Part shown: positions 1-64,000 of the stretch, one piece after another | Numbering within the stretch: the stretch's first letter is position 1 | How the letters are laid out: every line of letters begins with the position of its first letter | NCBI RefSeq assembly: GCF_000428105.1 | Contig: NZ_ATZH01000003.1 | Coordinates: 124,001 to 188,000 of the forward strand | Source: Bacteroides pyogenes DSM 20611 = JCM 6294 | Lineage (GTDB): Bacteria > Bacteroidota > Bacteroidia > Bacteroidales > Bacteroidaceae | DNA: 64,000 nt | Reading direction: 5' to 3' | Made by a program: the position numbers and the translations under genes | Notes under the pieces: generated by a model | What the model was told of the DNA's origin: nothing | Database searches by the model: none | Seen by the model: the letters and a program-made list of their open reading frames with translations, nothing else

Positions 1-58
1 AGCAGAATCATTGAAAAAAACACTGGAAGAAGCTGGAGCTGAAGTTGAACTTAAATAA
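1..58 (+). CDS. rplL: 50S ribosomal protein L7/L12 (bL12), C-terminal end only
   Basis: Only the last 18 codons and the stop are inside the window. They read LKKTLEEAGAEVELK at the end, the standard close of the bL12 C-terminal domain. bL12 forms the ribosomal stalk that recruits translation GTPases. Its place directly before rpoB matches the usual rplJL-rpoBC order. The start and hinge lie outside the window, so the integrity of the gene cannot be judged. Confidence 0.93.
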   Translation, partial: AESLKKTLEEAGAEVELK

Positions 59-83
59 CATTATCCTGGAAATCAGGTGATTC

Positions 84-121
84 GGTTAGGAATCCTTCAA
101 AAGAGGATTCTTAACCTTTTT
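84..121 (+). terminator. hairpin plus T tract between rplL and rpoB (terminator/attenuator)
   Basis: Arms 84-96 and 104-116 pair over 13 base pairs with one G-U wobble and a 7-base loop, followed by TTTTT at 117-121. This is a factor-independent terminator shape only 40 bases before the rpoB start. Because rpoB has no obvious promoter of its own after it, partial termination (attenuation) between ribosomal-protein and polymerase genes is the likely role, as known for the E. coli rplL-rpoB gap. Confidence 0.7.
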
Positions 122-162
122 GTGTATATATTTAAAATTAAGTTCTCCAAATTCATTGACAG

Positions 163-3100
163 ATGTCTTCAAATACTGTAAATCAAAGAGTTAATTTTGC
201 TTCGACTAAGAATCCGCTCGAATATCCGGATTTTCTGGAAGTACAATTGAAGTCATTCCAAGACTTTTTACAATTAGATACCCCACCCGAAAAGCGTAAG
301 AATGAGGGGTTGTATAAAGTATTTGCTGAAAACTTCCCCATTGCCGATACAAGAAACAATTTTGTTCTTGAGTTTTTGGATTATTATATTGATCCTCCGC
401 GTTATACCATCGATGATTGTATAGAGCGTGGGCTCACTTATAGTGTTCCTTTAAAAGCAAAGCTTAAGCTATACTGTACTGATCCGGATCATGAAGATTT
501 TGACACAGTGATTCAGGACGTATTCCTTGGTCCGATTCCTTATATGACTGACAAGGCTACTTTTGTGATCAATGGTGCCGAGCGTGTAGTCGTGTCACAG
601 CTTCATCGTTCTCCGGGTGTATTCTTTGGTCAGAGTGTGCATGCTAACGGTACAAAACTTTATTCGGCCCGTATCATACCGTTCAAGGGCTCTTGGATTG
701 AGTTTGCTACTGATATCAATAATGTGATGTACGCATATATTGACCGTAAAAAGAAGCTTCCCGTAACAACTTTATTACGTGCCATAGGCTTTGAAAACGA
801 CAAAGATATCTTAGAGATATTCAATCTTGCCGAAGATATAAAAGTAAATAAGACTAATCTGAAGAAGGTTTTAGGTCGTAAGCTGGCTGCACGTGTACTG
901 AAAACATGGATTGAGGATTTCGTTGATGAAGACACCGGAGAGGTTGTTTCTATCGAACGTAACGAAGTTATTATCGATCGTGAGACTGTATTGGAAGAAG
1001 AACATATGGCTGAAATTCTTGAGTCGGGTGTTCAAAATATTCTATTGCATAAAGAAGAACCTAACCAGTCGGACTTCTCTATTATTTACAATACGCTGCA
1101 GAAAGATCCCAGTAACTCTGAAAAAGAGGCTGTGCTCTATATCTATCGTCAATTGCGTAATGCGGATCCGGCAGATGATGCAAGCGCACGGGAAGTTATC
1201 AATAATCTGTTTTTCTCTGAAAAAAGATATGATCTTGGTGATGTAGGTCGTTACAGAATCAACAAAAAGTTGAACCTTTCGACAGATATGGATGTAAGAG
1301 TGCTCACCAAGGAAGATATTATTGAGATCATCAAATATCTGATTGAACTGATCAACTCAAAGGCAGACGTGGATGATATCGACCACTTGAGCAATCGTCG
1401 TGTGCGTACGGTAGGTGAACAACTTTCCAATCAGTTTGCTGTAGGCTTGGCACGTATGTCCCGTACTATTCGTGAGCGCATGAACGTACGTGATAATGAG
1501 GTGTTTACTCCGATCGACTTGATTAATGCGAAGACTATTTCTTCTGTAATCAATTCATTCTTTGGAACAAATGCTTTGTCTCAGTTCATGGACCAAACAA
1601 ACCCGCTGGCCGAGATTACACATAAGCGTCGTATGTCGGCATTGGGACCCGGCGGTCTTTCTCGTGAACGTGCCGGATTTGAGGTTCGTGACGTTCACTA
1701 TACGCATTACGGTCGTCTTTGTCCGATTGAGACTCCTGAAGGTCCGAATATCGGATTGATTTCTTCGTTATGTGTGTTTGCGAAGATTAACGATTTGGGT
1801 TTTATTGAGACTCCTTACCGTAAAGTGAAGAATGCCCAAGTAGACCTTTCTGCAGAAGGTTTGGTGTATCTTACGGCTGAAGAAGAAGAAGAAAAGGTTA
1901 TTGCGCAAGGAAACGCTCCGCTGAATGATGACGGTACGTTTGTGCGTAATAAAGTTAAATCTCGCCAAGATGCAGACTTTCCTGTTGTTGAACCGGGAGA
2001 GGTTGATTTGATGGACGTTTCTCCTCAGCAGATTGCTTCAATTGCCGCTTCATTGATTCCGTTTCTGGAACATGACGATGCTAACCGTGCTTTGATGGGA
2101 TCGAACATGATGCGCCAGGCAGTGCCTTTGCTAAGAAGCGAAGCTCCGATTGTCGGAACCGGTATTGAACGTCAATTGGTAAGAGACTCTCGTACTCAGA
2201 TTACCGCTGAAGGTGACGGTGTGGTTGATTTTGTAGATGCTACGACTATACGTATATTGTATGACCGGACAGAAGATGAAGAGTTTGTAAGCTTCGAACC
2301 GGCATTAAAAGAATATAGAATACCTAAATTCCGTAAAACCAATCAGAACATGACGATTGATTTGCGCCCGATTTGCGATAAAGGTCAGCGTGTGAAGAAA
2401 GGTGAGATCTTGACGGAGGGTTATTCTACAGAAAATGGTGAATTGGCTTTGGGTAAGAACCTGTTGGTGGCTTACATGCCTTGGAAAGGATATAACTATG
2501 AGGATGCCATCGTTTTGAATGAACGCGTGGTGCGTGAGGACTTGCTGACTTCCGTCCATGTAGAAGAATATTCATTGGAGGTCCGTGAAACAAAGCGTGG
2601 TATGGAAGAACTGACTTCCGATATTCCTAATGTTAGTGAAGAGGCGACCAAGGACCTTGACGAGAATGGTATCGTAAGAATCGGAGCTCGCATTGAACCG
2701 GGAGATATTATGATTGGTAAGATTACTCCGAAAGGTGAATCTGATCCTTCTCCGGAGGAAAAATTGTTGCGCGCAATCTTTGGTGACAAGGCGGGTGATG
2801 TGAAAGATGCTTCTTTGAAAGCTTCTCCTTCTCTGAAAGGTGTTGTTATCGATAAGAAATTATTCTCTCGTGTAGTGAAAAACCGTGGTTCCAAACTTGC
2901 CGATAAAGCCTTACTACCTAAAATTGACGATGAATTTGAGTCGCAAGTGGCAGATTTGAAACATATTCTTATCAAGAAACTGATGATTTTGACAGAAGGT
3001 AAAGTTTCTCAAGGAGTGAAAGATTATCTGGGTGCGGAGGTAGTAGCCAAAGGAGCTAAGTTTGCTGCATCCGATTTTGATTCGCTTGACTTTACTTCCA

Positions 3101-3975
3101 TTCAGCTGAGTAATTGGACGAGTGATGCGCATACTAACGGTATGATTCGCGATCTGGTAATGAACTTCATCAAGAAGTACAAAGAATTGGATGCTGAATT
3201 GAAGCGTAAGAAATTTGCTATTACGATAGGCGACGAACTACCTGCCGGAATTATCCAAATGGCTAAAGTTTACATCGCCAAGAAACGTAAGATCGGTGTA
3301 GGTGATAAGATGGCCGGTCGCCACGGTAACAAAGGTATTGTTTCGCGTGTCGTACGTCAGGAAGATATGCCGTTCCTGGCAGATGGTACTCCGGTAGACA
3401 TTGTTTTGAATCCGTTGGGTGTACCTTCTCGTATGAATATCGGTCAGATTTTTGAGGCGGTATTAGGACGTGCAGGAAAAACGTTAGGGGTTAAGTTCGC
3501 CACTCCGATTTTTGATGGAGCTACAATGGAAGATTTGAATGAGTGGACTGACAAGGCCGGTCTCCCGCGTTATTGCAAGACTTATCTTTGCGATGGCGGA
3601 ACCGGTGAGCAATTTGACCAACCGGCAACTGTAGGGGTAACTTATATGTTGAAATTGGGGCACATGGTTGAAGATAAGATGCACGCCCGTTCTATAGGTC
3701 CGTATTCATTGATTACCCAGCAGCCTCTTGGAGGTAAAGCGCAATTTGGTGGTCAGCGTTTCGGAGAAATGGAGGTTTGGGCGCTTGAAGGTTTCGGTGC
3801 CGCTCATATTCTGCAAGAAATACTCACAATCAAGTCAGATGATGTTATAGGACGCTCCAAGGCTTATGAAGCTATTGTGAAAGGTGAGCCTATGCCACAG
3901 CCCGGTATACCGGAGTCGTTGAATGTATTGTTGCACGAGTTGAGAGGTTTAGGTCTAAGTGTTAACTTGGAATAA
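163..3975 (+). CDS. rpoB: DNA-directed RNA polymerase subunit beta
   Basis: Encodes the 1270-residue beta subunit, which forms one pincer of RNA polymerase and part of the active site. The rifampicin-binding region is at residues 466-494 ([13 protein letters not shown], then [14 protein letters not shown]). Gln474, Asp477, His487 and Ser492 are the sensitive-type residues. The [10 protein letters not shown] block lies near residue 1049, and the C-terminal [16 protein letters not shown] block contacts beta-prime. Full length with no frameshift. The ATG start sits 42 bases after the upstream hairpin. It is co-transcribed with rpoC, 56 bases downstream. Confidence 0.99.
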
Positions 3976-4031
3976 CGAACAAGCAGATAATTCCCCAATT
4001 TTGAATTTTTATTTTTCAATTAAATAAGAGT

Positions 4032-7000
4032 ATGGCTTTTAGAAAAGAAAATAAGACGAAAAGTAATTTCTCGAAAATTTCAATAGGATTGGCTTCTCCG
4101 GAAGAAATCCTTGAGAATTCGAGTGGTGAAGTTTTGAAGCCTGAAACCATTAATTACCGTACGTACAAGCCGGAACGCGATGGTTTGTTCTGTGAACGTA
4201 TTTTTGGTCCTATCAAGGATTATGAATGCCATTGCGGAAAATACAAACGTATCCGTTATAAAGGTATCGTCTGCGATCGTTGTGGTGTAGAAGTTACAGA
4301 AAAGAAAGTACGGCGTGAACGGATGGGACATATTCAGCTGGTGGTGCCGGTGGCACACATCTGGTATTTCCGTTCGCTTCCTAATAAGATAGGTTATTTG
4401 CTCGGATTGCCGACAAAGAAACTGGATTCGATCATATATTACGAGCGGTATGTTGTTATTCAGCCGGGTGTAAAGGCGGAAGACGGTATTGCCGAATATG
4501 ATCTGCTTTCGGAAGAAGAATATTTGGATATTCTGGATACTCTTCCTAAAGATAATCAATATCTTGAAGATAATGATCCGAACAAGTTCGTAGCAAAGAT
4601 GGGAGCTGAAGCTATTTACGACCTTTTGGCCCGTCTTGATTTGGATGCTTTATCATATGATTTGCGTCACCGTGCAGGTAACGATGCTTCGCAGCAGCGT
4701 AAAAACGAGGCGTTGAAGCGTCTTCAGGTCGTTGAGTCGTTCCGCGTGTCGCGTGGACGTAACAAACCTGAGTGGATGATTGTGCGGGTGGTGCCCGTTA
4801 TCCCGCCCGAACTTCGTCCGTTGGTGCCGCTGGATGGAGGACGTTTTGCTACATCCGATTTGAACGACCTCTATCGTCGTGTGATTATTCGTAATAATCG
4901 TTTGAAAAGACTGATTGAGATTAAGGCTCCGGAGGTAATTCTCCGCAATGAGAAACGTATGCTTCAAGAGTCGGTGGATTCTTTGTTTGACAACTCACGC
5001 AAATCAAGCGCTGTTAAGACAGATGCGAATCGTCCGCTGAAATCTTTGTCCGATAGCTTGAAGGGTAAACAAGGACGTTTCCGTCAGAATCTGTTGGGTA
5101 AGCGTGTCGATTATTCGGCTCGTTCGGTTATTGTGGTTGGCCCGGAGCTTAAGATGGGCGAATGCGGTATTCCGAAATTAATGGCAGCCGAATTATATAA
5201 ACCCTTTATTATCCGTAAACTTATTGAACGCGGTATTGTAAAAACGGTAAAATCTGCCAAAAAAATCGTAGATCGTAAGGAACCGGTAATCTGGGATATC
5301 TTGGAACATGTGATGAAGGGTCATCCGGTACTGTTGAACCGTGCCCCGACGTTGCACCGTTTGGGTATTCAGGCCTTCCAGCCCAAGATGATCGAAGGAA
5401 AGGCTATCCAGTTGCACCCATTGGCATGTACGGCATTTAATGCCGACTTTGACGGTGACCAGATGGCGGTTCACTTGCCGTTAAGCAATGAGGCTATTTT
5501 GGAAGCACAGATGCTGATGCTGCAATCTCATAATATTCTGAACCCCGCCAATGGAGCGCCGATTACGGTGCCTGCACAAGATATGGTGCTTGGTTTGTAC
5601 TATATCACCAAGTTGCGTGCCGGAGCGAAAGGCGAAGGTTTAACTTTTTATGGTCCTGAAGAGGCATTGATTGCATACAATGAGGGGAAGGTAGATATTC
5701 ATGCGCCTGTTAAAGTCGTTGTAAAAGACATCGATGAAAACGGGAATATTGTCGACGTTATGCGCGAAACCTCTGTAGGACGTGTGATTGTGAACGAGAT
5801 CGTTCCTCCTGAGGCCGGATATATCAACGAGATTATCTCAAAGAAATCTTTGCGTGATATCATTAGCAACGTCATTAAAGTGTGCGGTGTTTCTAGAGCT
5901 GCCGAATTCCTCGACGGTATCAAAAACTTAGGATATCACATGGCATTCAAGGGTGGTCTTTCGTTCAACTTGGGAGACATTATTATACCTGAGGAAAAAG
6001 AGAGATTGGTGCAGAAAGGTTACGATGAGGTAGAGCAGGTGGTGAACAATTATAATATGGGTTTCATCACTAATAATGAACGTTATAATCAGGTGATTGA
6101 TATCTGGACACATGTAAATGCCGAGTTGTCTAATATTTTGATGAAAACCATTTCTTCGGACGATCAGGGATTTAATTCCGTATATATGATGCTTGATTCC
6201 GGTGCCCGTGGTTCTAAAGAGCAGATTCGTCAGTTGTCCGGTATGCGTGGTTTGATGGCCAAGCCGCAGAAAGCAGGCGCAGAAGGCGGTCAGATTATTG
6301 AAAATCCCATTTTGTCGAATTTTAAAGAGGGGCTTTCGGTATTGGAATACTTTATTTCCACGCACGGTGCTCGTAAAGGTTTGGCCGATACAGCATTGAA
6401 GACTGCCGATGCCGGATATTTGACCCGTCGTCTGGTCGATGTGTCTCACGATGTGATTATTACGGAAGAAGATTGCGGAACACTTCGCGGATTGGTTTGT
6501 ACAGACCTCAAGAGCAACGATGAGGTGATTGCTACCCTATATGAACGTATCTTGGGTCGTGTTTCTGTTCATGATATTATTCATCCTACTACAGGCGAGT
6601 TGCTCGTTGCAGGTGGTGAAGAGATTACGGAAGAGGTTGCCAAGAAGATTCAGAACTCACCGATTGAAAGTGTTGAAATTCGTTCGGTATTGACTTGCGA
6701 AGCGAAGAAGGGTGTTTGTGCGAAATGCTACGGACGCAACTTGGCTACAAGCCGGATGGTACAGAAAGGTGAAGCCGTAGGGGTGATTGCTGCACAATCT
6801 ATTGGTGAACCGGGTACACAGCTGACGTTGCGTACATTCCATGCCGGTGGTACCGCAGCTAACATTGCCGCCAATGCAAGCATTGTGGCTAAGAATGACG
6901 CGCGTTTGGAGTTCGAAGAGTTGCGCACTGTCGATATTGTCGATGAAATGGGCGAAGCTGCGAAAGTTGTGGTAGGTCGTTTGGCAGAAGTTCGTTCGGT

Positions 7001-8315
7001 AGATGTGAACACAGGTATTGTTCTTTCTACCCACAACGTTCCTTATGGATCGACATTGTATGTAAGCGATGGCGACTTGGTAGAGAAAGGTAAGCTTGTT
7101 GCCAAATGGGATCCGTTTAATGCTGTAATTATAACGGAAGCTACCGGTCGAATCGAATTTGAAGGTGTTATTGAAAACGTAACTTACAAGGTTGAATCGG
7201 ATGAAGCTACCGGTCTTCGGGAGATTATTATTATCGAATCGAAGGATAAAGCAAAGATGCCTTCGGCTCATATCTTGACGGAAGACGGAGAGTTGATCCG
7301 TACCTACAACTTGCCCGTAGGTGGACACGTGATCGTTGAGAACGGTCAGAAAGTGAAAGCCGGTGAAGTAATTGTAAAAATCCCCCGTGCCGTAGGTAAA
7401 GCCGGTGATATTACCGGTGGTCTTCCGCGTGTAACCGAATTGTTCGAGGCTCGTAATCCGTCTAATCCTGCTGTCGTTTCCGAAATCGACGGTGAGGTGA
7501 CCATGGGTAAGATTAAACGTGGTAATCGTGAAATCATTGTTACATCGAAAACCGGTGAGGTGAAGAAATATCTTGTGGCATTGTCTAAGCAGATTCTGGT
7601 ACAGGAAAACGATTATGTTCGTGCCGGCACACCATTGTCAGATGGAGCCATTACTCCCGCCGACATTTTGGCTATCAAGGGTCCCACTGCCGTGCAGGAA
7701 TACATTGTGAACGAGGTTCAAGATGTATATCGTTTGCAGGGTGTGAAGATCAACGACAAGCATTTCGAGATTATTGTTCGTCAGATGATGCGTAAAGTGC
7801 AAATCGAAGAGCCGGGCGATACTCGCTTCTTGGAGCAACAAGTGGTAGACAAGTTGGAATTCATGGAAGAGAACGATCGTATCTGGGGAAAGAAAGTTGT
7901 AGTAGACGCGGGAGATTCTCAGAACCTGCAACGGGGACAGATTGTTACTGCCCGTAAATTGCGCGATGAGAATAGTATGTTGAAGCGTCGCGATTTACGC
8001 CTTGTTGAAGTGCGTGATGCCGTAGCTGCGACCTCCACTCAGATTCTTCAAGGGATTACACGTGCCGCATTGCAGACTTCAAGCTTCATGTCGGCCGCTT
8101 CTTTCCAGGAAACAACCAAGGTGCTGAATGAAGCAGCTATCAACGGCAAAGTTGATAAGCTTGAAGGTATGAAAGAAAATGTAATCTGTGGTCATTTGAT
8201 TCCTGCCGGTACAGGTTTGCGTGAGTTTGAGAAGATTATTGTCGGTTCGAAAGAAGAATACGACCGTATCTTGGCAAACAAGAAAACTGTGCTTGACTAC
8301 AATGAAGTAGAATAA
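4032..8315 (+). CDS. rpoC: DNA-directed RNA polymerase subunit beta-prime
   Basis: Encodes the 1427-residue catalytic subunit. Zinc site 1 is Cys66, Cys68, Cys81 and Cys84. The magnesium-binding motif [15 protein letters not shown] places the catalytic aspartates at residues 472, 474 and 476. Zinc site 2 is formed by Cys815, Cys889, Cys896 and Cys899. The trigger-loop and bridge-helix regions follow in the normal order (for example [20 protein letters not shown]). There is no split or intein. It is the last gene of its unit, with a hairpin 22 bases past the stop. Confidence 0.99.
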
Positions 8316-8337
8316 TACAATCCAATTGATTTATATT

Positions 8338-8375
8338 AAGGCTGTCTCAAAATCGAAAAATGAGGCAGCCTTATT
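8338..8375 (+). terminator. rpoC terminator hairpin (GGCTGTCTCA-type)
   Basis: Arms 8338-8349 and 8361-8372 pair over 12 base pairs with one wobble; the tail is T-containing but broken (TTATTTAT). It lies 22 bases after rpoC, so it probably ends the rpoBC transcript. The same arm sequence recurs after carB at 60824-60856. Confidence 0.65.
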
Positions 8376-8784
8376 TATAAGCCGGTGAGTTAAAAACATG
8401 ATATCCCCTCGTTTTAGTTCTGATTTTCAATCAATGCAAAGCTAAGACAAGAGGAATCATCTTAAAGAAGTTCACTTTATAACAAGGCTTCGGTCTCACA
8501 CCCTGAGGTTTTCTCTTTAGTTTGTATTAAAGAGGTTCAATTTGTAAGATTCTCAACTCCCAAGATTTATTTTCAAACGGATTTTTTTCAGCAGATGGCG
8601 AGAAAGTTGTCGTCTTGATAGGCCTCTTTGGTATTTTCTGTAACCTATTTACACTGCCGAATCCGATGTCTGTCGATCGAATAAAAGCTGTTCGATGTTA
8701 CTCTTTTAACAAGCTTTGTGTGATGCCCCTCTTAATTTGTCAAAGCAAAGAAGATGCTTCATTTCGTATTCTTCAAAACCCTAT

Positions 8785-8880
8785 CGTGTTTGATTTCAAA
8801 GCCCGCCGCCTTTTTTTCAAAGCCCGCCGTGTTTGATTTCAAAGCCCGCGGGCTTTTTTTCAAAGGCGGCGGGCTTTTTT
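8785..8880. repeat. direct-repeat cassette with TTTCAAAGCCCGC core
   Basis: A 22-base sequence (8785-8806) recurs exactly at 8828-8849, 43 bases later. Between and after these copies the core TTTCAAAGCCCGC or its variant TTTCAAAGGCGGC appears again, four times in all at roughly 20-22 base spacing. The last two units can fold as GCCCGC(GGGC) hairpins with T runs. The GC-rich cores stand out against AT-rich flanks. Function unknown. Confidence 0.75.
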
Positions 8881-9108
8881 GCAACCAACACCGTTAGTTT
8901 ATTCCTACTCTTATTTTATTGTAAATCAATATCGTATACCTTTATCCTCAACCTCTGCCGTGTTTTTTGAAATCTGCTGATATTTTAAAGTTTACTGTGT
9001 ATCTCCTCTCTTTCCCATGCCTTCTCCTGCAAATGTTACTTATGTGGCATGCTGAATGAAAGATTCTCAACTTTTTATCTCACCGGCTGTAATCTCGATT
9101 ATTTTGTG

Positions 9109-9116
9109 TTATTTTG
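9109..9116 (+). promoter_or_regulatory. possible -7 box for the DUF3467 gene
   Basis: TTATTTTG followed by C resembles the Bacteroides -7 element but has the A one base out of place, and no TTTG sits at the right distance upstream. It lies 19 bases before the start codon. Weak call. Confidence 0.3.
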
Positions 9117-9134
9117 CAGGAAACCTTTTAAATT

Positions 9135-9452
9135 ATGAAAGAAATGGAAGAACAAAACAACAATGGTCAGTTACAGATTGAATTGAAAGAAGAAGTGGCA
9201 TTAGGTACATATTCGAATTTAGCTATCATCACCCATTCAAGTTCCGAGTTCATACTCGATTTTATACGTGTGATGCCCGGGATGCCCAAAGCGAATGTTC
9301 AGTCCCGTTTGATTTTAGCTCCCGAGCATGCCAAAAGATTATTGCAGGCTTTGGAAGATAATATATCGAAATATGAACAGGTATTCGGTTCGATACGACT
9401 TCCCGATGACGCGACTTTATCCCCGCTGGCGGGTGTAAGGGGAGAAGCGTGA
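9135..9452 (+). CDS. DUF3467 domain-containing protein
   Basis: Encodes 105 residues with no signal peptide or membrane segment. I recognise the DUF3467 family from the core: ALGTYSNLAIITHSSSEF, then a hydrophobic FILDF stretch, VMPGMPKANVQSRLI, and an APEHAKRLLQAL helix. The molecular role is unknown. It lies alone between the rpoC end and the rpsL promoter, in the same orientation as the translation genes. Expression alongside polymerase and ribosome genes is an inference from position only. The ATG at 9135 is followed by a second in-frame ATG at 9144, so either could be used. Confidence 0.85.
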   Translation: MKEMEEQNNNGQLQIELKEEVALGTYSNLAIITHSSSEFILDFIRVMPGMPKANVQSRLILAPEHAKRLLQALEDNISKYEQVFGSIRLPDDATLSPLAGVRGEA

Positions 9453-9495
9453 GATGAGTGTACAAGTATTAAAAAATAAAAAAAGATTGTAGCGC

Positions 9496-9526
9496 ATTGA
9501 ATTTCCAAATTTTATTCGTATTTTTG
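9496..9526 (+). promoter_or_regulatory. promoter of the rpsL (str-S10) cluster
   Basis: The -7 box TATTTTTG is at 9519-9526, followed by CAGC. An imperfect -33 box, ATTG, is at 9496-9499, 19 bases upstream. This fits the Bacteroides consensus. The leader to the rpsL start is about 58 bases and very A-rich. It is the best candidate to drive the whole ribosomal cluster. Confidence 0.7.
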
Positions 9527-9590
9527 CAGCCCAAAATGTATAGTTACGAAATTAAATATAATAACAATATAAATTAAAAAACAATTAAAA

Positions 9591-9992
9591 ATGCCTACAA
9601 TTCAGCAATTAGTAAGAAAAGGACGCGAAGTGTTGGTGGAGAAAAGTAAGTCTCCGGCCTTGGATTCATGTCCTCAAAGACGTGGCGTTTGTGTGAGAGT
9701 ATATACTACTACTCCTAAAAAGCCGAATTCTGCGATGCGTAAAGTAGCTCGTGTACGTTTGACAAACCAAAAAGAGGTAAACTCATACATTCCGGGTGAA
9801 GGACACAACTTGCAGGAGCACTCGATCGTTTTGGTGCGCGGTGGTCGTGTGAAAGACCTTCCGGGCGTGCGTTATCATATTGTGCGCGGTACGCTCGATA
9901 CAGCAGGTGTCGCCGGTCGTACTCAAAGACGTTCTAAATACGGAGCTAAGCGTCCGAAACCGGGACAAGCAGCACCGGCAAAGAAAAAATAA
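9591..9992 (+). CDS. rpsL: 30S ribosomal protein S12 (uS12)
   Basis: Encodes 133 residues of the decoding-centre protein S12. The [11 protein letters not shown] loop carries Lys43 and Lys44, and [13 protein letters not shown] is the second decoding loop. Both are of the streptomycin-sensitive type. A short basic, Ala/Pro-rich tail (GQAAPAKKK) extends beyond the E. coli length. It is first in the str group, behind the TATTTTTG promoter. An unusually long 144-base spacer separates it from rpsG. Confidence 0.98.
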
Positions 9993-10136
9993 GGATTAAG
10001 ACCCCAATTAATTTTTAAGTAATAACTTTCGTTTTAGTTTGTTGGAGATGCTAAAGGTTGAGTAAATTTTCCGGAGGGAAAGTTGAAGAAGTCAAGAGGT
10101 AGACAACCAAGAACAAAAACATTATTTTTCAGACAA

Positions 10137-10613
10137 ATGAGAAAAGCTAAACCCAAGAAACGCGTCATCCTTCCGGATCCCGTGTTTAATGATCAAAAGG
10201 TTTCCAAGTTCGTAAACCACTTAATGTATGATGGTAAAAAGAACACTTCTTATGAAATCTTTTATGCCGCTTTAGAAACAGTGAAGGCAAAACTTCCTAA
10301 CGAAGAAAAATCTGCCCTCGAAATCTGGAAAAAAGCGTTGGACAATGTAACTCCTCAAGTAGAAGTAAAATCTCGTCGCGTAGGTGGTGCAACTTTCCAA
10401 GTGCCTACAGAAATCCGCCCCGACCGCAAAGAATCGATTTCTATGAAGAATCTGATTCTGTTTGCTCGCAAGAGAGGTGGAAAATCAATGGCAGACAAGT
10501 TGGCTGCCGAAATCATGGATGCCTTTAACGAACAGGGCGGTGCGTTCAAGCGTAAAGAAGATATGCACAGAATGGCCGAAGCTAACCGCGCATTTGCTCA
10601 TTTTAGATTCTAA
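10137..10613 (+). CDS. rpsG: 30S ribosomal protein S7 (uS7)
   Basis: Encodes 158 residues from the ATG at 10137, the usual length for this family, beginning [16 protein letters not shown]7 nucleates assembly of the 30S head and contacts E-site tRNA. The open frame continues upstream to a TTG at 10083, preceded by GGAGGG at 10073-10078. That would add 18 basic residues ([11 protein letters not shown]...). I prefer the family-standard ATG but note the alternative. The long spacer before it may hold a translational feedback site, as S7 has in E. coli. Confidence 0.96.
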
Positions 10614-10658
10614 TGCTATAAGAATACGAATAAATAAACTTAAAGTAGAAAGAATAAA

Positions 10659-12776
10659 ATGGCAAAGCAAGATTTATTATTGACTCGTAATATCGGTATC
10701 ATGGCTCACATTGATGCCGGAAAAACCACAACTTCCGAACGTATCCTTTTCTATACCGGTTTGACTCATAAGATCGGTGAGACGCACGATGGTACGGCTA
10801 CTATGGACTGGATGGCTCAGGAGCAAGAACGTGGTATCACTATTACATCTGCTGCTACGACTACTCGTTGGAAGTATGCAGACAATACTTATAAGATTAA
10901 CTTGATTGACACTCCGGGACACGTTGACTTTACTGCTGAAGTAGAACGTTCTTTGCGTGTGCTCGATGGAGCTGTAGCCACATATTGTGCTGTGGGCGGT
11001 GTAGAACCCCAGTCGGAAACAGTATGGCGCCAGGCTGACAAATATAATGTTCCCCGTATCGCATACGTGAACAAAATGGACCGTTCGGGCGCAGACTTCT
11101 TTGAAGTAGTTCGTCAGATGAAAGAAGTTTTGGGCGCTAATCCGTGCCCTATTGTAGTGCCTATCGGAGCTGAAGAAAACTTCAAGGGATTGGTTGATCT
11201 GATCAAGATGAAAGCTATTTATTGGCACGATGAAACCATGGGAGCCGATTATTCTGTAGAAGAAATCCCGGCTGACCTTATCGATGAAGCCAATGAGTGG
11301 AGAGATAAAATGCTTGAAAAGGTGGCAGAGTTCGACGATTCTTTGATGGAAAAATATTTCGACGATCCTTCTACCATTACCGAAGAGGAAGTGTTGAGAG
11401 CCTTGCGCAACGCAACAGTCCAAATGGCTGTCGTTCCGATGCTTTGCGGTTCTTCTTTCAAGAATAAGGGCGTTCAGACATTGCTCGATTATGTTTGCGC
11501 TTTCTTGCCTTCTCCGTTGGATACAGAGAATGTAGTCGGTACAAATCCGAATACAGGAGCTGAAGAAGATCGTAAGCCAAGCGAGGAAGAAAAAACTTCT
11601 GCTTTGGCGTTCAAGATCGCTACCGACCCGTATGTAGGGCGCCTGACTTTCTTCCGTGTATATTCGGGTAAAGTGGAAGCCGGCTCTTATATTTACAACT
11701 CTCGTTCGGGTAAAAAAGAGCGTGTTTCTCGTCTGTTCCAGATGCACTCCAACAAGCAGAATCCGGTTGAGTTGATCGCTGCCGGTGATATCGGTGCAGG
11801 TGTGGGTTTCAAAGATATCCGTACGGGTGATACATTGTGTGACGAATCGGCTCCGATTGTATTGGAATCAATGGACTTCCCCGAACCGGTTATCGGTATC
11901 GCCGTTGAGCCGAAGACTCAAAAGGATATGGATAAGCTTTCTAACGGTTTGGCGAAATTGGCAGAGGAAGACCCCACATTTACCGTAAAGAGCGACGAGC
12001 AAACCGGACAAACTATCATCTCCGGTATGGGTGAGCTTCACTTGGATATCATTATCGACCGTTTGAAACGCGAGTTCAAGGTTGAATGTAACCAAGGTAA
12101 GCCTCAGGTAAACTATAAAGAAGCCATCACGAAAACCGTTAATTTGCGCGAAGTATACAAGAAACAGTCGGGTGGACGCGGTAAATTTGCCGATATCATT
12201 GTAAACATCGGGCCGGTTGACGAAGACTTTACTTTGGGTGGCTTGCAATTCGTTGATGAAGTGAAGGGAGGTAATATTCCGAAAGAGTTTATTCCCTCTG
12301 TTCAGAAAGGTTTCGCTACAGCAATGAAGAACGGTGTATTGGCCGGATATCCTTTGGATTCATTGAAAGTAACGCTCGTTGATGGTTCATTCCACCCGGT
12401 TGACTCCGACCAATTGTCGTTTGAGATTTGCGCTATCCAAGCTTACAAGAACGCTTGCGCCAAGGCAGGTCCTGTGTTGATGGAGCCTATTATGCGCCTG
12501 GAGGTTGTTACTCCGGAAGAAAATATGGGTGACGTGATCGGCGACTTGAACAAACGCCGCGGCCAAGTAGAAGGTATGGAATCAAGCCGTTCGGGTGCCC
12601 GTATTGTGAAGGCATTGGTTCCGTTGGCTGAAATGTTTGGTTACGTAACAGCATTACGTACAATCACTTCCGGTCGCGCGACTTCTTCAATGACTTACTC
12701 ACACCATGCCCAGGTGTCTACCTCTATTGCCAAAGCAGTATTGGATGAAGTGAAAGGGCGTGTGGATTTACTGTAA
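10659..12776 (+). CDS. fusA: elongation factor G
   Basis: Encodes 705 residues of the translocase GTPase. The G1 motif AHIDAGKTT is at residues 16-24. DTPGHVDF (G3) and NKMD (G4) follow, and domains II-V continue through [15 protein letters not shown] to the C-terminal end. It is a normal canonical EF-G with no missing switch residues. It lies 45 bases after rpsG. In many other bacteria tuf follows here, but it does not in this window. A hairpin lies directly after the stop. Confidence 0.98.
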
Positions 12777-12782
12777 AAAACA

Positions 12783-12822
12783 AAAGCAGCAGGCTAGCGA
12801 ATGACTCTTAGCCTGCCGCTTT
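12783..12822 (+). terminator. hairpin between fusA and rpsJ (partial terminator)
   Basis: AAAGC-A-GCAGGCTA (12783-12796) pairs with TAGCCTGC-C-GCTTT (12809-12822), with one A-C mismatch and a 12-base loop. The T tract after it is weak (TTTATATC). This suggests attenuation or an mRNA processing/stability structure rather than full termination, because no clear promoter follows before rpsJ. Confidence 0.5.
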
Positions 12823-12857
12823 ATATCATTTTATAAAATACTTAATTAAAAACTGTA

Positions 12858-13163
12858 ATGAGTCAGAAAATTAGAATTAAATTGAAATCTTACGACCACA
12901 ACTTGGTTGACAAGTCGGCTGAGAAGATTGTAAGAACAGTAAAGGCTACAGGTGCCATTGTTAGCGGTCCTATTCCTCTGCCTACGCACAAACGTATCTT
13001 TACCGTGAACCGTTCGACTTTCGTTAACAAAAAGTCGCGCGAACAGTTTGAACTCTCTTCTTACAAGAGATTAATCGATATTTACAGCTCAACGGCTAAA
13101 ACTGTCGATGCTCTGATGAAGCTGGAGTTGCCGAGTGGTGTAGAAGTAGAAATTAAAGTTTGA
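12858..13163 (+). CDS. rpsJ: 30S ribosomal protein S10 (uS10)
   Basis: Encodes 101 residues beginning [20 protein letters not shown], the typical S10 start, with the loop [17 protein letters not shown]. It acts in the 30S head and as NusE in transcription antitermination with NusB. First gene of the S10 group; 18 bases separate it from rplC. Confidence 0.98.
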
Positions 13164-13181
13164 TAATTAAAGATTAGTGAA

Positions 13182-13799
13182 ATGCCAGGATTATTAGGAA
13201 AAAAAATCGGAATGACATCCGTTTTCAGTGCCGATGGTAAGAATGTACCATGCACTGTTATCGAAGCAGGTCCTTGTGTTGTTACTCAGGTTAAAACTGT
13301 AGAAAAAGATGGCTATGCGGCTGTTCAGTTGGGTTTCCAAGACAAAAAAGAGAAACATACGACAAAACCGCTGATGGGGCACTTCAAAAAAGCAGGGGTA
13401 ACTCCAAAGAGACACTTGGCTGAGTTCAAAGAGTTTGAAACAGAGTTGAATTTGGGAGACACTGTTACCGTGGAGCTGTTCAACGACGCTGTGTTTGTAG
13501 ACGTTGTTGGAACTTCAAAAGGTAAAGGTTTCCAAGGTGTAGTCAAAAGACACGGATTTGGTGGTGTAGGTCAGTCTACACACGGTCAGCACAACCGCGC
13601 TCGTAAGCCGGGTGCCATTGGTGCATGTTCTTATCCTGCCAAAGTATTCAAGGGAATGCGCATGGGCGGACAGCTCGGAGGTGACAGAGTCACTATTCAA
13701 AACTTACAGGTATTAAAAGTAATCGCGGAGCATAACCTTCTTTTGATTAAAGGTTCTATCCCTGGTTGCAAAGGTTCAATCGTAATAATTGAGAAATAA
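13182..13799 (+). CDS. rplC: 50S ribosomal protein L3 (uL3)
   Basis: Encodes 205 residues ([15 protein letters not shown]...). L3 reaches toward the peptidyl-transferase centre. The conserved extension [20 protein letters not shown] includes the glutamine that is methylated in other bacteria. Its stop overlaps the rplD start by one base (TAATG), so translation is probably coupled. Confidence 0.98.
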
Positions 13800-14425
13800 T
13801 GGAAGTTAACGTATATAACATTAAAGGTGAAGACACCGGGAGAAAGGTTACGTTAAACGAATCTATCTTCGGAATTGAGCCCAACGACCACGCTATCTAT
13901 TTGGACGTAAAACAGTTTATGGCCAATCAGCGTCAGGGTACTCATAAGTCAAAAGAAAGAAGCGAAATCAGTGGTTCTACCCGTAAAATCGGTCGTCAAA
14001 AAGGCGGCGGCGGGGCACGTCGTGGTGATATGAATTCGCCGGTGCTTGTTGGTGGCGGACGTGTTTTCGGTCCGAAACCAAGAGATTACTACTTCAAGTT
14101 GAATAAAAAAGTTAAGACATTGGCTCGTAAGTCAGCTTTGTCTTACAAAGCTCAAAACAATGCAATCGTTGTTCTGGAAGACTTCACTTTTGAGGCTCCT
14201 AAGACAAAAGATTTCATTGCGATGACAAAAAATCTTAAAGTTTCCGATAAAAAGCTACTTATGATTTTACCGGAAGCAAATAAAAACGTATATTTGTCAG
14301 CTCGTAACATAAAGGGAGCGAATGTTCAGACTATCTCAGGATTAAATACTTACAGGGTATTGGATGCTGGGGTTCTTGTGCTTACGGAAAACTCTCTGAA
14401 AGCTATTGACAATATCTTAATTTAA
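13799..14425 (+). CDS. rplD: 50S ribosomal protein L4 (uL4)
   Basis: Encodes 208 residues. The exit-tunnel loop region reads [19 protein letters not shown], with the conserved RQKG/GxARxG elements. L4 lines the peptide tunnel; in E. coli it also represses its own operon, which cannot be seen here. The start shares one base with the rplC stop. The next gene, rplW, is 17 bases away and has a Shine-Dalgarno sequence. Confidence 0.98.
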
Positions 14426-14427
14426 AA

Positions 14428-14434
14428 AAGGAGG
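14428..14434 (+). promoter_or_regulatory. strong Shine-Dalgarno sequence of rplW
   Basis: AAGGAGG ends 8 bases before the rplW ATG. Such a perfect anti-16S match is uncommon in Bacteroidota, whose genes mostly have A-rich leaders, so it may mark special translational control. Confidence 0.75.
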
Positions 14435-14442
14435 CTTAAATA

Positions 14443-14733
14443 ATGGGAATTATTATTAAACCGTTGGTGACAGAAAAGATGACTGCAATTACAGATAAGC
14501 TGAATCGCTTCGGCTTTATCGTGCGTCCTGAAGCTAACAAACTGGAAATTAAGAAAGAAGTCGAAGCCCTTTACAATGTTACTGTAGTTGATGTAAATAC
14601 AGCTACGTATGCTGGAAAAAATAAGAGCCGCTATACAAAAGCCGGCCTTATCAATGGTCGCACTAATGCTTTCAAAAAAGCACTCGTGACATTGAAAGAA
14701 GGAGATACTATTGATTTTTATAGCAATATTTAA
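14443..14733 (+). CDS. rplW: 50S ribosomal protein L23 (uL23)
   Basis: Encodes 96 residues ([16 protein letters not shown]...). L23 sits at the tunnel exit and docks trigger factor and SRP. The KPLVTEK motif and the C-terminal [16 protein letters not shown] strand are typical. The gene has a perfect AAGGAGG ribosome-binding site, unlike its neighbours. Five bases separate it from rplB. Confidence 0.97.
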
Positions 14734-14738
14734 TAAAA

Positions 14739-15563
14739 ATGGCAGTACGTAAATTAAAGCCCACAACACCGGGGCAAAGACATAAAGTTATTGGTACTTT
14801 CGAGGAGATTACTGCATCAGTACCAGAGAAGTCTCTTGTATATGGTAAGAAATCATCGGGTGGTCGCAACAACCAAGGCAAGATGACAATGCGCTACATT
14901 GGTGGCGGTCACAGAAAGATGATTAGAATTGTTGACTTCAAGAGAAATAAAGACGGTGTTCCAGCAGTGGTGAAAACTATCGAATACGATCCGAACCGTT
15001 CGGCTCGTATCGCTTTGTTATTTTATGCCGATGGAGAAAAAAGATATATTATTGCTCCCAATGGATTGCAAGTTGGTGCGACTCTGATGTCAGGTGAAAC
15101 AGCGGCGCCAGAGATTGGTAACGCTCTTCCTCTTCAGAATATTCCCGTGGGTACTGTAATTCACAATATCGAACTGCGCCCGGGACAGGGTGCCGCTTTG
15201 GTCAGATCGGCCGGTAACTTTGCGCAGTTGACTTCTCGTGAGGGAAAATATTGTGTGGTAAAATTGCCTTCAGGTGAGGTGAGACAAATTCTTAGCACTT
15301 GTAAAGCTACTATCGGTAGCGTTGGTAATTCGGATCATGGATTGGAAAGCTCAGGTAAAGCCGGACGCTCTCGTTGGATGGGACGTCGTCCTCGCAACCG
15401 TGGTGTTGTTATGAACCCGGTTGATCACCCGATGGGTGGAGGTGAAGGACGCGCTTCCGGAGGTCATCCGAGATCTCGCAAGGGATTGTATGCTAAGGGA
15501 CTTAAGACCAGAGCTCCTAAGAAACACTCGTCTAAGTACATTATTGAGAGAAGAAAAAAGTAA
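14739..15563 (+). CDS. rplB: 50S ribosomal protein L2 (uL2)
   Basis: Encodes 274 residues. L2 is required for subunit association and peptidyl transfer. The signature [17 protein letters not shown] near the C-terminus carries the conserved histidine. The basic tail [19 protein letters not shown] is normal. Placed between rplW and rpsS as in other S10 operons. Confidence 0.98.
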
Positions 15564-15583
15564 TCTGATTAATTGAGTAAACT

Positions 15584-15853
15584 ATGAGTCGTTCATTAAA
15601 AAAAGGTCCATATATTAACGTAAAACTTGAAAAGAAAGTGCTTGCCATGAATGAGTCAGGCAAGAAAGTCGTGGTTAAGACTTGGGCCAGAGCTTCAATG
15701 ATTTCGCCTGATTTTGTAGGGCATACAGTTGCAGTTCACAACGGAAATAAATTTATTCCTGTTTATGTTACCGAAAATATGGTCGGACACAAGTTGGGCG
15801 AATTCGCTCCAACTCGTACATTCAGAGGACACGCTGGTAACAAGAAAAAATAA
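15584..15853 (+). CDS. rpsS: 30S ribosomal protein S19 (uS19)
   Basis: Encodes 89 residues starting [12 protein letters not shown], the conserved S19 start. It contains [16 protein letters not shown] and [12 protein letters not shown]. It forms a complex with S13 in the 30S head that contacts A-site tRNA. It lies 20 bases after rplB and 35 before rplV. Confidence 0.98.
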
Positions 15854-15888
15854 CAGGATTTATTTGAAATAATAAAGTAATAAATATA

Positions 15889-16299
15889 ATGGGAGCAAGA
15901 AAAAAAATATCGGCTGAAAAAAGAAAAGAAGCCCTTAAGACCATGTATTTTGCTAAATTGCAAAATGTTCCTACTTCTCCGCGAAAGATGCGTTTGGTGG
16001 CTGACATGATTCGCGGAATGGAAGTGAACAGAGCACTTGGTGTTTTGAAGTTTTCTTCAAAAGAAGCTGCTGCAAGAGTGGAGAAATTGCTTCGCTCTGC
16101 AATTGCTAACTGGGAGCAGAAAAACGAGCGCAAAGCTGAAAGCGGCGAATTGTTCATAACTAAAATTTATGTTGATGGAGGCGCTACTCTGAAAAGAATG
16201 AGACCGGCACCTCAGGGGAGAGGTTATAGAATTCGTAAACGTTCAAATCATGTGACGTTGTTCGTTGATTCTAAGAGTAATAACGAAGATCAAAATTAA
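15889..16299 (+). CDS. rplV: 50S ribosomal protein L22 (uL22)
   Basis: Encodes 136 residues. L22 has a beta-hairpin lining the exit tunnel; the tip region [20 protein letters not shown] is clear and unaltered. The N-terminus [15 protein letters not shown] and a short acidic tail (SKSNNEDQN) are as expected in Bacteroidota. Five bases before rpsC. Confidence 0.97.
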
Positions 16300-16304
16300 G
16301 GTAG

Positions 16305-17036
16305 ATGGGACAAAAAGTTAATCCAATAAGCAACCGTTTAGGAATTATCAGAGGATGGGATTCTAATTGGTACGGTGGAAATGATTACGGTGATTCTTTG
16401 CTGGAAGATAGCAAAATCCGTAAATATCTTAATGCAAGACTTGCAAAAGCAAGCGTTTCAAGAATTGTAATTGAACGTACGCTGAAGCTTGTGACTATTA
16501 CTGTTTGCACTGCTCGTCCGGGTATTATTATCGGAAAAGGTGGCCAGGAAGTTGATAAGTTGAAAGAAGAGTTGAAAAAGGTTACCGACAAGGATATTCA
16601 AATCAATATCTTTGAAGTGAAGAGACCCGAACTGGACGCTGTGATTGTTGCCAACAACATCGCTCGTCAGGTAGAAGGTAAAATTGCCTATCGCCGCGCT
16701 ATTAAAATGGCCATCGCAAACACGATGCGCATGGGCGCCGAAGGTATCAAAATTCAGATTTCAGGACGTTTGAATGGAGCTGAGATGGCTCGTTCTGAAA
16801 TGTATAAGGAAGGAAGAACTCCGTTGCACACTTTCAGAGCTGATATCGACTACTGTCATGCGGAAGCATTGACCAAGGTAGGATTGTTGGGTATCAAAGT
16901 TTGGATTTGTAGAGGTGAAGTGTTTGGTAAGAGAGAATTGGCTCCGAACTTTACACAAAGCAAAGAAAGTGGTCGTGGAAACAATAGTGGAAGCAACGGC
17001 GGAAGAAACTTCAAAAGAAAGAAAAATAATCGCTAA
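16305..17036 (+). CDS. rpsC: 30S ribosomal protein S3 (uS3)
   Basis: Encodes 243 residues. The N-terminal [14 protein letters not shown] is conserved and the KH domain has the motif [14 protein letters not shown]3 surrounds the mRNA entry channel and helps unwind mRNA. The C-terminus is a low-complexity Gly/Asn/Arg/Lys tail ([15 protein letters not shown]), longer than in E. coli and probably rRNA-binding. Confidence 0.98.
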
Positions 17037-17059
17037 ACGAATTTGAATTTTAGGAAACT

Positions 17060-17494
17060 ATGTTACAACCGAAAAAGACAAAATTCAGAAGACAACAGAA
17101 AGGCCGTGCGAAAGGAAATGCCCAAAGAGGTAACCAATTGGCTTTTGGTTCTTTTGGCATTAAGGCTTTGGAAACAAAATGGATTACAGGCCGTCAGATC
17201 GAAGCTGCTCGTATTGCAGTAACAAGATATATGCAACGTCAAGGACAGATCTGGATTCGTATATTCCCTGATAAACCGATTACTCGCAAGCCGGCTGATG
17301 TACGTATGGGTAAAGGTAAAGGTAGCCCCGAAGGATTTGTGGCTCCTGTTACTCCGGGTAGAATTATTATCGAGGCTGAAGGAGTATCTTATGAAATCGC
17401 GAAAGAGGCATTGCGCTTAGCTGCTCAAAAGCTTCCTATTACAACGAAATTCGTCGTAAGACGTGATTATGATATTCAAAATCAAAATGCGTAA
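17060..17494 (+). CDS. rplP: 50S ribosomal protein L16 (uL16)
   Basis: Encodes 144 residues beginning [19 protein letters not shown], the standard L16 start. It holds [21 protein letters not shown], the conserved tRNA-contact loop region. L16 completes the peptidyl-transferase and A-site region late in 50S assembly. Five bases before rpmC. Confidence 0.98.
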
Positions 17495-17499
17495 GGTTT

Positions 17500-17697
17500 A
17501 TGAAAATTGCAGAAATTAAAGAATTAGCTACTACTGATTTGGTAGATAGAATTGAGGCAGAAACTGCGAATTATAATCAGATGGTTATTAATCATTCGAT
17601 TTCTCCTTTGGAAAATCCTGCCCAGATTAAACAATTACGCAGGACTATTGCGCGTATGAAGACTGAATTACGCCAAAGAGAACTTAACAATAAATGA
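17500..17697 (+). CDS. rpmC: 50S ribosomal protein L29 (uL29)
   Basis: Encodes 65 residues, two helices ([20 protein letters not shown]... and [20 protein letters not shown]). L29 sits beside L23 at the tunnel exit. Its TGA stop overlaps an ATG at 17694 (ATGA), which may be the rpsQ start. Confidence 0.97.
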
Positions 17698-17705
17698 TCA
17701 GCTTG

Positions 17706-17963
17706 ATGGAAGCAAGAAATTTAAGAAAAGAAAGAACAGGGGTTGTGTTGAGCAATAAGATGGAAAAAACCATCACTGTTGCGGCTAAGTTTAAAGAAAA
17801 ACACCCTATATATGGTAAATTCGTTAGCAAAACGAAAAAATACCATGCTCATGATGAAAAGAATGAATGCAATATCGGTGATACTGTACGCATTATGGAA
17901 ACTCGTCCTTTGAGCAAGACTAAAAGATGGAGATTAGTAGAAATAATTGAAAGAGCTAAGTAA
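17706..17963 (+). CDS. rpsQ: 30S ribosomal protein S17 (uS17)
   Basis: Encodes 85 residues from the ATG at 17706 ([19 protein letters not shown]), which matches the family start. An in-frame ATG at 17694 would add MISL and overlap the rpmC stop as ATGA, so an 89-residue form with coupled translation is possible. The OB-fold protein binds 16S rRNA early in assembly; [19 protein letters not shown] is the conserved core. Two bases separate it from rplN. Confidence 0.95.
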
Positions 17964-17965
17964 TT

Positions 17966-18331
17966 ATGATACAAGTAGAATCCAGACTTACAGTATGTGA
18001 TAACAGTGGAGCTAAAGAGGCATTGTGTATCCGTGTTTTAGGTGGCACAGGTCGTCGTTACGCTTCAGTGGGGGATGTTATTGTAGTTTCTGTAAAGAGT
18101 GTCATCCCTTCGAGTGATGTTAAAAAAGGTGCGGTATCAAAGGCTTTGATTGTACGTACGAAGAAAGAGATCCGTCGTCCCGATGGCTCTTATATACGTT
18201 TTGATGATAACGCTTGCGTGTTGTTGAACAATGCAGGCGAAATTAGAGGTAGTCGTATTTTCGGCCCGGTAGCAAGAGAACTTCGTGCTACAAACATGAA
18301 AGTTGTGTCACTTGCGCCTGAAGTACTTTAA
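17966..18331 (+). CDS. rplN: 50S ribosomal protein L14 (uL14)
   Basis: Encodes 121 residues ([20 protein letters not shown]...), with the L14 signature around the DNSGA motif and [10 protein letters not shown] near the end. It forms intersubunit bridges and is the target of the silencing factor RsfS in other bacteria. First gene of the spc group. Confidence 0.98.
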
Positions 18332-18351
18332 TTTTGTAAAAGATTTAAGTA

Positions 18352-18672
18352 ATGAGTAAATTACATATTAAAAAAGGCGATACAGTTTACGTAAATGCTG
18401 GTGAAGATAAGGGCAAAACTGGTCGTGTGTTGAAGGTTCTTGTTAAAGAAAAACGTGCCTTTGTAGAAGGTATCAATATGGTATCTAAAAGCACTAAACC
18501 GAATACGAAGAACCCCCAAGGTGGTATCGTGAAGCAAGAAGCTTCTATCCACATTTCAAACTTGAACCCGATTGATCCCAAAACTGGTAAAGCAACGCGT
18601 ATTGGGAGAAAAATGAGTTCTGAAGGAACTTTAGTGCGTTATTCTAAAAAATCAGGAGAGGAGATTAAGTAA
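18352..18672 (+). CDS. rplX: 50S ribosomal protein L24 (uL24)
   Basis: Encodes 106 residues with a KOW motif near the N-terminus ([20 protein letters not shown]). L24 is an assembly initiator of the 50S subunit. Its stop codon shares one base with the rplE start (TAATG). Confidence 0.97.
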
Positions 18673-19229
18673 TGAGTAATACTGCAAGTCTTAAGAAAGA
18701 ATATGCAGAGCGTATAGCTCCTGCATTGAAATCACAATTCCAGTATTCTTCAACGATGCAGATACCCGTACTTAAGAAGATTGTGATCAATCAAGGTTTG
18801 GGTATGGCTGTGGCCGACAAGAAGATTATTGAAGTTGCAATCAATGAAATGACAGCTATTACCGGTCAAAAAGCCGTAGCAACCATTTCTCGTAAGGATA
18901 TCGCTAACTTTAAGTTGCGTAAAAAGATGCCGATCGGTGTGATGGTAACTTTGCGTCGTGAAAGAATGTACGAGTTTTTAGAGAAATTGGTTCGTGTAGC
19001 TCTTCCACGTATTCGCGACTTTAAAGGTATCGAAACTAAATTTGATGGAAAAGGTAATTATACCCTCGGTATTCAGGAGCAAATCATTTTCCCTGAAATA
19101 AATATCGATAGTATTACCAGAATTCTCGGAATGAATATTACCTTTGTAACCTCTGCGCAAACAGATGAAGAAGGATTTGCTTTGTTGAAAGAATTCGGAT
19201 TACCTTTTAAAAACGCTAAAAAAGACTGA
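18672..19229 (+). CDS. rplE: 50S ribosomal protein L5 (uL5)
   Basis: Encodes 185 residues. L5 binds 5S rRNA and contacts P-site tRNA. Recognisable blocks are [18 protein letters not shown] at residues 32-45 (here [14 protein letters not shown]), the [17 protein letters not shown] region, and the [11 protein letters not shown] strand. Coupled to rplX by a one-base overlap. Confidence 0.98.
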
Positions 19230-19235
19230 TAAGAT

Positions 19236-19505
19236 ATGGCAAAGGAATCAATGAAAGCACGTGAAGTTAAACGTGCTAAATTAGTAGCCAAATACGCCGA
19301 GAAAAGAGCTCAACTGAAGAAAGAAGGCGACTATGAAGCATTGCAGGCGCTTCCTAAAAATGCATCTCCGGTGCGTTTGCACAATCGCTGCAAGTTGACA
19401 GGTCGCCCTAAAGGGTATATCCGACAGTTTGGTATCTCGAGAATTCAATTCCGTGAGATGGCATCTAACGGATTGATCCCGGGCGTAAAAAAAGCAAGTT
19501 GGTAA
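19236..19505 (+). CDS. rpsN: 30S ribosomal protein S14 (uS14), zinc-free type
   Basis: Encodes 89 residues ([20 protein letters not shown]...). It is the longer form without the CxxC-CxxC zinc ribbon; the only cysteine is in [13 protein letters not shown]14 completes the 30S head. The ending [11 protein letters not shown] is typical. A 52-base spacer with a small hairpin follows before rpsH. Confidence 0.97.
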
Positions 19506-19557
19506 TTTTTGTTTTAAATATTGTCAGGGAAGTCCTGATTAATTTAATTTATTTTAT

Positions 19558-19953
19558 ATGACTGATCCAATAGCAGATTATTTGACGAGGTTGCGGAACG
19601 GAATTAGTGCAAAACACAGAGTTGTGGAAGTTCCCGCTTCAAATTTGAAAAAAGAAATCACGAAGATTCTTTTTGAAAAAGGCTACATTCTTAACTATAA
19701 GTTTGTAGAAGATGGTCCTCAAGGAACTATTAAAGTTGCTTTGAAGTATGATCCCGTTAACAAGGTTAATGCGATTAAAAAATTGATTAGAATATCTTCT
19801 CCGGGGTTGCGTAAGTATACCGGTTACAAAGATATGCCGCGTGTTATTAATGGGTTGGGTATTGCTATAATATCTACTTCCAAAGGTGTAATGACCGACA
19901 AAGAAGCTGCTGAATTGAAGATTGGCGGCGAAGTTTTGTGTTATGTATATTAA
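19558..19953 (+). CDS. rpsH: 30S ribosomal protein S8 (uS8)
   Basis: Encodes 131 residues beginning MTDPIADYLTRLRNG. The conserved C-terminal ISTSKGVMTDKEA contacts 16S helix 21. In E. coli S8 represses the spc operon; no such site could be confirmed here, although a short TCAGG/CCTGA hairpin at 19524-19538 lies in its leader. Confidence 0.98.
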   Translation: MTDPIADYLTRLRNGISAKHRVVEVPASNLKKEITKILFEKGYILNYKFVEDGPQGTIKVALKYDPVNKVNAIKKLIRISSPGLRKYTGYKDMPRVINGLGIAIISTSKGVMTDKEAAELKIGGEVLCYVY

Positions 19954-19954
19954 T

Positions 19955-19960
19955 AGGAGG
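19955..19960 (+). promoter_or_regulatory. Shine-Dalgarno sequence of rplF
   Basis: AGGAGG followed by AATT ends 9 bases before the rplF ATG. It is one of only a few strong ribosome-binding sites in the window. Confidence 0.75.
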
Positions 19961-19969
19961 AATTAAGCA

Positions 19970-20539
19970 ATGTCAAGAATAGGAAAATTACCCATTAGTA
20001 TTCCTGCCGGAGTGACAGTTACTCTGAAGGATAATGTGGTTACCGTGAAGGGACCGAAAGGCGAACTCTGCCAATATGTGAATCCTGCTATCAATGTTGC
20101 CATTGAAGACGGACACGTAACTTTAACAGAAAATGAAAAAGAAATGCTTGATAACCCGAAGCAAAAGCATGCTTTCCATGGTTTGTATCGTTCATTGCTC
20201 CACAACATGGTTGTAGGCGTGTCTGAAGGATATAAAAAAGAACTGGAACTTGTTGGTGTGGGGTATCGCGCTTCTAACCAAGGTAATATCATAGAGCTGT
20301 CTTTAGGCTATACACACAGTATTTTCATGCAGTTGCCTGCTGAAATCAAAGTGGAAACTAAGTCTGAGAGAAATAAAAACCCTCTTATCATCTTAGAATC
20401 GTGTGACAAACAATTGCTCGGTCAAGTTTGCTCTAAAATACGTTCTTTCCGTAAACCTGAACCATATAAAGGTAAAGGTATTAAGTTTGTTGGCGAAGTT
20501 GTTCGCAGAAAGTCTGGTAAATCTGCCGGCGCTAAATAA
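19970..20539 (+). CDS. rplF: 50S ribosomal protein L6 (uL6)
   Basis: Encodes 189 residues (MSRIGKLPISIPAGVTV...). Two related domains are visible, with the C-terminal signature PEPYKGKGIKFVGE. L6 sits near the factor-binding site beside the sarcin-ricin loop. The start has a strong AGGAGG site. Confidence 0.98.
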   Translation: MSRIGKLPISIPAGVTVTLKDNVVTVKGPKGELCQYVNPAINVAIEDGHVTLTENEKEMLDNPKQKHAFHGLYRSLLHNMVVGVSEGYKKELELVGVGYRASNQGNIIELSLGYTHSIFMQLPAEIKVETKSERNKNPLIILESCDKQLLGQVCSKIRSFRKPEPYKGKGIKFVGEVVRRKSGKSAGAK

Positions 20540-20560
20540 TTTACATAAAATTAGATCATT

Positions 20561-20905
20561 ATGACAACAAAAATAGAAAGACGAATTAAGATCAAATATA
20601 GAGTGCGCAATAAAATTTCAGGTACTCCTGAATGTCCGCGCATGAGTGTTTTTAGAAGTAACAAGCAAATTTACGTCCAGATTATCGATGATTTGTCTGG
20701 AAAAACCTTAGCCGCGGCTTCTTCTTTAGGTGTAACAGAAAAAGTTACTAAGAAAGAACAAGCAGCTAAAGTTGGTGAGATGATTGCTAAGAAAGCACAG
20801 GAAGCAGGTATTACTACCGTTGTTTTCGACCGTAATGGTTACTTGTATCATGGGAGAGTAAAAGAAGTAGCTGATGCAGCTCGTAACGGTGGACTTAAAT
20901 TTTAA
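20561..20905 (+). CDS. rplR: 50S ribosomal protein L18 (uL18)
   Basis: Encodes 114 residues. L18 binds 5S rRNA with L5. [18 protein letters not shown] and the C-terminal [20 protein letters not shown] are the conserved blocks. Five bases separate it from rpsE. Confidence 0.98.
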
Positions 20906-20910
20906 TCATT

Positions 20911-21429
20911 ATGGCAGGAGTTAATAATAGAGTAAAAGTTACTAACGATATAGAACTGAAAGATAGACTGGTTGCTATTAATCGTGTTACTAAGGTTACC
21001 AAAGGTGGTAGAACCTTTAGTTTCTCAGCAATTGTTGTTGTAGGTAACGAAGAAGGTATCATCGGTTGGGGACTGGGTAAGGCTGGAGAAGTAACAGCTG
21101 CTATCGCTAAAGGTGTTGAATCGGCCAAAAAGAACTTGGTTAGAGTTCCTGTATTAAAAGGTACTGTTCCGCATGAGCAATCGGCAAGATTCGGTGGAGC
21201 TGAAGTGTTCATCAAGCCGGCATCTCACGGTACCGGTGTGGTAGCCGGAGGCGCTATGCGCGCAGTATTGGAAAGTGTTGGTGTAACCGACGTTCTGGCA
21301 AAGTCGAAAGGCTCTTCTAATCCGCATAATCTTGTTAAAGCTACAATTTTGGCTTTGAGTGAGATGCGTGACGCAAGAATGGTAGCTCAGAACAGAGGTA
21401 TAAGTGTTGAAAAAGTATTTAGAGGATAA
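20911..21429 (+). CDS. rpsE: 30S ribosomal protein S5 (uS5)
   Basis: Encodes 172 residues. The N-terminal double-stranded-RNA-binding fold holds [19 protein letters not shown], followed by [13 protein letters not shown]. The C-terminal domain includes [16 protein letters not shown]5 affects decoding accuracy and mRNA helicase activity of the 30S subunit. Ten bases before rpmD. Confidence 0.98.
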
Positions 21430-21434
21430 GGAGG
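21428..21434 (+). promoter_or_regulatory. strong Shine-Dalgarno sequence of rpmD
   Basis: AAGGAGG ends 5 bases before the ATG at 21440. It overlaps the rpsE stop, and it decides the rpmD start in favour of 21440 over an in-frame ATG at 21404 inside rpsE. Confidence 0.75.
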
Positions 21435-21439
21435 AAGAT

Positions 21440-21616
21440 ATGTCAACTATAAAAATCAAACAAGTGAAAAGTAGAATTGGTGCTCCACTTGATCAAAAAA
21501 GAACTCTTGACGCACTGGGACTTCGCAAGTTGAATCGTGTTGTAGAACACGAAAATACTCCTTCAATTCTAGGAATGGTAGATAAAGTAAAACACTTGGT
21601 TACCATTGTTAAGTAA
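21440..21616 (+). CDS. rpmD: 50S ribosomal protein L30 (uL30)
   Basis: Encodes 58 residues (MSTIKIKQVKSRIGAPLDQK...), the normal L30 length. The start is fixed by the preceding AAGGAGG and by family length. L30 is a small 50S protein near the 5S rRNA region. Confidence 0.97.
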   Translation: MSTIKIKQVKSRIGAPLDQKRTLDALGLRKLNRVVEHENTPSILGMVDKVKHLVTIVK

Positions 21617-21644
21617 TTTTGTTGAATAATAAAACTATTACAAT

Positions 21645-22091
21645 ATGAACTTAAGTAATCTAAAACCTGCAGAAGGATCTACCAAGACAAGAAAAAGAAT
21701 CGGACGTGGTCCCGGTTCGGGATTGGGAGGTACTTCTACAAGAGGTCATAAAGGAGCTAAATCAAGATCAGGATACTCTAAAAAAATCGGTTTTGAAGGT
21801 GGACAGATGCCACTTCAGCGTCGAGTACCTAAATTTGGTTTTAAGAATATCAATCGTGTCGAATATAAAGCAATCAATTTGGATACCATTCAGAAGCTTG
21901 CTGAAGCTAAGAATTTGGAAAAACTTGGTTTGAACGACTTTATTGAAGCAGGGTTTATTTCTTCAAATCAGTTGGTAAAAGTATTGGGTAATGGAGCTCT
22001 GACTAAGAAGCTTGAAGTGGAAGCTCATGCATTCTCTAAGAGTGCGTCAGCTGCTATTGAAGCTGCTGGTGGAACTGTAGTAAAACTCTGA
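21645..22091 (+). CDS. rplO: 50S ribosomal protein L15 (uL15)
   Basis: Encodes 148 residues. The glycine-rich N-terminal arm (RGPGSGLGGTSTRGHKG) and GFEGGQMPLQRRVPKFGF are diagnostic. L15 organises several 23S domains late in assembly. Four bases separate its stop from secY. Confidence 0.98.
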   Translation: MNLSNLKPAEGSTKTRKRIGRGPGSGLGGTSTRGHKGAKSRSGYSKKIGFEGGQMPLQRRVPKFGFKNINRVEYKAINLDTIQKLAEAKNLEKLGLNDFIEAGFISSNQLVKVLGNGALTKKLEVEAHAFSKSASAAIEAAGGTVVKL

Positions 22092-22095
22092 TTCA

Positions 22096-23436
22096 ATGAG
22101 AAAAGCTATTGAAACATTAAAGAATATATGGAAGATTGAGGATCTGAGACAACGGATCCTCATTACCATATTGTTTGTGGCAATTTATCGTTTTGGTTCG
22201 TATGTCGTATTGCCGGGTGTTAATCCGGGAATGTTGGCTAAATTGCACGAGCAAACAAGTGAAGGTCTTCTTGCCTTGTTAAATATGTTCTCGGGAGGAG
22301 CTTTTTCCAATGCTTCTATTTTTGCATTGGGAATAATGCCTTATATTTCTGCATCTATCGTGATTCAGTTGTTGGGAATCGCTGTGCCGTATTTCCAAAA
22401 ATTGCAACGTGAGGGTGAGAGTGGCAGAAGAAAAATGAATCAATATACTCGTTATTTGACAATTGCTATATTGCTTTTTCAGGCCCCTTCTTATTTATTC
22501 AACCTTAAAATGCAGGCCGGACCTTCCTTAAATGCTTCATTAGGTTGGACTCTGTTTATTGTTACCTCTACCATTATTTTGGCAGCAGGTAGTATGTTTA
22601 TTTTGTGGCTTGGTGAAAGAATTACCGATAAAGGTATAGGCAATGGTATTTCATTTATCATTTTGATTGGTATTATTGCTCGTTTCCCGGATGCTTTGTT
22701 ACAAGAGATTGTCTCTAGACTTGCCAACAAGAGTGGAGGTTTGATTATGTTAATTGTCGAAATCGCTTTCTTGCTGCTGGTTATTGCCGCTGCAATTCTT
22801 CTTGTGCAAGGTACGAGAAGGATTCCTGTGCAATATGCAAAGCGGATTGTGGGCAATAAACAATATGGTGGCGCCAGACAATACATACCTCTGAAAGTAA
22901 ATGCTGCTGGTGTAATGCCTATTATTTTTGCTCAGGCAATAATGTTTATTCCAATCACATTTATCGGTTTTTCGAATACAAATAATGCAGACAGCTTCTT
23001 GCATGCGTTTATGGATCATACAAGTTTCTGGTATAATTTTGTTTTTGCGGTAATGATTATATTATTTACATATTTCTATACTGCAATAACAATTAACCCG
23101 ACTCAGATGGCCGAAGATATGAAAAGAAACAATGGCTTTATCCCCGGTATCAAACCAGGAAAGAAGACAGCAGAGTATATCGATGATATTATGTCTCGTA
23201 TCACTTTGCCGGGCTCTTTCTTCTTGGCTTTGGTTGCTATTTTACCAGCTTTTGCCGGTATATTCGGGGTACAGGCTGGTTTTGCCCAGTTCTTCGGTGG
23301 TACGTCTTTGTTAATTCTTGTAGGTGTAGTTCTTGATACGTTGCAACAAGTTGAGAGTCATTTGTTGATGAGACATTATGACGGTTTGTTGAAATCTGGT
23401 CGTATCAAAGGGCGAGCTGGGGTAGCAGCATATTAA
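22096..23436 (+). CDS. secY: preprotein translocase subunit SecY
   Basis: Encodes 446 residues with about ten hydrophobic membrane segments. It forms the protein-conducting channel of the inner membrane with SecE and SecG. Seen are the family start region (RFGSYVVLPGVNPG), FSGGAFSNASIFALGIMPYISASI, the cytoplasmic loop RRIPVQYAKR, and NPTQMAEDMKRNNGFIPG. It lies in the spc group. No adk follows, as is common in Bacteroidota. Confidence 0.98.
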   Translation: MRKAIETLKNIWKIEDLRQRILITILFVAIYRFGSYVVLPGVNPGMLAKLHEQTSEGLLALLNMFSGGAFSNASIFALGIMPYISASIVIQLLGIAVPYFQKLQREGESGRRKMNQYTRYLTIAILLFQAPSYLFNLKMQAGPSLNASLGWTLFIVTSTIILAAGSMFILWLGERITDKGIGNGISFIILIGIIARFPDALLQEIVSRLANKSGGLIMLIVEIAFLLLVIAAAILLVQGTRRIPVQYAKRIVGNKQYGGARQYIPLKVNAAGVMPIIFAQAIMFIPITFIGFSNTNNADSFLHAFMDHTSFWYNFVFAVMIILFTYFYTAITINPTQMAEDMKRNNGFIPGIKPGKKTAEYIDDIMSRITLPGSFFLALVAILPAFAGIFGVQAGFAQFFGGTSLLILVGVVLDTLQQVESHLLMRHYDGLLKSGRIKGRAGVAAY

Positions 23437-23451
23437 TTCTTTAGATTAGAA

Positions 23452-24249
23452 ATGATTTTTCTTAAAACTGAAGATGAGATAGAATTGCTCCGCCAGAGTA
23501 ATCTGTTGGTTGGAAAAACATTGGCAGAGATTGCTAAGATATTGAAGCCTGGTGTTACTACGCGTGAGTTGGATAAAGTTGCTGAAGAGTTTATTAGAGA
23601 TAACGGAGCAATTCCAACTTTCAAAGGTTTTCCGAATCAATATGGAAGTCCTTTCCCGGCATCCATTTGTACTTCTGTTAACGAACAGGTAGTGCATGGT
23701 ATCCCCGGTGATATTGTTCTAAAAGAAGGCGACATTGTATCGGTTGATTGCGGGACGTATATGAATGGTTTCTGTGGTGATTCTGCTTATACCTTTTGTG
23801 TGGGGGAAGTAGATGAAGAAGTTCGTCGGCTTTTAAAAGTGACAAAGGAGGCTCTGTATATTGGTATTCGGAACGCTTTACATGGAAAAAGAATAGGTGA
23901 TATCGGATATGCTATTCAGCAATATTGCGAGTCACATTCCTATGGTGTAGTGCGTGAATTTGTTGGCCATGGTATTGGAAAAGAAATGCATGAAGAACCC
24001 CAAGTACCCAATTATGGAAAGCGGGGATACGGTCCTTTAATGAAAAGAGGGCTTTGCATTGCAATCGAACCAATGATTACTTTGGGTGAGCGGCAGGTGA
24101 TGATGGAAAGGGATGGATGGACGGTGTGTACCAGAGACAGAAAGTGCGCAGCACATTTTGAACATACCGTAGCCGTTGGAGCCGGTGAAGCAGATATTCT
24201 GTCTTCATTCAAGTTTATAGAAGAAGTATTAGGAGATAAAGCAATATAA
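23452..24249 (+). CDS. map: type I methionine aminopeptidase
   Basis: Encodes 265 residues. It removes the initiator methionine from nascent proteins. The metal ligands are visible: Asp in [15 protein letters not shown] (two), His in [13 protein letters not shown], Glu in AIEPMITLG and Glu in HFEHTVAV. The short N-terminus without a zinc-finger extension marks type Ia. It sits 15 bases after secY and one base before infA. Confidence 0.97.
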
Positions 24250-24250
24250 T

Positions 24251-24469
24251 ATGGCAAAGCAATCTGCAATAGAACAAGATGGAGTTATAGTTGAAGCATT
24301 GTCGAATGCAATGTTTCGTGTTGAATTAGAAAACGGACATGAGATTACTGCGCATATTTCAGGTAAGATGCGGATGCATTACATCAAGATCTTGCCGGGA
24401 GATAAAGTGAGAGTCGAAATGTCTCCTTACGACTTATCGAAAGGAAGAATTGTGTTTAGATATAAATAA
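24251..24469 (+). CDS. infA: translation initiation factor IF-1
   Basis: Encodes 72 residues, a single OB fold ([26 protein letters not shown]...). IF-1 blocks the ribosomal A site during initiation. The [22 protein letters not shown] core is highly conserved. Followed at once by rpmJ, as in many spc/alpha junctions. Confidence 0.98.
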
Positions 24470-24477
24470 AATTAGAT

Positions 24478-24594
24478 ATGAAAGTAAGAGCATCATTAAA
24501 GAAACGCACGCCAGAATGTAAGATCGTTAGACGCAATGGCCGTTTGTATGTTATTAACAAGAAAAATCCTAAGTATAAACAACGTCAAGGATAA
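24478..24594 (+). CDS. rpmJ: 50S ribosomal protein L36 (bL36), zinc-free type
   Basis: Encodes only 38 residues: [20 protein letters not shown], then [18 protein letters not shown]. The classic zinc ligands (CxxC, Cys, His) are lost: only Cys14 remains. It is therefore the C-minus form. L36 stabilises the 23S rRNA near the factor site. Position between infA and rpsM is canonical. Confidence 0.96.
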
Positions 24595-24599
24595 TTTAT

Positions 24600-24607
24600 T
24601 ATTTTTG
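24600..24607 (+). promoter_or_regulatory. possible internal promoter before rpsM
   Basis: TATTTTTG followed by C matches the Bacteroides -7 box and lies 20 bases before the rpsM start. No TTTG box sits at the right distance, so it is only a candidate for separate expression of the alpha group. Confidence 0.35.
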
Positions 24608-24627
24608 CAAAAAAAATAATTTAGTAT

Positions 24628-25008
24628 ATGGCTATAAGAATAGTTGGTGTAGATTTGCCTCAGAATAAAAGAGGCGAGATTGCGTTGACCTATGTATATG
24701 GAATAGGTCGTAGTAGTTCAGCTAAGATTTTAGAGAAAGCAGGTGTTGATAAAGACATCAAAGTAAAAGACTGGACAGATGATCAGGCAGCTAAGATTCG
24801 TGAGATTATCGGTGCTGAGTATAAAGTAGAAGGGGATCTTCGCTCTGAAGTTCAATTGAACATTAAGCGATTAATGGATATCGGTTGTTATCGTGGTGTG
24901 CGTCATCGTATCGGATTGCCTGTAAGAGGTCAGAGTACGAAGAATAATGCACGTACTCGTAAGGGTAGGAAGAAAACCGTTGCTAATAAGAAAAAAGCTA
25001 CTAAATAA
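24628..25008 (+). CDS. rpsM: 30S ribosomal protein S13 (uS13)
   Basis: Encodes 126 residues ([20 protein letters not shown]...). The helix-two-turn-helix motif and the basic tail [18 protein letters not shown] are typical. S13 contacts P-site tRNA and bridges to the 50S subunit. First of the alpha group; 11 bases before rpsK. Confidence 0.98.
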
Positions 25009-25019
25009 TAATTGTTGAT

Positions 25020-25409
25020 ATGGCAAAAAAAACAGTTGCAGCAAAGAAGAGAAATGTGAAAGTAGACGCTAATGGACAATTGCATGTTCATTCATCTTTC
25101 AACAATATTATTGTTTCTCTTGCAAACAGTGAAGGGCAGATTATTTCATGGTCATCTGCCGGAAAGATGGGATTTAGAGGTTCTAAAAAGAATACTCCTT
25201 ATGCAGCTCAGATGGCTGCCCAAGATTGTGCGAAAGTGGCATTCGATCTTGGCCTTAGAAAGGTAAAAGCATATGTAAAAGGTCCGGGTAACGGACGTGA
25301 ATCAGCTATCAGAACCATCCATGGAGCCGGTATCGAAGTTACTGAAATTATTGATGTGACTCCGCTCCCCCATAATGGTTGTCGTCCTCCTAAAAGACGT
25401 AGAGTTTAA
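25020..25409 (+). CDS. rpsK: 30S ribosomal protein S11 (uS11)
   Basis: Encodes 129 residues. Conserved blocks are [27 protein letters not shown] and the end [19 protein letters not shown]11 forms the platform of the 30S subunit near the E site. Followed by a 116-base spacer before rpsD. Confidence 0.98.
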
Positions 25410-25436
25410 TTTACCTTTAACTTAAAAATGATCTTG

Positions 25437-25489
25437 ATTTTGTTTATGGATTGCATTATTTCTTCTCTGTAATCGCGGCTGCAACAAAT
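25437..25489 (+). ncRNA. candidate structured leader before rpsD (S4 leader)
   Basis: In the 116-base rpsK-rpsD spacer, ATTTTG (25437-25442) pairs with CAAAT (25485-25489) and TTGCA (25451-25455) with TGCAA (25480-25484). This gives a two-part stem with an internal loop. S4 binds its own leader in several bacterial groups, and I recall an S4 leader motif being described in Bacteroidia, but I cannot confirm a match here. Confidence 0.4.
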
Positions 25490-25525
25490 TAAGTTCATGA
25501 ATAAACAATTAAATATTTAAAAGAA

Positions 25526-26131
25526 ATGGCTAGATATACTGGACCAAAATCAAGAATCGCCCGTAAATTCGGTGAAGGTATTTTTGGAGCTGACAAAGTT
25601 TTGTCCAAAAAGAATTATCCTCCCGGACAGCATGGAAATTCTAGAAAAAGAAAGACTTCTGAATATGGAATTCAACTTCGTGAGAAACAGAAGGCTAAGT
25701 ATACTTATGGAGTTTTGGAAAAACAATTCCGCAATCTGTTTAAGAAAGCTGAAACAGCTAAAGGTATTACCGGTGAAATTCTTATTCAATTGCTCGAATG
25801 CCGTCTTGACAATGTAGTTTTCCGTTTGGGAATTGCTCCTACTCGTGCTGCTGCCCGTCAAATGGTAAGCCACAAACATATCACTGTGGATGGTGAAGTG
25901 GTAAATATCCCTTCTTATGCGGTAAAACCCGGACAATTGATCGGTGTTCGTGAAAGATCTAAATCTCTGGAAGTAGTTGCTAATTCTTTGGCCGGTTTCA
26001 ATCATAGCAAATATGCCTGGTTGGAATGGGACGAAGCTTCAAAAGTAGGTAAAATGTTGCATGTGCCTGAGAGGGCAGATATTCCTGAGAACATTAAAGA
26101 ACATTTGATCGTTGAATTGTATTCTAAATAA
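25526..26131 (+). CDS. rpsD: 30S ribosomal protein S4 (uS4), zinc-free type
   Basis: Encodes 201 residues. The N-terminus [18 protein letters not shown] lacks the cysteines of zinc-bound S4. The S4 RNA-binding domain ([20 protein letters not shown], then [16 protein letters not shown]) is clear. S4 initiates 30S assembly and guards the mRNA entry. The preceding spacer may hold its own regulatory binding site. Confidence 0.98.
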
Positions 26132-26142
26132 TAATTAATTTC

Positions 26143-27135
26143 ATGGCGATATTAGCATTTCAAAAACCTGATAAAGTATTGATGTTGGATGCGGATCCGA
26201 AAATCGGGAAATTCGAGTTTCGTCCGCTGGAGCCGGGGTTTGGTATTACTGTAGGTAATGCATTGCGCCGTATTCTTCTTTCTTCATTGGAAGGTTTTGC
26301 TATCACTACTATCAGAATTGAAGGGGTGGAGCATGAGTTTTCCAGTGTACCCGGAGTAAAGGAAGATGTTACCAACATTATCTTGAATCTGAAACAAGTA
26401 AGATTCAAGCAAGTAGTTGAAGAGTTCGAAAGCGAAAAAGTGAGTATCACTGTAGAGAATTCGAGTGAATTTAAAGCAGGTGACATAGGTAAGTATTTGA
26501 CTGGATTTGAAGTGTTAAATCCTGAATTAGTTATTTGTCATTTAGATTCTAAGGCAACTATGCAGATCGATCTTACTATTAACAAAGGCCGTGGCTATGT
26601 TCCTGCTGAAGAAAATCGCGAATATTGTACGGATGTTAATGTAATTCCAATCGATTCTATTTATACTCCGATACGTAATGTCAAGTATTTGGTTGAAAAC
26701 TTCCGTGTAGAACAGAAGACAGACTACGAAAAGCTGGTGCTTGAGATTACTACCGACGGTTCTATACACCCGAAGGATGCACTGAAAGAAGCCGCAAAAA
26801 TTTTGATTTATCATTTCATGCTCTTCTCTGATGAAAAAATCACTTTGGAAACAAGTGACGGTGATGGTAATGAAGAGTTCGATGAAGAAGTTTTGCATAT
26901 GCGTCAGCTGCTTAAAACCAAACTTGTTGATATGGACTTGTCTGTTCGTGCCCTTAACTGCTTGAAGGCCGCTGATGTGGAAACTTTAGGTGATTTGGTA
27001 CAATACAACAAGACCGATCTTTTGAAGTTCAGAAACTTCGGAAAGAAATCGCTTACCGAGCTTGATGATTTGCTGGAAAGTCTGAATCTGTCGTTTGGAA
27101 CCGATATTTCTAAATATAAATTAGATAAAGAATAA
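26143..27135 (+). CDS. rpoA: DNA-directed RNA polymerase subunit alpha
   Basis: Encodes 330 residues. The N-terminal dimerisation domain includes [21 protein letters not shown] and [12 protein letters not shown]. An acidic linker ([11 protein letters not shown]) leads to the C-terminal helix-hairpin-helix domain ([13 protein letters not shown] ... [14 protein letters not shown]) that binds DNA and activators. Lies between rpsD and rplQ as in most bacteria. Confidence 0.99.
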
Positions 27136-27138
27136 AAA

Positions 27139-27627
27139 ATGAGACATAATAAAAAATTCAATCATTTAGGTCGTACTGCTTCTCATAGAAATGCTATGTT
27201 ATCTAACATGGCTTGCTCTTTGATCAAGCACAAAAGAATCACTACGACTGTTGCAAAGGCGAAAGCTTTGAAGAAGTTTGTTGAACCTTTGCTGACTAAA
27301 GCCAAAGATGATACGACAAATTCTCGTCGTGTAGTATTTAGCAACTTACAAGATAAATTCGCTGTTACAGAGCTTTTCAAAGAAATCTCAGTGAAGATTG
27401 CCGATCGTCCGGGTGGTTATACTCGTATCATTAAAACGGGACACCGTTTGGGTGATAATGCAGAAATGTGCTTCATTGAATTGGTAGATTACAATGAAAA
27501 TATGGCGAAAGAAAAAGTTGTGAAGAAGGCAACCCGTACTCGCCGTTCAAAGAAGAGCGCAACTGCTGCCGAGGCAACGACTGCAGCTCCTGTTGTAGAA
27601 GAACCGAAAGAAGAATCAGCAGAATAA
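27139..27627 (+). CDS. rplQ: 50S ribosomal protein L17 (bL17)
   Basis: Encodes 162 residues. The conserved first 115 residues ([20 protein letters not shown]...) are followed by a tail of about 45 residues that is first Lys/Arg-rich, then Ala/Glu-rich (EEPKEESAE). The tail is absent in E. coli and common in Bacteroidota. Last gene of the cluster, with a strong terminator 35 bases after the stop. Confidence 0.97.
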
Positions 27628-27662
27628 TAAAACTTAGGAATATTCTGAAATACTATAAGTTA

Positions 27663-27699
27663 AGCCAATTAATCGCAATCAGATTAGTTGGCTTTTTTT
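27663..27699 (+). terminator. terminator of the ribosomal cluster
   Basis: AGCCAATTAATC (27663-27674) pairs with GATTAGTTGGCT (27682-27693), 12 base pairs with one wobble, and TTTTTTT follows at 27693-27699. A classical intrinsic terminator after rplQ. Confidence 0.88.
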
Positions 27700-27745
27700 A
27701 TTCCTAATATTGGCAATATCTTAGTAAGCATTCGAACAAATACAC

Positions 27746-27777
27746 CTTGTACAGCTTGGGGTTTGGTTGTAGCTTTG
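27746..27777 (+). promoter_or_regulatory. candidate promoter of a small gene
   Basis: TAGCTTTG at 27770-27777, followed by CAG, is a good -7 box. CTTG at 27746-27749 lies 20 bases upstream as a -33 box. It points at the small open frame beginning 27809. Confidence 0.5.
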
Positions 27778-27808
27778 CAGTAGCATATACAATCCAACCT
27801 CAATTATT

Positions 27809-27952
27809 ATGAATAGATTAGAATTTGGTAAGCATAAATTGAAGTACCCCTTTATGTTTATGACAAAGCAGGAATTTTTTGAATCTCAAAACAGAAGTAT
27901 TATCAAGTGGAAGAGTAAGTATTATGACATTTTTGCTTTTCGCAATACCTGA
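27809..27952 (+). CDS. possible 47-residue protein, unknown function
   Basis: An open frame reads MNRLEFGKHKLKYPFMF..., ending ...YYDIFAFRNT. It is rich in Lys, Phe and Tyr, with no signal peptide or known motif. It follows a plausible promoter by about 30 bases. It could be a real small protein, the remnant of a larger gene, or a chance frame inside a non-coding RNA. I do not recognise a family. Confidence 0.25.
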   Translation: MNRLEFGKHKLKYPFMFMTKQEFFESQNRSIIKWKSKYYDIFAFRNT

Positions 27953-28099
27953 TTCTCTCCGGCTATGGGATTTTTATAATTGAGTTTTGTGTGCTTTTCT
28001 TGCATGATTCCTCTGGATTTCATTTCAATATTCTATTTAAAAAACGTTCTATTCTCTACTTTTTTTATTTTTAGATTACGTAATGAAGATATTTATTTG

Positions 28100-28107
28100 T
28101 ATCTTTG
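28100..28107 (+). promoter_or_regulatory. -7 box for yceD-rpmF
   Basis: TATCTTTG fits TAnnTTTG. No clear TTTG lies 19-21 bases upstream. It would give a leader of about 100 bases before the TTG start at 28213. Confidence 0.45.
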
Positions 28108-28212
28108 TCGCCCGAATTATGTCTATTCGTTTTTTAACTGCCGTGTTTTAGCAGCCGAAAAAAGAGAGATGTTTGTTTGGTCTTTTGCAACGATTTAAAA
28201 AGAAGAGAAACT

Positions 28213-28794
28213 TTGGGAAAGTTTGATAAATACAAAATAAACTTGAAAGGGATGCAAGCGGACTCTATGAAATATGAGTTTGTGTTGGATAACCTTTATT
28301 TTGCCCACATTGATGGCCCTGAAGTGCAAAAGGGAAAAGTCAATGTAGTGTTGACAGTGAAGCGAACTGCTCGGGCTTTCGAACTGAATTTCCAGACAGA
28401 AGGTGTGGTAAGTGTTCCATGTGATCGTTGTTTGGACGACATGGATCTTCCGATTAGCTCGTCCGATAAAATATTGGTTAAGTTCGGGCAGGAATATGCG
28501 GAAGAAGGAGATAACTTGATTGTAATACCTGAATCTGAAGGTGAGATTAACGTTGCATGGTTTATGTATGAGTTTATTGCGCTTGCATTGCCGATGAAGC
28601 GTGTACATGCTCCGGGGAAATGTAATAAGTCTATGACCGGCAAATTGAGCAAGCATCTGAAAACGGACGGAAACGATCAAGATAATGATGACGAGACTTT
28701 TGATGTGGAAGAAGATGTTGCAGAAGTAGAAGAAGCGGAAGACTCAATCGATCCCCGTTGGAATGAATTAAAAAAAATATTAGATAATAATTAA
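28213..28794 (+). CDS. YceD/DUF177 family protein
   Basis: Encodes 193 residues from a TTG start (GKFDKYKINLKGMQ...), chosen because the family aligns from GKFDKY; a longer TTG start at 28177 is possible. The VPCDRCLDDM motif carries the family CxxC pair. The C-terminus is very acidic (EEDVAEVEEAEDS). In other bacteria YceD is linked to 23S rRNA or L32 maturation. The rpmF gene follows by 12 bases, the conserved yceD-rpmF pairing that supports this role. Confidence 0.88.
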   Translation: MGKFDKYKINLKGMQADSMKYEFVLDNLYFAHIDGPEVQKGKVNVVLTVKRTARAFELNFQTEGVVSVPCDRCLDDMDLPISSSDKILVKFGQEYAEEGDNLIVIPESEGEINVAWFMYEFIALALPMKRVHAPGKCNKSMTGKLSKHLKTDGNDQDNDDETFDVEEDVAEVEEAEDSIDPRWNELKKILDNN

Positions 28795-28806
28795 AGTTTA
28801 AAGAAA

Positions 28807-28992
28807 ATGGCACATCCTAAGAGAAGACAATCAAAAACAAGAACAGCGAAAAGAAGAACTCACGATAAGGCAGTGGCTCCTACATTGGCAATCTGCCCGA
28901 ATTGTGGCGAATGGCATGTTTATCATACTGTATGCAGCGCTTGCGGTTATTACAGGGGTAAGCTTGCTATCGAGAAAGAAGCAGCTGTATAA
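28807..28992 (+). CDS. rpmF: 50S ribosomal protein L32 (bL32)
   Basis: Encodes 61 residues (MAHPKRRQSKTRTAKRRTHD...). It retains the zinc ribbon CPNCGEWHVYHTVCSACGYY, unlike the L36, S14 and S4 of this genome. The neighbour pair yceD-rpmF leading to fabH is widespread in bacteria and joins ribosome and lipid synthesis. Confidence 0.97.
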   Translation: MAHPKRRQSKTRTAKRRTHDKAVAPTLAICPNCGEWHVYHTVCSACGYYRGKLAIEKEAAV

Positions 28993-29016
28993 TAATTAGT
29001 ACAGTTATACTCAAAA

Positions 29017-29043
29017 CAGCCTGAGAGCATACCTCTCCGGCTG
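29017..29043 (+). terminator. weak hairpin between rpmF and fabH
   Basis: CAGCC-T-GAGAG (29017-29027) pairs with CTCTC-C-GGCTG (29033-29043), with one mismatch, followed by CTTTCGGTATTT. No long T run, so probably attenuation or an RNA-stability element. Confidence 0.4.
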
Positions 29044-29081
29044 CTTTCGGTATTTAATATTACTAATTTAAATTAGGTTTG

Positions 29082-30086
29082 ATGGAGAAAATTAATGCAG
29101 TAATCACAGGAGTCGGCGGGTATGTACCGGATTATATTCTGAGCAATGATGAGCTTTCTAAGATGGTGGACACTACCGATGAATGGATTATGACCCGTAT
29201 CGGAGTAAAAGAAAGACATATTCTGAATGAAGAAGGGTTAGGTTGTTCGTACATGGCACGTAAGGCTGCTAAGGATTTGATGAGAAAAACCGGTGCTCAT
29301 CCTGATGATATCGATTTGGTTGTTGTTTCTACTACTACTCCTGATTATCACTTCCCTTCCACAGCTTCTATCCTTTGTGACAAGCTCGGATTGAAAAATG
29401 CCTTTGCGTTCGATTTGCAGGCAGCTTGTTCCGGTTTTTTGTATTTGATGGAAGTTGCCGCTAATTTTATCCGTTCGGGAAGATATAAGAAAATTATCAT
29501 TGTCGGTGCGGATAAAATGTCATCGATGGTCGATTATACCGATCGCGCCACTTGTCCGATTTTCGGTGACGGAGCTGCCGCTTTTATGGTAGAACCCACT
29601 ACGGAAGATTATGGTGTCATGGATGCGATACTGAGAACAGATGGTAAAGGTCTGCCATTTTTGCACATGAAAGCAGGTGGATCGGTTTGCCCTCCGTCTT
29701 ATTTCACAGTAGACAATAAAATGCATTATTTGCATCAGGAAGGGAGAACTGTTTTTAAATATGCGGTTTCGAGCATGTCTGATGTGACTGCTGCTATTGC
29801 CGAGAAAAACGGTTTGGATAAAGATTCTATCGATTGGATCGTACCTCATCAGGCTAATGTGCGTATCATCGAAGCGGTGGCTCATCGAATGGAAGTTCCG
29901 ATGGATAAGATGCTGGTGAACATCCAGCATTACGGAAATACCAGTGCGGGCACACTGCCATTGTGTATTTGGGATTATGAGCACAAGCTGAAGAAAGGCG
30001 ATAATATCATTTTCACAGCATTCGGCGCCGGATTTACATGGGGTGCGGTTTATGTGAAATGGGGATATGACGGAAAGAAAGAGTAA
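29082..30086 (+). CDS. fabH: 3-oxoacyl-[acyl-carrier-protein] synthase III
   Basis: Encodes 334 residues ([20 protein letters not shown]...). FabH condenses acetyl-CoA with malonyl-ACP to start type II fatty-acid synthesis. The catalytic triad is visible: Cys116 in [10 protein letters not shown], His256 in VPHQAN, Asn286 in HYGNTSAG. The ATG at 29082 is preferred over an adjacent TTG. A terminator follows, so era is probably started anew. Confidence 0.96.
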
Positions 30087-30117
30087 CACTTGGTTTGATG
30101 AATAAATAATTAGAAAG

Positions 30118-30151
30118 AAACGCATCCTATTTTGATTCGATGCGTTTTTTT
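30118..30151 (+). terminator. fabH terminator
   Basis: AAACGCATC (30118-30126) pairs perfectly with GATGCGTTT (30139-30147), followed by a T run to 30151. It covers the ATG at 30140 that would lengthen Era, which argues for the downstream Era start. Confidence 0.85.
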
Positions 30152-30178
30152 GTCTCAACCCATAAAAAAGAGAAGAAA

Positions 30179-31060
30179 ATGCATAAAGCCGGTTTTGTTA
30201 ATATCGTAGGTAATCCGAATGTCGGAAAGTCGACATTGATGAACGCGCTGGTAGGCGAACGTATTTCAATTGCTACTTTTAAGGCGCAGACTACGCGTCA
30301 CCGTATTATGGGTATTTATAATACGGATGAGATGCAGATCGTTTTTTCGGATACTCCCGGAGTGTTGAAACCTAATTATAAGCTTCAGGAGTCGATGTTG
30401 AACTTTTCGACTTCGGCATTGACGGATGCCGACATATTGCTTTATGTGACCGATGTGGTGGAAACCCCCGATAAGAATGATGAGTTTATAGAGAAAGTGC
30501 GTCGGATGGAAGTTCCTATCTTATTGCTTATCAATAAAATCGACCTTACCGATCAGGAGAAGTTGGTTCGGTTGGTGGAGTCGTGGAAGGAATTTCTTCC
30601 TCAGGCGGAAATTATTCCGATTTCCGCAGCATCGAAGTTTAATGTGGATTATGTGATGAAGCGTATTAAAGAGCTTCTTCCGGATTCGCCTCCGTATTTC
30701 GGCAAAGACCAGTGGACGGATAAGCCTGCCCGTTTCTTTGTGAATGAGATTATCCGCGAGAAAATATTGTTGTATTATGACAAGGAGATTCCCTATTCGG
30801 TGGAAGTGGTAGTAGAGGAATTTAAAGAAGAAGCCAAGAAGATCCACATTCATGCTGTGATTTATGTAGAACGTGATTCGCAGAAGGGAATTATCATCGG
30901 CAAGCAGGGAAAGGCTTTGAAAAAAGTAGCTACCGAAGCGCGCCGGGAGTTGGAACGTTTTTTCGGGAAAACGATATTTCTGGAGACGTATGTGAAGGTT
31001 GACAAGGATTGGCGCAGCTCGGACAAGGAACTGCGCAACTTTGGTTATCAATTGGATTAA
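30179..31060 (+). CDS. era: GTPase Era
   Basis: Encodes 293 residues from ATG 30179 ([20 protein letters not shown]). An in-frame ATG at 30140 lies within the fabH terminator and is rejected. The G domain has GNPNVGKST, DTPG and NKID. The C-terminal KH domain (VERDSQKGIIIGKQGKALK) binds the 3' end of 16S rRNA. Era checks 30S maturation. Der, another ribosome GTPase, follows 51 bases later. Confidence 0.97.
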   Translation: MHKAGFVNIVGNPNVGKSTLMNALVGERISIATFKAQTTRHRIMGIYNTDEMQIVFSDTPGVLKPNYKLQESMLNFSTSALTDADILLYVTDVVETPDKNDEFIEKVRRMEVPILLLINKIDLTDQEKLVRLVESWKEFLPQAEIIPISAASKFNVDYVMKRIKELLPDSPPYFGKDQWTDKPARFFVNEIIREKILLYYDKEIPYSVEVVVEEFKEEAKKIHIHAVIYVERDSQKGIIIGKQGKALKKVATEARRELERFFGKTIFLETYVKVDKDWRSSDKELRNFGYQLD

Positions 31061-31098
31061 GAAAAGTATTCATGCGACTGTGACAGTCGTGCAAAAAC

Positions 31099-31104
31099 AA
31101 GGAG
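31099..31104 (+). promoter_or_regulatory. Shine-Dalgarno sequence of der
   Basis: AAGGAG ends 7 bases before the der ATG. A short GCGACTG/CAGTCGT hairpin lies just upstream (31074-31092). Confidence 0.6.
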
Positions 31105-31111
31105 TGGAACT

Positions 31112-32425
31112 ATGGGAAATTTAGTTGCAATTGTAGGGCGCCCCAATGTGGGCAAGTCTACCTTATTTAACCGTCTGACCAAAACACGTCAGGCTATTGT
31201 GAACGAAGAAGCGGGAACGACTCGCGACAGGCAGTATGGCAAGTCTGAATGGTTGGGCCGTGAGTTCTCTGTGGTAGATACAGGAGGATGGGTGGTCAAC
31301 TCCGACGATATCTTTGAAGAAGAGATTCGTAAGCAGGTCTTATTGGCTGTAGAAGAAGCCGATGTGATTCTCTTTGTGGTGGATGTGATGAATGGGCTGA
31401 CAGATCTGGATATGCAGGTAGCCGCTATTCTGCGTCGTTCCAATCGTCCGGTAATTGTGGTAGCCAATAAAACGGACAATCATGAGTTGCGATACAATGC
31501 TCCTGAATTTTATAAACTGGGATTGGGCGATCCGCATTGCATCTCTGCCGTGTCCGGAAGCGGCACCGGCGACTTGATGGATGTGATTGTCGGTGAGTTC
31601 AAAAAAGAAACTTCAGAAATTCTGGACGACGATATTCCCCGCTTTGCGGTAGTGGGTCGTCCGAACGCGGGTAAGTCTTCTCTCATCAACGCTTTTATAG
31701 GCGAAGACCGTAACATTGTGACCGAAATAGCCGGAACTACCCGCGATTCTATCTATACCCGTTACACGAAGTTCGGATTCGATTTTTATCTGGTCGATAC
31801 GGCGGGAATCCGTAAAAAGAGTAAAGTGAGCGAAGACCTCGAATACTATTCGGTAGTCCGCTCCATCCGCTCCATCGAAGGGTCGGATGTTTGTATTCTG
31901 ATGCTGGATGCTACCCGCGGGATTGAAAGCCAAGATTTGAATATTTTCTCTCTGATACAGAGAAATCAGAAAGGACTGGTTGTGGTGATCAACAAGTGGG
32001 ATTTGGTGGAGGACAAGACCGTAAAGGTGATGAAAACATTCGAAGACGCTGTCCGCTCTCGTCTGGCACCTTTTGTCGATTTTCCCATTATCTTTGCTTC
32101 GGCGTTGACCAAACAGCGCATCTTGCGGGTGCTGGAAGAAGCGCGTAATGTGTACGAAAATCGCATGACTCGCATACCGACGGCTCGTCTGAATGAAGAG
32201 ATGCTGCCGTTGATCGAAGCATATCCGCCCCCTTCCAACAAAGGAAAGTATATAAAGATTAAGTATGTGACGCAACTGCCCAATACGCAAGTGCCTTCAT
32301 TTGTGTTTTTTGCCAACTTGCCTCAGTATGTGAAAGAACCGTACAGGCGATTTCTCGAAAATAAAATGCGAGAGAAATGGAACTTGACGGGTACACCGAT
32401 CAATATTTTCATCCGGCAGAAGTAG
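31112..32425 (+). CDS. der: ribosome biogenesis GTPase Der
   Basis: Encodes 437 residues with two tandem G domains, GRPNVGKST near residue 9 and GRPNAGKSS near residue 185, each with DTGG/DTAG and NK.D motifs. A C-terminal KH-like domain follows ([19 protein letters not shown]). Der acts in 50S maturation. Paired with era here. A large perfect inverted repeat lies just past the stop. Confidence 0.98.
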
Positions 32426-32756
32426 ACGTTCGCATAATTCGGTAAACCATCGGAGCCTTACCAAGCAAATATTCCGAAATCGGGAAAAACATTTGCTTGG
32501 TAAGGCTCCGATGGTTTGCTACATTCGGGATTTTCGCTATTTTATTTTTTTAGGATTCACCGCTTTTGAATGCAGGTTGGAAAAAGAATGAATAAAAAAA
32601 CGTGTTTGCCGAAAAAACTCACTTAGGCAAATGCGAAAACCTTCTCAGGCAGAGGAGATGTCCCTCTGTCATTTTTGTATCGTATATTTTATCGGGTCGT
32701 TGTCCTTACGCAGGGATATCGATGTCTTCGGTGTAATTTTTGTATGGTATAATATT
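32426..32756. other. gap between der and lptB (convergent)
   Basis: About 330 bases without a gene, between two converging genes. It holds the 27-base inverted repeat at 32444-32517, an element beginning GGATTCACCGC near 32555, a CAGAGG/CCTCTG hairpin near 32650, and two similar TTTTTGTAT-GTATA stretches. Confidence 0.7.
32444..32517. repeat. 27-base perfect inverted repeat after der
   Basis: Arm 32444-32470 is the exact reverse complement of 32491-32517, with a 20-base loop. It lies 18 bases after the der stop and is far longer than a usual terminator stem. It may end transcription in both directions, or be a small palindromic mobile or repeat element. Confidence 0.85.
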
Positions 32757-33536
32757 TCATTGATTACTGCCGGGTTGGTTGTCCAACTGGAAATCTTTGC
32801 GGCGTAGCACAAAGCTGTTGCTCAGATACTTTTCGCGCACAATCTTGTTCTCGGCCAGCTCCTCCGGTGTGCCTTGAAACAGGATCTTTCCTTCGAACAG
32901 CAGGTACGCGCGGTCGGTGATGCTCAGCGTTTCCTGCACGTTGTGGTCGGTAATGAGAATACCGATGTTTTTATCTTTCAGCTTCCATACAATCTGTTGG
33001 ATATCTTCTACGGCGATGGGATCTACTCCCGCAAAAGGTTCGTCGAGCATGATGAACTTCGGGTCGATAGCCAGGCAGCGCGCTATCTCCGTGCGGCGGC
33101 GTTCGCCTCCCGATAGCTGGTTTCCTTTGTTCTTGCGTACCTTCTGCAAGCGAAACTCTGCAATCAGACTTTCAAGCTTCTCTTTCTGATATTCTTTCGG
33201 CTTGTTGGTCATTTCAAGCACGGAAGCGATATTATCTTCTACACTCATCTGGCGAAATACGGAAGCCTCTTGCGCAAGATAACCGATTCCCGTTTGCGCG
33301 CGTTTGTACACAGGAAAACCTGTTATCTCCAGGTCGTCCAGAAAGATGCGCCCTTCGTTCGGGGTAATCAGTCCCACGGTCATGTAGAACGAGGTCGTCT
33401 TGCCGGCTCCGTTCGGTCCCAGCAATCCGACAATTTCTCCTTGCTTCACGTCGATAGACACATGGCTTACCACCGTCCGCTTACCATACTTTTTGACCAG
33501 ATTTTCCGTGCGAAGCACCATTTTGCCTTCTTCCAT
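32757..33536 (-). CDS. lptB: ABC transporter ATP-binding protein, LptB type
   Basis: Encodes 259 residues ([20 protein letters not shown]...). Walker A is GPNGAGKTT, the signature LSGGERRR and Walker [14 protein letters not shown]. The conserved [22 protein letters not shown]-loop region is typical of LptB, the ATPase that powers lipopolysaccharide export with LptFG. The start at 33536 fits a minus-strand -7 box 19 bases upstream. An upstream start at 33650 would lie beyond the promoter and inside the divergent gene, so it is rejected. The C-terminal tail (LDNQPGSNQ) is slightly longer than in E. coli. Confidence 0.93.
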
Positions 33537-33554
33537 ATTCGCTTTATTTTGCGG

Positions 33555-33562
33555 CAAATGTA
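33555..33562 (-). promoter_or_regulatory. -7 box of lptB
   Basis: On the minus strand the sequence is TACATTTG followed by CCG, a consensus match. Transcription would start about 12 bases before the lptB ATG. It mirrors the mlaE box at 33585-33592. Confidence 0.6.
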
Positions 33563-33584
33563 GTAAAAATAAGCTGAAATGATG

Positions 33585-33592
33585 TACATTTG
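33585..33592 (+). promoter_or_regulatory. -7 box of mlaE-mlaF
   Basis: TACATTTG followed by CAG is a consensus -7 box. It gives a leader of roughly 14 bases before the mlaE ATG. The 9-base sequence TACATTTGC is repeated inverted at 33554-33562 for the divergent lptB gene. Confidence 0.6.
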
Positions 33593-33612
33593 CAGGCAAA
33601 TAGTTGTGAGAT

Positions 33613-34356
33613 ATGATAAAAGCTTTAAGAACTGTCGGGCGGTATATCATGCTGATGGGGCGCGTCTTTTCGCGTCCTGAGCGTATGCGTGTGTTTTTCC
33701 GGCAGTACCTTCACGAAATGGAGCAACTGGGGGTGAACTCTATTGGTATCGTGTTACTGATTTCGTTCTTTATAGGCGCTGTTATTACCATCCAAATCAA
33801 ACTGAACATCGAGAGCGCGTGGATGCCGCGTTGGACGGTAGGCTATGTGACACGCGAAATCATGTTGCTGGAGTTCTCTTCTTCCATTATGTGTTTGATA
33901 TTGGCCGGGAAAGTGGGGTCGAACATTGCTTCCGAGCTTGGTACGATGCGGGTTACGCAACAGATCGACGCGCTCGAAATCATGGGAGTCAACTCTGCAA
34001 GCTTTCTGATTCTGCCGAAAATAGCGGCCATGGTCACCGTCATTCCCGTGTTGGTCACATTCAGCATATTCGCCGGTATTATCGGAGCCTTCTGTACTTG
34101 TTGGTTTATCGGCATCATGAATGCCGTAGATCTGGAATACGGATTGCAATATATGTTTGTAGAGTGGTTTGTTTGGGCGGGAGTCATCAAATCGCTTTTC
34201 TTCGCGTTTATCATTGCCAGCGTGTCCGCTTTCTTCGGATATACGGTAGAAGGAGGCTCAATTGCCGTAGGGAAGGCTTCGACCGACGCTGTGGTATCCA
34301 GCAGTGTGTTGGTGTTGTTTGCCGATTTGATATTAACTAAGCTTTTGATGGGATGA
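33613..34356 (+). CDS. MlaE family lipid ABC transporter permease
   Basis: Encodes 247 residues with about five or six hydrophobic segments. It is the permease of an MCE-type lipid transporter, which moves phospholipids between inner and outer membranes. [19 protein letters not shown] and the conserved [20 protein letters not shown] loop, which couples to the ATPase, identify the family. The TGA stop overlaps the next start as ATGA. No MCE (MlaD) gene follows here, so the substrate-binding partner must be elsewhere. Confidence 0.93.
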
Positions 34357-35123
34357 TTGAGGTTAAAGGACTATATAAATCTTTTGAAGATAAGACCGTA
34401 TTAGAAGCGATCGACGCTACTTTCGAGAACGGGAAAACCAATTTGATTATCGGTCAAAGCGGGTCGGGAAAAACGGTTTTGATGAAATGTATTGTCGGTT
34501 TGCTGGTCCCTGAAAAAGGGCAGGTTTTGTATGACGGACGCGACCTTGTACTGATGGGCAAAAAAGAGAAGAAAATACTTCGACGCGAAATGGGTATGAT
34601 TTTTCAGAGTGCGGCCCTGTTCGACTCTATGTCTGTGTTGGAGAACGTGATGTTTCCGCTCAATGTGTTCAGCAACGACACGTTTCGCGAACGTACGAAG
34701 CGCGCGATGTTTTGTCTCGATCGCGTGAACCTGAGGGACGCCAAAAGTAAATTCCCCGGCGAGATAAGCGGCGGAATGCAGAAGCGTGTGGCCATTGCCC
34801 GGGCTATCGCGCTGAATCCTCAATATCTGTTTTGCGATGAGCCCAATTCGGGCTTGGATCCGAAAACTTCGCTGGTGATCGACGCTTTGATTCGCGACAT
34901 TACCCAAGAATACAACATGACTACCATTATCAACACCCACGATATGAACTCCGTGATGGGTATAGGCGACAAAGTGGTTTATATCTATGAGGGACGAAAG
35001 GAATGGGAAGGAACGAAGGATGATGTCTTTACGTCGAGCAATGAGCGGTTGAATAATTTTATTTTCGCATCCGACCTGCTGCGCAAGGTGAAAGATGTGG
35101 AGGTGCAGGGATTGGAAGGCTGA
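34353..35123 (+). CDS. ABC transporter ATP-binding protein, MlaF type
   Basis: Encodes 256 residues. Walker A is GQSGSGKT, the signature ISGGMQKRVAIARAIA, and Walker B YLFCDEPNSGLDP. GQSGSGKTVLMKCIVGLL and the SGGMQKR signature are typical of MlaF. It powers the MlaE permease with which it is translationally coupled by the ATGA overlap. Confidence 0.94.
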   Translation: MIEVKGLYKSFEDKTVLEAIDATFENGKTNLIIGQSGSGKTVLMKCIVGLLVPEKGQVLYDGRDLVLMGKKEKKILRREMGMIFQSAALFDSMSVLENVMFPLNVFSNDTFRERTKRAMFCLDRVNLRDAKSKFPGEISGGMQKRVAIARAIALNPQYLFCDEPNSGLDPKTSLVIDALIRDITQEYNMTTIINTHDMNSVMGIGDKVVYIYEGRKEWEGTKDDVFTSSNERLNNFIFASDLLRKVKDVEVQGLEG

Positions 35124-35283
35124 AGAAAAAGATAAATAGAAAAAACAGTTTCGACAGCTTGCGGTTGTCGGTTTCGCTCCGTTCCGAAGTCTGTCGGCCG
35201 CCTTTCCGTTTGTCCTGCAAGCTTGTTGTGGAAGATTTGTTCCGAACTGAAGTTAATCCGCCCTTTCAGGCAGCCGGTTTGAT

Positions 35284-35475
35284 TCTGCAATACATAAAAC
35301 CTCACGCCGTTGCAAACACGACAGACGTAGCGTCCATGCTGCATTTCAATCTGCAATACATAAAACTTCACGTCGGTGCAAACACGACAGGCATGGCTGT
35401 CATGCTCCGCTTGATTCTGTAATAAATAAAATTTCACCCCTGCTGCAAACTGCTGCGGCAGGGGTGAAGTTTATT
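35284..35475. repeat. 66-base tandem repeat ending in a terminator-like hairpin
   Basis: TCTGCAATACATAAAAC at 35284 recurs at 35350 and, as TCTGTAATAAATAAAAT, at 35416. The period is exactly 66 bases and there are about 2.6 copies. Within each unit CACG...GCAAACACGACAG is also shared. The third unit is cut short by the hairpin at 35433-35468. Confidence 0.85.
35433..35475. terminator. bidirectional terminator between mlaF and the RRM gene
   Basis: TTCACCCCTGC (35433-35443) pairs perfectly with GCAGGGGTGAA (35458-35468). TTTATTTT follows on the plus strand and, on the minus strand, an equally T-rich sequence follows. It suits both converging genes. Confidence 0.75.
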
Positions 35476-35534
35476 TTCGGGCGGGGAGTTCATCAAGGCA
35501 TCCCCGCTGTTTGCTATATCGCGGTATCTTGAGA

Positions 35535-35777
35535 TTATTCTCTCGGTCTAGCTTCTTTAACTACCATGGTACGGCCCATGTATTCCGCCCCGTTCAGTTC
35601 GGCAATCACCTTGGTAGCAGCTTCGTCTTCCATTTCAACGAATGCAAACCCTTTCGATTTGCCGGTTTCGCGGTCCATAATAACTTTAACGGATGATACT
35701 GCTCCGTAATCTTCCATAACTTGTTGCAGGTCTCCTTCCTTAACACGGTAGTTAAGGTTTCCAACATAAATGTTCAT
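35535..35777 (-). CDS. small RRM-type RNA-binding protein
   Basis: Encodes 80 residues, a single RNA recognition motif. RNP2 is IYVGNL at residues 3-8 and RNP1 is KGFAFVEM near residue 42. Such small glycine-poor RRM proteins are common in Bacteroidota and are thought to be global RNA binders or chaperones (family knowledge). The leader is long and AT-rich, with an AAACTCTC/GAGAGTTT inverted repeat near 35813-35862, which may allow autoregulation. Monocistronic, converging on mlaF. Confidence 0.93.
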   Translation of the reverse strand: MNIYVGNLNYRVKEGDLQQVMEDYGAVSSVKVIMDRETGKSKGFAFVEMEDEAATKVIAELNGAEYMGRTMVVKEARPRE

Positions 35778-35940
35778 AATGAAAATGATAAAAAAATAAA
35801 TAAATGAATAAAACTCTCCGGATTGGCGGCTACTAATAAAAAGATTAAAACAACAGAGAGTTTACAAATCCATATTGAAACAGAAGTAAAAACTTGTAAT
35901 CGCAATCGAAAAACTAATGCTCCGTCAATCCGCGACAAAG

Positions 35941-36012
35941 AAAAGCATAATTTTTGGATTCACCGCCTTTTTGCAGATTTAATTTGCAGAAAATGAGGGA
36001 AAAATATGCTTT
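35941..36012. repeat. imperfect palindrome with GGATTCACCGC core
   Basis: AAAGCATAATTTTT (35942-35955) pairs with AAAAATATGCTTT (36000-36012) around a core that includes GGATTCACCGC and TGCAG. A related core is found near 32555-32580. Confidence 0.5.
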
Positions 36013-36079
36013 CCTGCTATTCCGCCCGTAAAAACCTCCCGTGAAGCGGAGGCACCATGCCTTTATCCCGAACGATGTT

Positions 36080-36173
36080 CATACTGCACCGGCTATGGTG
36101 TATACAGCTTGAAAGCCGTGTTTCTTATGCTGTCCACGAATGCCATACTTGCACCGGTTGTGGTGTATACAGC
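36080..36173. repeat. two copies of a 29-30 base element
   Basis: CATACTGCACCGG...GTGTATACAGC occurs at 36080-36108 and again, with a one-base insertion and two changes, at 36144-36173. The second copy is flanked by CGAATGC/GCATTCG arms, so it can fold into a hairpin. Confidence 0.75.
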
Positions 36174-36181
36174 ATTCGTTT

Positions 36182-36269
36182 AGTTTCCCACCGGGGAAAC
36201 AAAAGTTTCCCGCTTGGGAAAATAAAGTTTCCCCAGTGGGAAACTAAAGTTTCAATAGTGGGAAACTAA
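36182..36269. repeat. four tandem 22-base palindromic repeats
   Basis: Units start at 36182, 36204, 36226 and 36248, exactly 22 bases apart. Each has the form AGTTTCCC-N4-GGGAAA plus a short A-rich joint; the last unit has a decayed left arm. Each unit is itself a palindrome, and there are no unique spacers. Confidence 0.9.
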
Positions 36270-36395
36270 ATGAAACAAATACACTGTCCGCCCGGTCCTG
36301 ATAATGCATCCTTCGCTTACTCCCGATCGGCGTCAGGCATTTCCCGGTTACGAAGCAAAAGGCGGAGCCTATCTCGAAATAATTCGGCAATGTCT

Positions 36396-36426
36396 TTTGA
36401 TATTTGAAAGATTAGCACTAATTTTG
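36396..36426 (+). promoter_or_regulatory. tig promoter
   Basis: TTTG at 36396-36399, then 19 bases, then TAATTTTG at 36419-36426, followed by CACC. This is a full match to the Bacteroides promoter pattern, with a leader of about 45 bases to tig. Confidence 0.8.
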
Positions 36427-36478
36427 CACCCTCGTTTGAGTATAGAACAAAGTATAAATCAAATAAATAATTGTCAGA

Positions 36479-37834
36479 ATGAACGTTTCATTACAAAACA
36501 TTGACAAAGTAAGCGCAGAGCTTACTGTAAAACTTGAGAAAGCTGATTATCAGGCGCAAGTAGATAAATCGCTGAAGTCGCTCCGCCAGAAAGCTCAAAT
36601 GCCGGGATTCCGTAAAGGAATGGTACCGATGAGTCTGGTGAAGAAGATGTACGGCAAGTCGGTGATTGCGGAAGAAGTAAACAAAGTGTTGCAGGAAGCC
36701 ATCTACGGTTATATCAGAGAAAACAAAATCAACATTCTGGGCGAACCTCTGCCCAACGAAGAAAAGCAGCAGGCCATCGACTTCGACGCGATGGATGCTT
36801 TCGAATTCGTGTTCGACATCGCTTTGGCGCCTGAATTCAAGGCTGAGGTAAACGCAAAGGACAAGGTAGATTACTATACCATCGAAGCTTCTGAAGAGAT
36901 GATCGAAAATCAGGTGAAGATGTACACCCAGCGCACCGGAAAATACGAACAGGTAGACGCTTACCGCGAAGGCGATATGCTGAAGGGACTGCTTGCTCAG
37001 CTCGACGACGAAGGTAATACGAAAGAAGCCGGCATTCAGGTAGAAGGCGCCGTATTGATGCCTTCTTACATGAAGAGCGACGAACAGAAAGCCATCTTTG
37101 CCGATGCGAAAGTGAACGATGTGTTGGTGTTCAACCCGAATGTCGCTTACGACGGACACGCCGCCGAGCTGGGGTCGTTGCTGAAGATCGATAAGGAGAT
37201 TGCCAAAGACGTGAAATCCAACTTCAGCTATCAGGTAGAAGAAGTGACTCGTTTCGTTCCGGGCGAGCTGACTCAGGAAGTGTTCGACCAAGCTTTCGGC
37301 GAAGGCGTGGTGAAGACGGAAGAAGAGTTCCGCGCTAAAATCAAGCAGGAAATCGAAGGCCGGTTTACCGCCGACAGCGATTATAAATTCCTGATCGATG
37401 TTCGCAAACTGCTGACGGATAAGATCGGGAAACTTGAATTCCCCGATGCCCTGTTGAAGCGCATCATGCTGATGAACAACGAGGAGAAAGGTGAAGAGTT
37501 TGTAGCCGAAAACTACGACAAGAGTATCGAAGAGCTGACTTGGCATCTCATTAAAGAGCAATTGGTAGAAGCCAACGATATCAAGGTAGAGCAAGACGAT
37601 GTGCTGAAGATGGCTAAAGAAACCACCAAGGCGCAATTCGCTCAATACGGAATGCTTTCCGTTCCCGATGACCTGCTCGACAATTACGCGCAGGAGATGC
37701 TGAAGAAGAAAGAAACGGTAAACAATCTGGTAAACCGCGCGGTAGAGGCGAAGCTGGCTGCTGCCTTGAAATCGCAGGTGAAGTTGGAAAACAAAACCGT
37801 TTCGATCGAAGAGTTCAACAAAATGTTTGAATAA
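36479..37834 (+). CDS. tig: trigger factor
   Basis: Encodes 451 residues. The ribosome-binding tail has GFRKGMVP near residue 44, the variant of the L23-binding signature GFRxGxxP. A central PPIase-like domain (about 150-250) looks diverged, and a C-terminal helical chaperone domain follows. Trigger factor shields nascent chains at the tunnel exit. It has its own promoter and a terminator, and clpP-clpX follow, the common tig-clpP-clpX order. Confidence 0.96.
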   Translation: MNVSLQNIDKVSAELTVKLEKADYQAQVDKSLKSLRQKAQMPGFRKGMVPMSLVKKMYGKSVIAEEVNKVLQEAIYGYIRENKINILGEPLPNEEKQQAIDFDAMDAFEFVFDIALAPEFKAEVNAKDKVDYYTIEASEEMIENQVKMYTQRTGKYEQVDAYREGDMLKGLLAQLDDEGNTKEAGIQVEGAVLMPSYMKSDEQKAIFADAKVNDVLVFNPNVAYDGHAAELGSLLKIDKEIAKDVKSNFSYQVEEVTRFVPGELTQEVFDQAFGEGVVKTEEEFRAKIKQEIEGRFTADSDYKFLIDVRKLLTDKIGKLEFPDALLKRIMLMNNEEKGEEFVAENYDKSIEELTWHLIKEQLVEANDIKVEQDDVLKMAKETTKAQFAQYGMLSVPDDLLDNYAQEMLKKKETVNNLVNRAVEAKLAAALKSQVKLENKTVSIEEFNKMFE

Positions 37835-37869
37835 GCCCGATCGGTTGATTTTGAACATAAAGCTATCGG

Positions 37870-37910
37870 AAAACACAGAGTTTTTATACAATTATAACTC
37901 TGTGTTTTTT
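37870..37910 (+). terminator. tig terminator
   Basis: AAAACACAGAGTT (37870-37882) pairs with AACTCTGTGTTTT (37896-37908), 13 base pairs, followed by more T. It lies in the tig-clpP gap and separates the units. Confidence 0.88.
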
Positions 37911-38063
37911 TGTGTCTCTGTGTTCTTTTTTGTTTCTTTGCATTCACAATTTTGCGAATCCATGTTTTCGCAAGCCTCCGTTGCCCGGTTTGGCAATCGG
38001 CAGGTCGGGTTTCGCCCGTTTATCAAGAGGTTTTATTATTTAAACAAAGAAAGGATTTACAAT

Positions 38064-38726
38064 ATGGATGATTTTAGAAAATATGCCACCAAGCATCTTG
38101 GCATGAATGGCATGGTGCTCGACGACGTTATCAGATCGCAAGCCGGATATTTGAATCCCTATATTCTCGAAGAAAGACAATTGAACGTAACGCAGCTCGA
38201 CGTATTCTCGCGCTTGATGATGGACCGCATCATTTTTCTGGGCACGGCGATAGACGACTATACCGCCAATACGCTTCAGGCACAGTTGCTTTATCTGGAT
38301 TCGGTAGATCAGGGCAAAGACATATCGATTTATATTAATTCTCCGGGCGGAAGCGTGTATGCCGGACTGGGTATCTACGATACCATGCAATTCATCTCCA
38401 GCAACGTAGCTACCATCTGTACGGGAATGGCGGCTTCGATGGCGGCTGTCTTGCTGGTGGCGGGCACCGAAGGAAAGCGTTCGGCACTGCCTCATTCGCG
38501 TGTGATGATCCATCAGCCGATGGGAGGAGCGCAAGGGCAGGCGTCGGATATCGAGATTACCGCCCGTGAGATTCAGAAAATGAAGAAAGAACTTTATACC
38601 ATTATTGCCGAACATTCGCATACAGACTTCGATAAAGTTTGGGCAGACTCCGATCGCGACTATTGGATGACTGCTCAGGAAGCCAAAGACTACGGCATGG
38701 TTGATGAAGTATTGATTAAAAAATAA
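38064..38726 (+). CDS. clpP: ATP-dependent Clp protease proteolytic subunit
   Basis: Encodes 220 residues from ATG 38064 (MDDFRKYATKHLGMNGM...). A longer frame from 37827 crosses the tig terminator and is rejected. The catalytic triad is Ser125 in GMAASMAAVLL, His150 in MIHQP and Asp199. ClpP forms the double-ring protease chamber used with ClpX. Only two bases separate it from clpX. Confidence 0.97.
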   Translation: MDDFRKYATKHLGMNGMVLDDVIRSQAGYLNPYILEERQLNVTQLDVFSRLMMDRIIFLGTAIDDYTANTLQAQLLYLDSVDQGKDISIYINSPGGSVYAGLGIYDTMQFISSNVATICTGMAASMAAVLLVAGTEGKRSALPHSRVMIHQPMGGAQGQASDIEITAREIQKMKKELYTIIAEHSHTDFDKVWADSDRDYWMTAQEAKDYGMVDEVLIKK

Positions 38727-38728
38727 AA

Positions 38729-39973
38729 ATGGCTGATACAAAGACAAGGAAAAGGTGCAGTTTCTGCGGAAGACCGGAGCATGAAGTGGGTTTTCTCATT
38801 ACAGGGATAAACGGTTATATCTGCGACAGTTGCGCCACACAGGCTTACGAGATTACTCAGGAAGCTATGGGGGGAGCGGCAAGTAAAGCAGGAGCTGCGC
38901 AGTTGAGTTTGAAAGACCTGCCCAAACCGGTAGAAATAAAGAATTTTCTCGATCAATATGTCATCGGTCAGGACGACGCGAAGCGTTTTCTTGCCGTATC
39001 GGTTTATAACCATTATAAGCGCCTGCTGCAGAAAGACAATGGCGATGATGTGGAGATAGAGAAGTCGAATATCATTATGGTGGGAAGCACCGGAACGGGA
39101 AAAACATTGCTGGCGCGAACCATTGCCAAATTACTCCACGTGCCGTTTACGATTGTCGACGCTACGGTGCTGACGGAAGCCGGATATGTGGGAGAAGATA
39201 TCGAAAGCATTCTGACCCGCCTGTTGCAGGTGGCCGACTATAATGTGGCCGAAGCGGAGCGCGGAATCGTATTTATCGATGAAATCGATAAAATCGCGCG
39301 TAAGGGGGATAACCCTTCCATTACCCGCGACGTGAGCGGCGAAGGCGTTCAACAAGGACTGCTGAAGCTGCTCGAGGGATCGGTGGTGAACGTACCGCCT
39401 CAGGGCGGACGTAAGCATCCCGATCAGAAGATGATTCCTGTAAACACCAAAAACATTCTTTTCATCTGCGGCGGAGCTTTCGACGGTATTGAGAAGAAGA
39501 TAGCCCAACGGTTGAATACGCATGTGGTGGGTTATACCGCTTCGCGCAGCACCGCCATGATAGATAGAACCAACATGATGCAGTATATTGCGCCGCAAGA
39601 TTTGAAGTCGTTCGGATTGATACCCGAAATTATCGGACGGTTGCCCGTGCTTACTTATCTTAACCCTTTGGATCGCGATGCGCTACGCTCTATCCTCACC
39701 GAACCGAAAAACTCGATCATCAAACAGTATATGAAGCTGTTTGAAATGGATGATATCAAATTGACATTTGAAGACTCTGTGTTCGAGTATATTGTCGATA
39801 AGGCTGTGGAGTATAAACTGGGCGCCCGCGGGTTGCGTTCTATTGTCGAAACAATCATGATGGACGTTATGTTTGAAATCCCGTCAGAAGGCAGGAAAGA
39901 ATACGAGGTTACATTGGATTATGCCAAACTTCAGCTCGAAAAAGCAAATCTGGCAAGACTTCAAAATGCTTAA
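38729..39973 (+). CDS. clpX: ATP-dependent Clp protease ATP-binding subunit ClpX
   Basis: Encodes 414 residues. The N-terminal zinc-binding domain uses Cys10, Cys13, Cys32 and Cys35. The AAA+ module has Walker A GSTGTGKT, the pore loop GYVGED, Walker [10 protein letters not shown] and sensor 2 GARGLRS. ClpX unfolds substrates and feeds them to ClpP. The clpP-clpX spacing of two bases indicates one operon. Confidence 0.98.
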
Positions 39974-40040
39974 AATCAGAAGGTAAGGATTGTTGCGGAT
40001 GTTCGTTCTCGTTTTTGTTGAAAATATTAGTTGCCTTTTA

Positions 40041-40071
40041 TTTGATTATTACGAAGTTGTTTATAACTTTG
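40041..40071 (+). promoter_or_regulatory. recQ promoter
   Basis: TTTG at 40041-40044, 19 bases, then TAACTTTG at 40064-40071: an exact match to the Bacteroides pattern. A CTCTTTT/AAAAGAG hairpin (40078-40095) begins at about the predicted transcription start and is followed by a T run, so early attenuation is possible. Confidence 0.82.
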
Positions 40072-40144
40072 TTTAGGCTCTTTTGCGAAAAAGAGGTTCT
40101 TTTTTAACTGAAACAGAGAATTGAATAAAAGCATCTATAGTAAA

Positions 40145-42325
40145 ATGGCAAGGAATATAAACTTAACAGAAGAACTGAAGAAGCATTTCGGATTTGATAA
40201 ATTCAAGGGAAATCAAGAAGCAATTGTGAAAAACCTGCTCGCCGGAAACGATACATTTGTATTGATGCCTACGGGAGGAGGCAAATCCCTTTGCTATCAG
40301 CTGCCCTCGCTATTGATGGAAGGTACGGCCATCGTCATCTCTCCGTTGATCGCGCTGATGAAAAACCAGGTGGATGCGATGCGCAATTTCAGTGAAGAAG
40401 ACGGAGTGGCTCATTTCATCAACTCTTCGTTGAACAAGAGCGCCATCGATCAGGTGAAGTCCGATATCCTTGCCGGAAAAACAAAGTTGCTTTATGTGGC
40501 TCCCGAATCGCTGACGAAAGATGAATATGTCGAATTCTTGAATTCCGTAAAAATTTCGTTTTATGCCATCGATGAAGCGCATTGTATCTCGGAGTGGGGG
40601 CATGACTTCCGACCTGAATACCGGCGGATACGTCCCATAATCAACGAGATAGGAAAAGCGCCCGTGATTGCGCTTACCGCGACCGCCACGCCCAAGGTTC
40701 AGCACGATATTCAAAAGAATCTGGCCATCGTGGATGCGCAGGTCTTCAAATCTTCGTTCAATCGTCCGAATCTCTACTATGAAGTGCGTGCCAAGACCAG
40801 CAACATTGATAAAGATATCATCAAGTTTATCCGGAACAATGCCGAGAAATCGGGAATTATCTACTGTCTTAGCCGGAAGAAAGTGGAAGAATTGGCTGAG
40901 ATTCTTCAGGCTAACGGCATTAATGCGCGTGCTTATCATGCGGGAATGGATTCGGCGACGAGGACACAGAATCAGGATGATTTCCTGATGGAAAAGGTTG
41001 AAGTTATCGTGGCGACCATCGCTTTCGGTATGGGAATCGACAAACCGGATGTGCGGTTTGTGATTCACTATGATATCCCGAAGAGCTTGGAGGGATATTA
41101 TCAGGAAACGGGACGTGCCGGTAGAGACGGTGGCGAAGGTCAGTGCATAACCTTTTATACAAACAAAGACTTGCAGAAGCTCGAGAAGTTTATGCAGGGA
41201 AAACCTGTAGCAGAGCAGGAAATAGGCAAGCAGCTTCTGTTGGAAACAGCCGCTTATGCCGAATCTTCCGTATGCCGTCGCAGATCGTTGCTGCACTATT
41301 TCGGCGAAGAATATACGGAAGATAATTGTGGAAATTGTGACAACTGTTTAAACCCTAAAAAACAAGTGGAGGCTCAAGATTTATTGTGTTCCGTGATTGA
41401 AACGATTATTGCGGTAAAAGAAAATTTCAAGGCAGATTATATTATAGATATATTACAAGGCAAAGAAACATCGGAAGTGCAGGCTCATTTGCACGAAGAT
41501 TTGGAAGTCTTTGGATCGGGTATGGGCGAAGAGGATAGAACGTGGAATGCCGTGATTCGCCAAGCGTTGATTGCCGGCTATCTGAGTAAAGATGTGGAAA
41601 ACTACGGCCTTCTGAAAGTAACGCCTGCAGGGCATAAGTTTTTGAAGAAACCGACTTCTTTTAAAATAACCGAAGACAATGATTTTGAAGAGGCGGAAGA
41701 AGAAGCACCAACTCGTGCGGGCGGTTCGTGCGCTGTAGACCCGGTGCTTTATTCCATGCTGAAAGATTTGAGGAAGAAGCTGTCGAAGAAACTGGAAGTG
41801 CCTCCTTATGTCATTTTTCAAGACCCTTCTCTCGAAGCGATGGCTACTATTTATCCGATTACTCAGGAAGAATTGCAGAACATCCCGGGAGTGGGTGCCG
41901 GAAAGGCGAAACGATACGGTGAGGAGTTCTGTAAGTTGATCAAACGCCATTGCGAAGAGAATGAAATAGAGCGTCCCGAAGATTTACGTGTGCGTACGGT
42001 GGCCAATAAGTCGAAAATGAAAGTGTCCATCATTCAAGCGATCGACCGTAAGGTAGCTTTGGATGATATCGCGCTTTCCAAGGGAATAGAGTTCGGTGAA
42101 CTGCTGGACGAAGTGGAGGCTATCGTCTATTCCGGCACGAAGCTGAATATAGATTATTTCTTGGAAGAGATCATGGATGAAGACCATATGCTCGACATAT
42201 ACGATTATTTTAAAGATTCTACCACAGATAATATTGACGACGCGCTTGAGGAGTTGGGCGACGAATTTACCGAAGAGGAAGTTCGCTTGGTTCGCATCAA
42301 GTTTATCTCTGAAATGGCTAATTAA
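40145..42325 (+). CDS. recQ: ATP-dependent DNA helicase RecQ
   Basis: Encodes 726 residues from ATG 40145 (a TTG 24 bases earlier is less likely). Walker A is MPTGGGKSLCYQ, motif II DEAHCISEWGHDFRPEY, and motif VI QETGRAGRDG. The zinc-binding RQC region has Cys in VCRRRS and CGNCDNC. A winged helix and an HRDC domain (LRKKLSKKLEVPPYVIFQD) follow. About 110 further residues form an acidic helical tail, making it longer than E. coli RecQ. It acts in recombinational repair. Confidence 0.96.
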   Translation: MARNINLTEELKKHFGFDKFKGNQEAIVKNLLAGNDTFVLMPTGGGKSLCYQLPSLLMEGTAIVISPLIALMKNQVDAMRNFSEEDGVAHFINSSLNKSAIDQVKSDILAGKTKLLYVAPESLTKDEYVEFLNSVKISFYAIDEAHCISEWGHDFRPEYRRIRPIINEIGKAPVIALTATATPKVQHDIQKNLAIVDAQVFKSSFNRPNLYYEVRAKTSNIDKDIIKFIRNNAEKSGIIYCLSRKKVEELAEILQANGINARAYHAGMDSATRTQNQDDFLMEKVEVIVATIAFGMGIDKPDVRFVIHYDIPKSLEGYYQETGRAGRDGGEGQCITFYTNKDLQKLEKFMQGKPVAEQEIGKQLLLETAAYAESSVCRRRSLLHYFGEEYTEDNCGNCDNCLNPKKQVEAQDLLCSVIETIIAVKENFKADYIIDILQGKETSEVQAHLHEDLEVFGSGMGEEDRTWNAVIRQALIAGYLSKDVENYGLLKVTPAGHKFLKKPTSFKITEDNDFEEAEEEAPTRAGGSCAVDPVLYSMLKDLRKKLSKKLEVPPYVIFQDPSLEAMATIYPITQEELQNIPGVGAGKAKRYGEEFCKLIKRHCEENEIERPEDLRVRTVANKSKMKVSIIQAIDRKVALDDIALSKGIEFGELLDEVEAIVYSGTKLNIDYFLEEIMDEDHMLDIYDYFKDSTTDNIDDALEELGDEFTEEEVRLVRIKFISEMAN

Positions 42326-42342
42326 AAAAGCGAAAAAATAAG

Positions 42343-42387
42343 GCGTGCAAGTGTGCGGTATTGAATAAAAACCGTATATTTGCACGC
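42343..42387. promoter_or_regulatory. guaB: guaB promoter within a long dyad
   Basis: TATATTTG at 42375-42382 is a consensus -7 box, and TGTG at 42352-42355 lies 19 bases upstream. Both sit in the arms of an inverted repeat: 42343-42359 pairs with 42371-42387 over 17 base pairs, including G-U wobbles, with an 11-base loop. The dyad could bind a repressor of guaB, and as RNA it could also end the recQ transcript. Confidence 0.72.
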
Positions 42388-42399
42388 AATAATTTTTAA

Positions 42400-43890
<1,491 letters not shown>

Positions 43891-43914
43891 TCGGATAAAC
43901 GGAAAATTTACAAG

Positions 43915-43974
43915 CGGTGAACGTTGAACGGGCTGTGCTCAATGGCAGCGAAGTGTTCGTGGTTCACCGTTTTT
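43915..43974 (+). terminator. guaB terminator candidate
   Basis: CGGTGAAC (43915-43922) pairs with GTTCACCG (43962-43969), followed by TTTTT. The loop is long (39 bases) but can form an inner GCTG/CAGC hairpin. It also covers an upstream GTG that would lengthen the next protein. Confidence 0.6.
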
Positions 43975-43994
43975 GTTTCAAATGCAGCAGAGTT

Positions 43995-45539
43995 ATGAAA
44001 AGAGCTTTCCTTTTAGGGTGTGTTTGCCTGTTCGGAATAGCAGGCTTTTCTCAGGATGATCCGGTATTGATGCGCATCAATGGCCGGGATGTCACCCGTT
44101 CGGAGTTCGAATATGGGCTCAAGGTTCATTCTCGAAAAACAGGGACGGAGTTACCCCTCAAGAAGTATGTCGATTTCTTCATTGTTTCTCAATTGAAAGT
44201 AGAAGCTGCCGAAGAGCAAGGACTCGATACTGCTCAGACTTTTCGCAAACATCAGGAATCGTACAGGAAAGAGTTGTTCGAAACCTGTTTGTTGGGACAT
44301 CGTTCTCTGGATAACGATATGCGTGAAATGTATCGCAATTTGCAGAAGAACGCCCTTGGCGAGCAGGTGCAGCTAATGCAAGTTTGTAAATATTTACCGC
44401 AAACGGTAACATCTCGTCACTTGGAGTTGGCTCGGGTTCGCATGGATTCTATATATGGGAGCATAAAGAAGAATCCGGATATTGATTTTGAGGATCTTGT
44501 GAGGCAGTTCTCGGATGACAAGCGTATCAGATGGATTGCCCGATTGCAAGAAACATCGGAGTTTGAGCAGGTGGCGTTTTCCTTAAATAAGGGGGAGATT
44601 TCATCTCCTTTTTTTACTCCTCAGGGTATTCATTTGGTGAAAATTCTCGACCGAAAAGAAACTCTTGAATATGACGCAGCGCATGGTCGATTGATCGAAC
44701 GTTGGATGCGGGGCAAAAAGGGGGAGGAAAAAATTATAGCGAGAGTTGAAGAACTGAAATCTGAAAACCAATTTGTGCGGAACTCGGATGGGATCGACGA
44801 ACTTCTGAGCAAGGGTAGAACAGAAAAAGAGTTGTTTACCATCGATGGACGGTCATACAGTGGCAGGATGTTCGAACGATTTGCTTCTTCCTGTCCGCAA
44901 TCAGTCAAGAGGCAATTGGAGAGATTTATTTGTAAGTCGCTATTGGATGATGAAAAACGGAGAATGACCGATAAATATCCGGAAATGCGCTATGACTTGC
45001 AAAACTATACCGACAGTTTGCTTATCGATGAGGTAACTCGCAGAATTATAGATGAGCCTGCGATGAATGACCGGGCAGGACTGGCCACTTATTTTAAATT
45101 CCACTCTTCGAATTACCGGTGGGACATCCCTCGCTATAAAGGGGCGGTATTGCACTGCGCAGATAAAAAAACAGCCAAACGGGCAAAGAAGATATTAAAA
45201 AAAGCCCCTTTTAAAGAGTGGCAAATGTTGGTTCAAAAGGCTTTTAATGAGGATGGAGCGGAACGGATAAAACTGGAACAGGGGACTTTTTCCGAAGGTG
45301 ATAATCCATATGTAGACAGGCTGGTTTTCAAGAAAGGAGATTTTGCTCCTATCGCATCGCATCCTTTTACTGTAGTTGTGGGCGAGAAGAAAAAGGGACC
45401 TGATGATTACCGTGAAGTAGTAGATTTGGTCCGGAAAGATTACCGCATTTTTCTTCTTGCATCATGGGAACAAGAACTGAGAACTGCAGCTAAGGTTGAA
45501 ATTAACCAAGAGGTTTTAAAAACAGTTAATAATGACTGA
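43995..45539 (+). CDS. periplasmic parvulin-like peptidyl-prolyl isomerase
   Basis: Encodes 514 residues from ATG 43995. A signal peptide (MKRAFLLGCVCLFGIAGFSQ) is clear. The N-terminal helical part resembles SurA/PrsA chaperones. A diverged parvulin (PPIC) domain lies at about 122-220 (DFEDLVRQFSDD...FTPQGIHLVKILDR). The remainder is helical and charged. First of three adjacent periplasmic chaperone genes, so it probably helps outer-membrane protein folding. An upstream GTG start at 43917 is inside the guaB terminator. Confidence 0.85.
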   Translation: MKRAFLLGCVCLFGIAGFSQDDPVLMRINGRDVTRSEFEYGLKVHSRKTGTELPLKKYVDFFIVSQLKVEAAEEQGLDTAQTFRKHQESYRKELFETCLLGHRSLDNDMREMYRNLQKNALGEQVQLMQVCKYLPQTVTSRHLELARVRMDSIYGSIKKNPDIDFEDLVRQFSDDKRIRWIARLQETSEFEQVAFSLNKGEISSPFFTPQGIHLVKILDRKETLEYDAAHGRLIERWMRGKKGEEKIIARVEELKSENQFVRNSDGIDELLSKGRTEKELFTIDGRSYSGRMFERFASSCPQSVKRQLERFICKSLLDDEKRRMTDKYPEMRYDLQNYTDSLLIDEVTRRIIDEPAMNDRAGLATYFKFHSSNYRWDIPRYKGAVLHCADKKTAKRAKKILKKAPFKEWQMLVQKAFNEDGAERIKLEQGTFSEGDNPYVDRLVFKKGDFAPIASHPFTVVVGEKKKGPDDYREVVDLVRKDYRIFLLASWEQELRTAAKVEINQEVLKTVNND

Positions 45540-45596
45540 CGTAACCGATTATTACATTATCTTCGTATCCTGAAACAAAGAACATTACGGTTGAAA

Positions 45597-46454
45597 ATGC
45601 GAACGATACTTCTCCTGCTGATAACCCTTTTTTGCTGTGTGGCGTGTAAAGAACAACACGACCATAAAGGGAAGACTCCTTTGGTAGAAGTGGAGGGCAA
45701 TTTTCTGTACAAAGAAGATTTGATGGCTGTGCTTCCGGTTGGATTGTCTAAAGACGACAGCATTCTTTTTACTGAACATTACATTCATGATTGGGTGAAA
45801 GATGTATTGTTGTATGAAAAGGCTGAGAATAATATACCGGCTGATGTAGAAGTGGAAAAACTGGTGGAAAATTATCGGAAAGCTTTAGTCGTGCATGCTT
45901 ATCAGCAGGAATTGATTCATCAGAAGTTGACGAAAGATATCCCTGAACAGGAAATTGCGGATTATTACGAAAGAAACAAAGCGCTGTTCAAGTTAGAGAA
46001 TCCGCTTGTGAAAGGCTTGTTCATCAAGCTGCCATTGACTGCCCCTCAATTGAATCAGGTACGTCAGTGGTATAAGGCGCGAAAGCAGGAAGCCGTAGAC
46101 CGTTTGGAAAAATACAGTTTGCAGAACGCGGTGAAGTATGAATATTTTTATGATAGATGGGTTTCGTTGACAGATGTATTGGATATGCTTCCATTGCAAA
46201 CTGAGGCACCTGACGACTTTGTGAATAAAACCCGTCATATTGAATTGAAAGATTCGGCTTACTATTATTTTCTGGACGTAAGCGATTATCGCGAAGCGGG
46301 TGAGGAAAAACCTTATGAGCTGGCGCGCAACGCAATAAAGGACTTGTTGATTAATCAGAAGCAGGTGAGTTTTATGGAAAAGGTGAAGAGCGATTTATAT
46401 CAGCAAGCCGTAGATAAAAATAGAATTATATATAATTATACATATAAAAAATGA
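45597..46454 (+). CDS. SurA/PrsA-like periplasmic lipoprotein
   Basis: Encodes 285 residues from ATG 45597. A lipoprotein signal MRTILLLLITLFCCVAC puts the lipidated cysteine at residue 17. The mature protein is largely helical with EQEIADYYERNKALFKLENP, the hinge typical of SurA N-domains, but no clear parvulin catalytic domain. It is likely a chaperone rather than an isomerase. Its stop overlaps the next start (ATGA), so the two are coupled. Confidence 0.8.
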   Translation: MRTILLLLITLFCCVACKEQHDHKGKTPLVEVEGNFLYKEDLMAVLPVGLSKDDSILFTEHYIHDWVKDVLLYEKAENNIPADVEVEKLVENYRKALVVHAYQQELIHQKLTKDIPEQEIADYYERNKALFKLENPLVKGLFIKLPLTAPQLNQVRQWYKARKQEAVDRLEKYSLQNAVKYEYFYDRWVSLTDVLDMLPLQTEAPDDFVNKTRHIELKDSAYYYFLDVSDYREAGEEKPYELARNAIKDLLINQKQVSFMEKVKSDLYQQAVDKNRIIYNYTYKK

Positions 46455-47836
46455 GGAAGTTTGTGAACTTTAGATTTGTTGTTGCCTGTATATTTGCAAT
46501 AGTGGCCAATGATGTAGCGACTTATGCGCAAGACAATGTGATCGACGAAGTTGTTTGGGTGGTGGGCGACGAAGCTATTTTGAAATCCGATGTGGAAGAG
46601 GTGCGTCTGGACGCTTTATATAGAGGACGTAGATTTAATGGAGATCCCTATTGTATCATTCCTGAAGAGATTGCTGTGCAGAAATTGTTTTTGCATCAGG
46701 CTAAACTGGATAGTATTGAAGTTTCCGAAGGTGACGTTATCCGTCAAGTCGATCAAATGATGAACTGGTATATTCAAGAGGCCGGCTCAAAAGAAAAGTT
46801 TGAGGAGAACTTCAATAAGACGAGTACGCAAATTCGGGAAATGTTGCGTGAAAATGCGCGCGACGGACTCACTGTGCAAAGAATGCAGCAGAAGCTCGTA
46901 GGTGATGTCAGAGTGACTCCTGCCGAAGTTCGCCGTTATTTTAAAGATCTTCCTCAAGACAGTATTCCCTATATTCCCACTCAGGTAGAGGTTCAGATCA
47001 TTACCTTACAACCCAAAATACCGGTTGCGGAGATTGAAGAAGTAAAGAGAAAACTTCGTGATTATACCGACCGTGTGATGAATGGAGAAATTGACTTTTC
47101 CACTTTGGCTCGTTTGTATTCAGAAGATAAGGGCTCTGCTTTGAAAGGTGGAGAAACCGGATTTATGGGGCGCGGTATGATGGACCCCGCTTATGCGAAT
47201 GTGGCTTTTAGTTTGCAAGACCCTAAGAAAGTTTCTAAAATTGTGGAGTCGGAATTCGGTTATCACATTATCCAATTGGTAGAGAAACGTGGCGACCGTG
47301 TGAATACCCGCCATATTCTGCTTCGTCCGAAAGTCTCGGAGAAGGAGTTGACGGAAACTTGTGCCCGTCTGGATTCAATTGCCGATGATATACGTAACAA
47401 CAAATTCACCTTCGATGAAGCTGCCGCTGTGATTTCTCACGATAAGGATACGCGGAATAACCATGGTATCATGGTGAATATCAATATGAATACCGGAGTG
47501 ACTACTTCTAAATTCGAAATGCAGGATTTGCCTCAAGATGTAGCGAAAGTAGTTGATAAGATGAATGTCGGTGAGGTGTCGAAGGCATTTGCGATGATCA
47601 ACGAAAAAGATGGAAAGGAGGTTTGTGCTATTGTAAAATTGAAAGAGAAAATAAACGGGCATAAAGCCACCATAGCAGAAGACTACCAGGATTTGAAAGC
47701 GATTGTTATGGAAAAACGACGGGAAGAAATATTGCAGAAGTGGATTTTGAATAAGCAGAAAAGTACATACGTGCGTATTAACGAAAACTGGCAGAAGTGT
47801 GATTTTAAATATCCGGGATGGATAAAAAGAGACTGA
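46451..47836 (+). CDS. SurA-type peptidyl-prolyl isomerase
   Basis: Encodes 461 residues with a signal peptide ending near TYAQ (residues 1-26). The SurA N-domain starts DNVIDEVVWVVGDEAILKSD. Two parvulin domains follow, at about 175-285 (FSTLARLYSEDKGSALKGGE, EFGYHIIQLVEKR) and 287-395 (NTRHILLRPKVSEKE). It is the most SurA-like of the three and probably escorts outer-membrane proteins to the BAM complex. Translationally coupled to the preceding gene. Confidence 0.9.
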   Translation: MRKFVNFRFVVACIFAIVANDVATYAQDNVIDEVVWVVGDEAILKSDVEEVRLDALYRGRRFNGDPYCIIPEEIAVQKLFLHQAKLDSIEVSEGDVIRQVDQMMNWYIQEAGSKEKFEENFNKTSTQIREMLRENARDGLTVQRMQQKLVGDVRVTPAEVRRYFKDLPQDSIPYIPTQVEVQIITLQPKIPVAEIEEVKRKLRDYTDRVMNGEIDFSTLARLYSEDKGSALKGGETGFMGRGMMDPAYANVAFSLQDPKKVSKIVESEFGYHIIQLVEKRGDRVNTRHILLRPKVSEKELTETCARLDSIADDIRNNKFTFDEAAAVISHDKDTRNNHGIMVNINMNTGVTTSKFEMQDLPQDVAKVVDKMNVGEVSKAFAMINEKDGKEVCAIVKLKEKINGHKATIAEDYQDLKAIVMEKRREEILQKWILNKQKSTYVRINENWQKCDFKYPGWIKRD

Positions 47837-47858
47837 TGTTTAACAGCTTGATTGATAT

Positions 47859-49511
47859 ATGCTGAGAAAAAAGGAAAAAACACCACGATACGGCAGGCAT
47901 AGACGGCTTCTCATAGGCTTTCTATGCCTGTTTGGCGTATGCATCGCAGCGCAGGACCTCAATAAGAAACCGGAAAAGAAAAAGACAAAGGTGTACTTGC
48001 TTCATGCTGATGAAGGTCAGGTAGACAAACTTGCCCGGCCGGATGTACAGTTGTTGATAGGTAATGTAAGACTGCGTCACGACAGTATGTATATGTATTG
48101 CGACAGCGCGGTGATTTTCGAGAAAACCAATTCTGTCGAGGCTTTCAGCAATGTACGGATGGAACAGGGCGATACGTTGTTTTTATACGGAGATTATCTC
48201 TATTACGATGGAATCGCCCAGATTGCCCAGCTTCGTGAGAATGTGAAGCTGATCAACCGAAATACGACTTTGTTGACAGACAGCCTCAATTACGACCGGT
48301 TATATAATCTTGGTTATTACTTCGAAGGTGGTAGTCTGATGGACGAGGAGAATGTGTTGACTTCGGACTGGGGAGAATACAGCCCATCTACCAAGATTGC
48401 CGTATTCAACCATGATGTAAAATTAGTCAATCCTAAATTTATATTGACTTCCGACACGCTGAAATATAATACGGTTTCGAAAATAGCCACTATCTTGGGA
48501 CCTTCGGACATAGTGAACGAAGATAATCACATTTATTCGGAGCGAGGTTTTTATAATACCGTTACGGAACAGGCGGAGCTGCTCGATCGATCTGTGCTTA
48601 CGAATCAAGGAAGGAAATTGAGTGGAGACAGTCTTTTTTACGACCGAAAACTGGGATATGGGGAGGCTTTCGACCGAGTGCAGATGAACGATACCGTCAA
48701 TAAAAGCATGCTGACCGGAGATTATTGCTTTTACAATGAGCTTACCGATTCGGCCTTTGCAACGAAGCGTGCGGTAGCCATCGATTATTCTCAGGGAGAC
48801 AGTCTTTATATGCATGCGGATACGCTGATGATGGTGTCTTATCATTTGAAGACAGATTCGTTATGTCGCTTGATGAAAGCATTCCATAAAGTACGGATGT
48901 ACCGGACGGATATACAGGGAGTCTGCGATTCTTTGGTGTATAATTCCAAAGACTCCTGCATGACCATGTATCGCGATCCTATTCTTTGGAATGAGAATCA
49001 GCAGCTGTTGGGCGAGGAGATTAAGATATATATGAACGACAGTACGATAGACTGGGCACATATCATCAATCAAGCGCTCACGGTGGAAATGAAAGACTCT
49101 GTTCATTACAACCAAGTGTCGGGGAAAGAGATGAAAGCCTATTTTGAGAACAGGGACATGCGCCGAGTGGAGGTAATCGGAAATGTACTGATCGGCTTTT
49201 ATCCCGAAGAAAAAGACAGTACGATGGTTGGCTTCAATTCGGGAGAAGGAAGCTTGCTTCATATCTATATGAAAGATAGAAAGATGCAGCAGGCAAAAAT
49301 GATTGGGAAGTCGAACGGAGTGATGTATCCGTTAGACCAGATACCGGAGGATAAATTGCGGCTGCCTACCTTCGCCTGGTTCGACTATGTGCGCCCGCTG
49401 AACAAGGAGGATATTTTCAATTGGCGGGGAAAACGTGCTGGAGAAACTCTGAAACCTACGACAGAGCGGAGGCCGAAGACGGATAAACGGAGTTTAATTA
49501 ATATGAAATAA
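47859..49511 (+). CDS. OstA/LptA-like periplasmic protein
   Basis: Encodes 550 residues with a basic N-terminus and a hydrophobic signal (RRLLIGFLCLFGVCIAAQ). The rest is a repeated beta pattern of the OstA/LptA/LptD-N type, for example LIGNVRLRHDSMYMYCDSA, AFSNVRMEQGDTLFLYGDYL and RVEVIGNVLIGFYPE. It is about three times longer than E. coli LptA. The likely role is a periplasmic lipopolysaccharide bridge; LptB is in this same window. It follows the SurA trio by 22 bases, which suggests a shared outer-membrane assembly operon. Confidence 0.88.
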   Translation: MLRKKEKTPRYGRHRRLLIGFLCLFGVCIAAQDLNKKPEKKKTKVYLLHADEGQVDKLARPDVQLLIGNVRLRHDSMYMYCDSAVIFEKTNSVEAFSNVRMEQGDTLFLYGDYLYYDGIAQIAQLRENVKLINRNTTLLTDSLNYDRLYNLGYYFEGGSLMDEENVLTSDWGEYSPSTKIAVFNHDVKLVNPKFILTSDTLKYNTVSKIATILGPSDIVNEDNHIYSERGFYNTVTEQAELLDRSVLTNQGRKLSGDSLFYDRKLGYGEAFDRVQMNDTVNKSMLTGDYCFYNELTDSAFATKRAVAIDYSQGDSLYMHADTLMMVSYHLKTDSLCRLMKAFHKVRMYRTDIQGVCDSLVYNSKDSCMTMYRDPILWNENQQLLGEEIKIYMNDSTIDWAHIINQALTVEMKDSVHYNQVSGKEMKAYFENRDMRRVEVIGNVLIGFYPEEKDSTMVGFNSGEGSLLHIYMKDRKMQQAKMIGKSNGVMYPLDQIPEDKLRLPTFAWFDYVRPLNKEDIFNWRGKRAGETLKPTTERRPKTDKRSLINMK

Positions 49512-49514
49512 AAT

Positions 49515-49817
49515 ATGGGAATGTTTTTCAACTCGATGAGGAAACCGCGTAGATTCAATCACAAGTATATCTACGTGGATGAGCGGAAGGAAAAGCTTGC
49601 CGAAATGGAGGAGAAGGCTAAGCGGGATTTGGGAATGCTTCCTGAAAAAGAATTTAAACCGGAAGACATTCGTGGTAAATTTGTAGAGGGAACCACGCAT
49701 CTGAAGCGGAGAAAGGAGAGCGGACGCAAACCTGTTTCCTTGGGAATCATATTGATTATCATTGCCCTGCTCTTGTATCTGTGGCATTATCTACAGACAG
49801 GGAGCTGGTCTTTTTAG
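49515..49817 (+). CDS. small membrane protein of unknown function
   Basis: Encodes 100 residues. The first 70 are charged and basic (MRKPRRFNHKYIYVDERKEK...), and one hydrophobic helix (SLGIILIIIALLLYLWHYL) lies near the C-terminus, so it is probably a tail-anchored inner-membrane protein. It lies 3 bases after the OstA-like gene and 9 before mutL, clearly within one operon. I do not recognise a characterised family. Confidence 0.85.
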   Translation: MGMFFNSMRKPRRFNHKYIYVDERKEKLAEMEEKAKRDLGMLPEKEFKPEDIRGKFVEGTTHLKRRKESGRKPVSLGIILIIIALLLYLWHYLQTGSWSF

Positions 49818-49826
49818 TTTTTTATT

Positions 49827-51731
49827 ATGAGTGATATCATACATTTATTGCCTGATTCGGTTGCCAATCAGATTGCTGCCGGTGAGGTGATACAACGCCC
49901 GGCATCTGTGGTTAAGGAGTTGGTGGAAAACGCCATAGACGCAGGTGCCCAAAATATACATGTGTTGGTGACTGATGCGGGTAAGACAGGAATTCAGGTA
50001 ATCGATGACGGAAAAGGTATGTCTGAAACCGATGCCCGCTTGTCTTTCGAGCGTCATGCCACTTCCAAAATAAAGGAGGCGGCAGACTTGTTTGCTTTGC
50101 GTACGATGGGATTCCGCGGCGAGGCACTGGCTTCTATTGCCGCTGTGGCTCAGGTGGAGTTGAAGACCCGTCCGGAGAGTGAAGAATTGGGTACCAGGCT
50201 GGTGATTGCCGGTTCGAAAGTGGAGATTCAGGAGGCTGTTTCGTGTGCGAAAGGGAGTAATTTTTCGGTGAGAAACCTGTTCTTTAATGTGCCTGCCCGT
50301 CGCAAATTCCTGAAAGCGAACTCTACGGAGCTGAGTAATATCCTGGCGGAGTTTGAGCGGATTGCTCTGGTACATCCGGAGGTCGCTTTTTCGCTTTACA
50401 GCAACGATTCCGAACTATTTAATCTTCCGGTTTCCTCTTTGAGGCAGCGTATCTTGTCTGTGTTCGGTAAAAAGCTGAACCTGCAATTGTTGAACGTAGA
50501 GGTGGAGACTACCATGATTAAGATTTCAGGATATGTGGCAAAGCCTGAATCCGCTCGTAAGAAAGGAGCGCATCAGTACTTTTTCGTCAATGGCCGATAC
50601 ATGCGCCATCCTTATTTCCACAGGGCAGTGATGGAAGCGTACGACCAATTGATTCCTTCCGGCGAACAGATCTCTTACTTCATTTACTTTGAAGTCGACC
50701 CTGCGAATATCGATGTGAACATCCATCCTACAAAAACTGAAATAAAATTTGAAAACGAACAGGCTATTTGGCAGATTCTTTCAGCGGCAGTAAAAGAATC
50801 GTTGGGTAAATTCAGTGCGATTCCTTCCATCGATTTCGATACGGAAGACATGCCTGACATTCCTGTGTTTGAACAAAGTTTACCGCCGGAACCTCCGAAG
50901 GTACACTACGATTCGGACTTTAATCCTTTTAAGTCTTCAAGCTCGGGATTCGGAGGAGGCTCTTATAGTCGTTCCAAAGTAGATTGGGAAGATTTGTACG
51001 GAGGGCTGACCAAAGCCAGCAGAATGAATGAATTACAACCTGAACCGGATTCGGAATGGGAAGAGCCTTCGGTAGGAGAAGGGACGATGGAACAGCTCGG
51101 AATACAGGCTGTTTCTGCCGCTTCATCGGTTTCGGCTTCTCTGTATACCAATGAGCCGATGACGGAGAAGGGGAATCAGCATTTACAGTTTAAAGGTAGG
51201 TTTGTTCTGATCGCTGTGAAATCGGGACTAATGCTGATCGACCAGCACCGGGCGCATGTTCGTGTGCTTTTCGATCGTTATATGGCACAAATCAGCCGTA
51301 AGCAGGGAGTTTCCCAAGGGGTTCTTTTTCCGGAGATGTTGCAATTGCCTGCTTCAGAAGCGGCAGTGTTGGAAGGTATCATCGACGATTTGTCGGCTGT
51401 GGGATTTGATTTGAGCAATCTGGGAGGCGGTAGCTATGCTATCAACGGTGTACCTGCCGGAATTGAAGGATTGAATCCGGTGGAGTTGGTGCGCAGCATG
51501 CTTCATACAGCTATGGAGAAAGGCAGTGACGTGAAAGAGGAAGTGCAAAGTATTTTGGCTTTGACGTTGGCACGCGCAGCGGCAATTGTTTACGGGCAGG
51601 TGTTGAGCAACGAAGAGATGAGAACTTTGGTCGACAGCCTGTTTGCTTGTCCTTCGCCCAATTATACTCCGGATGGGAAAATTGTGCTTACTACCATCAA
51701 GGAAGAAGATATCGAACGATTATTTAAGTAG
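49827..51731 (+). CDS. mutL: DNA mismatch repair protein MutL
   Basis: Encodes 634 residues. The GHKL ATPase domain has [19 protein letters not shown] and [14 protein letters not shown] variable linker (about 340-430) leads to the C-terminal dimer domain. There the endonuclease motif DQHAxxExxxxE reads [12 protein letters not shown] at residues 472-483, so both glutamates and the alanine are changed. The later CPHGRP-like motif reads CPSPNY. Nuclease activity is therefore doubtful. Coupled closely to the upstream membrane genes. Confidence 0.96.
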
Positions 51732-51752
51732 AACATTATAACACAAAAAGAC

Positions 51753-54700
51753 ATGAAAAGCATGACAGGCCGTAATAGGCGGTACAAAAATCTATTTTTT
51801 GCGTTTTCTTTAGTAGCAGCCCTCCCTTTTTTCCCTGTGCAGGCCGCACAAAAAGCGGATAGCTCTATAGACAAAAAACAAATGTTTAAAGTTTCGGGAG
51901 TGCGGAGGCTGAACTCGACGACTGCCGAAATAATCTTTTCCGGCGGGCGGAGAATGACGATTGACTTCTATGGTGAAAACATCTTCCGCATGTTCAGAGA
52001 TGATGCCGGAGGGATTATTCGTGATCCGCAAGCCATTCCCGAGGCGCAGATCTTGGTCGATGAACCGCGTCGTCCGGTGTCACGTCTTGACCTGTCGGAA
52101 AGCGTCGGTACGATCACGCTCGCTACACAGCGTATTCGTGTGGAAATAGACAAAGAAACTTCGTTGATGAAGATAACCGATTTGCGTACAAACAGGCCGG
52201 TGGTGGAAGAGACCGTTCCTGTCTCCATCGAAGAAGGAAGTGTGACCGTGACGCTGAAAGAGCATCCCGGTGAATATTTCTATGGAGGAGGTGTACAGAA
52301 CGGACGTTTCTCACACAAAGGAAAAGCCATCTCCATTGAGAACCAGAACAGCTGGACGGACGGGGGAGTAGCTTCGCCAACCCCTTTCTACTGGTCGACC
52401 AATGGCTATGGGGTGATGTTTTATACGTTTAAAAAAGGGCGTTACGATTTTGGAGCGGAGACTCCGGGTGTGGTAAGACTTTCGCATGAATCTCCGTATC
52501 TCGATCTGTTTTATATGGTGAACGACGGAGCGGTGCCTTTGCTGAACGATTTCTATCAACTGACCGGAAATCCCGTGCTCATTCCGAAATTCGGCTTTTA
52601 CGAAGGACACTTGAACGCTTATAACCGCGATTTCTGGAAAGAAGACGAGAAAGGTATTCTATTCGAAGACGGGAAACGATACAAAGAGAGTCAGAAAGAT
52701 AACGGTGGTATCAAAGAATCACTCAATGGAGAGAAAGGCAATTATCTGTTTTCTGCCCGGGCGGTGATCGACCGTTATAAGAAGCACGACATGCCTTTGG
52801 GTTGGCTGTTGCCCAATGATGGATACGGAGCCGGTTACGGACAGACGGAAACTCTCGACGGAAATATTGCTAACCTCAGGAGTCTGGGTGATTATGCCCG
52901 TAAGAACGGAGTGGAGATCGGGCTTTGGACACAGTCGGATTTGCATCCGAAAGCAGGCATCAGCCCGTTGTTGCAGCGCGATATTGTGAAAGAGGTGCGC
53001 GATGCGGGCGTACGTGTGTTGAAAACAGACGTGGCATGGGTGGGAGCCGGCTATTCGTTCGGCCTGAACGGTGTGGCGGATGTGGCTCATATCATGCCTT
53101 ACTATGGCAACGAGGCTCGTCCTTTCATCATTTCGCTCGACGGCTGGGCGGGAACGCAGCGTTATGCTACCATCTGGTCGGGAGATCAGACAGGAGGTGT
53201 ATGGGAATATATCCGCTTTCATATTCCTACCTATATCGGTTCGGGGCTCTCGGGTCAACCTAATATATCTTCGGACATGGACGGTATTTTCGGCGGAAAG
53301 AATCCGGTGGTGAACATCCGCGACTTCCAGTGGAAAACGTTCACGCCCATGCAGCTCAATATGGACGGATGGGGAGCGAATGAGAAATATCCGCATGCCC
53401 TCGGCGAACCCGCCACTTCGATCAACCGCATGTATCTGAAGTTGAAATCGGAGTTGCTGCCCTATGCTTATACTTACGCCAAAGAGGCGGTAGACGGCAA
53501 GCCGCTTATCCGTGCTATGTTCCTCGACTATCCGAACGATTATACGCACGGCACTGCCACCCGTTACCAATATATGTACGGTCCCGACTTTCTGGTTGCG
53601 CCTATCTTTCAGGCGACTAAGACAGACAAGGCTGGAAACGATGTCCGCAACGGCATTTATTTGCCCGAGGGCTCGTGGGTAGACTACTTCACAGGCGATA
53701 CGTACGAAGGAAACCGTATCTTGAACAATGTGGAAGCACCTCTTTGGAAACTTCCCGTGTTTGTAAGAAACGGAGCCATCATCCCGATGACAAATCCGAA
53801 CAATAACGTGCATGAGATAGATCGTTCGGTGCGTATCTACGAGTTGTACCCTTATCGCTATTCGGAGATGACGGAGTATGATGACGACGGAACGACCGAA
53901 GCCTATCGCTACGGCAAGCATGCCACCACCCGTCTGCAATCGGATGTAGATGCGAGGGGGCGTGTGCATATTACGATTCATCCCGCTCAAGGAGACTTTG
54001 AGGGATTTGTAAAGGAAAAGACAACGGAACTTCGCATCAACGTGACTGAAAAACCGAAAACTCTGCGCGCAAAGGTGAACGGAAAACGTGTGAAGCTCAC
54101 TGAAGCGAAGACGGTGGAAGAACTCCGCCGGGGGGAGAATGTGTATTTCTATGATGCCGCTCCCAATCTGAACCGCTTTGCCACAGAAAGCAGCGACTTT
54201 GCCAAGCAAGCAATCGTAAAGAATCCGCAACTGCTCGTCAGGCTGGCAAAGAGCGATGTAACGGCTGTCACACAGGAGCTGACGGTGGAGGGGTTCCGCT
54301 TCGAGCCTGCCGACCGCAACCTGCATGCAAGCGGGAACTTGGCGGCTCCTTTGGTGCGGATGACCGAAGAGAATACAGGAGCCTATACGTTGAAACCTAT
54401 TTGGGGGAAGGTGGAAAATGCTGATTTCTATGAGATAGAGGCGAATGGTATGTTGTATACGACGATACGTGATACGGAACTTCTGTTCGAAGATCTGAAG
54501 CCGGAAACGGATTACCTGTTTAACATACGTGCTGTCAACAAAGACGGGCTGTCGGCATGGACGCCGCTGGCGGCAAAGACCCGAAACAATCCGCTGGAGT
54601 TTGCCATTCGGGGTATCAAGGGAGAGACGAGCGTAGAGAATCAGGCGGGATTCGGTGTGAACCGCTTCTTCGATTTTGCCGAATCGGGCGACCTCTGGCA

Positions 54701-55616
54701 TACGAAGTACGGCGCAAAAGCTTTACCGTTCGAATTGATTGTTGATCTGGTGACGGTAAATCAGTTGGATAAGTTCTGGTATTTGCCTCGCGTGGACGCC
54801 GGAAACGGAACCTTACTCAAAGGCTCGGTGGCTTACAGCATGGATAAAGACAAATGGACGGATGCAGGAACGTTTGAATGGAAGCGCAATGGAGACACGA
54901 AAGAATTTGTATTTGCCGCCCGCCCGTCGGCACGTTACATCAGGCTCTCGGTTACGGAAGCTGTGGGCAATTACGGTTCTGGTCGCGAACTCTATGTGTT
55001 TAAGGTGCCCGGTACGGAAAGCTACCTGCCCGGCGACATCAACAACGACGGGAAGATTGACGAGAACGACCTGTCATCGTACATGAACTACACCGGTCTG
55101 CGTCGTGGTGACTCTGATTTTGAAGGATACATCAGCAACGGAGACATTAACAAGAACGGGCTGATCGATGCGTATGACATTTCGGTGGTGGCCACTTTAC
55201 TCAACGGGGGCGTGAAACCGCTGCCTAATGAAAAAGTTGGTGGAACGCTTTCCGTCAGTACAGCTAAACAGGTATACCAAGCGGGTGAAATGGTAGAGGT
55301 GCGTGTGAAGGGGAACGACCTGAAAGCGGTCAACGCGCTCAGCTTTGCCCTGCCTTACGATCAGGAAGAATATGAGTTTGTGGGTGTGGAACCGTTGCAG
55401 ATGAAAGCCATGGAGAATTTAACTTACGACCGGCTGCATACCAATGGCATGAAGGCCCTTTATCCGACCTTTGTTAACTTGGGAATGCAGGAGACGCTCG
55501 AGGGAAGTGTGGAACTTTTTGTCCTGAAGTTCAAGGCGAAGAAGCGCGTGCGTGCCGACTGGAAGCCGGCAGACGGCATGCTGGTCGACCGTCGGCTGGG
55601 TATTTCTGCTTTCTGA
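51753..55616 (+). CDS. secreted GH31 glycosidase with dockerin-like and cohesin-like modules
   Basis: Encodes 1287 residues. A signal peptide ends near VQAAQ (about 32). The galactose-mutarotase-like N-domain precedes a GH31 barrel with nucleophile Asp426 in VLKTDVAWVGAGY and acid/base Asp478 in IWSGDQTGG. Beta domains, a fibronectin III module (about 855-950) and an F5/8 type C/CBM32-like module (about 955-1085) follow. A type I dockerin-like pair of calcium loops starts at 1094 (GDINNDGKIDENDL, GDINKNGLIDAYDI), then a cohesin-like domain (about 1162-1287). The motif set and 52-residue spacing resemble GH31 alpha-N-acetylgalactosaminidases; that specificity is an inference. Starts 21 bases after mutL. 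Confidence 0.88.
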   Translation: MKSMTGRNRRYKNLFFAFSLVAALPFFPVQAAQKADSSIDKKQMFKVSGVRRLNSTTAEIIFSGGRRMTIDFYGENIFRMFRDDAGGIIRDPQAIPEAQILVDEPRRPVSRLDLSESVGTITLATQRIRVEIDKETSLMKITDLRTNRPVVEETVPVSIEEGSVTVTLKEHPGEYFYGGGVQNGRFSHKGKAISIENQNSWTDGGVASPTPFYWSTNGYGVMFYTFKKGRYDFGAETPGVVRLSHESPYLDLFYMVNDGAVPLLNDFYQLTGNPVLIPKFGFYEGHLNAYNRDFWKEDEKGILFEDGKRYKESQKDNGGIKESLNGEKGNYLFSARAVIDRYKKHDMPLGWLLPNDGYGAGYGQTETLDGNIANLRSLGDYARKNGVEIGLWTQSDLHPKAGISPLLQRDIVKEVRDAGVRVLKTDVAWVGAGYSFGLNGVADVAHIMPYYGNEARPFIISLDGWAGTQRYATIWSGDQTGGVWEYIRFHIPTYIGSGLSGQPNISSDMDGIFGGKNPVVNIRDFQWKTFTPMQLNMDGWGANEKYPHALGEPATSINRMYLKLKSELLPYAYTYAKEAVDGKPLIRAMFLDYPNDYTHGTATRYQYMYGPDFLVAPIFQATKTDKAGNDVRNGIYLPEGSWVDYFTGDTYEGNRILNNVEAPLWKLPVFVRNGAIIPMTNPNNNVHEIDRSVRIYELYPYRYSEMTEYDDDGTTEAYRYGKHATTRLQSDVDARGRVHITIHPAQGDFEGFVKEKTTELRINVTEKPKTLRAKVNGKRVKLTEAKTVEELRRGENVYFYDAAPNLNRFATESSDFAKQAIVKNPQLLVRLAKSDVTAVTQELTVEGFRFEPADRNLHASGNLAAPLVRMTEENTGAYTLKPIWGKVENADFYEIEANGMLYTTIRDTELLFEDLKPETDYLFNIRAVNKDGLSAWTPLAAKTRNNPLEFAIRGIKGETSVENQAGFGVNRFFDFAESGDLWHTKYGAKALPFELIVDLVTVNQLDKFWYLPRVDAGNGTLLKGSVAYSMDKDKWTDAGTFEWKRNGDTKEFVFAARPSARYIRLSVTEAVGNYGSGRELYVFKVPGTESYLPGDINNDGKIDENDLSSYMNYTGLRRGDSDFEGYISNGDINKNGLIDAYDISVVATLLNGGVKPLPNEKVGGTLSVSTAKQVYQAGEMVEVRVKGNDLKAVNALSFALPYDQEEYEFVGVEPLQMKAMENLTYDRLHTNGMKALYPTFVNLGMQETLEGSVELFVLKFKAKKRVRADWKPADGMLVDRRLGISAF

Positions 55617-55707
55617 AGAAAGATAGCCGGATAAGCAGCGGCAGTTCCGATGGTATCTCGGAATAGTTAATGGGGCAGCTTCATGTATCTTTTGCCGGTC
55701 GAAACAA

Positions 55708-55764
55708 AATCCCCTTTGTCTTAGCCTTGTATTATAATAAATGAGAGCTAAGGCAAAGGGGATT
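55708..55764. repeat. palindromic element, CCCCTTTGTCTTAGC type
   Basis: Arm 55708-55725 pairs with 55747-55764 over 18 bases with one wobble. The core CCCC-TTGT-TTAGC is shared with elements at 8403-8455 and 60888-60942. It lies after the GH31 gene and may act as its terminator. Confidence 0.75.
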
Positions 55765-55805
55765 CTCTCTGGAGGTCTCATTGCTTAAAAGTCATATAAA
55801 AATGG

Positions 55806-55895
55806 ATGAACTACTTCCTGATCCATGTACATGAATATGATGGAGACTACTTCAAAGATCTGGCAGACCTACTTCGGGACATTCCTGCATATTGA
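55806..55895 (+). CDS. possible 29-residue peptide, unknown
   Basis: An open frame reads MNYFLIHVHEYDGDYFKDLA followed by DLLRDIPAY. Its composition looks protein-like (acidic and aromatic residues in a helical pattern) but there is no promoter or ribosome-binding site that I can defend. It may be the end of a decayed gene. Confidence 0.15.
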   Translation: MNYFLIHVHEYDGDYFKDLADLLRDIPAY

Positions 55896-56059
55896 GTAGT
55901 TCGGACAATACTATATTTACAGGTAATATATCCGAAAACTATTTATGGGGCTGTCCGATTTTTGGGCGGCCCCGCAAAACCATTTAAGGAGACAGTCTTT
56001 TTTCGATATTTTTTAAAGGTTGTCGATTATCCCTATTCTGGCTTTGGAAAGATCCCATC

Positions 56060-57157
56060 TTATTGGTTTGCCGCGAATCTTCTCGCCTGTTCTTCTATCA
56101 ATTCTTTGTCGTCGAAGTAATTGATCTTCATTGCTTTCTTTACGTCCGATAATGTGTCGGCGGCAGCGGCTCTCGCCACTTCGCATCCTTTTCGCAGCAT
56201 CTCGTAAATGCCTGGAATGTCTTTTTCGAATTCCTTCCGGCGGTTGCGGATGGGCTCCAAAGTCTCTTGCATGATGGCGTTCAGGAACCGTTTCACTTTT
56301 ACGTCTCCCAAGCCGCCGCGCTGGTAGTGGGCTTTTAACTCCGCCAGATTCGGATAATCGGGCAGGTAACGCTCGAAATGTTCGGGGCGGCTGAAAGCGT
56401 CGAGATAAGTGAAGACCGTGTTTCCTTCGATCTTGCCCGGGTCTTGCACGCGAATGTGTCCCGGATCGGTGTACATACTCATCACTTTCTTTTGTATCTC
56501 GTCTGCCGTATCCGACAGGTAGATGCAGTTGCCCAGCGATTTGCTCATTTTCGCTTTGCCATCGGTCCCCGGCAAACGCAGGCACGCGGCATTTTGAGGC
56601 AGCAGTATTTCAGGCTCTACCAATGTTTCACCATAGATATGGTTGAAGCGGCGAACAATCTCGCGTGCCTGTTCGAGCATCGGTTCCTGATCTTCCCCCA
56701 CGGGCACGGTTGTAGCGCGGAAAGCCGTGATGTCGGCCGCCTGACTGATGGGATACGTAAAGAATCCTACGGGGATGCTGGCTTCGAAGTTGCGCATCTG
56801 TATCTCGGTCTTCACTGTCGGGTTGCGTTGCAGGCGCGACACGCTGACGAGATCCATGTAATAAAAGGTGAGTTCGCACAGTTCGGGAATCTGCGATTGG
56901 ATGAAAATAGTAGCTTTCTCCGGATCCAATCCGCAGGCAAGATAGTCGAGGGCTACTTCAATCACATTCTGACGCACCTTTTCCGGATTGTCGATATTGT
57001 CGGTCAATGCCTGTGAGTCGGCAATGAAAACAAACATCTTGCTGTAGTCGCCGGCATTCTGCAACTCCACTCTTCCTTTCAGCGAACCCACGTAGTGCCC
57101 GATATGAAGTCGTCCGGTAGGGCGGTCGCCTGTCAATATGATTTTTTCTTTCTTCAT
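56060..57157 (-). CDS. trpS: tryptophan--tRNA ligase
   Basis: Encodes 365 residues of a class I synthetase. HIGH is at residues 18-21 ([11 protein letters not shown]), and KMSKS is in [11 protein letters not shown] near residue 205. [14 protein letters not shown] binds substrate. It charges tRNA-Trp. It is transcribed away from carB, with a minus-strand -7 box 29 bases before the start. Slightly longer than the short B. stearothermophilus type. Confidence 0.97.
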
Positions 57158-57185
57158 TTTATTACCTTATTATATAATTGAACCG

Positions 57186-57220
57186 CAAAGATAGACATAA
57201 AAAGTGAAAGAAGCGCCAAA
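57186..57220 (-). promoter_or_regulatory. trpS promoter
   Basis: On the minus strand, TATCTTTG (57193-57186) is a consensus -7 box, and TTTG (57220-57217) lies 23 bases upstream, slightly far. The leader is about 23 bases and AT-rich. Confidence 0.55.
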
Positions 57221-57259
57221 ACCGTCTAACTTCATTTTGAGAAAAAGAAAGGGTTTCTT

Positions 57260-57290
57260 TTTGCTATGTGCGAAAAAAGTCGTTACTTTG
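57260..57290 (+). promoter_or_regulatory. carB promoter
   Basis: TTTG at 57260-57263, 20 bases, then TACTTTG at 57284-57290 (one base shorter than the TAnnTTTG box), followed by CGCC. Transcription would begin near 57297, just before the leader open frame at 57313. Confidence 0.6.
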
Positions 57291-57312
57291 CGCCGAATAA
57301 GAAAAACTGAGA

Positions 57313-57444
57313 ATGAATCAACAGGAAGTCAGAAGTAAGTATTACCTCCATTCGGACGATTTTTATCCGGATACGGCAAGCTTCTTCTTTTTTTCTGAAA
57401 AAACGATATGTAAGTTCTTTGGTAATGCGTTAGTCCTTCTTTAA
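57313..57444 (+). CDS. carB leader peptide (PyrL-like), candidate
   Basis: A 43-residue frame begins MNQQEVRSKYYLHSDDFYPD and continues TASFFFFSEKTICKFFGNAL before VLL. The four Phe codons (57382-57393, TTC TTC TTT TTT) form the U-rich part of a pyrimidine run just before a terminator. The frame ends at 57444, inside the terminator hairpin. In E. coli PyrL (44 residues, also FFF-rich) the same layout lets UTP level set RNA polymerase pausing and hence ribosome interference with the terminator. The sequence is not homologous in any way I can show; the similarity is of architecture. Confidence 0.55.
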   Translation: MNQQEVRSKYYLHSDDFYPDTASFFFFSEKTICKFFGNALVLL

Positions 57445-57462
57445 GGGTAACGCATTTTTTTT
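57424..57462 (+). terminator. attenuator terminator in the carB leader
   Basis: AATGCGTTA (57424-57432) pairs perfectly with TAACGCATT (57448-57456), followed by T to 57462. It lies 40 bases before the carB start and downstream of the carB promoter, so it must be passed to express carB. A competing pairing, GTATTACC (57339-57346) with GGTAATGC (57421-57428), would disrupt its left arm. Confidence 0.85.
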
Positions 57463-57502
57463 ATATGTACCTTAGGTATAAAACATATTTATAACAAAAA
57501 AG

Positions 57503-60500
57503 ATGGAAAAGGAAATGAAGAAAGTCCTCGTGTTAGGTTCCGGGGCTCTTAAAATCGGACAGGCCGGTGAGTTCGACTACTCCGGCTCGCAAGCGCTCAA
57601 GGCGTTGAAAGAAGAAGGTATCAGTTCGGTATTGGTCAATCCGAATATCGCCACCATTCAGACTTCGGAGGGGATTGCCGATAAAGTTTATTTCCTTCCC
57701 GTGACTACTTATTTCGTAGAAGAAATTATAAAGAAAGAGCGTCCGGACGGCATCCTGTTGGCGTTTGGTGGGCAAACGGCCCTGAACTGCGGTGCCGAAC
57801 TCTACACCAAAGGCGTTCTCGACAAGTATGGAGTGAAAGTGTTGGGAACCTCAGTAGAAGCCATTATGTATACTGAAGACCGCGACTTGTTTGTGAAAAA
57901 GCTGGATGAAATAGGCATGAAGACTCCCGTCAGCCAAGCGGTAGAGAATATGAAAGATGCCATTGAAGCTGCCGAGCGTATCGGATTTCCCGTGATGGTT
58001 CGTTCGGCTTATGCGCTTGGCGGACTGGGTAGCGGTATCTGCCGGGATAAGGAGGAGTTTGTCAAACTGGCGGAAAGCGCTTTTGCTTTTTCGAAACAGA
58101 TATTGGTGGAAGAGTCGTTGAAAGGGTGGAAAGAGATAGAGTTCGAAGTCATCCGCGATACCAACGACCATTGCTTCACGGTGGCGAGCATGGAGAATTT
58201 CGATCCGCTCGGCATCCATACCGGAGAGTCGATAGTGGTAGCCCCTACCTGTTCGCTCGACGATAAGGAGCTGAAGATGCTTCAGGAATTGTCTACCAAA
58301 TGTATCCGCCATCTGGGTATTGTAGGCGAATGTAACATTCAGTATGCGTTCAATTCAGAAACCGACGACTATCGTGTGATTGAAGTGAACGCCCGCCTGA
58401 GCCGTTCTTCGGCGTTGGCTTCGAAGGCTACCGGATATCCGCTGGCTTTTGTCGCCGCCAAAGTGGCTCTCGGATACACGCTCGATCAGATCGGCGAGAT
58501 GGGAACGCCGAATTCGGCTTATGTGGCTCCGCAACTCGATTATTATATTTGCAAAATTCCGCGCTGGGACTTGACAAAGTTTGCCGGAGTATCGCGCGAG
58601 ATTGGCTCCAGCATGAAGTCGGTAGGCGAGATCATGTCTATCGGACGTTCGTTTGAAGAAATCATCCAGAAAGGTTTGCGCATGATCGGACAGGGAATGC
58701 ACGGCTTCGTAGGTAATAACGGAGTGCGTTTCGATGATTTGGAGAAAGAGCTTTCATGCCCTACCGACTTGCGTATTTTCGCTCTGGCGCAGGCGTTGGA
58801 AGAGGGATATACTATCGAGCGTATCCACGAGCTGACGAAGATCGATCCCTGGTTCCTCGGCAAGCTGAAAAACATTGTAGACTATAAAGAGAAGCTGTCT
58901 GCCTACAACAAAGTGGAAGACATACCGGCTGACGTGATGCGTCAGGCTAAGGTGCTCGGCTTCTCCGACTTCCAGATTGCCCGCTTTGTGCTGAACCCTG
59001 CAAGCAATATGGAGAAAGAAAACTTGATGGTACGTGCGCATCGTAAAGCCTTGGGTGTGCTTCCTGCAGTGAAACGCATCAACACCGTAGCTTCGGAACA
59101 TCCCGAACTGACCAACTATTTGTATATGACGTATGCGGTGGAAGGGTATGACGTGAATTATTATAAAAATGAGAAATCGGTAGTCGTGCTGGGTTCCGGC
59201 GCTTACCGTATCGGTAGCTCCGTTGAGTTTGACTGGTGTTCGGTGAATGCCGTACAAACCGCACGTAAACTGGGCTATAAGTCGATCATGATCAACTATA
59301 ATCCGGAAACCGTATCTACCGACTATGATATGTGCGACCGGCTCTATTTCGACGAGCTTTCTTTCGAACGTGTACTCGACGTAATCGACCTTGAGCAGCC
59401 TCGTGGGGTAATTGTTTCTGTGGGCGGACAGATTCCGAACAATCTTGCCATGAAACTGTATCGCCAGTCTGTGCCGGTGCTGGGAACTTCTCCACTCTCT
59501 ATCGATCGTGCCGAAAACCGCAACAAATTCTCGGCGATGCTCGATCAGCTCGGTATCGACCAGCCGGCATGGCAGGAGCTTACCAGCCTCGAAGATGTGA
59601 AAGATTTTGTTGACAAGGTAGGATATCCTGTGCTGGTGCGCCCTTCTTATGTGCTTTCGGGTGCGGCGATGAACGTCTGCTACGATGACGAAGAATTGGA
59701 GAACTTCTTGAAGATGGCTGCCGAAGTGTCGAAAGAATATCCGGTGGTGGTTTCGCAATTCCTCGAAAATACGAAAGAGATTGAGTTTGACGCCGTGGCG
59801 CAGAACGGTGAGGTGGTAGAATATGCCATCTCCGAACACGTAGAGTTTGCCGGCGTACACTCCGGTGATGCCACGCTGGTGTTCCCTGCGCAGAAGATTT
59901 ACTTCGCCACTGCCCGTCGCATCAAGAAAATCAGCCGTCAGATAGCGAAAGAACTGAATATCTCGGGGCCGTTCAATATTCAGTTTCTTGCCCGCAACAA
60001 CGAGGTGAAGGTGATAGAATGCAACCTGCGTGCTTCTCGCAGTTTTCCGTTTGTGTCGAAAGTACTGAAGCGCAATTTCATCGAAACGGCTACGCGAATC
60101 ATGCTTGATGCTCCTTATACCCGTCCGGATAAATCGGCATTCGATATCGACTGGATCGGAGTGAAAGCTTCTCAGTTCTCTTTCTCCCGTCTGCACAACG
60201 CCGATCCTGTGCTGGGTGTAGACATGTCTTCTACCGGCGAGGTGGGATGTATCGGCGACGACTTTTCGGAAGCGTTGCTCAATGCCATGATTGCTACCGG
60301 ATTCACCATTCCCGAAAAGGCGGTGATGTTTTCTTCCGGTGCGGTGAAGTCGAAAGTCGACCTGCTCGATGCCAGCCGTATGCTTGCCGCCAAAGGCTAC
60401 CGGATTTACGGAACTGCGGGAACGGCCGCTTTCCTGAATGCTCACGGCGTAGATACTACACCGGTTTACTGGCCTGATGAGAAACTGGGAGCGGAAAACA

Positions 60501-60724
60501 ATGTGATGAAGATGATAGCCGACCATAAATTCGACTTGATTGTCAATATCCCGAAGAATCATACGAAGCGCGAACTGACCAACGGTTATCGTATCCGCCG
60601 CGGAGCAATCGACCATAACATTCCGCTGATTACGAACGCTCGTCTGGCGAGTGCCTTTATCGAAGCTTTCTGTGAACTGAAGCAGGAGGATATCCAGATC
60701 AAGAGCTGGCAAGAGTATAAGTAG
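57503..60724 (+). CDS. carB: carbamoyl-phosphate synthase large subunit
   Basis: Encodes 1073 residues. It makes carbamoyl phosphate from bicarbonate, ammonia and two ATP for pyrimidine and arginine synthesis. Two homologous ATP-grasp halves are clear (first: VLVLGSGALKIGQAGEFDYS; second: VVVLGSGAYRIGSSVEFDW), each with its own grasp loop (RSAYALGGLGSG; RPSYVLSGAAMNV). The C-terminal MGS-type allosteric domain starts near 935. The small subunit carA is not adjacent. Expression appears controlled by the leader attenuator. Confidence 0.97.
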   Translation: MEKEMKKVLVLGSGALKIGQAGEFDYSGSQALKALKEEGISSVLVNPNIATIQTSEGIADKVYFLPVTTYFVEEIIKKERPDGILLAFGGQTALNCGAELYTKGVLDKYGVKVLGTSVEAIMYTEDRDLFVKKLDEIGMKTPVSQAVENMKDAIEAAERIGFPVMVRSAYALGGLGSGICRDKEEFVKLAESAFAFSKQILVEESLKGWKEIEFEVIRDTNDHCFTVASMENFDPLGIHTGESIVVAPTCSLDDKELKMLQELSTKCIRHLGIVGECNIQYAFNSETDDYRVIEVNARLSRSSALASKATGYPLAFVAAKVALGYTLDQIGEMGTPNSAYVAPQLDYYICKIPRWDLTKFAGVSREIGSSMKSVGEIMSIGRSFEEIIQKGLRMIGQGMHGFVGNNGVRFDDLEKELSCPTDLRIFALAQALEEGYTIERIHELTKIDPWFLGKLKNIVDYKEKLSAYNKVEDIPADVMRQAKVLGFSDFQIARFVLNPASNMEKENLMVRAHRKALGVLPAVKRINTVASEHPELTNYLYMTYAVEGYDVNYYKNEKSVVVLGSGAYRIGSSVEFDWCSVNAVQTARKLGYKSIMINYNPETVSTDYDMCDRLYFDELSFERVLDVIDLEQPRGVIVSVGGQIPNNLAMKLYRQSVPVLGTSPLSIDRAENRNKFSAMLDQLGIDQPAWQELTSLEDVKDFVDKVGYPVLVRPSYVLSGAAMNVCYDDEELENFLKMAAEVSKEYPVVVSQFLENTKEIEFDAVAQNGEVVEYAISEHVEFAGVHSGDATLVFPAQKIYFATARRIKKISRQIAKELNISGPFNIQFLARNNEVKVIECNLRASRSFPFVSKVLKRNFIETATRIMLDAPYTRPDKSAFDIDWIGVKASQFSFSRLHNADPVLGVDMSSTGEVGCIGDDFSEALLNAMIATGFTIPEKAVMFSSGAVKSKVDLLDASRMLAAKGYRIYGTAGTAAFLNAHGVDTTPVYWPDEKLGAENNVMKMIADHKFDLIVNIPKNHTKRELTNGYRIRRGAIDHNIPLITNARLASAFIEAFCELKQEDIQIKSWQEYK

Positions 60725-60823
60725 TCAGGATAACGAGAGCGATAAAAAAGAGAATAAAGGAACTGTTTGGGAAGTCTTCTTATAATATAAGGTGGTGCTG
60801 AACGTCCCTTTTACAAAATCGGT

Positions 60824-60856
60824 AGGCTGTCTCAGAGTTGATAAATGAGACAGCCT
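60824..60856 (+). terminator. carB terminator hairpin (GGCTGTCTCA-type)
   Basis: AGGCTGTCTCA (60824-60834) pairs perfectly with TGAGACAGCCT (60846-60856). The following sequence (TACTTG) is poor in T. It is the same hairpin family as after rpoC at 8338. Confidence 0.6.
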
Positions 60857-60887
60857 TACTTGTGGATTTGGCAGATTGAAATATAAT

Positions 60888-60942
60888 AACCCCCTTGTTT
60901 TAGCCCTGACTTGCAATCCATGTAAAGCTAAACAAGGGGGTT
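60888..60942. repeat. palindromic element, CCCCCTTGTTTTAGC type
   Basis: AACCCCCTTGT-T-TTAGC (60888-60904) pairs with GCTAAACAAGGGGGTT (60927-60942), 16 base pairs with one bulge. It follows a GGCTGTCTCA hairpin by about 30 bases, as at the rpoC end. Confidence 0.78.
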
Positions 60943-61137
60943 GTCTTAAAAAGAGGTTTACTCTATACGATTTTGATTCTCTATTTTGAAACAGGCTTCC
61001 GGGGTTTATGTTCTGAGAAACTTTGTTGCATTCTCTTTTAACCGCGAAGCTGCTATACGGAGTCTTTGGGGAGAAAGTTCTGCGTGATAACAGCCTTCGA
61101 CGGTTGTTAATGAATACCGGTTATCCTATTTATTCGT

Positions 61138-63132
61138 CTATTTTTCAGTGTTCCCGATGCAATAGTTGTACACTTTCAGGTTGCTGATTTTACTCTTGAA
61201 GCTGCCCGCTTTCTGCAATGGGAAAACCAGTGTGGGCAGATAATACATCGCATCTTTGCCTCCGTTGAAAATGCGCTTCTCCACTTCCATCTTCTCTTTC
61301 ACCTTTCCGTCGACAAACAGCGTCACTCCCTTATTGGTACCTTCAATGCGGATGTTCGCTTTTTCTCCCGGATTCACTTTATAGACAAATGTGTCCAGAT
61401 AACCGTCGCGTGCAAATCCCATCATCCCGCGAATGGGGTCGGAGAGATAGAATACGGCATTTTCAGAACGGAACAACTCTGCGCCCGGTTGCTCTGCCAC
61501 CCCTTCAATGTCGAAGCTGACGGTGTAATTGTAGCCTATCTCCGGATATGGCGACCGGCTTTCCGGAGCAACGGCAGGCTGTTCGTACACCAAACTTCTT
61601 TCTGTACCGATGCGTGCCAACTGGTTTACTCCCGGAGCTTCGCTCAATAGGTGTCGTTTGTCACCGTACGCTTCGAAGGGCAAGCCGGTCTTTGCGCCGG
61701 TCCACATCTTCACCGAGAGAGTTTGCAAGGCGGGGAATACACGATGGTGAATGTCTTTCACTGATACGCCATTGCCTGCATGGTCGTTCCATACAGCGAA
61801 CATGCCGCCCAAAATATTCGGGTCTTTCTCTTCAAATACCTCTTTGCCGATGCGTGCCGGAGTCCATTCCTTATACAGATAGGCCTCGTTGAGGTAGTCT
61901 TGATAATATCCTGCCATCGGTACGATGTAAACCATCCCGTCGGGTATGCTGATAAGCTGGTAGCCTTGCTTCACCATCTCTCTCGGATCGGCATATCCGT
62001 TGTACCATGCACCCATCAATACATTTTCCGATTTTACGGGTGTGTCTCCTTTGGCATGTGTGAGCGCTCCCCAAACCACCGCCTGCTTGCCGAAACTTTC
62101 CACATAACGGATGTAGTGGTCGGTGAATGCGCGGAACTGCTCCACCACTTCTTTCTTGGCATTCGAATATTCGTCAGTTCCGATGTGTACACGCTTGCCT
62201 GTGAACACGGGTTCGGGCCCCGATAAATACTCCTTGAACAGCCCGTCGACAAACTTGAATGTCTCAGGATTGAAAATATCCAAGTGATCCATCTCGTATT
62301 CCTTGCTTCCGATTTCCGGTTTGTAGTGAGTGAAGGCCAGCGAATGGGCGGGTACGTCGATTTCGGGAATGATTTCTACGAATTGCGCCGCCGCTTCGTG
62401 TTGGAACTCTTTGAATTCGGCTTTCGAGTATGAACCGTCACGTGCAGTCAGTCCCGGATAAGTTTCCGACTCGAGGCGGAAAGCTGCGTAGGTCTTCGCC
62501 CAGTCGTTGTTGAAAAACTGCTTGAATCCGTTGTCGTTCAGGTGCACCTGCAAAGTATTCATTTTATAATACGCCATCACCTTTACAAGGTCTTTCAGAT
62601 AGCTCATGGGGATGAACTTCCGTCCGCAGTCGATCATGAAACCACGCATCCGGTAGTCGGGAAAGTCTCTTATCTCTCCTTGCGGCAGTTCCCGATTGTC
62701 CGTTTGTTCCGATAGTTGCAGCAAGGTGCGGGTGCCCCAGTAGACACCTTGTGCGGTGGGCGCTGAGATTGTCACGCGGTCGGTTATTTTCATCCGGTAA
62801 CCCTCTTCACCCAACTGCTTGTCGGATGCCAATGTGAGAAGAATATCTCCTGGACGGGCTTTCCCTTCATCAACGCCGGGCTTAACGCCAAACATAGTCC
62901 CGTAATCTTCAGAAAGCATGCGAGCGATGCGCAGGAGTTCTGCCGATGATTTTCCGGACACTACAATCCGCATTTCAGACGCAGGGGTAAATATTCCTTT
63001 TCCACCTTTCCACTCTTTCAGTTCGGGAACGGCAAAAGGCTTCGGGTTGACGGCGGCACAGACAAGGCTGCCGGTGAAACTGAGAAATACGCTCAGAATA
63101 AAAGCTCTGGTAATAGTTTTTCGGTTTTTCAT
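61138..63132 (-). CDS. secreted GH20 beta-N-acetylhexosaminidase
   Basis: Encodes 664 residues with a signal peptide (about 1-26, ...SLVCAA). A GH20b-like N-domain precedes the catalytic barrel; MIDCGRKFIPMSYLKDLV and LQVHLNDNGFK are typical, and the catalytic pair is Asp320-Glu321 in VHIGTDEYSN. WND and VVWG motifs line the substrate pocket. A C-terminal LamG/concanavalin-like domain (about 520-660) follows. It removes terminal GlcNAc or GalNAc from glycans, probably of host origin. No clean promoter consensus was seen. It diverges from yaaA. Confidence 0.93.
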   Translation of the reverse strand: MKNRKTITRAFILSVFLSFTGSLVCAAVNPKPFAVPELKEWKGGKGIFTPASEMRIVVSGKSSAELLRIARMLSEDYGTMFGVKPGVDEGKARPGDILLTLASDKQLGEEGYRMKITDRVTISAPTAQGVYWGTRTLLQLSEQTDNRELPQGEIRDFPDYRMRGFMIDCGRKFIPMSYLKDLVKVMAYYKMNTLQVHLNDNGFKQFFNNDWAKTYAAFRLESETYPGLTARDGSYSKAEFKEFQHEAAAQFVEIIPEIDVPAHSLAFTHYKPEIGSKEYEMDHLDIFNPETFKFVDGLFKEYLSGPEPVFTGKRVHIGTDEYSNAKKEVVEQFRAFTDHYIRYVESFGKQAVVWGALTHAKGDTPVKSENVLMGAWYNGYADPREMVKQGYQLISIPDGMVYIVPMAGYYQDYLNEAYLYKEWTPARIGKEVFEEKDPNILGGMFAVWNDHAGNGVSVKDIHHRVFPALQTLSVKMWTGAKTGLPFEAYGDKRHLLSEAPGVNQLARIGTERSLVYEQPAVAPESRSPYPEIGYNYTVSFDIEGVAEQPGAELFRSENAVFYLSDPIRGMMGFARDGYLDTFVYKVNPGEKANIRIEGTNKGVTLFVDGKVKEKMEVEKRIFNGGKDAMYYLPTLVFPLQKAGSFKSKISNLKVYNYCIGNTEK

Positions 63133-63201
63133 GTAATCAACGAATAATGTTATTTGTTATTAATTAAGCGGCTAAAATAGGTATAATTCCGGTACTTGCC
63201 A

Positions 63202-63231
63202 TTTGAAGCTGAAATTATTAGCTTATTTTTG
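63202..63231 (+). promoter_or_regulatory. yaaA promoter
   Basis: TTTG at 63202-63205, 18 bases, then TATTTTTG at 63224-63231, followed by C: a near-perfect Bacteroides promoter, about 30 bases before the yaaA start. Confidence 0.75.
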
Positions 63232-63260
63232 CTATTCAAACTTTTTGAACATAGCCAATC

Positions 63261-64000
63261 ATGCTGATACTATTATCTTGCGCCAAAACGATGAGCGATG
63301 CTTCGAAGCAAAAGACTCCTTTCATCACCACGCCCCGCTTTCGGAAAGAGGCTGCCGCAATCGCCCTGCAGATGTCGCAGCTTTCCGTGCAAGAGCTGGA
63401 GCGATTGTTGCGGGTGAATGCCAAAATTGCTGTCGAAAATTACAAACGTTATCAACAGTTTCATGCCGAGGGAGTGCGCGAACTTCCTGCCTTGCTGGCA
63501 TATACGGGGATTGTTTTCAAAAGGTTGAATCCGAAAGATTTTTCGGCGGATGATTTCGAATATGCCCAGGAGCATTTGCGGCTGACTTCTTTCTGCTATG
63601 GATTGCTTCGTCCGCTGGATGCTATCAGGCTTTACCGGTTGGAGGGGGACGCAGTGTTGCCTGAATTGGGTAATCGGACGTTGTTTGCCTATTGGCGGGA
63701 GCGTCTAACTGATGTGTTTATCGACGACATCAAGCGGGCGGGAGGGGTACTCTGCAATCTGGCGAGCGACGAGATGCGCGGCTTGTTCGACTGGAAGCGT
63801 GTAGAAAGCGAAGTGCGTGTCGTCACTCCCGAGTTTCATGTCTGGAAAAACGGCAAGTTGGCTACTGTAGTGGTGTATACCAAAATGTCGAGGGGTGAAA
63901 TGGCCCGCTACATCTTAAAGAACCGGATTGAATCGCCCGAAGAATTGAAACGTTTCGTTTGGGAGGGTTTTGAATATAATGAACGTTTGTCGTCGGAGCG
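63261..64000 (+). CDS. yaaA: peroxide stress protein YaaA (DUF328), partial
   Basis: The reading frame from ATG 63261 is open to the window edge (246 codons), so the gene is cut at its C-terminus. It begins MLILLSCAKTMSDASKQKTP, followed by FITTPRFRKEA, the YaaA/DUF328 family start. YGLLRPLDAI and NLASDEM are further family blocks. In E. coli YaaA lowers free iron and limits oxidative DNA damage during peroxide stress. It has its own promoter and is divergent from the GH20 gene. Confidence 0.93.
   Translation, partial: MLILLSCAKTMSDASKQKTPFITTPRFRKEAAAIALQMSQLSVQELERLLRVNAKIAVENYKRYQQFHAEGVRELPALLAYTGIVFKRLNPKDFSADDFEYAQEHLRLTSFCYGLLRPLDAIRLYRLEGDAVLPELGNRTLFAYWRERLTDVFIDDIKRAGGVLCNLASDEMRGLFDWKRVESEVRVVTPEFHVWKNGKLATVVVYTKMSRGEMARYILKNRIESPEELKRFVWEGFEYNERLSSE

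Follow-up and report, generated by a model that had tools for sequence, protein, structure and literature searches.

Attenuation at the pyrBI operon of Escherichia coli, which is mediated by the leader pyrL, is not known to need an antiterminator. Excerpts of PMC10135430 describe the accepted mechanism: ample UTP lets the polymerase proceed to the terminator and stop there, and at low UTP it pauses within the U-rich leader while the ribosome keeps the terminator hairpin from forming. The pyrL pause is independent of NusA, and compensatory hairpin mutants failed to restore the pause in the portion of PMC9291695 cited here, so the role of the hairpin is uncertain even in E. coli. The E. coli carAB genes are comparable in that they encode carbamoyl-phosphate synthase and answer to pyrimidines; they differ in being controlled at initiation, including UTP-dependent reiterative transcription, and attenuation is stated not to be involved at the arginine-responsive P2 of E. 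coli nor at any other arginine gene (both from sections of PMC6245113).

Within the same phylum as our locus, leader frames thought to attenuate transcription have been proposed for amino-acid operons of Flavobacterium psychrophilum and described as small open reading frames in long 5' untranslated regions of B. thetaiotaomicron; in the parts of these sources cited (PMC9723704, PMC7366714) they precede amino-acid operons or other genes and include no carB leader. The Bacteroid-trp motif (RF01692) is likely a cis-regulatory RNA in Bacteroidetes, according to a section of PMC2864571, but it gives no gathering-score match to the carB leader. The open literature that we searched contained, among the matches listed, no description of a carB attenuator in Bacteroidota.

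We examined the carB leader within a 64,000-nucleotide stretch of the Bacteroides pyogenes DSM 20611 genome, hereafter the window. As in E. coli pyrBI, the leader frame (44 codons as annotated in E. coli, 43 here) overlaps the terminator, and the pyrBI leader likewise runs through a hairpin (GCGTC..GACGC), a gap of 10 nt and the tract TTTTTCTTCCC to the terminator of a pyrimidine synthesis gene. The two differ in the gene (pyrBI vs carB), in the phylum, in the distance from tract to terminator stem (19 nt by hand count in E. coli vs 27 nt in the window), and in an AATTT near the start of pyrBI, which the window does not have. The distance from ATG to tract is 60 nt in pyrBI when counted by hand; with the looser tract of our script the ATG-tract distance, hairpin gap and tract-stem distance become 53, 3 and 16 nt. 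The pyrBI locus gives no match to our carB-leader RNA model at E 0.1. We estimate at roughly 70%, on the strength of sequence and comparative analysis, the probability that the carB leader (57283-57462) works as a PyrL-type attenuator which reads UTP through a race between the polymerase and the first ribosome. The carB leader likely works like pyrL on a new gene and in a new phylum, as a candidate rather than a proven member of the pyrL class.

Organization of the carB locus

The window genome (3.43 Mb, 99.97% complete) carries a carB whose nearest named relatives are from Bacteroides, and this gene is flanked by divergent trpS and, on its other side, by a convergent gene. Sequence and comparison give the order promoter-like box, frame, hairpin, U-rich tract, terminator stem and carB (Table 1). 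The promoter-like sequences, the 43-codon frame, the codon run TTC TTC TTT TTT TCT with its four Phe codons, the terminator and carB all lie where the initial annotation had placed them. The predicted peptide of 43 amino acids is MNQQEVRSKYYLHSDDFYPDTASFFFFSEKTICKFFGNALVLL. The terminator has a perfect 9-bp stem (57424-57432 with 57448-57456), a loop of 15 bases and a T tail reaching 57462, and the carB ATG at 57503 follows the tail by 40 bases. Directly upstream of the tract is a hairpin that had gone unnoticed in the initial annotation; it is separated from the tract by 8 nt, and the tract from the terminator stem by 27 nt.

Table 1. Coordinates within the window of carB, its leader elements and trpS
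Feature	Position	Strand	Remarks
Predicted promoter	57258..57290	+	TTTTTG 57258-57263; -7-like TTACTTTG 57283-57290
Leader reading frame, 43 codons	57313..57444	+	ATG 57313, stop 57442-57444 inside terminator loop
Predicted pause hairpin, 7 bp, upstream of tract	57350..57372	+	covarying helix in relatives; fold
U-rich pyrimidine tract CTTCTTCTTTTTTTCT, predicted UTP-sensitive pause region	57381..57396	+	
Predicted intrinsic terminator (attenuator), 9-bp stem and T tail	57424..57462	+	left arm within leader frame
carB, carbamoyl-phosphate synthase large subunit, 1073 aa	57503..60724	+	TIGR01369 1446 bits, cut-off 1027
trpS, divergent, outside the switch	56060..57157	-	TIGR00233 249.5 bits, cut-off 176.75

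The comparative material consisted of 153 regions upstream of type-1 carB genes from two collections, 130 of them distinct, with one locus (L135) left out because no carB start was found by motif. A promoter box, an ATG and a terminator were recognized by script in 75 of the 130, and these fall into 58 long leaders (ATG-to-stem distance 88-111 nt, with L133 set by hand) and 17 short ones (30-52 nt). In an alignment of 56 rows, from which the identical segments L082 and L140 had been dropped beforehand, the TTTG of the promoter is invariant. An A at position -3 before the leader ATG occurs in 49 of 75 leaders, including that of the window; according to the section of PMC6847099 cited, an A at this place favors translation in one species of Bacteroidetes.

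Conservation of the terminator and the upstream hairpin

The terminator segment of the window folds at -14.1 kcal/mol vs -4.6 for shuffled sequences (z -5.2), and 0 of 200 shuffles were as good. A simple consensus scan, which shows no excess of terminators or promoters in this region, missed it because the scan allows loops of up to 8 bases and the loop here has 15. The window hairpin, folded alone, is no better than shuffles (z -0.4), and its support comes from comparison. When hairpin and terminator are taken together in the 56-row alignment, 91% of the cells are paired and 9 of 17 pairs show changes on both sides (4 of 8 in the hairpin, 5 of 9 in the terminator); cells changed on both sides number 39 vs 11.1 in shuffled alignments and at most 19 when the pairing is slid. 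The terminator sequence varies from AATGCGTTA..TAACGCATT to GACGCTGTTTCC..GGAGGCAGCGTT, yet its pairing is kept.

The hairpin alone has 81.7% of its cells paired in the same alignment. Where the hairpin is broken in divergent rows, the script gives an alternative stem in L032, L152, L066 and L156 (for example CGTCCCGTTGGGACG in L032) and no convincing replacement in L041 and L145. In a crude search the best upstream hairpin ended 5-15 nt ahead of the tract in 43 of the 58 long leaders, with a median gap of 10 nt; this search chose other stems in some rows, and in L007, L041, L095 and L123, where no hairpin was found, it set the tract too far upstream, so that medians refer to the remaining 54 leaders and counts to all 58.

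The competing stem that had been suggested as a block to the terminator (57339-57346 with 57421-57428) fared differently. The pairing is possible in the window, but in relatives only 66.7% of its cells are paired, which is about what shuffles give, and we rejected it as a conserved element.

The pyrimidine tract and its spacing

The twelve tract columns of the alignment (111-122) are 84-100% pyrimidine, and the residues they encode vary among F, S, L, P and V. In single sequences the tract is often no better than shuffles (0.017 in the window). Codon choice within the tract was set aside as evidence, because the tract was picked for its pyrimidines and the test is circular. The distance from the end of the tract to the terminator stem has a median of 25 nt in long leaders.

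These columns bear on the idea of a classical leader-peptide attenuator in which the four Phe codons of the window would be the sensor of phenylalanine. We regard this as scarcely credible, since the tracts of L109 and L145 have no in-frame Phe codon, the others mix F, S, L, P and V, and carB is not a Phe gene. Amino-acid attenuators of the trp/his/phe type in general were rejected as well: there is no conserved run of codons for a product, and the antiterminator that had been proposed is not conserved.

The placement of the tract speaks to a broader alternative, in which the attenuator depends on translation and senses its general state (initiation rate, ribosome supply or growth) instead of UTP; the outcome would always be set by the ribosome on the short frame, and the tract would be only a pause that paces the polymerase. 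The short leaders (17 of 75, and L180, L183 and L184 outside the genus) are in favor of it, as they mostly keep a frame that abuts or overlaps the terminator and have neither tract nor hairpin. However, the script sets the tract at 62-76 nt from the ATG in 54 of the 58 long leaders (with its start at exactly 68 nt in 36), 5 of the 8 leaders beyond the genus have it at 68-69 nt, and carB belongs to pyrimidine synthesis. General sensing of translation is the most serious of the alternatives, though in our judgment an unlikely one beside sensing of UTP.

Coding signal in the leader frame

In 56 of the 57 long leaders tested, the leader frame stays free of stop codons up to at most 9 nt from the terminator stem; the same holds for the other two frames in 6 and 3, and shuffles lead one to expect 7.4. 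Among 16 representatives of less than 75% identity the corresponding numbers are 16, 4 and 3, with 2.4 expected. Both tests were made without L133, whose terminator had been corrected by hand (the 16 are 17 representatives less this one). The ATG chosen was the first whose frame reaches the terminator, if there is any, a choice that could favor the leader frame; nevertheless, the plain first ATG already suffices in 56 of 58 long leaders, and the two rules give different starts in just three leaders, L097, L143 and L158, the last of them short. The conservation on which the original reading depended is therefore borne out for long leaders by the open frame together with the covarying terminator and the pyrimidine-rich columns.

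The substitutions depend on evolutionary distance. Across the first 54 nt of 13 close relatives, differences summed over pairs amount to 94, 68 and 334 at the three codon positions, so that the third position dominates. Among near relatives, again summed over pairs, codons with a single change are synonymous in 234 cases and non-synonymous in 97. In 21 more diverged leaders of the MQ type the sums are 858, 1082 and 1369, with 413 synonymous and 742 non-synonymous changes, which points to a weaker constraint on the peptide. The apparent constraint among near relatives would suit a terminated leader that acts chiefly as a stand-alone small RNA or as a working small protein, with control of carB secondary. 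This is very improbable, given that more distant leaders differ greatly in their peptides but retain frame and terminator, that every strong model match in the genus and 8 of 8 outside it adjoin carB, and that no Rfam family matches at gathering score.

The position of the stop relative to the stem edge is +10 in 22 leaders, +2 in 13 and elsewhere in the rest. Such variation fits a ribosome that serves as a block rather than a peptide that matters, and the leader peptide itself is probably a by-product. The same region was considered for sensing of arginine, by which a ribosome short of arginine would stall at the CGT in the left arm of the terminator and hold the terminator open. In 36 of the 58 long leaders the stem's CG belongs to an Arg codon of the leader frame, the peptides of L177 and L183 end in MR, and carB also feeds arginine. 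On the other hand, the window frame reads GCG TTA at this place and has no Arg codon there, the frame of B. fragilis (L003) stops before the CGT site although those of its near relatives do not, and the peptides have no run of Arg codons. We consider arginine sensing very unlikely.

Proposed mechanism

Under the UTP-sensing reading that we favor, polymerase supplied with ample UTP would cross the tract fast, the terminator would fold and transcription would end near 57462. With scarce UTP the polymerase would stall in the tract, allowing the ribosome on the leader frame to catch up; when transcription resumes, the ribosome would cover the left arm of the terminator and carB would be transcribed. 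No antiterminator hairpin would be required. What the sequences show is the parts, their order, their conservation and the open frame; termination by the hairpin and T tail, pausing in the tract, UTP as the signal and the ribosome as the block are inferred from the parallel with pyrL. The earlier proposal that carB is preceded by a PyrL-like attenuator, conserved in Bacteroidota, is retained as regards frame, tract, terminator and the likeness to the E. coli layout, with UTP as the presumed signal, and is modified by removal of the competing stem.

If the switch works in this way, the carB leader would offer a native test of whether ribosomes closely trail RNA polymerase in Bacteroidota. The wider and more tentative proposal given below would imply tight coupling of transcription to translation in a phylum that lacks Shine-Dalgarno leaders. 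A narrow literature search returned, among the matches listed, no paper on transcription-translation coupling in this phylum.

Distribution of long, short and absent leaders

A conserved leader frame with a predicted terminator is present before carB in many Bacteroides and in some related bacteria. We built a covariance model from 56 leaders, including that of the window, and searched 99 genomes of the genus. It gave 56 matches, most of which are the rows that built the model; 54 lie 29-236 nt (median 45) before a type-1 carB. A type-1 carB is listed for 74 of the genus genomes; 54 of these have a match and 20 have none. The two matches away from a listed carB (G086:C112 and G004:C16) have an E of 0.0077, and the latter resembles an unrelated hairpin.

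Among 295 genomes of the order the model found 10 matches. Two are in the genus itself; the other eight, with E values of 1e-5 to 8e-3, are spread over five further families and in every case sit 34-68 nt before a carB frame, a position that nothing in the model encodes. Under the same ATG rule the leader frame extends to the terminator in 8 of 8, compared with 2 and 2 for the other two frames. Five of the eight have their pyrimidine run preceded, at 9-12 nt, by a differently spelled hairpin (of 4 bp only in L178), and the remaining three (L180, L183 and L184) are shorter and have no such run. A second draw of 148 genomes contained 14 type-1 carB loci outside the genus, five of which match the model (in the same genomes as five of the eight); by eye, one more is leader-like (L196), one is cut by a contig end (L190) and seven have no leader. 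The other carB paralogue matched the model at 0 of 14 loci.

The short leaders consist of frame and terminator and have neither hairpin nor tract. Their frames (L026 of Phocaeicola massiliensis, L027, L018, L020, L021, L034, L150, L161-L163 and others) mostly span 8-22 codons and end near or in the terminator, and row L134 has no real frame. No leader was found by script in 55 of the 130 upstream regions, among them Prevotella- and Paraprevotella-like loci, several Phocaeicola and rumen loci; 12 of the 55 have no promoter box near carB, and some of the negatives are due to a contig end or a wrong terminator call. Because short versions have no hairpin or tract and some type-1 carB genes are leaderless, we do not claim UTP sensing for all of them.

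On a tree of 81 CarB proteins (24 with long leaders, 12 with short ones and 45 without by script, L025 and L060 being called short by eye), the leader forms require at least 12 changes vs 31 when shuffled. Leader forms thus cluster on the tree and still need several changes, and we conclude that the module was gained, shrunk or lost several times. If the attenuator reading is true, the mixture of long, short and missing leaders along a single gene tree would reveal how attenuators are built and dismantled.

CarB, CarA and the carbamoyl-phosphate pathway

The window genome has one CarB match and two genes with a carbamoyltransferase domain, of which one is of the aspartate type and one of the N-succinylornithine type by reading of the sequences. 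Since a single CarB faces two such genes, it probably feeds arginine as well as pyrimidines. The description of carB as the first pyrimidine step, with the gene itself confirmed, is accordingly to be widened by a likely role in arginine supply. The aspartate-type gene has no leader or terminator by eye. An argG-like gene in the window genome is below the family cut-off, which is passed in 0 of 99 genus genomes.

No match to the N-terminal domain of CarA (PF00988) was found in the window genome. This domain is absent from 12 of 99 genus genomes (the window's included) and from 4 of 63 high-quality ones, and CarA is present in 87 of 99. The lone CarB may use free ammonia. Where coordinates were compared (G014, G026, G039 and G087), CarA adjoins a second carB about 65% identical to that of the window, and in G014 carA lies behind a 627-codon frame that appears amidophosphoribosyltransferase-like by eye. 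In rumen Bacteroidaceae (L048, L051, L052, L054-L058 and L064) type-1 carB follows a gene whose end resembles this G014 gene, with no carA between them, by eye. Under the wider and more tentative proposal given below, the switch would govern a CarB that works in some genomes without any CarA.

The predicted transcript start

For 42 of the 58 long leaders the predicted start carries the sequence AATTT, as it does for 7 of the 17 short ones and, among leaderless loci that have a promoter box, for 3 of 43. A control set of other promoter-like sites before large frames, examined over a slightly different range of positions, has it in 14 of 287, and an earlier, looser control has AAATTT in 11 of 309; these controls are pattern matches, and the starts are predicted rather than mapped. 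The start region of our locus, CGCCGAATAAG, has no start of the A-A-U-U-U type, and this element is therefore outside the main claim. In relatives (for example L004, L009 and L066) the AATTT start resembles starts with UTP-dependent reiterative transcription.

A wider proposal, which we offer tentatively and hold somewhat less probable than its negation, is that a UTP-sensing carB switch based on ribosome versus polymerase evolved in Bacteroidales independently of enterobacteria and was kept in several families, with a complete pause hairpin and U-tract module. Most long leaders of Bacteroides would add to this an AAAUUUU start, which could stutter with UTP in the manner of pyrBI. If the leader works as proposed, the same metabolite-sensing trick would have arisen twice, in distant phyla and on different genes of one pathway, and the leader could become a nucleotide-responsive control part in gut Bacteroides.

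Other RNA elements

The carB leader has no Rfam match at gathering score, and those of seven relatives have none up to E 1. A match of the window to BTnc201 (22.1 bits vs 105 required) was rejected; it is absent in the seven relatives and is therefore taken as chance. The sole gathering-score match in the window is an S4-Bacteroidia ribosomal protein leader at 25449-25481 on the + strand (46.5 bits). At two loci of the other carB paralogue (L199 and L200) terminator-like hairpins with T runs are seen by eye about 30 nt before carB, and these may be attenuators or the ends of upstream genes. The G086 match away from carB (L213, G086:C112:38252-38410) looks like a decayed copy of a carB leader, as its hairpin-tract part is recognizable by eye and it has no terminator and no large frame behind it; the same genome also has a leader before its carB.
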